From NCBI GenBank assembly GCA_031180805.1, contig JAPSLL010000005.1:128512-170978 (forward strand): 42,467 bases of DNA, given 5' to 3'. The DNA comes from Bacillus sp. (in: firmicutes) (GTDB lineage: Bacteria > Bacillota > Bacilli > Bacillales > Bacillaceae). A program made the translations under genes and the position numbers. The notes under the pieces are model-generated. The model was not told the origin of the DNA and did no database searches. It saw only the letters and a program-made list of their open reading frames with translations. This document shows, piece by piece, positions 1-42,467 of the stretch (its first letter is position 1; each line of letters begins with the position of its first letter).

Positions 1-190
1 CAGCTTCATATTCAACTTCTATCTTTTCACCATCAATCTCTAATAAAGCATTACTACCCGCAAATAAATTCTCTTGCTCAAGTGCATCTAAAAGGAATCT
101 TAATGCTTCTTCAGCTGATACCCCTTCTGATAATCCAACCTCCTCATGAAATTCAACCTTAAGTTCAAACTTTCTTATTTCGTTTGCCAT
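1..190 (-). CDS. Small acidic protein of unknown function, 3' end outside window
   Basis: An open frame runs leftwards from an ATG at 188-190 to the window edge without a stop, giving 63 residues that begin MANEIRKFELKVEFHEEV and end in IDGEKIEVEYEA. A GGAGGG ribosome binding site lies about 6 bases upstream of the ATG, which supports the start. The product is strongly acidic and looks soluble, with alternating strand- and helix-like stretches; no signal peptide or membrane segment is visible. I do not recognise the family. It is divergent from the gene at 471 across about 280 bp. The real protein is longer or ends just outside the window. Confidence 0.65.
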   Translation of the reverse strand, partial: MANEIRKFELKVEFHEEVGLSEGVSAEEALRFLLDALEQENLFAGSNALLEIDGEKIEVEYEA

Positions 191-470
191 CCATTTCCCT
201 CCTACATGTGTAGTATTCGTTAATAACTCAGACTTAGTTTATGACGCTACCCCTAAAATGGTATAGTACAACTTACTCATAACTTTGGTATTCATTTTTA
301 AAAGATGTATCACCTAGAAATTAGTAGTGAAATAACTAGATACTCACTTCTTATTTTTTTCTTACATTTATCATTATTTTTCTCGAATAAATAGGTATTG
401 GTTCATGCACTTATCGTCGCTTTTACATACATTAGCTTAAAGACTTAACTATATAGGAAGGGGAAACATT
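191..470. other. Intergenic region between divergent small genes
   Basis: AT-rich spacer of 280 bp that must hold the promoters of both divergent small genes. I see the two ribosome binding sites at its edges but no clear hairpin terminator, cre site or repeat inside it. Confidence 0.4.
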
Positions 471-722
471 ATGAACTCATCTAATAATTTTTGTAGTGTC
501 CTGAAATCATTACCTTCTGGATCAGAGGTTACATTTCATACTTATGAAAAAAGCTATTATAATACGATTTTTAAAAAATATTATCCAGAAACAAATACAG
601 CACTATTTGTTGTCGATCCGTTTTACAACTTTGGTGGATATCCCGTCTTAGTCCCTTGTCATGAGATTGCTTCAATGGATTTACCTAATTCAGAACAGGG
701 AGTTTCCGATGAGGATGAATAA
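471..722 (+). CDS. Hypothetical 83-aa protein
   Basis: An 83-residue frame starting at ATG 471 after a good AGGAAGGGG ribosome binding site. The protein is probably cytoplasmic: no signal peptide or membrane helix, an aromatic-rich middle (YEKSYYNTIFKKYY) and an acidic tail ending DEDE. The central part looks like a small beta-barrel fold, but I do not recognise the family. It lies 63 bp before the epimerase gene on the same strand with no obvious terminator between them, so co-transcription is possible. Confidence 0.6.
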   Translation: MNSSNNFCSVLKSLPSGSEVTFHTYEKSYYNTIFKKYYPETNTALFVVDPFYNFGGYPVLVPCHEIASMDLPNSEQGVSDEDE

Positions 723-785
723 TCATCACTTAACACCCTCTTTATACTATCGAAAGTCACATTTCTTCCATCGAGCTGAGAGATT

Positions 786-1733
786 ATGAAAATCGTTGTA
801 ACAGGTGCAGCCGGATTTATCGGCTCCCATTTATGTGAGCAATTACTGACAGACAGCCGGAATGAGGTTGTAGGTGTCGATACTTTTATCGGACCGACTC
901 CCCCTCCACTTAAGAAGCTTAATCTAACGAATCTAGTAAACTCCGCAACTTTTCAATTTGTTAACGACGACCTTTTAACGATTGATTTAGATGAACTATT
1001 AAAGGGTGTAGATGTCATCTATCATTTAGCTGGGATACCAGGAGTTCGTTCTAGCTGGGGATACGATTTTGACCCATATGTAAGGAATAATATTGTTGTA
1101 ACACAGCGACTTTTAGAAGCAGCAAAAAATAAACGCATTAGCAAATTCATTTATGCTTCTACTTCATCTATCTACGGTGAAAAGGATGGAAAGGTGGCTG
1201 AGAATTCTATACCTACTCCACTTTCTCCGTACGGAATTACGAAATTAACTGGTGAGCATTTATGCCATGTTTACCAAAAAAGCTTTGACCTCCCGATTAT
1301 CATTCTCCGCTTTTTCACTGTTTATGGACCTAGACAGCGGCCAGATATGGCTTTTCATCGTTTTATTTTGCAAATGATAAAGGAAGAGACGTTAACGATC
1401 TTTGGAGATGGATTACAATCAAGAGATTTCACCTATATTAGCGATTGTGTTAATGGGATTGCTAATGTTTTATACAAAGATGGCTTAATCGGAAAAACAT
1501 TGAATATCGGAGGTAAAGAAAGAGCTACAATTAATGAAACAATCTCGATTCTCGAGGAGTTACTAGGCAAGCGAGCAAACATACAATATTCTGGTAACAT
1601 CAGCGGGGAACCAAAGCATACATGGGCAGATATTTCATTAGCTCAGAATCTATTAGACTATAAGCCAAGATGGACGTTAAAGGAAGGATTACAAAAGGAA
1701 ATTGAGTATATCCGTTCTGCCTATTCTATATAA
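786..1733 (+). CDS. ytcB: NAD-dependent sugar-nucleotide epimerase/dehydratase, YtcB-like
   Basis: Extended short-chain dehydrogenase/reductase of 315 aa, usual for UDP-glucose 4-epimerase relatives. The N-terminal Rossmann motif is GAAGFIG (residues 7-13), with D32 placed to bind the NAD ribose. The catalytic set is the STSSIYG stretch (125-131) and the Y149-x3-K153 pair in SPYGITK. A late GDGLQSRDFTYISD motif is typical of the sugar-nucleotide binding half. The sequence resembles, from memory, B. subtilis YtcB, which sits in a cluster for spore-coat polysaccharide. The glycosyltransferase that follows supports that role. The exact substrate is unknown. The ribosome binding site (GAGCTGAGAGATT) is weak. 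Confidence 0.85.
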   Translation: MKIVVTGAAGFIGSHLCEQLLTDSRNEVVGVDTFIGPTPPPLKKLNLTNLVNSATFQFVNDDLLTIDLDELLKGVDVIYHLAGIPGVRSSWGYDFDPYVRNNIVVTQRLLEAAKNKRISKFIYASTSSIYGEKDGKVAENSIPTPLSPYGITKLTGEHLCHVYQKSFDLPIIILRFFTVYGPRQRPDMAFHRFILQMIKEETLTIFGDGLQSRDFTYISDCVNGIANVLYKDGLIGKTLNIGGKERATINETISILEELLGKRANIQYSGNISGEPKHTWADISLAQNLLDYKPRWTLKEGLQKEIEYIRSAYSI

Positions 1734-1823
1734 AAATATGTGAGGATATTAAACTCAATCTACCTACTAGCTTAAAATAGATGACAAAGTATGCACTTAA
1801 AACGTCGATGAGACTTAAAGGAA

Positions 1824-2969
1824 ATGATGCAATTGAAACTAGCCTTTATTTGTACAGAAAAGCTTCCCTCTCCCGCAATAAGAGGGGGAGCCATTCAAAT
1901 TATGTTAGATGGGATTATTCCTTATTTCCAAAACCATCAAGTAACAATTTTCTCGATTACCGACCCTAAGCTATCAAATCAAGAAACTAATGGATTTATT
2001 CAATATATACGGTTTCCTAGGGAAAACTATGAAATGAATGTAGCGAATGCGCTTAAAAACCAATCCTTTGATCTAATTCATGTGTTTAATCGCCCAAATA
2101 CGCTCCACCTATACAAAGCAGCATCACCAACTAGTAGATTTGTCCTTAGTCTCCATAATGATATGTTTTCAGAGCTGAAGATGACAAAGGAAGAGAGTCT
2201 CCGAGCACTTAAACATGTCGATGCAATTACTACTGTTAGTCAATATATTAAACGAACGATCACATACCGATTTCCTCAATATTCTCATAAAATATATGTA
2301 TTATATTCAGGAGTCGATTTGACAAAATTCACGTCTATTCATGAGAAACAAGGCCAAGTGCTACAAAAATACCTTCGACATCACCACAAGCTTTCAGGCA
2401 AGCAAGTTGTCCTTTTTATTGGGAGATTAAACAAAACAAAAGGACCCCATATATTAATTAAAGCAATTGAAGAGCTTATTCCTAAATACCCTCATATCTG
2501 TTTAGTCATCGTTGGAGGGAAATGGTTTAGTGAAAATACGATTGATGACTATGTACAATCTTTATATACATTAGCAGAAAACTATCGTGACCATATTTAC
2601 TTTACGAACTATATCCCGTCAGAGGAAATCCCTCTTTATATGACAATGGCTGATTTATTCGTTTGCAGCTCTCAATGGCATGAGCCTTTAGCTCGAGTTC
2701 ATTATGAAGCAATGGCAGCTGGACTTCCAATTATAACAACAGACCGCGGCGGCAATGCAGAGGTAATTGCGCACAAGCATAATGGCTATGTCATTTCCGA
2801 CTATGATAATCCACAAGCTTTTTCTAAAGCTATCGATTATCTTCTTTCAAACCGAAATATAGCAAAACAAGTCGGTCTAGCTGGACGAAAAATCGTTGAA
2901 GAGCATTTCCAATTTCATCATGTAGCAGCAAGATTAGAAAACATTTATGTAACTATCGTGAATTCATAG
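1824..2969 (+). CDS. Family 4 glycosyltransferase, YtcC/CotSA type
   Basis: GT-B fold glycosyltransferase of about 380 aa. Visible features: an N-terminal RGGA donor-loop motif (residues 20-23), SLHND near 109-113, the GRLNKTKG phosphate-binding region (200-207), and the GT4 E-x7-E motif spanning E287 to E295, followed by AMAAGLPIITTDRGGNAEV. It resembles the B. subtilis spore-coat glycosyltransferases YtcC and CotSA and follows a YtcB-like epimerase, so a role in spore surface glycan is likely (inference). Start is uncertain: ATG at 1824 or 1827 lies too close to the AAAGGAA site at 1817-1823, while TTG at 1833 would give the family-like N terminus MKLAFICTEKLP. The stop codon overlaps a GGGACAGTCCCC repeat. 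Confidence 0.85.
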   Translation: MMQLKLAFICTEKLPSPAIRGGAIQIMLDGIIPYFQNHQVTIFSITDPKLSNQETNGFIQYIRFPRENYEMNVANALKNQSFDLIHVFNRPNTLHLYKAASPTSRFVLSLHNDMFSELKMTKEESLRALKHVDAITTVSQYIKRTITYRFPQYSHKIYVLYSGVDLTKFTSIHEKQGQVLQKYLRHHHKLSGKQVVLFIGRLNKTKGPHILIKAIEELIPKYPHICLVIVGGKWFSENTIDDYVQSLYTLAENYRDHIYFTNYIPSEEIPLYMTMADLFVCSSQWHEPLARVHYEAMAAGLPIITTDRGGNAEVIAHKHNGYVISDYDNPQAFSKAIDYLLSNRNIAKQVGLAGRKIVEEHFQFHHVAARLENIYVTIVNS

Positions 2970-3000
2970 GGACAGTCCCCACATTTTTAAAAATGTGGGG
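2969..3000. terminator. Palindromic hairpin plus GGGACAGTCCCC repeat after the glycosyltransferase gene
   Basis: Immediately at the stop codon is GGGACAGTCCCC (2969-2980). It overlaps the left arm of a second, perfect 12+12 palindrome, CCCCACATTTTT/AAAAATGTGGGG (2977-3000). The two stems compete for the same C-run. There is no long T-tract afterwards, so terminator activity is likely but not certain. Confidence 0.6.
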
Positions 3001-3092
3001 TTGCAACTTCCAACAATTTCCTTTTATCCTATTTATATGTAAGCCACATACATGAGTTTTTGCTAAACTATGCAAAGAGCAGGTGAATAATT

Positions 3093-3452
3093 GTGAAATA
3101 CATAATTGTTATAACAACTGTAATGCTACTTTTGCTTGGGTGTAAGACAAATAATAACTCTTCAGAATTGATATCTGAACTTGAGGAACCCAGTGATAAT
3201 CGAACGATGAGCGGAGTCGTTTATTCAGGAATTGAAGGAAAGTGGTTAATTCTTAATGTAACATCACCTCCTGATTTATCAAATTATGATTTAGAACAAG
3301 TGAGGAAAGAATTTACGGACATTATCCAGCTTTATAATTTGAACAGTAGTATTCATTCAGGAGATAAAATTACAATCTGGTATGATTATATTAGAGAGTC
3401 TTATCCTCCGCATACAAAGGTATTGAAGTATGAAAAGATAGTCGATAAATAA
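3093..3452 (+). CDS. DUF3221-like lipoprotein
   Basis: Small lipoprotein of 119 aa with a GTG start at 3093 behind AGGTG. The signal peptide is MKYIIVITTVMLLLLGC, with lipobox LLGC and the modified cysteine at residue 17, so the protein should be anchored outside the cytoplasmic membrane. The mature part (from about residue 38) has the pattern SGVVY..., a central DLSNYDLE helix, and the end GDKITIWYDYIRESYPPHTKV. This is the arrangement I associate with DUF3221 proteins of Bacillus, which resemble small OB-like folds. Function unknown. It is a single gene closed by a hairpin terminator. Confidence 0.75.
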   Translation: MKYIIVITTVMLLLLGCKTNNNSSELISELEEPSDNRTMSGVVYSGIEGKWLILNVTSPPDLSNYDLEQVRKEFTDIIQLYNLNSSIHSGDKITIWYDYIRESYPPHTKVLKYEKIVDK

Positions 3453-3496
3453 TTGATTTATTCATTCTTATTATTAAAAATTTCAAATACATAAAT

Positions 3497-3523
3497 AGGC
3501 ATTGCTACAAACAATGCCTTTTC
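3497..3523. terminator. Bidirectional Rho-independent terminator
   Basis: Perfect 8-bp stem AGGCATTG / CAATGCCT with a 7-base loop (3497-3519), followed by TTTTCTATTTG on the + strand. It lies between two convergent genes (lipoprotein and beta-galactosidase) and probably serves both. Confidence 0.8.
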
Positions 3524-3549
3524 TATTTGTTCCAATATTTATTTTTCAA

Positions 3550-6764
<3,215 letters not shown>

Positions 6765-7051
6765 ATATTACTCTGTATGATTATACCATATTTTACAGTT
6801 GAACCCGTATTAGAAAAGGGGAATTACCCTCTTTGCTAAGAAAAAGAGAAGCATCGGTAAATCTCGTTATGGCCGTAAATCCCCTATATACTAATGCCCT
6901 ATTTGATTGTCGTAAAAATGGAATACTACATTGTGAAATTGGAAATAGGTAGAATTTGAGCGTCTCTCTTGCAAGCTACTAATTGTAAGCCTACACATCA
7001 CAAGACGAACAAACATATCCTTCTATCTTATAAAAGGGAAATGGTTCTATA

Positions 7052-7177
7052 ACAATTTGGTTATTGGAGCAAAAAACATGTGGCAACGTCAAAGGGAGAC
7101 CCAACAGGCATGACACCGAGGACGATCCTAGACATCAATGCCTGAAGCGAATATAAACATCTAAATTTAACAGCTCC
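7052..7177 (+). repeat. Degenerate Bacillus intergenic repeat, copy A
   Basis: The ordered words ATTGGAGC, GGGAGACCC, CAGGC, ACCGAGGA, GCCTGAAGCGAA and TTTAACAGCTCCTAT follow, in sequence, a repeat I recognise from memory as common between Bacillus genes (GGAGACTCC ... GCGAGGAGG ... CAACA ... TTTAACAG). The copy is decayed, with the inner hairpins no longer pairing well. It lies in the long gene-free stretch 6691-7482, which otherwise holds only the lacZ promoter, a palindrome and copy B. Confidence 0.4.
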
Positions 7178-7233
7178 TATATAAAAAAAGGAAACCTTTC
7201 ACAGATTGTAATCGTATATACAATTATTAGCAA

Positions 7234-7251
7234 TTGTTATCATGATAACAA
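7234..7251. promoter_or_regulatory. Perfect 18-bp palindrome TTGTTATCATGATAACAA
   Basis: A perfect 9+9 palindrome with no loop, in a spacer between the lacZ promoter and the small gene at 7483. A looser inverted repeat (TTGTA...TACAA) sits just before it at 7206-7223. The form suggests a dimeric repressor site; no cognate regulator is adjacent. Confidence 0.4.
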
Positions 7252-7327
7252 GATTTTGTTAAATAAATCTGATAAAATAAAGAGTAACTAATAATGTACT
7301 TTTTACAAAAAGGCGATGGAAAGCTTA

Positions 7328-7445
7328 TTGTTGATTTTTAGTATCTTGATTAATGGAGAGAATACGTGAGACTCCTTAAGGTGAAGCGTGTCAAAGGGGG
7401 ATCCTCCTAGCGCTAACACCGTCACTGTATGAAATAAATCAACAA
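7328..7445 (+). repeat. MITE-like Bacillus repeat, copy B, with perfect 10-bp terminal inverted repeats
   Basis: The element is bounded by TTGTTGATTT (7328-7337) and AAATCAACAA (7436-7445), a perfect inverted repeat. Inside are GAGACTCCTTAAGG, GGATCCTCCTAGCG and similar words that match a common Bacillus interspersed repeat, and it is followed by ATTAACAGCGCC as that family usually is. It ends only 37 bp before the start of the next gene, so it may supply or disrupt that gene's promoter. Confidence 0.55.
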
Positions 7446-7482
7446 CAAAGATTAACAGCGCCTACAAAAAAAGTGAGGGTGA

Positions 7483-7713
7483 TTGAAATTGACAGGCCTT
7501 GTTGCAGTTATTTTAGTTTTTTCTATTCCAATTATCGCGATTATTACTAGCCATTTAGAGAGCCAATCAAAAAGAAAGCATAAAATGATTAAGGAGGAGC
7601 TGGAATTAGAAAAACTTAAGCATGAAAACTTTAAATTGGAAACAGAAAAAATGAGACTTGAGCTTGAACAAATGAAAATTGAAGATTCATCTAATAAATC
7701 TAATATCCTTTAA
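7483..7713 (+). CDS. Small membrane protein with coiled-coil tail
   Basis: A 76-residue frame with one N-terminal membrane segment (about residues 4-23, LVAVILVFSIPIIAIITSHL) followed by a highly charged heptad-rich tail (EELELEKLKHENFKLETEKM and onward to EQMKIED), so a membrane anchor plus cytoplasmic coiled coil. The layout recalls PspB-type proteins, but I cannot assign a family. The start is TTG at 7483, or TTG 7489; GTGAGGG lies just upstream. The gene begins right behind repeat copy B and ends with a hairpin terminator. Confidence 0.6.
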   Translation: MKLTGLVAVILVFSIPIIAIITSHLESQSKRKHKMIKEELELEKLKHENFKLETEKMRLELEQMKIEDSSNKSNIL

Positions 7714-7715
7714 TA

Positions 7716-7737
7716 AATCTTCCAGTCGGAGGATTTT
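7716..7737 (+). terminator. Rho-independent terminator
   Basis: Stem AATCTTCC / GGAGGATT (one G-T pair) with loop AGTC, followed by TTTACTTTTATTT, directly after the stop codon of the small coiled-coil gene. Confidence 0.7.
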
Positions 7738-7940
7738 ACTTTTATTTATCTAGTTTGTTCCTTCTGTTAAACTTACAAGTTGATTTCCCGCTTTCTACAG
7801 GCGGCCTGTGCTCCTTATGCATGTTCTTCTCCTGTATAAATCTCACGTATCTGCTCTAATCAGCATTGTAAGAATATCAACCTCAAGCTTTAAAACTGCT
7901 TTTAATTAGATTGTGACATTATTATTTTTGGAGGGGTATT

Positions 7941-8126
7941 ATGACATTTGCCATCATTCTCGTTATCTTAATTGGTATTTTAGCGCTTATTGGAACTTTA
8001 TTTTTAGGTGGCAAGGGTGATCATAACTATGATGAGCAAACGAAAGGAAATATTTCACGTTTATCATGGATTTATATTATTCTAGGTATCGCTATCGTTA
8101 TTGCATTTGCAATTTATTTGTTTTAA
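7941..8126 (+). CDS. Small two-helix membrane protein, possibly BshB3-like
   Basis: 61 residues from ATG 7941 with a strong TGGAGGGG ribosome binding site. Two membrane segments, about residues 3-24 and 41-60, flank a short polar loop, GGKGDHNYDEQTKGN. The size and the DNYDE-TK loop resemble short proteins labelled in databases as BshB3 (a putative contributor to bacillithiol synthesis); this is from memory and tentative. The spacer upstream (7738-7940) shows nothing distinct. Confidence 0.65.
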   Translation: MTFAIILVILIGILALIGTLFLGGKGDHNYDEQTKGNISRLSWIYIILGIAIVIAFAIYLF

Positions 8127-8166
8127 TAAAGCTGCTATAAGCAATTATTTCACTAAATATCGTTTT

Positions 8167-8180
8167 TGAAAACGCATTCA
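8167..8180. promoter_or_regulatory. Candidate cre site (CcpA)
   Basis: TGAAAACGCATTCA matches the cre consensus TGWAANCGNTNWCA at all but one defined position (A for T at position 10). A weaker half-similar word, TAAAAACGCTTTCA, follows about 35 bp later. Both lie upstream of the 59-aa gene and before a TATAAT-like box near 8236, so catabolite control of that gene is plausible. Confidence 0.5.
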
Positions 8181-8275
8181 CAATATGTTCACAATTATCT
8201 TGTAAAAACGCTTTCATTTCATGAGTATATTATACTATAATAGAATTAAATAGAACACCTAAGGAGCGACTAAAT

Positions 8276-8455
8276 ATGAAACATTTCGTTTTTTTAATTG
8301 ATACAGGCAATGAAACAATTGAACATAAAATTAATGCATCAGGAATGACAGATGCTGTAAAACGAATTAAAGATATCCAAAAAGATTTGAAGAAAAATGA
8401 TCATACAAAATTAAAAATAAAATTTAAGGGCGTTATTTATGGAAACGCTTACTAG
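8276..8455 (+). CDS. Hypothetical 59-aa protein
   Basis: A 59-codon frame from ATG 8276, with an ideal AAGGAG ribosome binding site at 8261-8266 and a strong terminator straight after the stop, so it is very likely a real gene. The sequence begins MKHFVFLIDTGNETIEHKIN and continues with a basic helix (AVKRIKDIQKDLKK), then a final strand KLKIKFKGVIYGNAY. It looks like a small alpha/beta cytoplasmic protein; family not recognised. Its expression is probably glucose-sensitive because of the cre-like site 96 bp upstream (inference). Confidence 0.7.
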   Translation: MKHFVFLIDTGNETIEHKINASGMTDAVKRIKDIQKDLKKNDHTKLKIKFKGVIYGNAY

Positions 8456-8468
8456 TTAATTCACCTTT

Positions 8469-8501
8469 AAGGATGACGATTATCATTGTCATCCTTTTTG
8501 T
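8469..8501 (+). terminator. Rho-independent terminator
   Basis: Stem AAGGATGAC / GTCATCCTT (perfect 9 bp) around a short loop, followed by TTTGTTTG, 14 bp after the stop of the 59-aa gene. Confidence 0.85.
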
Positions 8502-8629
8502 TTGTCTACTTACGAGAAACATATTGCCTTTATTAAATCGATGTTTACAGCGTGTTGGCTCACCAAACACCCCACAAAAAGCGAAATCAACCAAAACAAC
8601 AAAAAAGTAAGCAAAGTTTTCGAAAACAC

Positions 8630-8669
8630 CAAATAAAAAAACAGCGCCACTTTTCATTTGGGCACTGTT
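8630..8669 (-). terminator. Terminator of the DUF624 gene
   Basis: On the minus strand, stem AACAGTGCC / GGCGCTGTT (one G-T type mismatch) with a 12-base loop runs into TTTTTTATTTGG. It starts about 10 bp after the stop of the gene at 8679. Confidence 0.75.
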
Positions 8670-8678
8670 CCTTTCAAC

Positions 8679-9392
8679 CTACACCTCAACTTGCTTTTCC
8701 TCAGGATTCACTTTTTTATTTGCGAGGATTTTATTCATTTTTTGATAATAACCAGTGAATGAAATTAACGCAATTAATGTCCCAGTAAAAAACGGTAGAA
8801 GAAACGTAAACATCGTTAAGCTAATATAGAGAATTACGCCAACTCCGATAAGCATTAGAATATTCGTAATTGGGTAAACAAGCGATAAAAAGAACGAATT
8901 TTTAATACTCGTTACAAACTTCAATTCCGTGTGCACTGTGTTTGAAAAGAAGGACAACGTGAATAAAATTAAAAATAGTCCTCCCGCTAAGAATAAGGAA
9001 CTGATAAACACATTTACTTGCGAAAAATAATAAAAATCAAATCCCCATATTATCCAAAGTAATGTGAAAAAAATCCCCCCACATAAGCTTCTTACATAAT
9101 TTTCCTTGTAAAAACCCCAATACGATTTTATTAAAGGAACATCCGTCTCCCCCATTACCCACTTTCTTGCTACAGCAAACATCGCAGACGTCGCTGGAAA
9201 AAACAAAAATGGTGATAAAACGGCAATCGTCAAAATAATTGTAAACGCAACTGATAAATCATCGGCTAGTAATAATGATAATAGTAAATAGCAAATAGGG
9301 ATATTAAATAAAACCCACAATATATTAATCACGGATAATCTCATGACCCATTCAAATACTCGATTTAGCCCACTCATCATTTCTGTCATCAT
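8679..9392 (-). CDS. YesL/DUF624 family membrane protein
   Basis: Integral membrane protein of 237 aa with about five hydrophobic segments. The N-terminal MMSGLNRVFEWVMRLSVINILWVLFNIP is the recognisable DUF624 signature (B. subtilis YesL). Family members usually sit beside ABC sugar transporters and rhamnogalacturonan genes; their function is not established, though a helper role in carbohydrate uptake is often assumed. Here it is a single gene with its own terminator, away from the ABC operon at 31.5-36.7 kb, but it fits the pectin theme. A weak cre-like half site (AAAGCGTTTCCA, around 9449-9460) lies upstream. Confidence 0.85.
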   Translation of the reverse strand: MMTEMMSGLNRVFEWVMRLSVINILWVLFNIPICYLLLSLLLADDLSVAFTIILTIAVLSPFLFFPATSAMFAVARKWVMGETDVPLIKSYWGFYKENYVRSLCGGIFFTLLWIIWGFDFYYFSQVNVFISSLFLAGGLFLILFTLSFFSNTVHTELKFVTSIKNSFFLSLVYPITNILMLIGVGVILYISLTMFTFLLPFFTGTLIALISFTGYYQKMNKILANKKVNPEEKQVEV

Positions 9393-9523
9393 TTCATCCC
9401 GCTTTCATTATGCTTATCATGAAAAGTAATTCACGTCTATTATAGCATAAAGCGTTTCCATATAGTGAGTTTTCTATAGTTTGATAGATTTTGGAAAGCC
9501 GTGAGGGCATTTCTAGATGGGCT

Positions 9524-10465
9524 TTATCTGTTATTTCCCCTACTCATATACTCAATTGTTTCTTTAATTCCTTCCTTATAAGGCGTTTTCGGTATCTTCC
9601 CTATTTCTTTTTCATACTTTTCTCCTGATAAAACGACAGGCTCTTCGTTTAAATAAAACATCTCAACTACCTCCCGCATATCCTTACTAAATAGACCGAG
9701 AAATTGAATCATCGCTTTTGTAACAGTCGAAACCTTCTTATTATAGTTAACGGTTTGTCTTAATATCGTTGTAATTTCTTCTCCCGTAATGACTCCATAT
9801 CCAGGAATATTCCAATTTTGATTATATGCCTTATCTGTTAACGCTAATTCAACGATAGCCTTTGCTCCATCTGGCGTATATATAAATTCCCTGGCAATGT
9901 TTTTATTTCCAATTATTCCAGCCTTCTTATTGTTCACTACTTTTTCAAATGTATAATGCAGTAATGTATTGCTCGCATTAGGTCCATAAAAGTCTGGAAA
10001 ATGAGCGATAATCGTTGGAACATGAGAGGCTTGATAAATTTTTTCAAGCTGTAATCTGATTTTCCCCTTTTTTGTATGGGGATTTTTCGGTGCGTTTTCA
10101 GTGACCAATTCATTTGGTTTTCGACCATATGCATAAATATTGTCGACAACAGCAAGCTTTGCTGACTGGATCTTTGCAGCCTCAACAATATGATGAACGA
10201 TTTGAGCAAGATCCTCCTCCCACTGAGAGTACGGGATATTTGCCGAGTGGAAAATAACATCAACACCTTTAGCAGCTGAAATAACATCCTCCTTCTTTCG
10301 TAAATCACCCGCCTTTACTGTAATGAGGTTATTTTGATGAAATAATTGCATAAGTCTATCTTTCCTTCTGGCAAAGGCAACAACCTCAATTCCTCTATCT
10401 GATAATTCATTAACAATCGAATACCCCATTCCACCTGATGCTCCCAATACTAATGCTTTTTTCAT
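9524..10465 (-). CDS. NAD(P)-dependent epimerase/reductase, atypical SDR
   Basis: A Rossmann-fold protein of 313 aa with the N-terminal nucleotide-binding motif LGASGGMG (residues 5-12 of the chosen start) and basic residues RRKDR after strand 2, which suggests NADP preference. The rest follows the NAD-dependent epimerase pattern (DVIFHSAN, VDNIYAYGRK, HFPDFYGP). No classic YxxxK is evident; the YAYGRK tyrosine may take that role. Substrate unknown. I use ATG 10465 because AGAGGA lies 8 bases upstream; the frame also opens at 10483. A TetR-type operator overlaps its promoter region, and the regulator gene lies 228 bp upstream on the same strand. Confidence 0.75.
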   Translation of the reverse strand: MKKALVLGASGGMGYSIVNELSDRGIEVVAFARRKDRLMQLFHQNNLITVKAGDLRKKEDVISAAKGVDVIFHSANIPYSQWEEDLAQIVHHIVEAAKIQSAKLAVVDNIYAYGRKPNELVTENAPKNPHTKKGKIRLQLEKIYQASHVPTIIAHFPDFYGPNASNTLLHYTFEKVVNNKKAGIIGNKNIAREFIYTPDGAKAIVELALTDKAYNQNWNIPGYGVITGEEITTILRQTVNYNKKVSTVTKAMIQFLGLFSKDMREVVEMFYLNEEPVVLSGEKYEKEIGKIPKTPYKEGIKETIEYMSRGNNR

Positions 10466-10487
10466 TTCAATTCCTCTTTTCATCAGT

Positions 10488-10509
10488 TTATTAACCAGTG
10501 GTCAAATAA
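10488..10509. promoter_or_regulatory. TetR-type operator upstream of the SDR gene
   Basis: An imperfect palindrome centred on ACCAGTGGT, flanked by TTATTA and CAAATAA. It matches the site in front of the tetR gene (11277-11298) at 20 of 22 positions. The paired sites point to direct control of both genes by the neighbouring TetR protein (inference). Confidence 0.7.
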
Positions 10510-10693
10510 GTTTAAAAAAAAGCTTTCTTCATAAACTATGTTACCTTTTACTAGTGATATGTGGACTCTTAGTTCCTACATATGTTAACTATTCCGCGAG
10601 GATGGCGGTGAGCCTTATCAATAGTAACACCCTTTAAAAGTCCCACCTGCACCATTTTCTAAGCAGAATTCTTGCTGGTAGCTTTCACCTGGC

Positions 10694-11266
10694 TTAGTTA
10701 TAAATAGCTTTTAATAAAAAGTTTGCATGAGCATATGCTAAATCTTTAACATCCTCAAATGTGCTCACATTTTGCAAATAATGTGTTACAAACCCATGTA
10801 ATGAAATAAAGATAGACCAAATCTCCTGTAATGTTACTTTTTTCTCTGTTAACATATACACACTTTGGGCAAATTTTTCATAGCTTATGTTTGGGCCTTG
10901 ATTCATAAAATTTATGACTTCATCATCTTTAATTAAAAACATAATTTCATAATGACTTTGATGAGTAAGCCCAAATTCAATATAGCCAACAAATACTTCC
11001 TTAAGCTTTGAATGATTATCCATTTCCAAATGAATAATTTGCTCTAGCTTCTTATCCAGCATGTCAAAATGTTCCTCAACAAGTGCATAAAACAGCTCAG
11101 CTTTATTTTTAAAATGGTAATAAATAGCTCCATGACTATAATTAAGCTCTTTGGCAATTTGCCTCATCGACACATGCTGATAGCCCTTTTGAACAAATAA
11201 ATCTCGTGCAGCATCCATTATCATCTCTCGAGTTAATTCATTGTTCCCTGCTCTTCTAGGTGACAT
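10694..11266 (-). CDS. TetR/AcrR family transcriptional regulator
   Basis: A 190-aa TetR regulator. The N-terminal DNA-binding domain covers about residues 8-55: the first helices TREMIMDAARDLFVQKGY, then the helix-turn-helix VSMRQIAKELNYSHGAIYYHF. The rest is the all-helical ligand-binding and dimer domain; ligand unknown. Start taken as ATG 11266, which has a perfect AAAGGAGG ribosome binding site; an upstream GTG in the same frame has none. A palindromic operator lies just 11 bp upstream of the start, and a near-identical site precedes the SDR gene, so autoregulation and control of that gene are likely. Confidence 0.88.
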   Translation of the reverse strand: MSPRRAGNNELTREMIMDAARDLFVQKGYQHVSMRQIAKELNYSHGAIYYHFKNKAELFYALVEEHFDMLDKKLEQIIHLEMDNHSKLKEVFVGYIEFGLTHQSHYEIMFLIKDDEVINFMNQGPNISYEKFAQSVYMLTEKKVTLQEIWSIFISLHGFVTHYLQNVSTFEDVKDLAYAHANFLLKAIYN

Positions 11267-11276
11267 AGCTCCTCCT

Positions 11277-11298
11277 TTATTAACCACTGTTCAAATAA
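11277..11298. promoter_or_regulatory. TetR-type operator at the tetR promoter
   Basis: TTATTAACCACTGTTCAA followed by ATAA, 20/22 identical to the site at 10488-10509 and next to the ribosome binding site of the regulator gene. Binding here would block its own transcription. Confidence 0.7.
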
Positions 11299-11418
11299 AT
11301 AATATCAAAAGTTACCAATATGTCAAGCGCGAATAATGTTGGTTTTTTTCGCCATAATCTCCTATTTACTCTTTTGTCAAATGTATTTGTACCGTTTTTT
11401 TGATAGGAAACGGATATA

Positions 11419-11432
11419 TGTAAACGGTATCA
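11419..11432. promoter_or_regulatory. Perfect cre consensus upstream of the beta-helix gene
   Basis: TGTAAACGGTATCA fits TGWAANCGNTNWCA at every defined position. It lies about 194 bp upstream of the secreted beta-helix gene. A second AAACGG word (GGAAACGG, 11407-11414) precedes it. CcpA repression of an extracellular carbohydrate-active protein is expected. Confidence 0.65.
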
Positions 11433-11625
11433 TTTGCATATTGCTTGAAAACTTTAACTTTGTTAACCTATCCTTGCTATTCATTCCATAAAATTGGTAG
11501 GTGATGACAGATAAATTTAGAAGTTTCGTTTTAGCTACATTGATACATCTGTTTACCTTGCCTCATGAGAACGTATTACACATTCCTCAAAATGCAATCA
11601 AATATCTAAAAAGGAGAATTAAAAA

Positions 11626-12804
11626 ATGAAAATTTTAAAAAATGGTTGTATGCTCCTAGTTGTATTTTTCCTTTCATTGGTATACGTCTTACCACATGCA
11701 CATGCAGAAGAAACGGTAAACGCAGCAGATTTTGGTGCAAGACCTGGTGTTCAAGCATCTCAAACAAATGCCCTACATTCTGCAATGCGTTACTTTTATG
11801 ATCGTGGGGTCGAGGGAACTGTTTATATTCCAGCCGGTACGTATTACGTTGCCGAAGAGCTTCGTTTTTATAAAGGAGTAAACATCGTTGGTGCAGGTAT
11901 GGGTAGAACAATTATTAAGAAAATGGAATCAGCCGGAAGCTACATAGTTGGTAACCCTGTGCTACCGTCTAATTCAATTGAATTAAATGTCACCGTTTCT
12001 GATCTTACATTTGATGGAGATCGGACAAATCGCGCTGCTAAAGGGCTGAACCAAATTGGTGGGATGTTAATTGATAAAAAAATCACCGATTTAACGTTAG
12101 ACAGAATTGAAATAAGAGATACGACAAATGGCGCAATACTAAGAAGAATGCAAAATTCTGCGATAAAGAATAGTAAATTTGACAGAACAAGCGGCCATTC
12201 CATTGCAACAGGTGATGAGAATTACCCAGTCGGTGAATTTACGAATGTTTCGATCACAAACAATGAAATAACAAATTCAATAGGTGGTAGTGGTATTAAT
12301 TTATCTCGTGCAACATATACAACAGTATCAAATAATCGAATTATTAATAGCGGGCAACAGCAGGATAGCTATGGTGGAATACGAATTCCGAATGGCGGTG
12401 CCTATAATACGATTACAAATAATGTAATTGAAAAATATCCAAGAGGCATTTTTATCTTATCAGGTGCTCACCATAATACGATCACTGGAAACACTGTTAT
12501 TGACTCAAACATCCATGGGATTTTAATTCAAGCTGATAACAATACAGTATCGCAAAACAGCATTCAACAAAATGATCGTACATTAAACCCTGAATCTGTC
12601 GTTAGGATTGCACCTGGTAGCTATAATAAACTTGTAAACAACGAAATTATCACATATTCCGGCTATCGGAATCCTGGGATTCGATTAACTGGCTCCTCAC
12701 TATCTAATGAAGTTTTAAACAATAGAATAAAAACAGATGGAACTCTAGTAAGCAATGAAGCTGGCAGCACGAACATCATCCAAGGAAACGTAAAGATAAA
12801 TTAA
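11626..12804 (+). CDS. Secreted right-handed beta-helix protein (pectate lyase-3/epimerase-like)
   Basis: 392-aa exported protein with a Sec signal peptide (basic start MKILKNG, hydrophobic core, cleavage expected after AHA at residue 27). The mature N terminus NAADFGARPG is the typical opening of pectate-lyase-3/GH28-like beta helices, followed by IPAGTYYV and VNIVGAGMGRT. From about residue 160 to the end it carries parallel beta-helix turns rich in Asn ladders (for example ITNNEITNSIGGSGINLS, TITNNVIEKYPRGIFIL). Such proteins act on polyuronates or glycans as lyases, hydrolases or C5-epimerases; the exact activity cannot be read off. Strong AAAAGGAG ribosome binding site, perfect cre upstream. 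Confidence 0.8.
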   Translation: MKILKNGCMLLVVFFLSLVYVLPHAHAEETVNAADFGARPGVQASQTNALHSAMRYFYDRGVEGTVYIPAGTYYVAEELRFYKGVNIVGAGMGRTIIKKMESAGSYIVGNPVLPSNSIELNVTVSDLTFDGDRTNRAAKGLNQIGGMLIDKKITDLTLDRIEIRDTTNGAILRRMQNSAIKNSKFDRTSGHSIATGDENYPVGEFTNVSITNNEITNSIGGSGINLSRATYTTVSNNRIINSGQQQDSYGGIRIPNGGAYNTITNNVIEKYPRGIFILSGAHHNTITGNTVIDSNIHGILIQADNNTVSQNSIQQNDRTLNPESVVRIAPGSYNKLVNNEIITYSGYRNPGIRLTGSSLSNEVLNNRIKTDGTLVSNEAGSTNIIQGNVKIN

Positions 12805-12917
12805 CAAAATCCTGGATAAGGGTAATTCCATTATTCATCATTCAATGGGTGCTTTCTAAAATTAGGGAGTGCCCTATTCTAGTCATAGCACGTTTTTCAT
12901 TACCTAACGATAGCTTT

Positions 12918-13724
12918 TCACATGGATGTCAAAAAATCATAATAAGCATGCTTCATCTCTCTCCGTTTTTCGACAATGAGCTCCGTATAAAGAATTGTGT
13001 AAAAATACCCTTCAAACGACGATTTAATCTTCCCGCGTTTTTTGGCAAAAACCGTTTGCTTAAAGGCATAGATGACGCGATTAATAACAGCTTCTAGGTC
13101 TTTCTTTAGTTTCATTTTACGATATACGAGTAGCACTCTTTTCCATAGCTCATAAATTCCGATCGCATTGAAAAACGGTTTTGAGGCAATTACAAATTCT
13201 TGAGGAATAGATTCTGGTAAAAAGCTCACATCAAGTTGATCAGCTGTCGGCTCTTCCTGTTCCTTTACGTTATAAGGTTTTATAGATCTTTTCTCACAGA
13301 GTGAGCTTTGCTTATTCTCTGTTTTATTAGCTGTGACTTCTGGTGTGTCATCATAGTGTGACACCGTATTTTTTAATGCTTCGATTGACGCAAATGGCTG
13401 GATGATTAGAATGTTAACCCCTTGTTTGCCTGTCTTTCTTGCTGTTGGAATTTTTTTAATAAGCCCTTTCTCCATTAAGACGTTCAAGGCGCGAATGACA
13501 GTGCGGCGGCTGACGTTTGCTTGCTCTGCTAAATAATCATTTCGGGCAAAGGAAACACCGATTACCTTAACAGAATGTCGCCAAATTTGTGTGAGAACAG
13601 CTATCGTCCCTTCTGACAATTCCTCCTTATGCTTGTACAAAAAGCCACGGACAGCCTGATCCATTTCTTCGATCGTGTTAAATGATTGATACGATTGTAA
13701 TAACTCGTAATTGAATTTTTCCAT
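12918..13724 (-). CDS. Winged-helix DNA-binding protein of unknown role
   Basis: 268 aa with one clear helix-turn-helix at about residues 60-100 (ARNDYLAEQANVSRRTVIRALNVLMEKGLIKKI, described here in two parts: DYLAEQANVSRRTVIRALN and VLMEKGLIKKI), a form seen in plasmid- or phage-type replication and regulatory proteins. A Lys/Thr-rich linker (about 125-160) leads to a C-terminal helical, basic region. No membrane segment. It stands alone: start ATG with AGGAGTAAGG upstream, and no partner gene on its strand. I do not know its target. A relic of a mobile element is possible but nothing else nearby supports it. Confidence 0.65.
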   Translation of the reverse strand: MEKFNYELLQSYQSFNTIEEMDQAVRGFLYKHKEELSEGTIAVLTQIWRHSVKVIGVSFARNDYLAEQANVSRRTVIRALNVLMEKGLIKKIPTARKTGKQGVNILIIQPFASIEALKNTVSHYDDTPEVTANKTENKQSSLCEKRSIKPYNVKEQEEPTADQLDVSFLPESIPQEFVIASKPFFNAIGIYELWKRVLLVYRKMKLKKDLEAVINRVIYAFKQTVFAKKRGKIKSSFEGYFYTILYTELIVEKRREMKHAYYDFLTSM

Positions 13725-13860
13725 TTTTCCTTACTCCTCTTATTGTTTAAATAAAATAAAAACCTTTTGGCTCACCATTTCTCATTTCAAATGGTTTTCA
13801 TTGTATATATAGGGAGTAAGCAGAACGGAGTAGCGTCGAAAATGAAAAAATTTTAATAAA

Positions 13861-13888
13861 AATAAAAAATGGGGGACAGTCCCCCATT
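13861..13888 (-). terminator. Terminator formed by a GGGGGACAGTCCCCC repeat
   Basis: AATGGGGGACAGTCCCCCATT (split as AATGGGGGAC and AGTCCCCCATT) is a near-perfect palindrome followed, on the minus strand, by TTTTTTATTTTTATT. It sits 7 bp after the stop of the aldo/keto reductase gene and is an ideal intrinsic terminator built from the same repeat found at 2969 and 34382-34576. Confidence 0.85.
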
Positions 13889-13894
13889 TCTCAA

Positions 13895-14836
13895 TTATTT
13901 TACGCTGTTTTCAACCTTTTCAAGCCAAGTTAATTCCTTTTGTGTTAATTCAATTTTGGAGCCTTCATAGCATGATAGCAGTTCCTCGTCATTTTGAGCA
14001 CCGATTAGAGCACATGTTGGGAACGGTTGATTAAGAACATAGGCAAGGGCGATTTGTATCGTTGTTACCCCCTTTTCTTTCGCTAGTTGCTCTGCACGGC
14101 GAAGACGTTCCCAGTTTTCATCACTATAGAAGACACGAACGAGATCTTCATTACTGCGATCCTCAGGTGTAAACCGACCTGTAAAAAAGCCACGTGCCTG
14201 TGAGGACCATGACAGCAGCGGAAATTGATATTGTTTATGCCACTGGCAATCTGATTCATCAACCGAAACACATCCAGACCAAAAAGGTTCCTTTGCCTTT
14301 GCAAGACTAAGATTTGGACTGCTAAAGGTAAAGCCAACAAGTCCATTCATAGCGGCATATTCATTTGCTTCCTGGAGACGCTCAACCGTCCAATTTGATC
14401 CACCAATCGCCTTAATTCGTCCCGCTTGGATATGTTCATTTAATGCATCGACAATGACCTGAACTGGAACTGAAGGGTCATCGCGATGGAGTGCATATAA
14501 ATCAATATAATCTGTTCCAAGACGTTCAAGGCTTTCAAACAGATCGTTAGAAATCGCCTCAGGTGTCACGCGTGGACCATTTTGATCATGATGTGCACCT
14601 TTGGTAAGAATGACAACATTCTCACGATTATTGCGGTCCTTCATCCATTGTCCAATAGCTACTTCACTTTCTCCACCACAATAAACATGTGCTGTATCAA
14701 TTGTATTTCCACCAATTGCAACATACCGATCCAACACATTGCAAACCCTTTCATAAATACTCGGTCTAAAATAATCGGAACCTTGAATAAGTGTCGTTAC
14801 TTGCTTATTAAGCCCTGGAATCGTAATTGTCTTCAT
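13895..14836 (-). CDS. Aldo/keto reductase
   Basis: 313-aa NADPH-type oxidoreductase of the AKR TIM-barrel family, reducing aldehydes or ketones such as sugars. The catalytic tetrad is visible: D47 in NTIDTAHVY, Y52, K79 in ILTKGAHH and H117 in LYALHRDD. The NADP-binding end shows IKAIGGSNW and the late ALIGAQNDEELL. It is the second gene of a two-gene operon with the Gfo/Idh/MocA gene 19 bp upstream, and is closed by a strong terminator. Both genes face away from an AraC regulator, so a sugar or sugar-derivative pathway is likely; the substrate is unknown. Confidence 0.88.
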   Translation of the reverse strand: MKTITIPGLNKQVTTLIQGSDYFRPSIYERVCNVLDRYVAIGGNTIDTAHVYCGGESEVAIGQWMKDRNNRENVVILTKGAHHDQNGPRVTPEAISNDLFESLERLGTDYIDLYALHRDDPSVPVQVIVDALNEHIQAGRIKAIGGSNWTVERLQEANEYAAMNGLVGFTFSSPNLSLAKAKEPFWSGCVSVDESDCQWHKQYQFPLLSWSSQARGFFTGRFTPEDRSNEDLVRVFYSDENWERLRRAEQLAKEKGVTTIQIALAYVLNQPFPTCALIGAQNDEELLSCYEGSKIELTQKELTWLEKVENSVK

Positions 14837-14855
14837 GTCGTATTCCTCCTATTTT

Positions 14856-15851
14856 TTATATTTCAACACGTCTGCGTTCCTTTGCCGAAGTTAAGCAGGC
14901 ATCGAGAACCTTCATATTTTCAATTGCATCAGTTGCTGGAAAAGGTAATTGTTCTCCTGTGAGAATACTTCTTCCAATTGCATCCGCCTGCAAAGCATAT
15001 TGATTCAATCGTGGCACCTCTACTTCCCTTCTCCCATCATTCGTAATGACATAAAAGTTATCTGCTTCATTTTGTTCGGCTATAAATGCTGATGGTACTT
15101 CAATACGTCCGTCTGTACCAATGATTTCTAGCGTATTTCGAAATGTGGCCCACATTCCACAGTCGAAGGTTAATGCAACACCATTAGCAAATTCAAGAAT
15201 GCCTGATGCCATCATATCTACATCATCATGCTCTTTGGAAAATAAGGCGTGTACTGTCGCAGCTTGCGGCTCCTCGCCAAGAATCATTCGTGCTGCACTA
15301 ATTGGATAAACTCCAACATCATATAATGAACCACCACCCCATTCCTGCTTATAACGTACATTCCCCTTGTCCATTGCGTTATTGAACGTAAAGGTACCAT
15401 GAATACCACGTATATCACCGATCTCACCCGAACTAATTACATCCCGAATCATCGTGTATCTCGGGTGATAACGATACATAAATGCCTCCGCAAAGACGAC
15501 ACCTGCTTTTTCACAACTAGCAACCATTTTCGTTGCTTCTATTGCGTCCAATGCTAAAGGCTTTTCACATAAAACATGCTTTCCCGCCTCTGCTGCCCGA
15601 ATTGTCCATTCCTTATGTAAATGGTTTGGCAACGGAATATAAACTGCATCAATTGTTGGATCAGCCAATAGCTCTTCATAGCTCCCATAAGCTGTCGGAA
15701 TCTTTAATTCCTCTGCAAATTGTTTTGCTTTATCGCTGCCTCTACTCGCGATGGCCGAGACGACTCCTGTTTCAGATGCTGAAATTCCAGGAATGACAGC
15801 ACGCCTTGCAATTTTCGCACATCCGAGAATACCCCAATGAACCTTCTTCAT
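14856..15851 (-). CDS. Gfo/Idh/MocA family oxidoreductase
   Basis: 331 aa. The N-terminal Rossmann domain opens with VHWGILGCAKIARRAVIPG and contains the family EKP motif at residues 96-98 (LCEKPLAL), where the lysine is catalytic. The C-terminal alpha/beta domain starts near residue 125 (GDIRGIHGTFTF). Members oxidise or reduce sugars, inositols or sugar acids with NAD(P). It is the first gene of the operon with the aldo/keto reductase and is transcribed divergently from the AraC regulator (123 bp apart). Confidence 0.88.
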   Translation of the reverse strand: MKKVHWGILGCAKIARRAVIPGISASETGVVSAIASRGSDKAKQFAEELKIPTAYGSYEELLADPTIDAVYIPLPNHLHKEWTIRAAEAGKHVLCEKPLALDAIEATKMVASCEKAGVVFAEAFMYRYHPRYTMIRDVISSGEIGDIRGIHGTFTFNNAMDKGNVRYKQEWGGGSLYDVGVYPISAARMILGEEPQAATVHALFSKEHDDVDMMASGILEFANGVALTFDCGMWATFRNTLEIIGTDGRIEVPSAFIAEQNEADNFYVITNDGRREVEVPRLNQYALQADAIGRSILTGEQLPFPATDAIENMKVLDACLTSAKERRRVEI

Positions 15852-15974
15852 TTCTCCCTCTCCCTTAAAAAGATTTAATACTATATTGTCATTATATGAG
15901 CCTATCTTTAAAATAAAAATAGAAACTTATTGTTATATAAATGAAACAATATTGCTCTCATAAGGATGATAAAA

Positions 15975-16817
15975 ATGATTAGACAATATTTATTGCCTAC
16001 ATTAAATGAAGATGAGTATATGATTCTTCCCGAATCGATTGGCTGGTATTTTAATGAGCCTGATCACCAGGTTGATCGCAAGGTTGGAACGTTAAATAAT
16101 TTTAGTATTCATTTTGTCTTGTCAGGAACAGGCTTTCTTGAAATTGATGGGAAGCCATTCACATTAAAACGAGGTGATGCATTCCTTTACTTTCCAATGC
16201 AGGAACAGCGCTATTATAGCAGTAAGGATGATCCGTGGAATATTCGCTGGGTTCACTTTTACGGCAGTGTTCTTCACCCATTTCTAACAGAAAAGGGATT
16301 TCATCATGACCGGATCTGGACAGTTCAACAATTACAACGATTAGAGGATACCCATGAACAGCTTCTCCTTGAAGCAGAAAATAATAGTTTTTTACATTTA
16401 TCTAAATTGTCTACTCTTACGTATACGTTTTTGATTGAATTTGTCACAAATGCCGTACCAAGAACAGCCCAACGTCGCCAGGAAATCGATAATCGAATTC
16501 AACCTCTCCTTCCTCTTATGCAGCAAAAAGCATGTGATCCGTTTGACTTAGAGTATTGGGCAGAACAGGCTGGGGTTAGCACCTATTATTTTTGTCGCTT
16601 ATTTAAACGTGCCACGCAAATGACACCAATGGAATTCATCACATTATGCCGTCTACAGCAGAGCAAGCAATGGTTATTAGAAAATAAGGAAATGACAGTG
16701 AAAGAAATTGCTATGAAAGCTGGGTACCCAAGTATAAGCTATTTCAATAAACGTTTTTTAGAGCAAGAAGGAAAGACACCAACTGAATACCGACAATTAT
16801 TTCTGCAAAAATTATAA
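15975..16817 (+). CDS. AraC family transcriptional regulator
   Basis: About 280 aa with an N-terminal cupin-like sensor (residues about 25-90: GTGFLEIDGKPFTLKRGDAF and YFPMQEQRYY) and a C-terminal double helix-turn-helix (about 180-278: EYWAEQAGVSTYYFCRLFKR, then VKEIAMKAGYPSISYFNKRF). It probably activates the divergent Idh/aldo-keto reductase operon in response to a sugar. I prefer ATG 15975 because AAGGA lies 8 bases upstream; the earlier ATG at 15966 abuts that site. Confidence 0.88.
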   Translation: MIRQYLLPTLNEDEYMILPESIGWYFNEPDHQVDRKVGTLNNFSIHFVLSGTGFLEIDGKPFTLKRGDAFLYFPMQEQRYYSSKDDPWNIRWVHFYGSVLHPFLTEKGFHHDRIWTVQQLQRLEDTHEQLLLEAENNSFLHLSKLSTLTYTFLIEFVTNAVPRTAQRRQEIDNRIQPLLPLMQQKACDPFDLEYWAEQAGVSTYYFCRLFKRATQMTPMEFITLCRLQQSKQWLLENKEMTVKEIAMKAGYPSISYFNKRFLEQEGKTPTEYRQLFLQKL

Positions 16818-16927
16818 AATTTTTTATTCTAGCAATGTTATTAAAAGCTCTTATAAAGAAGGAATATATTGTAAAAATGGAGAATTAGCAATGTAAAAGA
16901 AATTTCATGAAAAAGGAGTCATTGAAG

Positions 16928-17416
16928 ATGAAGCTAAACTATGAAATTGTTACATTACCGGGATATCGTGGTGTTGGCTTAAAATGGGACGGTTCTTACA
17001 CTGACGTTCATACATTAAAGGATATGATTTCGACAATGAACGATAGAGTAATAGAGTTTGATTATCTCATCAATCCAGATACATTGCTAGGCTTGTCTTA
17101 TCATCTAAGACAAGATGGCTTCACCCATTATTCCATCTATGAGGTGGGAAAGAGACAGCGTATCCTTGAGGAAATGGTAGAAATTTATGTACCGGAAATG
17201 ACCTATTTTCTGACACACCACAAGCCAGGTGAAAATATCGCGCAAACATACCATTCAATTTCTGAATGGTTAAAAGAAAGCGAGTATGAACCGTTTGTTG
17301 ATTCTGAACAAAAATACTATGATCCGTTGCCAATTAAGCATGAACGATATCCAATAGGTCGTGACCTTAAAGACCCGCATTTCGATATCCTTATTCCAAT
17401 TGTAAAAAAGAAGTAA
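16928..17416 (+). CDS. GyrI-like / AraC effector-binding domain protein
   Basis: A stand-alone effector-binding domain of 162 aa (SOUL/GyrI-like fold). The pattern KLNYEIVTLPGYRGVGLKW at the start, then a middle YSIYEVG and a final strand DFDILIPIVKKK-like end (PHFDILIPIVKK) follows this family. These proteins bind small hydrophobic or aromatic ligands, in some cases acting as sensors or hydrolases. ATG 16928 is preferred, with AAAGGAG 9 bases upstream; the frame also opens at 16907. It lies 110 bp after the AraC gene and may share its transcript. Confidence 0.7.
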   Translation: MKLNYEIVTLPGYRGVGLKWDGSYTDVHTLKDMISTMNDRVIEFDYLINPDTLLGLSYHLRQDGFTHYSIYEVGKRQRILEEMVEIYVPEMTYFLTHHKPGENIAQTYHSISEWLKESEYEPFVDSEQKYYDPLPIKHERYPIGRDLKDPHFDILIPIVKKK

Positions 17417-17572
17417 TAGATATCACATATTCCTAATTCACAAAGAATTACAGATATGAGATTCTATCTTTATCATTTTTTCATAACCATTGATAGTTGC
17501 TATACAAGCTTTATCGTTTGTCTGATTCTTAATTAATTACGGTGAAATTTTAATGATGAGGTCGAAATTACG

Positions 17573-17776
17573 ATGGAAAAATTAGCGTTCTTCTTTTTAT
17601 CAATTGTATATTTTGTAATTTATTTCACACTACTAAAATATGTTTATAATGCTTTTGTACCATTTAACACTTTGACAGACATTTTAGCTGTTTTTTTCAC
17701 TATTATAGTGATTATCCCCACATCGGTCTTTTCAGCAAATAAAACAATTGATGTAGTTAGGACTTCCAAACCATAA
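17573..17776 (+). CDS. Small two-helix membrane protein
   Basis: 67 aa with two hydrophobic segments (about residues 4-25 and 36-54) and a short basic tail. No family recognised. The ribosome binding site is weak (GAGG 12 bases before ATG). Length, composition and isolated position make it a plausible but unproven gene. Confidence 0.45.
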   Translation: MEKLAFFFLSIVYFVIYFTLLKYVYNAFVPFNTLTDILAVFFTIIVIIPTSVFSANKTIDVVRTSKP

Positions 17777-17869
17777 TAAATTATTTAAAAGATACACAGC
17801 TTATTTAAAGTTTTTTATTAGAAGGGAATTAGATTTGACATACCGAAATAAGCTTTGCTTTAAAACTGC

Positions 17870-17911
17870 CAAAAATAAAAAGTGTTCTCATCCAATAAGG
17901 ACAAGAACACT
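17870..17911 (-). terminator. Terminator of kduI
   Basis: Stem AGTGTTCT / AGAACACT (perfect 8 bp) with a 15-base loop, followed on the minus strand by TTTTTATTTTTGG, about 10 bp after the kduI stop. Confidence 0.85.
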
Positions 17912-17921
17912 AAATATATCT

Positions 17922-18752
17922 TTATTTCAATTCATCCATCTTCACTTGATCCATATCTGTAAATGTATAGTTTTCACCAGCCATCGCCCAGATAAATGTA
18001 TAATTGCTTGTTCCTACACCCGAATGGATAGACCAAGGTGGTGATAAAACAGCCTGTTCATTTTTCACAACAATATGACGTGTTTCATCCGGCTGTCCCA
18101 TAAAGTGGAATACTCTAGCATCTTCATCCATATCGAAGTATAAATAGATTTCCATTCGACGGTCATGTAAATGCGCAGGCATCGTGTTCCACATATTATT
18201 TGGCTCTAGCAACGTCATTCCCATCATTAATTGACAGCTTTGAATTCCATCAGCATGGATATATTTATAAATCGTTCGTTTGTTTGATTCACTGTCAGAT
18301 CCTAAACGATTTGGCTCTGCATCATCGATTGGAGCTTTCTTCGTCGGATATTGCTTATGAGCTGGTGTTGATACAATATAAAACTTTGCCGGATCAGAAG
18401 CATTGCTGCTTTTGAATAATACTTCTTTATTTCCCAAACCAACATAAAGGCAATCTCTTTTATTTAAAGTATAAGCTTCCCCATCAACTAACACTGTTCC
18501 CTCTGCACCGATATTAATAATTCCTACTTCACGTCTTTCTAAGAAGTATTCTGTTTTTAAAGTTTCCTTGTCTTCAAGCTTAAGCGCTTCTGTTGTAGGA
18601 ATTGCTCCACCAGCGACAACGCGATCATAGTGTGAATACGTTAAGTTAATTTCTCCTTGTACAAATAGAGAATCAATTAAAAAGTCACTTCTTAATCTTT
18701 CCGTTTTATACTCTTTAAAATCTGTCGGATTCGTTGTGTGTCTAATTTCCAT
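17922..18752 (-). CDS. kduI: 5-keto-4-deoxyuronate isomerase (4-deoxy-L-threo-5-hexosulose-uronate ketol-isomerase)
   Basis: 276-aa cytoplasmic cupin-fold enzyme. It converts 5-keto-4-deoxyuronate, the unsaturated product of pectate or rhamnogalacturonan lyases, into 3-deoxy-D-glycero-2,5-hexodiulosonate. The zinc ligands of the family are in place: H194, H196 and E201 in MPAHLHDRRMEIYLYF, and H243 in PPWSIHSGVG, an offset of two from E. coli KduI. Its length is normal (E. coli 278 aa). KduD, the next enzyme, is encoded 234 bp upstream on the same strand, with a repeat element between them. No copy of the DeoR-type operator was found directly in front of kduI, so it may depend on read-through from kduD. 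Confidence 0.95.
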   Translation of the reverse strand: MEIRHTTNPTDFKEYKTERLRSDFLIDSLFVQGEINLTYSHYDRVVAGGAIPTTEALKLEDKETLKTEYFLERREVGIINIGAEGTVLVDGEAYTLNKRDCLYVGLGNKEVLFKSSNASDPAKFYIVSTPAHKQYPTKKAPIDDAEPNRLGSDSESNKRTIYKYIHADGIQSCQLMMGMTLLEPNNMWNTMPAHLHDRRMEIYLYFDMDEDARVFHFMGQPDETRHIVVKNEQAVLSPPWSIHSGVGTSNYTFIWAMAGENYTFTDMDQVKMDELK

Positions 18753-18775
18753 TCTTCATTTCCCCTTTCTAATTT

Positions 18776-18892
18776 AAAGCGCAAGCGCCTCGCTTAGCCC
18801 CGACATGCACAAGACGATTATCACAGAAAAGTGTATTTGCTTTACCGTAATAATTGGCTTGTGACCTCGAGGGCTAGGCGCTGGAGCTAGAT
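18776..18892. repeat. Bacillus interspersed repeat between kduD and kduI
   Basis: The ends AGCGCAAGCGCCT (18778-18790) and AGGCGCTGGAGCT (18876-18888) form an imperfect inverted repeat, and the body (CCCCGACATGCACAAGACGA ... GTGACCTCGAGGGCTAGGCG) matches a repeat I recognise as very common in Bacillus intergenic DNA. It can fold into a long stem on RNA and sits in the presumed kduD-kduI transcript. Confidence 0.65.
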
Positions 18893-18986
18893 AGTATCCA
18901 CTTACTACTTAATATATTTTGTAACTCATCAAGCACCTTGCTTCAATAATCTCAAGCATCATACCTATTTTTTAACATTCAAACGA

Positions 18987-19748
18987 TTAAGAGCTCATCC
19001 AACCGCCATCAACACATAAAATATGGCCATTGACATAATTTGATGCATTTGAAGCTAAAAACACGACTGCTCCCTTTAGGTCATCTGGTGTACCCCAGCG
19101 GCCTTGTGGAATTCTTGAAGTGATATATTCATTGCGCTCTGTATTTGAACGGAGCTGTGCAGTATTATCCGTTTCCATGTAGCCTGGAGCGATAGCGTTT
19201 ACATTTATTCCTCTACTTGCCCACTCATTTGCAAGTGATTTCGTTAACCCTGCAACAGCATGTTTGCTCGCTGTATAAGCTGGCACTCTAAGTCCACCTT
19301 GGAATGAAAGCATTGAGGCTACATTAATAATTTTCCCTGATCCATTTTCAAGCATATGTCTGCCAGCCTCACGGGATAATTGAAAAACTGCATGCTGATT
19401 TACTTTAATGACTTCAAACCAATCATCATCAGTAAAGTTTTCCGCATTTTCTCGGCGGATAATTCCTGCATTGTTTACTAAAATATCAATCTTGTTTGTT
19501 AATGCTAAAGCTTCTGAAACTAGCTTTTCAGCAGCCTTATCCTCTGATAAATCAATTTTCACATCATGAAAAATGCCGCCAATTGCTTCAATTTTGCTTC
19601 TTGTTTCAGACATGTCACTCATTCCGGCACCAATGACTGTTGCTCCTGCCTCAGCTAAACCAACGGCCATACCTTGTCCTAATCCTCTGCTTGCTCCTGT
19701 TAGTAATGCTACCTTTCCCTTTAATGAAAAAAGAGATTCCATTCCCAT
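18987..19748 (-). CDS. kduD: 2-dehydro-3-deoxy-D-gluconate 5-dehydrogenase
   Basis: Classical short-chain dehydrogenase of 253 aa. It reduces the KduI product to 2-keto-3-deoxygluconate with NAD(P)H. Visible: glycine motif TGASRGLGQG (17-26), NNAG (92-95), catalytic S145, Y158 and K162 in AYTASKH, and the end GHILCVDGGW. The FSLKGKVALLTGASRGLGQ opening and the close kduI gene make KduD the best call rather than a general reductase. A GGAGG site lies close to ATG 19748; ATG 19742 is an alternative. A candidate operator lies 23 bp upstream of the start. Confidence 0.92.
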   Translation of the reverse strand: MGMESLFSLKGKVALLTGASRGLGQGMAVGLAEAGATVIGAGMSDMSETRSKIEAIGGIFHDVKIDLSEDKAAEKLVSEALALTNKIDILVNNAGIIRRENAENFTDDDWFEVIKVNQHAVFQLSREAGRHMLENGSGKIINVASMLSFQGGLRVPAYTASKHAVAGLTKSLANEWASRGINVNAIAPGYMETDNTAQLRSNTERNEYITSRIPQGRWGTPDDLKGAVVFLASNASNYVNGHILCVDGGWMSS

Positions 19749-19770
19749 GCCACCTCCAACGTCGTTTCAT

Positions 19771-19789
19771 AATGTTTGTTTATGTTCAT
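19771..19789 (-). promoter_or_regulatory. Candidate DeoR operator upstream of kduD
   Basis: Read on the minus strand, ATGAACATAAACAAACATT. The same 19-base word occurs with one difference upstream of the DeoR gene and with three differences (relative to this copy) upstream of eda. Confidence 0.65.
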
Positions 19790-19812
19790 TATGGTTTGAT
19801 TATATCACAAAT

Positions 19813-19855
19813 AAAAAAGATGACAACGGGAAAATGTTCGTTTGTCATCTTTTTT
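19813..19855 (-). terminator. Terminator between the DeoR gene and kduD
   Basis: Stem AAAAAAGATGACA / TGTCATCTTTTTT with a 17-base loop, symmetric enough to work in both directions. It separates the regulator gene from kduD, so kduD should have its own promoter near its operator. Confidence 0.8.
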
Positions 19856-19884
19856 AATAAAATATTCCATTTATTTATCAAGTC

Positions 19885-20649
19885 TTATGCTGTCGCAATA
19901 TGCAATGTTACTTGCTTACCTTCCAAAGCTGCCAAAACGTCAGAATTTATTCCTGAATCAGTTACAATTTCATCAACCTCATCGATTTGGGCAAAATTAA
20001 TGAGTGCAACCTTTTCAAATTTTGTTGAGTCTGCTAGCAGCGTTACTTGATCTGCACAGCTAATAATTTGCTTTTTCCAATCAGCATGAATACTGTTAAT
20101 CACGGTTAATCCGTTGTCTAAGGAAATACCTGTTGTTCCAAAAAACAATCGATTCACCCTAATTCTTTGCAGCATTTCAGTAGCTTGTGCACCCATTAAA
20201 GATGAAGAATTATCAATTCTCGTTCCACCTAATACCATTAATTGAATCATTGGCTTCTTCAAAAGAACATGAGCAATTTTAATATCATTCGTAATCACAG
20301 TTATCGGGAAATCTCCGAGTAATTCTGCAATTGCACTCGTTGTACTTCCTCCATCCATGAGAATCGTTTCATTTGGCTTAATAAGCTTGACAGCTTCTTT
20401 TGCAATCGCAAGCTTAACATCACTATAACCAGATTGACGCTCAGCAATTGGCAGCATTCTACCTTCTCCATCAGCAATAACCGCTCCACCATGGATCCGT
20501 TTTAAAAATCCACGCTGCTCTAATAATTCAAGATCACCGCGAATCGTTTTTTCCGTTACTTCTAACAGCTTACTTAACTCAGATACTTTTATAATTTTAC
20601 TTTTATCTAATTGTTCCAATATTTTTTCATGCCGCTCAACTGAAAGCAT
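19885..20649 (-). CDS. DeoR/GlpR family regulator of the kdu/kdg genes
   Basis: 254 aa. The N-terminal winged helix-turn-helix (about residues 5-57: VSELSKLLEVTEKTIRGDLE, then RGFLKRIHGGAV) is the DeoR signature. The C-terminal DeoRC sensor domain (about 75-235) shows the phosphosugar-binding pattern ILMDGGSTTSAIAELL and FFGTTGISLDNGLT. The effector is probably a phosphorylated sugar such as KDPG, given the neighbours (inference). The GGGGGA ribosome binding site supports ATG 20649. It lies between kduD and eda, all on the minus strand, and the same operator word occurs before all three genes. Confidence 0.9.
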   Translation of the reverse strand: MLSVERHEKILEQLDKSKIIKVSELSKLLEVTEKTIRGDLELLEQRGFLKRIHGGAVIADGEGRMLPIAERQSGYSDVKLAIAKEAVKLIKPNETILMDGGSTTSAIAELLGDFPITVITNDIKIAHVLLKKPMIQLMVLGGTRIDNSSSLMGAQATEMLQRIRVNRLFFGTTGISLDNGLTVINSIHADWKKQIISCADQVTLLADSTKFEKVALINFAQIDEVDEIVTDSGINSDVLAALEGKQVTLHIATA

Positions 20650-20698
20650 CTAAAATCCCCCGTAAAAACCAATTTGATTTTTTAATTATAGAACAATT

Positions 20699-20717
20699 AT
20701 GAACAAAAACAAACATT
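20699..20717 (+). promoter_or_regulatory. Candidate DeoR operator upstream of its own gene
   Basis: ATGAACAAAAACAAACATT on the plus strand, opposite in direction to the kduD and eda copies, 50 bp upstream of the regulator start. It suggests autoregulation. Confidence 0.65.
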
Positions 20718-20740
20718 TTTCTCAAAAAACTATTTCAACA

Positions 20741-20776
20741 TAAAAAAATCCATAGGGAAAAGTTATCTCCCTACGG
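20741..20776 (-). terminator. Terminator of the KDPG aldolase gene
   Basis: Stem CCATAGGGA / TCCCTACGG (one mismatch) at 20750-20776 followed on the minus strand by TTTTTTTA, 18 bp after the eda stop. Confidence 0.75.
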
Positions 20777-20793
20777 GTAATAATCTTTAAATA

Positions 20794-21429
20794 TTATCCT
20801 CTTGCTTCTCTTACGACATCAATAAATCTAGCAGCAGTAGCCGTTATTTCCTGTAAGTATGTCTCTGTTAACTCTTTTTTCGTATTTACTAATGAGCTTC
20901 CAACACCGACCCCAACTGCACCTGCTTTTATGTAATCCCCAGCATTATCTATCGTAATTCCACCAGTTGAAATGATTGGGATTTGTGGAAGTGGACCGTG
21001 AATATCTTTTATATAGCTTGGCCCGAAAACATTTGCAGGAAATACTTTGATCATATCTGCGCCACTTTCGTAAGCGGTTAAAATTTCTGTCGGTGTTAAT
21101 GCACCTGGGATGCTAACAACCCCATATCTTTTGGCCATTTCGATCGTTTTTCGATTAGTTGTCGGTGAAAAAATAAATTTCGCACCAGACATAATCGCAG
21201 TTCTTGCTGTCTCAGCATCAAGTACAGTTCCAGCTCCTACAAGAACGTCATTACACTCTTGTGATGCTTTTTCAATTGCTGCACATGCTCCCGGTGTTTC
21301 AACCGTTATCTCTAAAACCTTTACCCCACCATCGCTTAATGCCTTTGCAATTTGAATAATATTATCCTTTGTAGCACCGCGAATAACCGCGGCTACCCCT
21401 GTTTCTTGAATGATTTCAATATGGCTCAT
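20794..21429 (-). CDS. eda: 2-keto-3-deoxy-6-phosphogluconate (KDPG) aldolase
   Basis: 211-aa class I aldolase (KdgA/Eda), splitting KDPG into pyruvate and glyceraldehyde-3-phosphate. Landmarks: R17 and E40 in VLEITVETPG, VGAGTVLDAE (64-73), the FSPTTNR loop (87-93), and the Schiff-base lysine K128 in ADMIKVFPANVFGP, then STGGI and the phosphate-binding VGVGSSL. It completes the lower uronate pathway after KduI, KduD and a KDG kinase, whose gene is absent from this window. GGGGGAAATAAA precedes ATG 21429. A DeoR-type operator copy lies about 102 bp upstream. Confidence 0.95.
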   Translation of the reverse strand: MSHIEIIQETGVAAVIRGATKDNIIQIAKALSDGGVKVLEITVETPGACAAIEKASQECNDVLVGAGTVLDAETARTAIMSGAKFIFSPTTNRKTIEMAKRYGVVSIPGALTPTEILTAYESGADMIKVFPANVFGPSYIKDIHGPLPQIPIISTGGITIDNAGDYIKAGAVGVGVGSSLVNTKKELTETYLQEITATAARFIDVVREARG

Positions 21430-21530
21430 TTTATTTCCCCCTACCCTATGATTAAAAATTCAAAAAAATTCGATCTCTACCGAATAGTATATAGGGGTAT
21501 CATGATTTTCTCTACATTTTTTTACAAGAA

Positions 21531-21549
21531 AATGTGTTTTTTTGTTCAT
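21531..21549 (-). promoter_or_regulatory. Candidate DeoR operator upstream of eda
   Basis: Minus-strand ATGAACAAAAAAACACATT; 17 of 19 positions match the consensus of the other two copies (ATGAACAWAAACAAACATT). Confidence 0.55.
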
Positions 21550-21661
21550 TTACTACCTTTTACTGCTGAATTAATGATTACTTCCATTTGATTACATGAA
21601 CTGTCAGGAAAAATTTGATACACTTAAGCTAGTTTTATCACTTTGAAAGGATGCTGCTAGT

Positions 21662-21838
21662 ATGGATAAACAAGAGCTTAATCAAAAAATAGAAGAGTTA
21701 AAAATGGAGTATGTCAAAATTCAAGGAGATATCGAAAAGCTAGTATCGACAGGACATTCGATTGAAAAGCTTGAGGCAAAATTAAGCGAAATCGAAAAGG
21801 ATTTAACAACCTATCGAACGAAGCTAGCTAGCCTGTAA
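21662..21838 (+). CDS. SE1832 family protein
   Basis: 58 aa from ATG 21662 with AAAGGA upstream (spacing about 11). The protein is a helical, charged coiled coil: an N-terminal helix (QELNQKIEELKMEYVKIQGD), the conserved turn STGHS and a second helix (KLEAKLSEIEKDLTTYRTKL). This two-helix layout matches the small conserved Firmicutes family named SE1832, of unknown function. It is convergent with the GhrB gene and overlaps its terminator. Confidence 0.75.
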   Translation: MDKQELNQKIEELKMEYVKIQGDIEKLVSTGHSIEKLEAKLSEIEKDLTTYRTKLASL

Positions 21839-21863
21839 AAAAGTGGGCCAGGAAATTCCCCAC
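21838..21863. terminator. Shared terminator between SE1832 and GhrB genes
   Basis: Hairpin GTGGG ... CCCAC (21843-21862). On the minus strand it is followed by TTTTTTAC, which makes it a good terminator for the GhrB gene; on the plus strand the T-run is broken. Confidence 0.6.
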
Positions 21864-21866
21864 CTT

Positions 21867-22835
21867 TCACTTTATAAGATTTGGAGGGACATTTCCTGTT
21901 AATCCAGCAATTAAATTATCAGCTGCTAATCTTGCCATCTTATCTCTCGTTTCCTTTGTTGCTGATCCGATATGTGGCAAGGTAACTACATTCGGTAAGG
22001 TTAGCAATAGGTTATCTTTAGCTATTGGCTCCTGTTCGTAAACATCTAGACCAGCTGCCAATATCCACTGCTCTTTAAGTGCCTTAATAAGGGCTTGTTC
22101 GTCAACGTTTTTTCCTCTTGAACCATTTATAAAAATCGCTGAGCGTTTCATTAATCGTAATTCACGCTCCCCAATCATTTTATCGGTTTCTGGGGTGTAC
22201 GGCGTCATTAAGCAAACATAATCAGAGTTCTTTAACAGGTCGTCAAGCTCACAATACTTTGCTGAAAATTCGCTTTCAATCTCTTCCTTACGTGAACGAT
22301 TATGATACAAAATGTTCATATCAAAGCCAAAATGCCCCCGCTTTGCAATTGCTCTACCGATGCTGCCCATTCCGATAATTCCGAGAGTTTTATGATGGAC
22401 ATCAACACCAAATAAACTCTCGCCAATTGTTCCAGACCACTCACCTTTTTTCACATAATGATCAAGCTCAGGAATTCGTCTTGCTGTTGCAAGTAGAAGC
22501 CCAAAAATCGTATCAGCTGTCGTATCAACTAAGACACCTGGCGTATTTGTCGCTTTAACCCCTCTTCTGCGAAGCTCGTTCATTTCAAGATTGTCATATC
22601 CTACAGATATATTTGAAATTATTTTTAAATTTGGTGCCATTTCTAATAACTCTTGATTCATTTTCATGCTTGCTCCTAATAAGCCATCAGCTGTTTGAAG
22701 CTCCTTGAGAAACTCTTGATAATTCCCCTCATGTAAACGTTCAAAATAAACGACCTCAAACTGAGATGTTAAATTTTCTATAATATCATTTGGTACTTTT
22801 CGATAAACGATAACCTTTTGCTTCACATTCTCCAC
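21867..22835 (-). CDS. ghrB: 2-hydroxyacid dehydrogenase (2-ketogluconate/glyoxylate reductase type)
   Basis: 322-aa D-isomer-specific 2-hydroxyacid dehydrogenase. Dinucleotide motif GMGSIG (155-160), with basic residues after strand 2 (HNRSRKE) pointing to NADPH. Catalytic residues R240 (NGSRG), E269 (YEQEP) and H288 (LPHIGSAT). The sequence and length fit the GhrB/YvcT group, which reduces 2-ketogluconate, glyoxylate or hydroxypyruvate. Next to eda and kduD it may use 2-ketoacids from uronate breakdown (inference). No copy of the DeoR operator was seen upstream. Confidence 0.85.
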   Translation of the reverse strand: MENVKQKVIVYRKVPNDIIENLTSQFEVVYFERLHEGNYQEFLKELQTADGLLGASMKMNQELLEMAPNLKIISNISVGYDNLEMNELRRRGVKATNTPGVLVDTTADTIFGLLLATARRIPELDHYVKKGEWSGTIGESLFGVDVHHKTLGIIGMGSIGRAIAKRGHFGFDMNILYHNRSRKEEIESEFSAKYCELDDLLKNSDYVCLMTPYTPETDKMIGERELRLMKRSAIFINGSRGKNVDEQALIKALKEQWILAAGLDVYEQEPIAKDNLLLTLPNVVTLPHIGSATKETRDKMARLAADNLIAGLTGNVPPNLIK

Positions 22836-22935
22836 TCCTAAAATGGTTGTATTTTATACTTCAAGTTTTTATGTAAAGAGTCCTGCTTTTTCACGATAAA
22901 AAACTTCATTAAAATTAAAATGTCTTTTACAAAAT

Positions 22936-23014
22936 GAAGGCCACTGAAAAAGTCGTTTCAAAAGGGAAATTTATTCTTATAAAATTATTAAACATAAGCT
23001 TTTTCAGTGACTTC
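22936..23014. repeat. MITE-like 79-bp element with 16-17 bp inverted ends
   Basis: The ends GAAGGCCACTGAAAAAG (22936-22952) and CTTTTTCAGTGACTTC (22999-23014) pair over 15-16 bases with one extra base. The 46-bp middle is AT-rich and unpaired. Similar CACTGAAAAAG ends are known from IS-derived sequences in Bacillus, from memory. The rest of the 309-bp spacer (22836-23144) contains only promoter-like AT-rich DNA. Confidence 0.5.
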
Positions 23015-23144
23015 ACAAAATGCTAATCTCTTTTTAATTTATCCTGTTAGACATTTACATGTTATGAAATTAATGGTTAAATAGGTAATTAGAATTAATT
23101 ATAATAGATTCAGATTACATAAATAGAAGACAGAGGGATTAAAT

Positions 23145-23609
23145 GTGAAAGAATTATTAGTTTATCGTTATGAAGAGGTTATTAACGCACCAATTGATGT
23201 TGTATTTGATTATGTTAACGACGATGAAAAAATTAAATGTTGGAATACATTGTTCGTGGAAAATATTTATGAAGCTCCAGAGGATAAGGAATTAGCGAGA
23301 CCTGGTACGAAATTTAAAACCGTTCAAAAAATAGACAAGAAAGTGATGACAATAGAATCTGTTTTAATAGAGTTTATGCCCCCGTATAAAATCGTTATGC
23401 ACTCACAATCAAAAGAAGGACTAAGCATTTCTAAATACGAATTATCAAGAGAATATCATGGTACAAGATTAATTGTTGAAGCTAGCATTATTCCTAGTAA
23501 TTTCCTATATAAAATTGCTACGAAGTTATTAGGCTGGACGAGTAAATATATTTATGAAGAACAATATAAAAGGTTAAAAACATTCATTGAAGAAGAGATT
23601 GATGATTAA
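23145..23609 (+). CDS. SRPBCC (START-like) family protein
   Basis: 154 aa from GTG 23145 with GAGGG upstream. The opening VYRYEEVINAPIDVVFDYVND is the usual first strand and helix of SRPBCC ligand-binding folds, followed by KCWNTLF, a central beta sheet (IVMHSQSKEGLSISKYELS) and a long C-terminal helix. Such proteins hold hydrophobic ligands; function unknown. It is a single gene with a bidirectional terminator. Confidence 0.8.
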   Translation: MKELLVYRYEEVINAPIDVVFDYVNDDEKIKCWNTLFVENIYEAPEDKELARPGTKFKTVQKIDKKVMTIESVLIEFMPPYKIVMHSQSKEGLSISKYELSREYHGTRLIVEASIIPSNFLYKIATKLLGWTSKYIYEEQYKRLKTFIEEEIDD

Positions 23610-23616
23610 AACGGTA

Positions 23617-23645
23617 AAAGCAGCAGATCTAATTCTGCTGCTTTC
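23617..23645. terminator. Bidirectional terminator
   Basis: AAAGCAGCAGA / TCTGCTGCTTT (perfect 11-bp stem) with a 5-base loop and T-rich flanks, between the convergent SRPBCC and methyltransferase genes. Confidence 0.85.
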
Positions 23646-23663
23646 TCTTACACCGAATCATGA

Positions 23664-24758
23664 TTACCATACATCATTTGCAATTTTGATAACATGACGA
23701 ACCTTATCCCATTGTTGCTCCTCTGTTAATAGGTTACCTTCTTCAGTTGATGCAAAACCACATTGTGGACTTAAACAAATTTGCTCTAAACCAACATATT
23801 GACTTGCTTCTGCTATTCTCGCCTTCACATTTTCTGGGTCTTCTAATTCACCAAATTTTGATGTAATGAGCCCTAATACAAGCTGAAGGTCCTTTCGGTT
23901 TACATGGCGAAGTGGCTCAAATCCACCTGAACGTTCATCATCAAATTCAAGGAATAGTCCATCAACATTTAAACCGCCAAAAATTACTTCTGAGGCATTT
24001 TCATATCCACCAGAAGCTGCATAGGTAGATTTGAAGTTTCCTCTGCAAATATGCATTGTGATAACCATATCCTTTGGTTTATTTGCAATAGACTCATTAA
24101 TTGCTCTAGCAAATAATTGAAGAAGCTTGTCAGGCTCTTGACCGCGTGCTTTGATTTGCTCTTTCCCCTGTTCAGAGAAAAAGACAGACCATGATGTATC
24201 GTCTAATTGTAAATAACGACAGCCAGCATCATAAAATGCCTTGATTGCCTTTTGGTAAGCAACAATCAAATCCTCAAATAATTGCTCTTGAGTTGGATAA
24301 GCTTCCTCCTCTATATAGCCTCTAAAAAACAACATATTCGGACTTGGAATCGTAAACTTCGCTACATGATCACCAGCAATTTGATGTAGAAATTTATAGT
24401 CTTCAATCATTGGATGGTTTGTAAAATCTACTTTTCCTGTCACTTTAATTCCATGTGCTTTTGTTTTTACTCCATTAAATTGAATTCCAGATTCTGTTTC
24501 ATAGAGTTCTACTCCATCAAGGCCTGCTAGGAAATCAAAATGCCACCACGCTCTTCTTAATTCACCATCTGTGACTGCCTGAAGACCGACTTCCTTTTGT
24601 TTTTCAACAAGGCGAATGATTTCTTCATCTTCAATAGCCCTTAATTGTTCAGCGGTAATCTCGCCATTTTGCTTTTCGATTCTAGCTTTTTTTAATCGCT
24701 CAGGTCTTAGGAAGCTACCTACATGGTCTGCGCGAAATGGTCCTTTTATTTTATTCAT
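23664..24758 (-). CDS. MetE C-terminal-like cobalamin-independent methyltransferase (YxjG/YxjH type)
   Basis: 364 aa covering only the C-terminal catalytic barrel of cobalamin-independent methionine synthase. Motifs: FRADHVGSFLRPERLKKAR at the N terminus, VTDGELRRAWWHFDFLAGLDG, and the zinc ligands in MHICRG (H and C) and LSPQCGFAS (C). B. subtilis YxjG/YxjH are the closest remembered relatives and contribute to methionine synthesis or methyl recycling. A good GAGGAGTAAGAGG ribosome binding site precedes ATG 24758. The 98-bp leader is too short for an S-box riboswitch and none was seen. Confidence 0.88.
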   Translation of the reverse strand: MNKIKGPFRADHVGSFLRPERLKKARIEKQNGEITAEQLRAIEDEEIIRLVEKQKEVGLQAVTDGELRRAWWHFDFLAGLDGVELYETESGIQFNGVKTKAHGIKVTGKVDFTNHPMIEDYKFLHQIAGDHVAKFTIPSPNMLFFRGYIEEEAYPTQEQLFEDLIVAYQKAIKAFYDAGCRYLQLDDTSWSVFFSEQGKEQIKARGQEPDKLLQLFARAINESIANKPKDMVITMHICRGNFKSTYAASGGYENASEVIFGGLNVDGLFLEFDDERSGGFEPLRHVNRKDLQLVLGLITSKFGELEDPENVKARIAEASQYVGLEQICLSPQCGFASTEEGNLLTEEQQWDKVRHVIKIANDVW

Positions 24759-24856
24759 ATCCTCTTACTCCTCTACCAATAGATGTCTTAATATAATGCT
24801 AATGAAATTGTTTTCTAGATACCATCTCATCGAAATGATAATCCAAATTATGTATA

Positions 24857-24887
24857 ATCGTCCACCAAATATTTCAGTGGACGATTA
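24857..24887. terminator. Hairpin after ppc
   Basis: Perfect 10-bp stem AATCGTCCAC / GTGGACGATT with an 11-base loop, 24 bp beyond the ppc stop. The T-run on the minus strand is weak (ATTATACATAATTT). Confidence 0.6.
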
Positions 24888-24910
24888 GCGATTATTTATA
24901 TAACTCTTTA

Positions 24911-27673
24911 TCAACCAGTATTACGTAATCCTGCTGCAATACCACTAATTGTTAACAACACTTCTGTTAACAATTCCTCATTTGGCTCCTCTTGAGCACG
25001 AAGCTCCTTAATAAGCTCAACTTGTAGGAAATTCAATGGATCTACATAAGGATTTCTGCGATAGACTGATTCTTTAATATTTGGTGTATGGTCTAGCAGC
25101 TCTTCGTCACCAGAAATTTTTAATAATATTTCTTTTGTTTTCTCAAACTCTTCAACAATTTTACCGAAAATTCTCTCTGCAATTGTCTTATCTTTTACAA
25201 GAGACGTATACTCTTTCGCTGTCGTAATGTCAGCCTTCATTAACGCCATTTGTAAATTATCTATTGTTGAACGGAAGAAAGGCCATTCAAGGTACATACG
25301 CTGTAATAGCTTTAAGTTTTCGTCGCTTTTTGAAGCAAAATCATCAAGACCTGTTCCTGCTGCATACCACGCAGGGATTAACTGACGACTTTGAGTCCAT
25401 GCGAATACCCACGGAATCGCACGTAAATCTTCAAAGCGATTTCGATCCTTCCGTTTCATAGGACGAGAACCAATGTTTAATTCACCAACTTCATTTAAAG
25501 GTGTTGCTTCTGTAAAATATGTTAGGAAGTCTGGATCCTCAAATACAAGAGATTGATATTTTTTAAGAGAAACTGCTGAGATTTCCTCCATCGCCTCTTC
25601 CCAAACCTTTTCCCGGAGATGCTTTTGCTCTGATTCCTCCGATAAATTAACAGATGCTACTAATAAAGTTGAGGTAGCCTGCTCAAGACTACGATAAGCA
25701 ATATCTTCATATAGGTAACGTGCAGATAATACTTCCCCTTGCTCAGTAATTTTCACGCCATCACCAAGTGTTTCTGCTGGTTGTGACAAAATACTTCTAT
25801 TTAACGGACCACCGCCACGGCCAAGTGAACCACCACGGCCATGGAAGAATTTCAATCCAATATTGTACCGCTTCGCCATATGGTGAATTTCAAGCTGTGC
25901 TTTGTACAGCTTCCAGTTTGCAGTTAACGTTCCGCCGTCTTTACTACCGTCGGAATATCCAAGCATAATTTCCTGAGAATCGCCATGGATTTTCAAGTGA
26001 TTACGATAAACATCCATATTAAATAACGTTTCCATAATTGCTGGGCCCGCAACTAGGTCATCAATCGTTTCAAGAAGTGGTGCAACATTTAAATGGCTTT
26101 CAACTGAACCATCTGCATGAAGGCGATAAATGCCCGCTTCTTTCGCAAGCACTAATACTTCAAGTAAATCACTTGCTGATTGTGTCATGCTTACTAAGTA
26201 TACGAGGATTGATTTTTTACCAAATGTATCATGTGCCTTTTTAATCGTTGTAAAGACTTTAATCATTTGTTGTGTTTCTTTCGTATAATCCTCATTTAAT
26301 AATAATAACGGACGAGGATCCTTTAATACAGATTCAAGCGTCTTAAGCTTTTCCTCTTCTGATAATTCAGAATAATTTTCCGCTACCTTTACTTTTCGAA
26401 GAATCTCTGTTATTGCAGCTTCATGCTCCCCACTATGATTTCGAATATCAAGTGTTGCTAAATGGAAGCCAAATAATTGTACTTGGCGAATTAGCTTTTT
26501 AAGCATGTTTAAGTCTTGGTTTGCTGGTTGATGCAATGCAACGCTTCGTTGAATAATGTATAAGTCCTCAAGAAGCTCTTCAGCTGATTTATAGCCAATG
26601 TCTGATTTGCCAACCTCTTTTAAGCGCGTTAAAATGACAGCGATTTTTCTACGATAGATTTCATTTTCGACATGCCATTTTTTATCCTCTGTTAAATAAA
26701 TTTGTTCATCCTTTTCAACATTTTCGATCAATTCCGTACTAATCGCTACTCGTGTTGTCGATTGACTAAAGCGCTTCATCGCTAAAATTAATGCATCTCG
26801 GTATTTTTTCAATGCAAGATCACGTTGTTTTTCTAAAGTTTCCCACGTTACTTCTGGAGTTACATTTGGATTTCCATCACGGTCTCCACCAATCCATGAA
26901 CCGAAACGAAGGAAATTAGGAACTTCCCATTTATGACCTGGAAATTGCTCAGTAAGTCCTTCTTCAAGATCTTGGTGAATATCTGGGAGTACTTCAAAAA
27001 ACGTTTGGTCGAAATAATACAACCCATTTCGGACCTCATCCATGACCGTTGGTTTCCGATGTCGCAGCTCATCTGTTTGCCATAAAATCGTAACCTCATT
27101 TAAAAGACTGTCTTCAAGCTTTTTACGCTCTCTTTTTGTCAGCATGTTATTATCCAGATTTTTCAAAATATTTCCGATTCTTTTTTGAATCTCAATTACA
27201 GAACGCTTCGTTGCTTCTGTCGGATGTGCAGTAATAACTAGCTCTAGTGATAAAGTGTTCAACACTTTTTGAATCGTTTCCACACCAATTTCATTATCCT
27301 TAAGAGATAAAATTGCACTTTCAATTGATGCTGGTTGAACGATATTGTTATCCTGGAGCTGGTATTCGCGACGTCGACGAATGCGGTGATTTGACTCTGC
27401 GGCATTGATAAGATGGAAATAAATTGAGAAAGCGCGAATGACTTGTTTACGCATCGGTGGGTCTAAATTCACTATTTCTTTTTTTAATTCACTATAAATT
27501 TCTTGATCAAAATTATTTCGAAGAGTTTTTGCCATCACTCGTAATTTTTCAACTTTATCTAGTAGCTCCGTACCCCCATGATGAACCAGGATCTCTCCAA
27601 GAATATGTCCTAAAGATTTAACGTCCCGACGTAATGGAAGACTACTATCATTTGTCTCATATCTAGTTGTCAT
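24911..27673 (-). CDS. ppc: Phosphoenolpyruvate carboxylase
   Basis: Full-length 920-aa PEP carboxylase, forming oxaloacetate from PEP and bicarbonate to refill the TCA cycle. The key motifs are present: catalytic H150 in VITAHPTEATKRSV, GSWIGGDRDGNPNVT near 258-272, LGYSDGSKDGG (571-581), FHGRGGSLGRGGGP (610-623) and the conserved C-terminal NTG. Many Bacillus use pyruvate carboxylase instead, so a Ppc is a useful lineage marker. It is monocistronic, with the neighbouring two-component operon reading in the same direction 516 bp upstream. Confidence 0.97.
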   Translation of the reverse strand: MTTRYETNDSSLPLRRDVKSLGHILGEILVHHGGTELLDKVEKLRVMAKTLRNNFDQEIYSELKKEIVNLDPPMRKQVIRAFSIYFHLINAAESNHRIRRRREYQLQDNNIVQPASIESAILSLKDNEIGVETIQKVLNTLSLELVITAHPTEATKRSVIEIQKRIGNILKNLDNNMLTKRERKKLEDSLLNEVTILWQTDELRHRKPTVMDEVRNGLYYFDQTFFEVLPDIHQDLEEGLTEQFPGHKWEVPNFLRFGSWIGGDRDGNPNVTPEVTWETLEKQRDLALKKYRDALILAMKRFSQSTTRVAISTELIENVEKDEQIYLTEDKKWHVENEIYRRKIAVILTRLKEVGKSDIGYKSAEELLEDLYIIQRSVALHQPANQDLNMLKKLIRQVQLFGFHLATLDIRNHSGEHEAAITEILRKVKVAENYSELSEEEKLKTLESVLKDPRPLLLLNEDYTKETQQMIKVFTTIKKAHDTFGKKSILVYLVSMTQSASDLLEVLVLAKEAGIYRLHADGSVESHLNVAPLLETIDDLVAGPAIMETLFNMDVYRNHLKIHGDSQEIMLGYSDGSKDGGTLTANWKLYKAQLEIHHMAKRYNIGLKFFHGRGGSLGRGGGPLNRSILSQPAETLGDGVKITEQGEVLSARYLYEDIAYRSLEQATSTLLVASVNLSEESEQKHLREKVWEEAMEEISAVSLKKYQSLVFEDPDFLTYFTEATPLNEVGELNIGSRPMKRKDRNRFEDLRAIPWVFAWTQSRQLIPAWYAAGTGLDDFASKSDENLKLLQRMYLEWPFFRSTIDNLQMALMKADITTAKEYTSLVKDKTIAERIFGKIVEEFEKTKEILLKISGDEELLDHTPNIKESVYRRNPYVDPLNFLQVELIKELRAQEEPNEELLTEVLLTISGIAAGLRNTG

Positions 27674-28097
27674 CGTGTCACCATCCCTTAAATTTGTGAT
27701 TCTATTAAATAGTAAGATAATTCTATCATATCATTTTTTTTGCAGAATTCCATCTAAAATTGTTGAAATTGATATCTATTTAAGATGAATACAGATTAAT
27801 TCATCTATTATTCACATAGTTATCTCAAATTCTTACCATTATTTCCTATTAATTTACTTTTTTGTATTTTACTATAATAGAAGAATTTGTAAATATCCTT
27901 TTTTTTATTAATCAATTTCAACGTTTATTTCCGATTAATACGAAAACTTTTATGTAGTTATGAATAAAGATTTTGACATCGTGTTAAAAATTTTATTCAA
28001 TGGTGATGACCAAATATCACTCCACAATATGAGCACGCTTACATTTTTGAACTATATTTCTTTACCCAAGCATCTATTGTTTAAAACGTTCTTGATT
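27674..28097. other. AT-rich spacer between ppc and the kinase terminator
   Basis: About 420 bp of very AT-rich DNA holding the ppc promoter. A TTGACA-like word at 27974 and a TATAAT at about 27872 lie on the plus strand, with no gene behind them. I see no reliable ORF or hairpin. Confidence 0.35.
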
Positions 28098-28191
28098 AAA
28101 AAAGGATGAGACGGTGGTGACCCCCAAAAGTTAGATTTTCACTCTAACTTTTGGGTCACCACCGACGCTAAAAGTACGTTTCATCCTTTTT
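28098..28191 (-). terminator. Composite terminator of the two-component operon
   Basis: The outer arms AAAAGGATGAGAC (28100-28112 region) and GTTTCATCCTTTT (28178-28190) pair and give, on the minus strand, a T-run TTTTTTAATC. The long palindrome 28113-28163 is nested in the loop. The right arm touches the stop codon of the kinase gene. Confidence 0.65.
28113..28163. repeat. IS150-like inverted ends joined head to head
   Basis: Left arm GGTGGTGACCCCC followed by AAAAGTTAGA; right arm TCTAACTTTTGGG followed by TCACCACC; only 7 bases between. Apart from two extra C in the left arm the arms pair fully. TGACCCCCAAAAGTTAGA resembles the terminal repeat of IS3-family, IS150-group elements (from memory), but there is no transposase. 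Confidence 0.6.
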
Positions 28192-30409
28192 AAATTTCTT
28201 CTTCTTTATCGAGTAAATCTAAAACAATGGTCACTTTAAATAAATCTCCATCAACATCTAAATCTAATGTTCCTTCATGGAGGTCAATGATTGATTTGGC
28301 GATTGCAAGCCCTAGGCCAGAACCGTCTGTATTACGCGATTTGTCCCCGCGTTTGAACCTTTCGAACAATTCATCCGTATCCTCACTAAGTTCGTATCTA
28401 GAGACATTTTTAAAGATAATGGTCGCCTTATTATTTTCAGTCGTAATTGTAATATAAGCACGAGTGTTTTCTAACGAATACTTAATAATATTGCCAATTA
28501 AATTATCGAATACACGCCAAAGCTTTTGGCCATCAACTAAAGCATATACTGGTGCTTCAGGCTGAGTAACTCGGAATGTTAGGTGTGATTGCTGGATCGT
28601 TTCATTATATTCAGCTAATGCTTGTTGAAGCAATTGAACGATATCTACCTTCACTTTTGTTAATTGGATATTTCCACTTGCCATTTTTGAGGCTTCAAAT
28701 AAATCATCGATTAGTATCTTTAGCCTTTTTGATTTTCGATCAATGATTTCAATATAGCTATTCCGCTCATCAACAGACAAGGTTGGATTTTTCAACAATT
28801 CTGAATAGGTAATGATCGATGTTAACGGTGTTCGTAAATCATGGCTAACATTTGTAATTAATTCTGTTTTTAATCGTTCGCTTTTCGCCTGAGCCTTTTG
28901 TGAAGTTTTCACTCCATGCTTCATTATATTAATATCCCTAGCTAAACTAGCAAAAACTGACTTCCCGATAATTTCTAAATCAGGCTCAAATTGTCCCTTT
29001 GCCAATGCATTTGTATTTGCGAGAATTTTATTAAAATATCCTGTCCGCTTCATTATGAAAAAAAACAATGGGAGTGCGACTAAGAAAAATGCTGGTACGT
29101 AGATTAATAAGAAAACTGGAAAAACAATGACAAGTAATGTCCCAACTCCAAAGAAAAAGACAATCGTCAAAATAATGAATACTTGTGTTCCAACGCGGCG
29201 ATTCAGAAATGCATTTCTAAACATATTCACTATTTGCATGATTAAGGAGTGATTCCAGAATTGTTTATCGATCCGAGAATTTTTTAATCTTGAATATAAA
29301 TAGACTCCTTGAATTAAAGTGATGCCAACAAAAGCTGCTTTAATGATTAAATGGTAAATAATTGTAACGATTAGAAAATCATAATAAACCACATCAAGAT
29401 CAAAAATTAAAAGGATCGCAATATAGGATGTAACAAAAAATAAAACGATCGCAACATCAAGGGGAATTTTCTGATACAGTGACTTCCACGTATCAGGTGT
29501 CAAACTCTTTACCATTCTTTGTTTTTTTCCAATGATAATGCTTATAACAAGTGCAAGTAACGACAATATTGAGTATAACAAAAAAGCTTTTTGTTGATTT
29601 TTATACTCTTGATAGCTTGCAATAATTGCATTCGCGCTTGGAGCATTTTTTGATAGGGCAATTTTCCCTTCTAATATTGCAGATTTCCCGACAGAGTCAT
29701 TGTTTATATTCTCAAGCCCAATAACTAAACCTTGGAAATTTAAATGTAAATATCCCTTTTTCTCACCGTATTCGTGGACATAATACATATTTTCATCATT
29801 TATATACTTATCTATATTAGCTTCGTCTGTTGTTGAAAGGTTTGTATATACTTCACCTGATTCAGTGTCCTTTAAATAATAGGCAAATGCTTCTTTATAG
29901 GTTGAATAGTCTTTGCGATAGCCTTCAAGCTCACGATAATATTCATCAACCCTTTGACTTTTCTCCTTAAGGATTTTTTCTCTAATATATTCATCACTTT
30001 CAAAGTTTTTAGTGATATCTTCTATTTTTTTATCTCGTTCCTTCGTATAGTAATCAATCACCTTTTGATTTTCTTGAACCATCGCTTCATTTATTTTTAT
30101 TTCATATTGTTCTTCAATACTTGCGACTTGATCTGCTAAATCACCATTTTGGTAGCGATACTCTTCAATTTCCTCATTTGTGACAGATAATGAAGAGAGC
30201 GTATCCTCCTTCGATTTATAGTACATTTCAAATGTTTGGATATTCTCTAATAAATGTGATTCAAGGTCTTCATACATTGTTGTTTTAAAATAGCTTGTTT
30301 TCATATATTCATTATTGTTAAAGAACGAGGTGAAGACACCGCTAATTCCAAATGTGAATAAAATAAGCCAAGCTATTATATTCAATCTATTTTTCCATTT
30401 TGTACCCAA
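28190..30409 (-). CDS. Membrane sensor histidine kinase with long extracellular coiled coil
   Basis: 739 aa. TM1 at about 11-29, then an outside domain of some 245 residues including a heptad-rich stretch (about 70-165). Five more hydrophobic segments follow (about 275-294, 318-336, 345-370, 408-430, 432-453). Then a HAMP-like linker, the H-box H523 in NVSHDLRTPLTSI, N-box DNLIGNIIKYSLEN, and G-box DGSGLGLAIAKS. The multi-TM core is unusual for a kinase in an OmpR-type pair. It overlaps the regulator gene by 23 bp from a TTG start at 30409; a TTG at 30385 with GGA upstream is an equally good start. Signal unknown. Confidence 0.88.
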   Translation of the reverse strand: MGTKWKNRLNIIAWLILFTFGISGVFTSFFNNNEYMKTSYFKTTMYEDLESHLLENIQTFEMYYKSKEDTLSSLSVTNEEIEEYRYQNGDLADQVASIEEQYEIKINEAMVQENQKVIDYYTKERDKKIEDITKNFESDEYIREKILKEKSQRVDEYYRELEGYRKDYSTYKEAFAYYLKDTESGEVYTNLSTTDEANIDKYINDENMYYVHEYGEKKGYLHLNFQGLVIGLENINNDSVGKSAILEGKIALSKNAPSANAIIASYQEYKNQQKAFLLYSILSLLALVISIIIGKKQRMVKSLTPDTWKSLYQKIPLDVAIVLFFVTSYIAILLIFDLDVVYYDFLIVTIIYHLIIKAAFVGITLIQGVYLYSRLKNSRIDKQFWNHSLIMQIVNMFRNAFLNRRVGTQVFIILTIVFFFGVGTLLVIVFPVFLLIYVPAFFLVALPLFFFIMKRTGYFNKILANTNALAKGQFEPDLEIIGKSVFASLARDINIMKHGVKTSQKAQAKSERLKTELITNVSHDLRTPLTSIITYSELLKNPTLSVDERNSYIEIIDRKSKRLKILIDDLFEASKMASGNIQLTKVKVDIVQLLQQALAEYNETIQQSHLTFRVTQPEAPVYALVDGQKLWRVFDNLIGNIIKYSLENTRAYITITTENNKATIIFKNVSRYELSEDTDELFERFKRGDKSRNTDGSGLGLAIAKSIIDLHEGTLDLDVDGDLFKVTIVLDLLDKEEEI

Positions 30410-31079
30410 TGCCCCATACCACCTTTAAATATCTTGGATTTTTAGGGTCGATTTCTATTTTTTCGCGGATTTTCCGAATATGAACAGCTACTGTATTTTC
30501 AGCGTTGTAACTTGGCTCATTCCAAACCTTCTCATAAATTTCAGAAATAGAGAACACTCGACCAGCGTTCACCATTAACAATTCAACAATTTTGTACTCA
30601 ATTGGAGTTAGTTTTACAGGCTCTCCATTAACAGTCACTTCTTTTGCTGATTGATCAATTGTTAACCCATTCAAATCAATTACTTTACTCACACCTTCAA
30701 ATGGTCCTAACTGGACGTAGCGACGAAGCTGTGACTTTACCCGAGCAATTAGCTCTAGCGGATTAAATGGCTTCGTAATATAATCATCTGCTCCTACTTG
30801 AAGACCAAGTATTTTATCCGTATCCTCACTTTTCGCACTTAGCATAATGATCGGTATGTTTTTTTTCTCGCGAATTTTAAATGTAGTTGAAATTCCATCT
30901 AACCTCGGCATCATAATATCTAATAGTATAAGATGAACATCCTGCTCAGTTAAAATGTCAATTGCTTCAAGTCCATCCTGCGCCTTTAACACAATGAATC
31001 CTTCGTTTCTTAAATATATTTCAATTCCATCACGGATTTCTTTATCATCATCAACAACTAATACAACATAATTTTTCAT
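30387..31079 (-). CDS. OmpR family response regulator
   Basis: 230 aa. The receiver domain (1-120) has the acidic pocket D10-D12, phospho-acceptor D54 in LILLDIMMP and the switch lysine in LSAKSED. The C-terminal winged helix (about 135-230: VNGEPVKLTPIEYKIVELLM and NTVAVHIRKIREKI) binds DNA. The start is ATG 31079, placed behind a perfect AAAGGAGGG; an in-frame ATT/ATG further upstream would place this site inside the protein. It forms an operon with the kinase downstream. Confidence 0.95.
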   Translation of the reverse strand: MKNYVVLVVDDDKEIRDGIEIYLRNEGFIVLKAQDGLEAIDILTEQDVHLILLDIMMPRLDGISTTFKIREKKNIPIIMLSAKSEDTDKILGLQVGADDYITKPFNPLELIARVKSQLRRYVQLGPFEGVSKVIDLNGLTIDQSAKEVTVNGEPVKLTPIEYKIVELLMVNAGRVFSISEIYEKVWNEPSYNAENTVAVHIRKIREKIEIDPKNPRYLKVVWGIGYKMEK

Positions 31080-31112
31080 ACATACACCCTCCTTTCCAAA
31101 GTATATCAAATG

Positions 31113-31130
31113 TAAAGCATGTGCGCTTTA
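31113..31130. promoter_or_regulatory. Inverted repeat in the two-component promoter region
   Basis: TAAAGC-ATGTGC-GCTTTA, 6+6 arms around 6 bases, 34-51 bp upstream of the response regulator start. It could be an operator, perhaps for autoregulation; there is no direct proof. Confidence 0.3.
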
Positions 31131-31332
31131 TGCTTAAATAAAGTAAATTTTCCGCTACCTTTAGCTAGACGCAAAAAAGACAGGAAGACATTGTGTGAAT
31201 TTCTTTGCAATACTATCATTAAAGTATAAGTAAGAGTTCTTAAGTTCTTTATAGGGGAAAAATGAAGAATTTCTTAAGAATGTGGAAGTTTTTTTTAGCA
31301 AGACTGCTTTTATGTTTTTTAAGGAGAAATAG

Positions 31333-31457
31333 AAGGCTGTTTTCGTAAACTTTGATTGCTTTTTATGATGAGTAGTCGTTTTTGAATTTCCTCTTGCAGT
31401 GCCCGCTTCCCACACGAATCTAGCACTTACTCTCAAACAACCTTTACAATGTTTTTA
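31333..31457. repeat. Bacillus interspersed repeat with decayed right end
   Basis: The stretch begins AAGGCTGTTTTCGTAAAC and continues GATGAGTAGTCGTTTTTGAA, TTTCCTCTTGCAGTGCC and CTAGCACTTACTCTCAAACAA, matching in order a repeat I recognise from many Bacillus genomes. The usual right end, TTTACGAAAACAGCC, is present only as CTTTACAATGTTTTT. The rest of the spacer (31131-31332) is AT-rich with no clear feature. A minus-strand open frame across it is not a real gene. Confidence 0.5.
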
Positions 31458-31462
31458 AATAG

Positions 31463-31489
31463 AAAAACGCTCAAGACAATTTGAGCGTT
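31463..31489 (-). terminator. Terminator of the ABC/oxidoreductase operon
   Basis: Stem AACGCTCAA / TTGAGCGTT (perfect 9 bp) followed on the minus strand by TTTTTCTATTT, 35 bp beyond the last gene. Confidence 0.85.
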
Positions 31490-31523
31490 CGTCGCTATTT
31501 TATTGAAGTGATACCATTGATGC

Positions 31524-32558
31524 TTAACGTACTGGTAATGCTCGTAAATCAATTATCTTTTTCGTTTCATTTGATGCTAGAGCAGCTAGTACAACATCAA
31601 GTGATTTTTTCCCTTCCTCGCCAGGTATTAATGGTTCTCTTTCTTGTAGAACAGAGTCAACAAAATGATCGATGACATGTGAATTTGTTTGTCCGCCTTC
31701 TTCGTTTGTTTGGATTTTATCTAACTCATACTTTACAACTTCTCCATTTAAATATTGGACGATTAGTGAGTAATTAGGGTCATCCTCTAATCTTAATATC
31801 GCCTTTTCACCATAAATGATTGTTGAGTTATCACCACCTGTGACATATGACCAGCTTGCTGCCAAAGTTCCAATAACCCCTGATTCCATTTTTAAAATCG
31901 CTACTGCGTTGTCATCTACCTCAGTATTTTCCTTCGCACTTGTTTCAACAAACGCACCTACCTCTGCAACCTCACCTAATAAATAGCGAATTAAGTCTGT
32001 CTTATGTACACCGAGATCCCCCAATGCACCGATAACAGCCTCATCTTTGTTAAAAAACCAGCTATCCCTACCATCAATGCTCCATTTTTCAGGACCGCGG
32101 TGACCAAATGATGTCCGAAAGCTATAGATTTTCCCAATTTCGCCACTTTCAATTAATTGTTTAGCCTTTTGATGTGATGCAACGAAGCGTTGGTTATGCG
32201 CAATCATTAAAGTTCTGCTATTTTTTTTGGCAACTTGAATCATTTCCTCTGCTTCTTCAGAGGTTGTTGCCATCGGCTTTTCACATAGTACATGTTTCCC
32301 TGCATTTAATGCTGCAATTGAGACTGGTGCATGTAAATCATTTGGCAGGCAAACACTAATTGCATCAACCTCATCAAGCTGTAACAGCTCTTCATAATTT
32401 GTAAAAGCCTTTGCCCCGTATTTTTCTGCCATTTCATGTGCACGTGATGAATCAATATCACATACAGCCACAATCTCAGCATTTTTATTAGCCCAATATT
32501 CCACTAAATGTCTAAGTCTTGCAATACTTCCACAACCGATTACGCCAACTCTCATCAT
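31524..32558 (-). CDS. Gfo/Idh/MocA family oxidoreductase
   Basis: 344 aa with the Rossmann opening VGVIGCGSIARLRHL (4-18), the EKP motif at 93-95 (LCEKPMATT) and a C-terminal alpha/beta domain from about residue 120. It should oxidise or reduce an imported sugar with NAD(P). GGAGG precedes ATG 32558 (or the next ATG three bases on). It is the last gene of the LacI-controlled operon, 42 bp after the second permease gene. Together with the TIM-barrel isomerase at the operon start it suggests an oxidative (3-keto-type) route for the imported sugar; this is inference. Confidence 0.87.
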   Translation of the reverse strand: MMRVGVIGCGSIARLRHLVEYWANKNAEIVAVCDIDSSRAHEMAEKYGAKAFTNYEELLQLDEVDAISVCLPNDLHAPVSIAALNAGKHVLCEKPMATTSEEAEEMIQVAKKNSRTLMIAHNQRFVASHQKAKQLIESGEIGKIYSFRTSFGHRGPEKWSIDGRDSWFFNKDEAVIGALGDLGVHKTDLIRYLLGEVAEVGAFVETSAKENTEVDDNAVAILKMESGVIGTLAASWSYVTGGDNSTIIYGEKAILRLEDDPNYSLIVQYLNGEVVKYELDKIQTNEEGGQTNSHVIDHFVDSVLQEREPLIPGEEGKKSLDVVLAALASNETKKIIDLRALPVR

Positions 32559-32600
32559 CGTTTCATCCTCCAGTAAATTAGTTTTTATCCTATTATTTTT

Positions 32601-33422
32601 TTATTCCTTAACAGCTCCACCCGCAAGCCCTTTAACAACCTTCTCTTGTGAAAATAAATACACAACAAGAATTGGTAGACTTGCTAAAGTTAATGCTGCC
32701 ATTAATCCAGGGATATTGACGGAAAACTCGCCTTTAAAATCTTGTAATCCTAATGGTAATGTCATATTTTCCGGACTTGATAATAGGACGAGCGCAAAAA
32801 TGAATTCATTCCATAGATGGATAAAATTGTAGATTAAAACTGTCATTAGAGCAGGGGTCAGCATTGGCAAAATGACTCGCCAAAAGATCCCGAAGTGACT
32901 GCAGCCATCCATTTTCGCTGCCTCCTCCAATGACTTTGGTATTTCCTGCATAAACTGAGTTAAGATAAAGATTGAAATTGGTAAGCTAAAGGCAATATAT
33001 GGTCCTAATAAAGCCCATATCGTATCGAAAACACCCATGCTTTGTGATAGTTTAAAAATCGGGATAAGTGTTGCATGGATAGGTAGCATCATCCCTGAAA
33101 TAAACAGTAAGAAAATGACTTTGTTAAACTTAAATTTCATTCGACTCAATGGATAGCTTGCTAATGAAGCAATAAGCATGACTGCGAAAACAGCTATGAT
33201 GGATACGAGCACACTATTTAAGAAATATCTTGTTAACCCCATTTCGAACACAGATTGAAAGTTTTCTAAATTGAAGGAAGAAAACAATGCAAACGGCTTT
33301 TCAAAAAAATGGCTTTGCGACTTTAACGAGGTTGATAGCATATAAAGAAAAGGGAAACCTGTGAAGACTAATAGTAAGATTGCAAACAAATAGAGTGGGA
33401 TCGTTTTTATTTTACTTGTCAT
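32601..33422 (-). CDS. Carbohydrate ABC transporter permease, MalG type
   Basis: 273-aa inner permease with six membrane segments and the EAA motif EEAAKMDGCSHFGIFWRVILP (core EEAAKMDGCS) that contacts the ATPase. It partners the MalF-type permease, whose gene overlaps it by 4 bp, and the lipoprotein binding protein. No ATPase gene is in the operon, so a shared ATPase such as MsmX is expected. Confidence 0.93.
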   Translation of the reverse strand: MTSKIKTIPLYLFAILLLVFTGFPFLYMLSTSLKSQSHFFEKPFALFSSFNLENFQSVFEMGLTRYFLNSVLVSIIAVFAVMLIASLASYPLSRMKFKFNKVIFLLFISGMMLPIHATLIPIFKLSQSMGVFDTIWALLGPYIAFSLPISIFILTQFMQEIPKSLEEAAKMDGCSHFGIFWRVILPMLTPALMTVLIYNFIHLWNEFIFALVLLSSPENMTLPLGLQDFKGEFSVNIPGLMAALTLASLPILVVYLFSQEKVVKGLAGGAVKE

Positions 33423-34360
33423 ACATAGGCCCCTTTCTTTTTCCGATAATAATCCATCACTTGAATAATGATTGTTACCATTAACGATAAAAAGAACATG
33501 ATAAACGCAATCGCACTTGCATAGCCCATATTAAAATTAATAAACGCTTGCTTAAACATGTAGGTCCCTAGTAGCTCTGTCCCATGGTTTGGTCCGCCAC
33601 CAGTCATAATGTAAAAAATATCAAACGATTTTAATGAACCGACAACAGCCAATATGGAGGAGCTAACAATGGTTGGCATCAACAATGGTAGTGTGATATG
33701 GAAAAACTTCGTTAACGAGCTTGCTCCATCAATTTCTGCGGCCTCATATAAATCCTCCGGAATTCCAACGATTGCTGCTTTAAAGAGAATCATGTAAAAC
33801 GGGGCGAACTGCCAAACTATAACGAGCAATACCGCAAATAACGCCGTATTCGTTTGACTTAGCCACGCAACATTCTCAAATCCAAATAGACTAATTAGCT
33901 GGTTAATTAATCCGTTAATTGGGTCAAACATTAATACCCATAGTAAACCAACTGCAACAGTTGACATGAGAAACGGAAAGAAATAAATGCTACTAAATAG
34001 CTTAATTCCTCTTATTGGCGCAAAAAGCATTAAAGCCATAATTAGCCCTAATGGGATTTGCGCAAAAACAGACGTAAGCACTACCCATGTATTATTTTTT
34101 AGTGCCGTAAGAAAAACCGCATCCTTAAAAAGATTGAGATAATTTTCAAACCCGACAAATACACCAACACCCATGCCATCCCATTCATAAAAGCTGTAAA
34201 TCAACGTATTGATAATTGGATACAACACATACACAGAATAAACAATCAACGCAGGTGAAATAAACAACCCAATTGTAAAAAAGCTCTTCAGCCTCTTCCT
34301 ACCTCTAGAACGCGAAATCACTACACCCCTCGATAAATCAGCCTTAACCGGTGTTTCCAC
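33419..34360 (-). CDS. Carbohydrate ABC transporter permease, MalF type
   Basis: 313 aa with a basic N-terminal tail (SRSRGRKRLKSFF), six membrane helices and the EAA loop YEAAEIDGASSLTKFFHITLP (core YEAAEIDGAS). The stop overlaps the start of the MalG-type gene (4 bp), so the two are translationally coupled. A 186-bp stretch with four GGGGACAGTCCCC repeats separates it from the binding-protein gene upstream. Confidence 0.93.
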   Translation of the reverse strand: METPVKADLSRGVVISRSRGRKRLKSFFTIGLFISPALIVYSVYVLYPIINTLIYSFYEWDGMGVGVFVGFENYLNLFKDAVFLTALKNNTWVVLTSVFAQIPLGLIMALMLFAPIRGIKLFSSIYFFPFLMSTVAVGLLWVLMFDPINGLINQLISLFGFENVAWLSQTNTALFAVLLVIVWQFAPFYMILFKAAIVGIPEDLYEAAEIDGASSLTKFFHITLPLLMPTIVSSSILAVVGSLKSFDIFYIMTGGGPNHGTELLGTYMFKQAFINFNMGYASAIAFIMFFLSLMVTIIIQVMDYYRKKKGAYV

Positions 34361-34381
34361 ATCATCCCCTCCTTATGATGG

Positions 34382-34576
34382 GGGGACAGTCCCCAAAAAC
34401 AAGACTAATAAGACATTTTGTCCTTGTTTTGCTATCTTTGGGGACTGTCCCCATTTGTTATACACTTTTACGTAAAACATCGATTAAATGAACTATACAT
34501 AAGCTTGGGGACTGTCCCTAAAACAAAGTTTAAAACGATGGAATGCTTAGTTTTTGTCTTTTTGGGGACTGTCCCC
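34382..34576. repeat. Array of four GGGGAC(A/T)GTCCCC palindromes
   Basis: Copies at 34382-34394, 34440-34452, 34507-34519 (last base T) and 34564-34576, spaced 57-67 bp. Between the first two, AAAACAAGAC and GTCCTTGTTTT also pair, so the pair can close into a larger stem. The last copy lies inside the binding-protein reading frame. Related copies occur at 2969 and 13871. The array may act as a partial terminator or RNA stabiliser between binding protein and permeases. Confidence 0.8.
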
Positions 34577-35872
34577 TTCTTTTGCTTTTTCTTCCATTTT
34601 TTTGGCTGCTTCTTCTGGTGTCATGTCTTTGCCAAAGATGGCTTGAGTTGTGTCTTTATGCAATTCTGCTAGTTCAGGAGGTAGTGTTTGATCATAAGGC
34701 ATTTGTAGATGTGTTGCATTTTGAACAACGTCGTAAAAACGTTTTGTGAATTCATCAGCTGGCTCAATATCCTTTACTCCTGTAAGACTTCCAGTTCGAT
34801 CTGTGTAGTTTTGAGCTGTTTCTGTGCTTGTCAGCTCCTTTACTAATTCTGTTGCTAAATCAGGATGTTCACTATTTTTCGCTACTGACCAAACCGGTCC
34901 AGTTGCTGCTCCTACATGTGTTGTATCACCTTTGCCACCAGGTACCGTTGGGAATAAAAAGAAATCTAGTTTTTCCTCAAACTCTGGTGCTTCCTGTCTT
35001 ACATTGTTTAAAAACGAAATTGTCATATCCATCATTGCAGCCTGACCTGAGTAAAGAAGTTGACGTCCCTGCCCCTCATCATATGGGACACCGTTAAAAC
35101 CAGAATTAAAGGCATTTCTGTCAACCATCTCTTGAATATATTTCCCTGCTTGAACATAGGCAGGATCATCAAATCCTTTACCCTCCCGATTTATAGCGCT
35201 TTCAAAAAGCTCAGGTCCAGCTATCCTGCTAGCAAAATTCATCAGATAGTATGCACCAGGCCATTTTGTTTGGTTTGCTAATGCAATTGGAATAACATTA
35301 TTTTTATTCAAAGTATCGATTATCGATAGCCATTCTTCATATGTTTTTGGTGGTGTTAAGTTATACTTTTCAAAAATTTCTTTATTATAAAATACAACGT
35401 CAATGGATAAACTCAATGGCAAACCATAGATTTTGCCGTCATAAGTTGAATTTTTCAAGGCTAATTCATTAAAATGAGTAGCATCCGTTTCTTCTGTTAA
35501 ATCAAGCACTTTACCTTGGTCAACGAAGTTTTTCAGCCATCCGCCACCCCAGCTATGGAATACATCAGGAGCCTGGTCTCCACTCATCGCCACAGAAAAT
35601 TTTTGTTTATACGCATCATTAGGAATTTGAAGTGTTTTTACTTCTACATCTGGATGTTTTTCTTTAAATCGTTCAACTGCTTCTAAATAAACTTTTTCTT
35701 TCTCCCCTGAATCGATATACCAAAACTCTAGCTCTTTCTTTTCACTGCTTGATGGTTTCTCTTCTTTGCTGCCTGTTGCAGTTTGATTTGTTGAGCCTCC
35801 CCCATTAAGCCCACACGCAGCTAAAAGAAGTAAGGATAAAACACTGAATAATGAAATGAATCTTTTCAACAT
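34547..35872 (-). CDS. Sugar ABC transporter substrate-binding lipoprotein
   Basis: 441-aa family 1 solute-binding protein. Lipoprotein signal peptide MLKRFISLFSVLSLLLLAAC, with the lipidated cysteine at residue 20, a low-complexity linker to about residue 47, then the two-lobe binding fold (ELEFWYIDSGEKEKVYLEAV; MSGDQAPDVFHSWGG; AAMMDMTISFLNN; ATGPVWSVAKNSEH). It captures an oligosaccharide outside the membrane. Oddity: the last residues GDSPQ (433-437) are encoded by a GGGGACAGTCCCC repeat, so the C-terminal tail seems to come from a repeat insertion. The gene follows the isomerase by 29 bp. Confidence 0.93.
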   Translation of the reverse strand: MLKRFISLFSVLSLLLLAACGLNGGGSTNQTATGSKEEKPSSSEKKELEFWYIDSGEKEKVYLEAVERFKEKHPDVEVKTLQIPNDAYKQKFSVAMSGDQAPDVFHSWGGGWLKNFVDQGKVLDLTEETDATHFNELALKNSTYDGKIYGLPLSLSIDVVFYNKEIFEKYNLTPPKTYEEWLSIIDTLNKNNVIPIALANQTKWPGAYYLMNFASRIAGPELFESAINREGKGFDDPAYVQAGKYIQEMVDRNAFNSGFNGVPYDEGQGRQLLYSGQAAMMDMTISFLNNVRQEAPEFEEKLDFFLFPTVPGGKGDTTHVGAATGPVWSVAKNSEHPDLATELVKELTSTETAQNYTDRTGSLTGVKDIEPADEFTKRFYDVVQNATHLQMPYDQTLPPELAELHKDTTQAIFGKDMTPEEAAKKMEEKAKEGDSPQKDKN

Positions 35873-35901
35873 ACATTTACCCCCCTGTAGGAAAATCGCT
35901 A

Positions 35902-36660
35902 TTATTTCATTATGTTTTGTTTTAAATAGTTGATACTGATGTCAATGCTTTCTAATGGTTCGCGTCTTGACATATCCTGTTCAACGATGAACCATTCGAC
36001 ATTTTGTGAATCCCCTTGTTTAATTGCACTTTCAATATCAACTCCACCAGTTCCTAATTCCGCAAAAAACTGTTCCTCATCTGTTGTCATATCCTTTAAA
36101 TGAAGAAGTGGAGTTCTACCTTCAAGCTTTTTCAGCCATTGAACAGGGTCTTCTCCTGCTCGTGTTAACCAATAAATATCAAGCTCAGCCTTGACCCAAT
36201 CGGGATTTGTTTCTTCAAATAAGAAATCTAATGGCTTTCTTCCATCGTCAAATGGAACTAATTCAAAATCGTGATTATGATAAGAAAACGTAATTCCTGC
36301 TTCCTTACATTTCCTACCTATATCATTAAAAAGCGAAATAAGTTCTACATACGAATCCTTTGTCCGTCTTTCTGGTGGTAAAAACGGGCATACAATGTGG
36401 CGATTTCCTATCGATTGTTGGAAGTCGATAACTTGATTTAAGTCTGTTTCTAATAAAGTAATGGCAACATGACTTGATGCTGCTTTTAAACCAAGGTAAT
36501 CAAGTGTTTGCTTTAATTCATTTGCCGACATTCCACCATACCCAGCAAATTCAACACCCTTATAGCCAAGCTTCGCTATCCTTTCTAACGTGCCTGTAAA
36601 ATCTTTTTCTGTTTCATTTCTTAATGTAAAAAGCTGAAGTGCAATTTGATTTTCATTCAT
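35902..36660 (-). CDS. Sugar phosphate isomerase/epimerase (xylose isomerase-like TIM barrel)
   Basis: 252 aa of the AP-endonuclease-2/IolE-like barrel family. Motifs: IALQLFTLRNETEKDF at the start, GYKGVEFAGYGG, metal-site regions TFSYHNHDFEL and VKAELDIYWLTRAG, TPLLHLKDM, and ELGTGGVDIE. Members isomerise, epimerise or dehydrate sugars and keto-sugars with a divalent metal. GAAAGGAG precedes ATG 36660. It is the first gene of the five-gene operon and lies just downstream of two LacI-type operators. Confidence 0.88.
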   Translation of the reverse strand: MNENQIALQLFTLRNETEKDFTGTLERIAKLGYKGVEFAGYGGMSANELKQTLDYLGLKAASSHVAITLLETDLNQVIDFQQSIGNRHIVCPFLPPERRTKDSYVELISLFNDIGRKCKEAGITFSYHNHDFELVPFDDGRKPLDFLFEETNPDWVKAELDIYWLTRAGEDPVQWLKKLEGRTPLLHLKDMTTDEEQFFAELGTGGVDIESAIKQGDSQNVEWFIVEQDMSRREPLESIDISINYLKQNIMK

Positions 36661-36821
36661 TCAATTTACTCCTTTCATTCTGAGCTTGCTAAATTACACC
36701 ATACGAAATGAAACTTTAGTATGTACCTGTGCAATGCAATAAAAGCTTCACTCGCAGATACTAATTAGCTAGTAATCTACTAAATTGATTAGAGCAATAG
36801 ATCATAATCTTCCCCCATCAC

Positions 36822-36835
36822 TGTAATCGATTACA
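36822..36835. promoter_or_regulatory. LacI operator TGTAATCGATTACA
   Basis: Perfect 14-bp palindrome about 160 bp upstream of the operon start. It also satisfies the cre consensus TGWAANCGNTNWCA, so CcpA could compete for it. Confidence 0.75.
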
Positions 36836-36884
36836 AATTTCTACAAAAATTTTCGCGTTTTTACTGACTATCACCTCCTTAAAA

Positions 36885-36898
36885 TGTAATGGATTACA
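36885..36898. promoter_or_regulatory. Second LacI operator, TGTAATGGATTACA
   Basis: One base from the perfect site, but lacking the central CG that CcpA needs; flanked by AAAA/TTTT so the symmetry extends. It lies 49 bp (to the nearest edge) from the first site and 22 bp after the LacI gene. Confidence 0.7.
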
Positions 36899-36920
36899 TT
36901 TTTATCAGAAGAAAGGACGG

Positions 36921-37925
36921 TTAACTTGTCTCCCTTCCACCACATGAGTCCCTTATTACTAGGTCACTTTCTAGGATGTATTGTGATTTCATCTGTGAAT
37001 TACCCCGGATTTGTTCCAATAGTAATTTCATCGAAAGCTCACCCATTTTATATACAGGCTGGGCAATCGTCGTTAAAGCTGGGTCAAAAATTGATGAAAA
37101 ACTAATATTATCAAAGCCGACTACAGCCAAATCCTTTGGTACGTTAAGACCTCGTTCCTTTGCAGCTTTAATCACTCCCATTGCCATTTCATCATTTGCG
37201 GCAAATACAGCTGTCGGGGGATGCTCCATTGCAAGAAGCTTTAACATTTGATTATAACCAGATTCAAATGTAAATAACCCCTCTTGGACTAGCATGCTAT
37301 CAATCTCTAAATCATTGTGCAGCATCGCCTGCTCATAGCCTTTATATCGATCTCTCGAGCTTGCATATTTGAAAGGTCCACATATATGAGCAATTCGAGT
37401 ATGTCCAAGACTAATTAAATGCTGTACAGCCTTACGACTGCTGCTAATATTATCAATTGATACCGATGGAATTTTTAGGCCGTCAATATAGTCCATCGTT
37501 AAGACAACGGGATGGTTTTCACATAGCTCAAGCAATCGTTTCCTTTCCATCCTGGCAGAAAACAAAATCATCCCATCAGTCTGTTTTTGTTTAAGTAAAT
37601 CGATTAATCCATATTCATTATCAACTTCATTATTTGTATTCCCTAAAAGAACTTTATAATTATTTTTTGAAGCTTCTGCCTCAATTCCCTCGATAATCCC
37701 TAAGAAAACGGTGTTCAATATATTCGGTACGACAACAAGGATTGTATTCGTTTCATTTCTTCGTAGTTGACGTGCTAAAATATTTGGCTGGTATTTTAAA
37801 TCATCAATAGCCTTTAATACTTTCAAACGCGTCTCCTCCTTAACCGTTTCCGGAAAGCGAAGTACTCTTGATACAGTTGCAGTTGAGACATTTGCTAATT
37901 TTGCTACATCACTCATCTTTACCAT
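36921..37925 (-). CDS. LacI family transcriptional regulator
   Basis: 334 aa. The N-terminal helix-turn-helix is MVKMSDVAKLANVSTATVSR with hinge helix QPNILARQLRRNET (about 45-58). The periplasmic-binding-protein-like sensor fills the rest (ILVVVPNILNTVF, SVSIDNISSSRKAV, HICGPFKYASSRDRYKGY, PTAVFAANDEMAMG, AVVGFDNISFSSIFDPALTT). ATG 37925 gives the family start and has GAGGAGA 10 bases upstream; the frame also opens at 37964. Three TGTAATCGATTACA-like operators, one before its own gene and two before the ABC operon, suggest it represses both until its sugar is present. Confidence 0.92.
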   Translation of the reverse strand: MVKMSDVAKLANVSTATVSRVLRFPETVKEETRLKVLKAIDDLKYQPNILARQLRRNETNTILVVVPNILNTVFLGIIEGIEAEASKNNYKVLLGNTNNEVDNEYGLIDLLKQKQTDGMILFSARMERKRLLELCENHPVVLTMDYIDGLKIPSVSIDNISSSRKAVQHLISLGHTRIAHICGPFKYASSRDRYKGYEQAMLHNDLEIDSMLVQEGLFTFESGYNQMLKLLAMEHPPTAVFAANDEMAMGVIKAAKERGLNVPKDLAVVGFDNISFSSIFDPALTTIAQPVYKMGELSMKLLLEQIRGNSQMKSQYILESDLVIRDSCGGRETS

Positions 37926-38011
37926 TATTGCTGATTCTCCTCTTGATGACTCATTTTGTGTCAACGCGTTTTGATCATAGATTAATTATCAGTAAATCTC
38001 GGAACACAAAA

Positions 38012-38025
38012 TGTAATCGATTACA
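38012..38025. promoter_or_regulatory. LacI operator upstream of its own gene
   Basis: TGTAATCGATTACA, identical to the site at 36822, 87 bp upstream of the regulator start. Confidence 0.75.
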
Positions 38026-38103
38026 AATAAGTATAGTGACAATATTATGGAATTGCAAGATAAAATTGGTAGGAAATTAGGTGGATTCTAAAAAATTTAA
38101 ACA

Positions 38104-38135
38104 AGAGAAAAACACGAGGTATTCCCCGTGCTTTT
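38104..38135 (-). terminator. Terminator of the lyase gene
   Basis: Stem GCACGGGG / CCTCGTG(T) with loop AATA, followed on the minus strand by TTTTTCTCTTG, about 33 bp after the stop codon. Confidence 0.75.
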
Positions 38136-38167
38136 CAAATAAAATTTTAATATTTTACTATATTTCC

Positions 38168-41100
38168 TTATTTCTTTTGACGAAGAGTTTCAACAACATC
38201 AATGCTAGGAGCTTCTGGCTCTTTCATCCCCTCACCTAAGAAAAAGCTAGGATGTGGCGGTTGATTATAGCCGACATTTTGCCAAGCGATCGCAACGCGG
38301 TATTGTGGATCATGCATTAATGTGAAAATACGATGATCGGTTTCTTCAGTCGTCATAAACACTCGAAGTGCGCTGCTATCTTCTGTTCTCCAAATGATTT
38401 CTTCTCTCCAGTCCCCAAGTAAGTCTGCTTGTAATGCAGGAGTTCCCTTAGTTCCATTGTTTGATAATGTTCCTTCTGCAGTTAATAAATTTTCTAGTTT
38501 TCCATTTTCATAGTCCCATTTGTCAATTGTTCCAACTCCGGCACCTTTTGCATCATTATATTGATGATCAGCCAATTCTCTGAGCAGGTCACCGTCCCAC
38601 CAAATAGCAAAGTTTGAGGTTGGGATGCTATCAGATATTTTTTCTCCTTCTGCAGTATGAAGCCCGCCTGTACGACTATTCCACGCACCTGAAATTGCCC
38701 ATGCCTCTGCTCCCTCATATCGGGGATCAATATCAGCTGCAACACCTCTACCAGTATCGATTCCTGTTTTTTGGCCCCAAATGATTTCTCCAGTTGCAGC
38801 ATCTCTCATATCATAGCCATATTCACCTGATTTATTTTCCTGAACAGCATAAACTTCAAGTCCAGGTCTACTCGGTATGAAATCACTGACATGAAGTGCG
38901 TCGCCGTGGCCTAAGCCCGTTGCATACATCCCTTTTCCGTCATCATCGACAACCATTTGGCCATAAACAATTTCATCCTTACCATCTTTATCGACATCCG
39001 CAACACTCAATGAATGATATCCTTGACCAGCATAGGCACTATTTCCTTCATCTGCTGAATCAAATGTCCATTGCTTTGTCAGCTTGCCATCTCTAAAGTT
39101 ATATGCGGTAAGAACTGTTCTCGTATAATATCCTCTTGCCATAATGATGCTTGGACGCTCACCGTCAAGATATGCAACCCCTGCAAGGAAACGGTCTACA
39201 CGGTTTCCGTAGCTATCTCCCCAAGATGCGACATCACCACGTGGCGGCTCATAATTTGTTGTTTGCAATGCCTTCCCTGTTTTCCCGTCAAATACAGTTA
39301 AAAATTCGTCACCTTGCAAAATGTATCCAGAGCTATTGCGATGATCTGCATCTGCTCGTCCGATGACATTTCCTTGTCCGTCAATCGTTCCGTCAGCTGT
39401 TTTCATCACAACTTCCGCTCTGCTATTTCCGTCAAAATCATACACTAAAAATTGAGTATAATGGGCACCTGCACGAATGTTCTTTCCTAGATCGATCCGC
39501 CATTTTAATGTTCCATCAAGCTCATAAGCATCAATATATACATTACCAGTATAACCTGATTGTGAATTATCCTTTGAATTTGTCGGGTCCCATTTTAAGA
39601 CGATTTCGTATTCTCCATCACCATCTAAATCCCCAACACTAGCATCGTTAGCACGATAAGAATATGGATCACCAAGTGGTGTAACCCCATCCTCAGGCTT
39701 TTGAAGTGGTATATCAAAATAATTGTTACTTATCGTCTTTGTTGTTACTTTCTCTTTATCCTTCTTACCCTTTCCTTTACCAACAGCACGAATTTCATAG
39801 GTTGAATTAGCTGTTCCCTTCTTATCTAGGAAATTAGTACTCTCTTTAATTGCTGATTTATTTAGCTTTTTACCATCACGGTAAACATCGAAAGCAATGT
39901 TCTCAGGATCATCCCCTAGTAATCTCCAGCTAACATATACCCCATCCTCTGTTTTTATCGCAACAGGTGCACGTCCTAAATCCTCCATTTGCTTTTTAAG
40001 AACGGTAACTGCTTTAGTCTCTACACTTTTTGAAAGCTCAGAGATTCCTCCTGCATTTACTGCTGCAACTTTGTAATAGTACGGGATAGTTGTTAAAACC
40101 GTCTCATCCTTGTACTTCGTTTTATTCGTTTTGCCAACTAATTGATATTCTCCGTCCTTGCTTTTAGCTCGATATACATTATACGATGTTGCATCCTTCA
40201 CTTTATCCCACTTAATTGTCAGATCGTTTTTATTTACTTTCCCAACCTTGAGGTTTTGCGGCGGGTTTGGAACTTGTACGTTTTCATCAATCATTGCAAC
40301 ATCAAGTGGCAATGAAGGTACGGTTTCAACATTTGCACTATCCACTGTTGTGACCGTATATTGATAATTCATTCCTATATCAACCGTCTCATCTTTAAAT
40401 GAGTTTGTCGTTGAACTACCAACCTTTTCAACATTTGTTGAACCCGCTACATTGCGATAAATATTGTACGATGCTGCGTCGTCAACAGCCTTCCATGATA
40501 ATGTAACAGACGGTTTCGATGTGCTGACAATTTTCTCTTCAACCTTTAATTCGGATGGAGCAAGTAAAATTGGTGTTAATTCAATTCCATTAACAATTCC
40601 TGTTGAACCACCAAAATCAAAGTTCATTTGCCCATCTTTAATTGATACTTGCGGAATAATTTTTTCCGTATAATTTCTACTCGGTGCTGTGACCTGTCCA
40701 TAATCCTGGCCTTCGATTTTCACTGTTGTTCTCGCACTTCCTAAGAAATCACCTACATAAACCTTTACAGCATAAAGACCATTTGCGACATCAACGTTAA
40801 ATTTCCACCCTGCATTGAAATAACCAAGCCAATCACGGAGTAAATCACCGCCAGTTCCACGGTCACGTCCGATCATATTCGTTGAGTCGACGATCCCATA
40901 TCCTCTTTCAGCTGTATAAACCGTTGAAAGATTTACCTCCGTATAACCTTCAGCGACAGGGTTACCAGCAAGTCCAAAATCAAATTTTATTGTTGCTTCC
41001 TTTGTATTAATTGTAACGACATCAGAGTATTCGGATTCACCTTTCCCATTGACAGCGGTTACAACTAAATCATATTTATTTCCTTCTTGAAGACCTGTAA

Positions 41101-42467
41101 TAGTGATTTTTGGTACTGTTGATGTACCAATTAATTTATACTCACTTTCCGTTGATAGCTTCCGATATACCTTGTAAATATCGGCAGTTTCAACTTGATT
41201 CCAAGTTAAAACTGCACCTGCGTTACTTACTCCACTTGCTGTCAATCCAGTAGGCTTGTCCGGAACATTTGCAGGTGGTTGTACATCTGTTACATACGAT
41301 GATAGCGATATATTTAAATCTTTTATACCACCTGAAAGCAATCTTGCAATTTGAATCGCTCCATACTCTTGGAAATGAGTATTATCCTGTGATCCGTTTG
41401 GAAATGCTTGATAAATGCCTGGTTCTGTATGGAGAAATACAGATAACGTTCCCTCTGGACCAATTGAATCATAATATGCGACACTTAACGCACTTAAATC
41501 GACAAGTGGAACATTAAGTTCTTCTGCTACCTCCTTCATCCCTTGAACATATTCAGGAAAACTCACATTGAACTTTCCTGTATCAGCATTAAAATCTCTT
41601 CTGCCAACAGGTGTTACTAAAATTGGTTCTGCCCCACGTTGACGAGCCCCATTAATATAGGTTTTTAAGAAATTTTTATAATCTGGAACTGATGCATACC
41701 TGTCAGGTCTACTAATCGTTGCATCATTGTGACCAAATTGAACGAGGAAATAATCATTTGGCTTAATCTCTCTTAAAATTGCATCTAATCTTCCCTCATT
41801 AATAAATGTTTTTGTGCTTCTTCCACCAATCGCATGGTTCGCAAATGTGACATCATCGCTAAAGTAACGTGAAATCATTTGTCCCCAACCAGCTTCAGGC
41901 TTCCAATACTCATCATAGGTTTGTACTGTTGAATCCCCTGCAATATAGACTGTTAGATGTTCTGTAGCAGCACGCTCAGGGAGCTTTTCGATTATTATCC
42001 CGTTTAATTTAGGTGCAGTTCCTGTCAATTCAATTGTTAACTGACCATCGACAAGGGCAATATCGAATGATCGCTCCGCATATTCACCGGCATTGATCGT
42101 TGTATCCTGGACCTTTTGAATATTTTCTGCCTTTACCCCGATTACAGTATTTTCTGATTCATCACCAGCAACGACTGTAACAGTATAATCGCCATTCGGA
42201 AGGTCAACTTGAAATGGCGTCTCTGTCGTAGTAACAAAATCAGACTTTAATGGATCTGCTGTCCCACGGTCAGTAGCAGTCACCTTTGTTGTATCAACAA
42301 AGCCATATTTTTGCTCTGCTGAATATCCAGAAGCAGGTGATACCTTTGTATATCCCTCCATAACAGCACTATCTTCTGTTCCATAATCAAACTTAAACAT
42401 TGTTGCATCCTCGACAGCGATTTCCTGTGGAGCCATTTGTGCTGATTGTTCAGCATTTGCCTTCTGT
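38168..42467 (-). CDS. Secreted rhamnogalacturonan acetylesterase-lyase fusion (CE12 + PL11), 5' end outside window
   Basis: At least 1432 residues; the frame stays open to the window edge, reading QKANAEQSAQ before the first Met (42436), which looks like a signal-peptide end (ANA cleavage). Numbered from that Met: malectin/galactose-binding-like domain (about 12-152); SGNH CE12 acetylesterase (about 160-375) with S169 in AGDST, IGGRS, FGHND and D351/H354 in DNTHFQEYG; fibronectin III (about 390-480); second malectin-like domain (about 481-625); two fibronectin III domains (about 630-815); PL11 rhamnogalacturonan lyase (about 820-1422), with DASVGDLDGDGEYEIVLKWD and repeated Asp-rich calcium-type loops. 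It should deacetylate and cleave rhamnogalacturonan I outside the cell. B. subtilis encodes these functions separately (YesT, YesW/YesX). Confidence 0.9.
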   Translation of the reverse strand, partial: QKANAEQSAQMAPQEIAVEDATMFKFDYGTEDSAVMEGYTKVSPASGYSAEQKYGFVDTTKVTATDRGTADPLKSDFVTTTETPFQVDLPNGDYTVTVVAGDESENTVIGVKAENIQKVQDTTINAGEYAERSFDIALVDGQLTIELTGTAPKLNGIIIEKLPERAATEHLTVYIAGDSTVQTYDEYWKPEAGWGQMISRYFSDDVTFANHAIGGRSTKTFINEGRLDAILREIKPNDYFLVQFGHNDATISRPDRYASVPDYKNFLKTYINGARQRGAEPILVTPVGRRDFNADTGKFNVSFPEYVQGMKEVAEELNVPLVDLSALSVAYYDSIGPEGTLSVFLHTEPGIYQAFPNGSQDNTHFQEYGAIQIARLLSGGIKDLNISLSSYVTDVQPPANVPDKPTGLTASGVSNAGAVLTWNQVETADIYKVYRKLSTESEYKLIGTSTVPKITITGLQEGNKYDLVVTAVNGKGESEYSDVVTINTKEATIKFDFGLAGNPVAEGYTEVNLSTVYTAERGYGIVDSTNMIGRDRGTGGDLLRDWLGYFNAGWKFNVDVANGLYAVKVYVGDFLGSARTTVKIEGQDYGQVTAPSRNYTEKIIPQVSIKDGQMNFDFGGSTGIVNGIELTPILLAPSELKVEEKIVSTSKPSVTLSWKAVDDAASYNIYRNVAGSTNVEKVGSSTTNSFKDETVDIGMNYQYTVTTVDSANVETVPSLPLDVAMIDENVQVPNPPQNLKVGKVNKNDLTIKWDKVKDATSYNVYRAKSKDGEYQLVGKTNKTKYKDETVLTTIPYYYKVAAVNAGGISELSKSVETKAVTVLKKQMEDLGRAPVAIKTEDGVYVSWRLLGDDPENIAFDVYRDGKKLNKSAIKESTNFLDKKGTANSTYEIRAVGKGKGKKDKEKVTTKTISNNYFDIPLQKPEDGVTPLGDPYSYRANDASVGDLDGDGEYEIVLKWDPTNSKDNSQSGYTGNVYIDAYELDGTLKWRIDLGKNIRAGAHYTQFLVYDFDGNSRAEVVMKTADGTIDGQGNVIGRADADHRNSSGYILQGDEFLTVFDGKTGKALQTTNYEPPRGDVASWGDSYGNRVDRFLAGVAYLDGERPSIIMARGYYTRTVLTAYNFRDGKLTKQWTFDSADEGNSAYAGQGYHSLSVADVDKDGKDEIVYGQMVVDDDGKGMYATGLGHGDALHVSDFIPSRPGLEVYAVQENKSGEYGYDMRDAATGEIIWGQKTGIDTGRGVAADIDPRYEGAEAWAISGAWNSRTGGLHTAEGEKISDSIPTSNFAIWWDGDLLRELADHQYNDAKGAGVGTIDKWDYENGKLENLLTAEGTLSNNGTKGTPALQADLLGDWREEIIWRTEDSSALRVFMTTEETDHRIFTLMHDPQYRVAIAWQNVGYNQPPHPSFFLGEGMKEPEAPSIDVVETLRQKK

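Follow-up and report, generated by a model that had tools for sequence, protein, structure and literature searches.

A fused esterase-lyase gene at a contig junction

The window, the whole 42,467-nucleotide stretch analyzed here, holds a single minus-strand open frame of 1432 residues that joins a CE12 esterase to a PL11 rhamnogalacturonan (RG) lyase and is open at its 5' end (Table 1). The N-terminus of the fused protein is incomplete in the window because the contig end cuts the gene. The final 127 bases of the window's contig (C119) are identical to the first 127 of contig C111, and C111 (locus L177) carries the start codon and 33 further residues. Read by eye, the N-terminus has a basic start, a hydrophobic run and ANA ahead of the mature part, ending in SQQKANA, and the 33 residues encoded on C111 look like a Sec signal peptide. 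An assembly artefact was ruled out as the source of the fusion, because independent assemblies contain the same full-length frame. The host is probably a Metabacillus near M. niabensis isolate Q2603.

Scanning 501 bases on both strands returned two terminator-like sites, against 0.2 expected, including the hairpin listed in Table 1. A cre-like pattern was also seen upstream.

Table 1. Features of the fused gene and its 3' flank, in window coordinates and in residues of the window frame.
Feature	Position	Residues	Strand	Basis and details
Fused CE12-PL11 gene	38168..42466		-	1432 codons and stop inside the window; about 1465 codons once the 5' part from C111 is counted
QKANA, final five residues of the signal-peptide-like N-terminus	42452..42466		-	33 preceding residues on C111 (L177); read by eye
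GBD1, PF21254	42023..42397	24-148	-	Pfam; alone 61.5 bits, cut-off 27
CE12 SGNH esterase domain	41339..41950	173-376	-	Pfam and PDB matches; Ser179, Asp361, His364
FN3a	41009..41260	403-486	-	Pfam
GBD2, PF21254	40619..40987	about 494-616	-	PF21254 hit by 34 of 34 GBD2 sequences in the alignment; homologue of GBD1
FN3b	40232..40474	about 665-745	-	Placed by homology to relatives; alone below cut-off in Pfam
FN3c	40001..40231	about 746-822	-	Pfam / relatives
RGI_lyase beta-sheet domain of PL11	39743..39994	825-908	-	Pfam
RGL11_C propeller of PL11	38207..39721	916-1420	-	Pfam; substrate-binding Arg1240, Lys1340, Tyr1400; metal-ligand His1151, His1187, Asp1189, Glu1210
Terminator-like hairpin	38107..38136		-	13 pairs then a T run, shortly after the fused-gene stop codon

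Binding modules and catalytic centres

Pfam searches combined with homology to relatives gave the domain order GBD-CE12-FN3-GBD-FN3-FN3-PL11, in which one FN3 domain lies between CE12 and GBD2 and two lie between GBD2 and PL11. Pfam itself reported two stretches each for AGA-YXIM_GBD and fn3; the middle FN3 domain scored 18.3 bits on its own, against a cut-off of 25. Both modules belong to PF21254 (YxiM/agarase galactose-binding-like); they share homology with one another and with the domain at the N-terminus of YxiM. Neither GBD1 (E up to 1) nor the 34 GBD2 sequences (E up to 0.01) matched any malectin or CBM35 model, and a malectin or CBM35 identity is thus unsupported at the sequence level. 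The earlier note had called both modules malectin-like, a label that we replace with PF21254. It had also placed the second module and three FN3 domains between the enzymes; the three FN3 domains are present, the middle one falling below the cut-off when taken alone, while the module matches PF21254 rather than malectin.

The lyase assignment is supported by RGL11_C (861.5 bits against a cut-off of 27, E 2.4e-259) and RGI_lyase (117.3 bits against 27.8, E 3.8e-34), and the PL11 chains 4CAG, 2ZUY (YesX) and 2Z8R (YesW) were matched in the PDB search at E < 1e-250. The substrate-binding and metal-ligand residues listed in Table 1, with roles taken from the protein described in PMC8787155 and mapped by spacing and motif rather than by aligning that protein, are invariant in 108 of 108 PL11 rows, and all seven are identical in the 60 fused PL11 rows. 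Two other positions were rejected as the conserved arginine: residue 1242 is not arginine, the invariant one being Arg1240, and position 1249 varies among the fused rows (33 R, 21 N, 6 T).

The esterase domain shows the motifs GDST (177), IGGRS (213), FGHND (244) and DNTH (361). All 60 fused CE12 rows have Ser179, Asp361 and His364, and these three residues, together with Asn247, are invariant in all 120 CE12 rows. The CE12 label rests on the matches to Lipase_GDSL (63.9 bits, E 3e-17, above cut-off), YxiM (2O14, E 3.2e-45) and the fungal RG acetylesterase 1DEO (E 1.7e-11), and on published family naming. The claim that CE12 and PL11 lie in one frame, CE12 first, was therefore borne out, with both matches far above threshold and far beyond chance; neither domain hit was missing, and the catalytic residues are intact in the alignment.

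The likely specificity of the esterase for rhamnogalacturonan I (RG-I) is taken from its PL11 partner, because CE12 also includes pectin and xylan acetylesterases (PMC10483417). A CE12 domain acting mainly on another acetylated polymer, such as homogalacturonan or xylan, within a general wall-loosening enzyme seems improbable to us. This possibility draws on the listing of pectin, RG and xylan alike as CE12 targets in PMC10483417, on the deposition of YxiM, the best solved N-terminal relative, as a hypothetical protein, and on a weak NCBIfam match to the pectin acetylesterase PaeY, at 61.8 bits far under the cut-off of 1000. Against it, 1DEO matches too, and the partner is an RG lyase both in this forward (CE12...PL11) fusion and in the reverse-order fusion of relatives.

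Forward and reverse fusions among relatives

Within the window's family, 14 of 80 genomes carry the forward fusion; in the Paenibacillus/Cohnella family, 76 of 394 do. Of the 71 named loci that were fetched, 37 have this same domain order; they come from Bacillaceae, Paenibacillaceae and two actinobacterial genera.

The window's genome also encodes the two activities separately. On contig C45, a 212-aa CE12-like gene lies next to genes for a 614-aa PL11, an oligogalacturonate lyase and a PcRGLX-like protein; C111 carries an 859-aa PL11 with FIMAH, and Glyco_hydro_88 has six matches in the genome, some partial. The presence of separate CE12-like and PL11 genes (C45, C111) rules out replacement of the separate enzyme route by the fusion in this genome. 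The earlier note had contrasted the fusion with the separate YesT and YesW/YesX of B. subtilis, and this contrast is not clean, because unfused CE12-like and PL11 genes lie side by side in the window's own genome. Of that reading, the fusion, the motifs and the catalytic residues stand, while the malectin label and the clean contrast do not.

A reverse-order fusion, PL11-GBD-CE12-...-GBD-CE12, was found in 84 of the 394 Paenibacillus/Cohnella-family genomes and is new here. The count excludes G1171, whose reverse-type match covers part of the probe only, and includes at least five genomes with open frames shorter than 1400 aa. The two forms occur together in 5 of the 394 genomes, against 16.2 expected (hypergeometric P 1.4e-4), when relatedness is ignored. 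In one clade of 43 genomes, 42 carry exactly one form and one carries both, and the forward gene is absent from its conserved site in 9 of 9 reverse-form genomes checked. A relatedness-controlled test of exclusion on an rpoB tree yielded four independent pairs on starred branches and was not significant (median sign-test p 0.25); with four pairs, significance is unreachable.

For the domain trees, own-genome duplicate loci (L001, L002, L003, L006 and L078), exact duplicates, CE12 pieces shorter than 190 aa and PL11 pieces shorter than 520 aa were left out. Reduced trees held 62 of 108 PL11 rows and 75 of 120 CE12 rows after manual thinning, in which three CE12 rows that were long or odd were also removed. 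The forward rows required four changes on one PL11 tree and three on the reduced one. Many origins of the forward fusion are not needed, since a single PL11 clade of forward rows was not rejected (AU p 0.53). A joint clade of forward and reverse rows was not rejected either (p 0.70), and the PL11 tree therefore leaves two separate fusions unproven. On the reduced CE12 tree, a weakly supported branch (SH-aLRT 83) places the forward rows on one side with four half-proteins and three single-domain copies, and the reverse CE12 rows fall outside it. A separate origin of the reverse form is indicated mainly by its different domain order and the absence of the linker.

That two fusions of opposite order seldom occur together suggests that having the enzymes on one chain is useful, and hints that tethering rather than domain order is under selection. 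We tentatively raise the possibility that the two forms are interchangeable, that a lineage gaining the reverse form loses the forward one, and that the covalent tether is selected rather than the geometry. The tether is not kept everywhere, because Terribacillus and G415 have the scaffold without PL11 and some Metabacillus have a lone CE12 gene next to the fused gene. These cases, together with the long linker (three FN3 domains and one GBD) that separates the catalytic domains, and the differing domain orders, which indicate that no exact geometry is required, would also fit two active but independent domains. The fusion would then be kept because a common transcript, a single secretion step and the same binding modules fix the stoichiometry and co-localize the domains on the wall. 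We regard such independence as rather unlikely. The rarity of both forms in one genome, relatedness ignored, fits a function shared by the fused states, but it is also compatible with independent domains.

Proposed function and known systems

The architecture is conserved, the catalytic residues are intact and the start of the protein is signal-peptide-like. This supports the fusion polypeptide of the earlier note, with two intact catalytic centres, and the secretion proposed there would fit the N-terminus read by eye on C111. We consider it likely, judging from sequence, that the protein is a secreted modular enzyme that couples deacetylation to cleavage. CE12 would take O-acetyl groups off RG-I, and the PL11 propeller would then use beta-elimination to cut the rhamnose-galacturonate backbone so deacetylated. 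The PF21254 modules, presumed to bind carbohydrate, would probably keep the esterase and the lyase attached to one wall polymer, and tethering may speed the reaction. The coupling idea is plausible.

Acetylation reportedly inhibits the RG lyases characterized so far (PMC6339884). If both halves work, one enzyme could degrade acetylated RG-I, reportedly hard for free RG lyases (PMC6339884); if true, this would be useful for pectin processing and for interpreting soil genomes. The forward and reverse forms in relatives amount to a natural experiment on whether any advantage comes from the joining of two enzymes rather than from their arrangement.

Both the architecture and the coupling proposal are already published (PMC6339884, 2018; PMC10483417, 2023). 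HUW50_16055 (QNF30995.1) of Metabacillus sp. KUDC1714, a genus matching that inferred for the window organism, is described as CE12:CBM35:PL11, with a CE12 region at 22-440, a middle binding module at 440-644 and PL11 at 806-1423 (PMC10483417). Its triad and calcium sites are reported as conserved and synergy is proposed; it is the one Metabacillus member among 50 sequences with CE12 plus PL11_1 (PMC10483417). Compared by description, its middle module is named CBM35 and no separate N-terminal GBD is named in that account, whereas both modules of the window protein are PF21254. Pamy_4308 of Paenibacillus amylolyticus 27C64 is an extracellular protein that combines an RG lyase domain with an RG acetylesterase domain; growth on RG-I raises its expression, and it was proposed to cleave acetylated RG-I directly (PMC6339884). 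Listed there as PL11|CE12|CBM37 at 188.2 kDa, it is larger than the window protein, and its size would suit the 1743-aa forward form of Paenibacillaceae better than the reverse form of 2132 aa.

In Bacillus subtilis, YesW (2Z8R) and YesX (2ZUY) match the full length of the PL11 part, and YxiM (2O14) matches GBD1 and the start of CE12; these are separate polypeptides, whereas the window encodes one chain. The cellulosomal PL11 and CE12 enzymes of Clostridium thermocellum and Acetivibrio clariflavus also bring both activities together, with a CBM35 beside each, but as separate dockerin-bearing polypeptides joined non-covalently, unlike the covalent fusion described here (PMC4711584, PMC12037645).

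The fused protein and its gene neighbourhood

The fused gene is a single open frame of 1432 residues whose reading frame exits the window at its edge, which is also the end of contig C119; a terminator-like hairpin lies 3' of its stop codon. Pfam places a putative binding module (PF21254, here GBD), the CE12 acetylesterase and the PL11 rhamnogalacturonan (RG) lyase in this one frame, and homology to relatives gives the order GBD1-CE12-FN3a-GBD2-FN3b-FN3c-PL11. The best solved relatives of the C-terminal 600 residues are the PL11 lyases 4CAG, YesX and YesW, and those of the N-terminal part are YxiM (2O14) and a fungal RG acetylesterase (1DEO). Together, the domain and structure matches confirm the CE12-PL11 fusion on one polypeptide that the earlier note had read from the sequence.

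Features of the fused gene, its surroundings and related loci (C, contigs of the same genome; L, fetched loci, L177 being a piece of C111; G, searched genomes)
Feature	Location	Remarks
Fused gene	window 42466-38168	minus strand
PF21254 (GBD1)	residues 24-148	Pfam; further PF21254 stretch downstream
Lipase_GDSL (CE12)	residues 173-376	Pfam
fn3	residues 403-486	Pfam; further fn3 stretch downstream
RGI_lyase	residues 825-908	Pfam
RGL11_C	residues 916-1420	Pfam
Regulator and dehydrogenase genes	window 31524-37964; L177 996-5306	both sides of fused gene
Two-component pair	window 28190-31109
cre/LacI-operator-like palindrome	L177 294-309
Single-domain CE12 genes	L008 3655-4506; L011 3801-4613; L080 180-1031	Metabacillus
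PL11-less protein of G415	L108 1027-4089
Split frames of G244	L122 680-5028	same strand
Forward fusions with extra GBD-FN3	L037 3843-10538; L034 4140-10361; L028 4413-10595

The closest relative with a name is Metabacillus niabensis isolate Q2603 (L007), and its upstream region served as the query of a DNA search of the window's own genome. This query matched contig C111 at its start and C119 at its end, and the last 127 bases of C119 are exactly identical to the first 127 of C111. The start codon sits on C111, which supplies 33 more residues, giving about 1465 in all. The N-terminus has a basic start and a hydrophobic run leading to ...SQQKANA, a residue pattern that we read as a putative Sec signal peptide.

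The CE12 residues Ser179, Asp361 and His364 are identical in all 120 CE12 rows, 60 of them fused. Section 15 of PMC8787155 names an arginine, a lysine, a stacking tyrosine and four calcium ligands for PL11; transferred to the window protein by spacing and motif, they map to Arg1240, Lys1340, Tyr1400 and to His1151, His1187, Asp1189 and Glu1210. All seven are identical in 108/108 PL11 rows (60 fused). Both grounds that the earlier note named against its reading, the lack of an above-threshold CE12 or PL11 hit and the loss of catalytic residues, therefore fall away.

The two GBDs are homologous to each other (hhalign E 1.1e-35, 34% identity) and both match PF21254; against solved structures, YxiM was the sole match of their profiles below E 0.1. 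Sequence and profile searches found no malectin or CBM35 match to either module, and the label "malectin-like" proposed for them is not borne out at sequence level.

LacI-type regulators and Gfo/Idh-type dehydrogenases lie on both sides of the fused gene, those on the C111 side being named by eye, and the window side adds genes for an ABC sugar importer and for a TIM-barrel isomerase-like protein. These flanking genes possibly serve uptake and oxidation of RG-derived sugars. The best NCBIfam matches of a two-component pair are the VanR and VanS models, below curated cut-offs. A cre/LacI-operator-like palindrome lies about 70 bases upstream of the start codon; its pattern has four matches in 6 kb at one mismatch or fewer (this site counted on both strands) versus 1.33 expected, and at least four were attained in 11/200 shuffles.

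Distribution of the forward fusion

Judged by its relatives, the window's genus is Metabacillus. The G061 fusion has the same sequence as that of L007 and shares 98% identity end to end with the window protein, and the G052 fusion equals the protein of M. bambusae (L008). Full-length matches, counting the own genome each time, occur in 14/80 genomes of the family, 5/397 of the order and 3/398 of the phylum. Within the family they fall in 14 of the 21 genomes of the window's genus and 0/59 outside it; one of the 14 (G068) has an internal stop codon. The family of G482 has full-length forward matches in 76/394 genomes; it includes Paenibacillus and Cohnella, because fused proteins there match, residue for residue, those of P. 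sambharensis (G1130), P. tarimensis (G1131) and C. xylanilytica (G887). At most two candidates per genome were scored in the order, phylum and G482-family searches.

Peptide patterns retrieved 71 named loci, of which 37 encode forward fusions (CE12 before PL11), including three from Microbacterium and one from an uncultured Arachnia. Of these, 22 terminate in Ig-like and FIMAH modules, which neither the window protein nor L007 has; one of the 37 is truncated where its contig stops. Several Paenibacillaceae forward fusions, of about 2060-2230 residues, carry an additional GBD-FN3 block before GBD1.

Half-proteins also occur. GBD2-FN3-FN3-PL11 without CE12 is found in 13/397 order genomes, and GBD1-CE12-FN3-GBD2 without PL11 in Terribacillus (L035, L038) and G092; G415 retains the latter arrangement with an Ig/FIMAH tail, FN3c-PL11 being the part that its otherwise complete scaffold lacks. 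In CE12 trees the PL11-less halves fall inside the forward fusions, and the single-domain CE12 of some Metabacillus nests among fused CE12 domains. We read these PL11-less halves as losses and the single-domain CE12 as a copy out of the fused gene. The PL11 tree test does not reject a single origin for the forward fusion (AU p 0.53).

Two further arrangements were observed. In some Metabacillus the single-domain CE12 gene stands directly 5' of the fused one, and in G244 a GBD-CE12 frame is followed directly by a GBD2-FN3-FN3-PL11 frame, a split in forward order whose CE12 is distant on the tree.

The reverse-order fusion

Three loci (L128-L130) encode proteins of 2132-2150 residues in the order PL11, GBD-CE12, a stretch without named domain, GBD-CE12 and Ig-like modules. 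A 461-residue probe spanning the PL11-GBD-CE12 junction, searched in the same 394 G482-family genomes, matched over 460-461 residues in 84. Both forms occur together in five (G965, G1012, G1143, G1147, G1160), versus 16.2 expected if independent, relatedness ignored. An rpoB tree was built from 60 genomes of one genus, picked by handle number regardless of label. One clade of 43 holds 19 forward, 23 reverse, one with both and none with neither; of the remaining 17 rows, 15 carry neither form and two are forward. Forward needs six label changes on this tree and reverse five. With only four independent pairs on starred branches to draw on, a relatedness-controlled exclusion test does not reach significance (p 0.25).

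In four forward genomes with fetched flanks (G943, G944, G968, G932) the gene occupies one shared site, with a YcbB-type response regulator on one side and a YaaH-family gene on the other. Nine reverse genomes chosen by hand all retain both flanks without the forward gene. At this site G963 has a stretch similar to forward protein residues 1426-1743 with two in-frame stop codons, which, to judge from its sequence, is a degraded deletion remnant of the forward gene. The reverse gene, in the three genomes fetched (G985, G984, G963), occupies a different site adjoining an AraC-type regulator, for which a DNA search run without a positive control gave no match in 9/9 forward genomes. We infer from these sequences that the forward form was displaced by the reverse form.

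Proposed action and known systems

The best reading of this putative enzyme is that CE12 would first deacetylate the polymer and PL11 would then cleave it, while the GBDs may serve as anchors. In the literature searched, mostly open-access papers, neither an assay of a CE12-PL11 fusion nor an account of the reverse domain order came to light. The window itself is of modest interest, and the new lead of most use is the pair of oppositely ordered fusions in its relatives.

The coupling of deacetylation and cleavage suggested in the earlier note is plausible as a predicted function and already published. According to PMC6339884 (2018), acetylation inhibits the RG lyases characterized to date, and Pamy_4308, a Paenibacillus amylolyticus 27C64 protein with both domains, is upregulated on rhamnogalacturonan I (RG-I) and was proposed to cleave acetylated RG-I directly. 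PMC10483417 (2023) reports 50 CE12-PL11 proteins, details one Metabacillus member and proposes synergy. It assigns the middle module to CBM35 and superimposes a predicted structure on a member of that family, whereas here GBD2 matches PF21254 by sequence.
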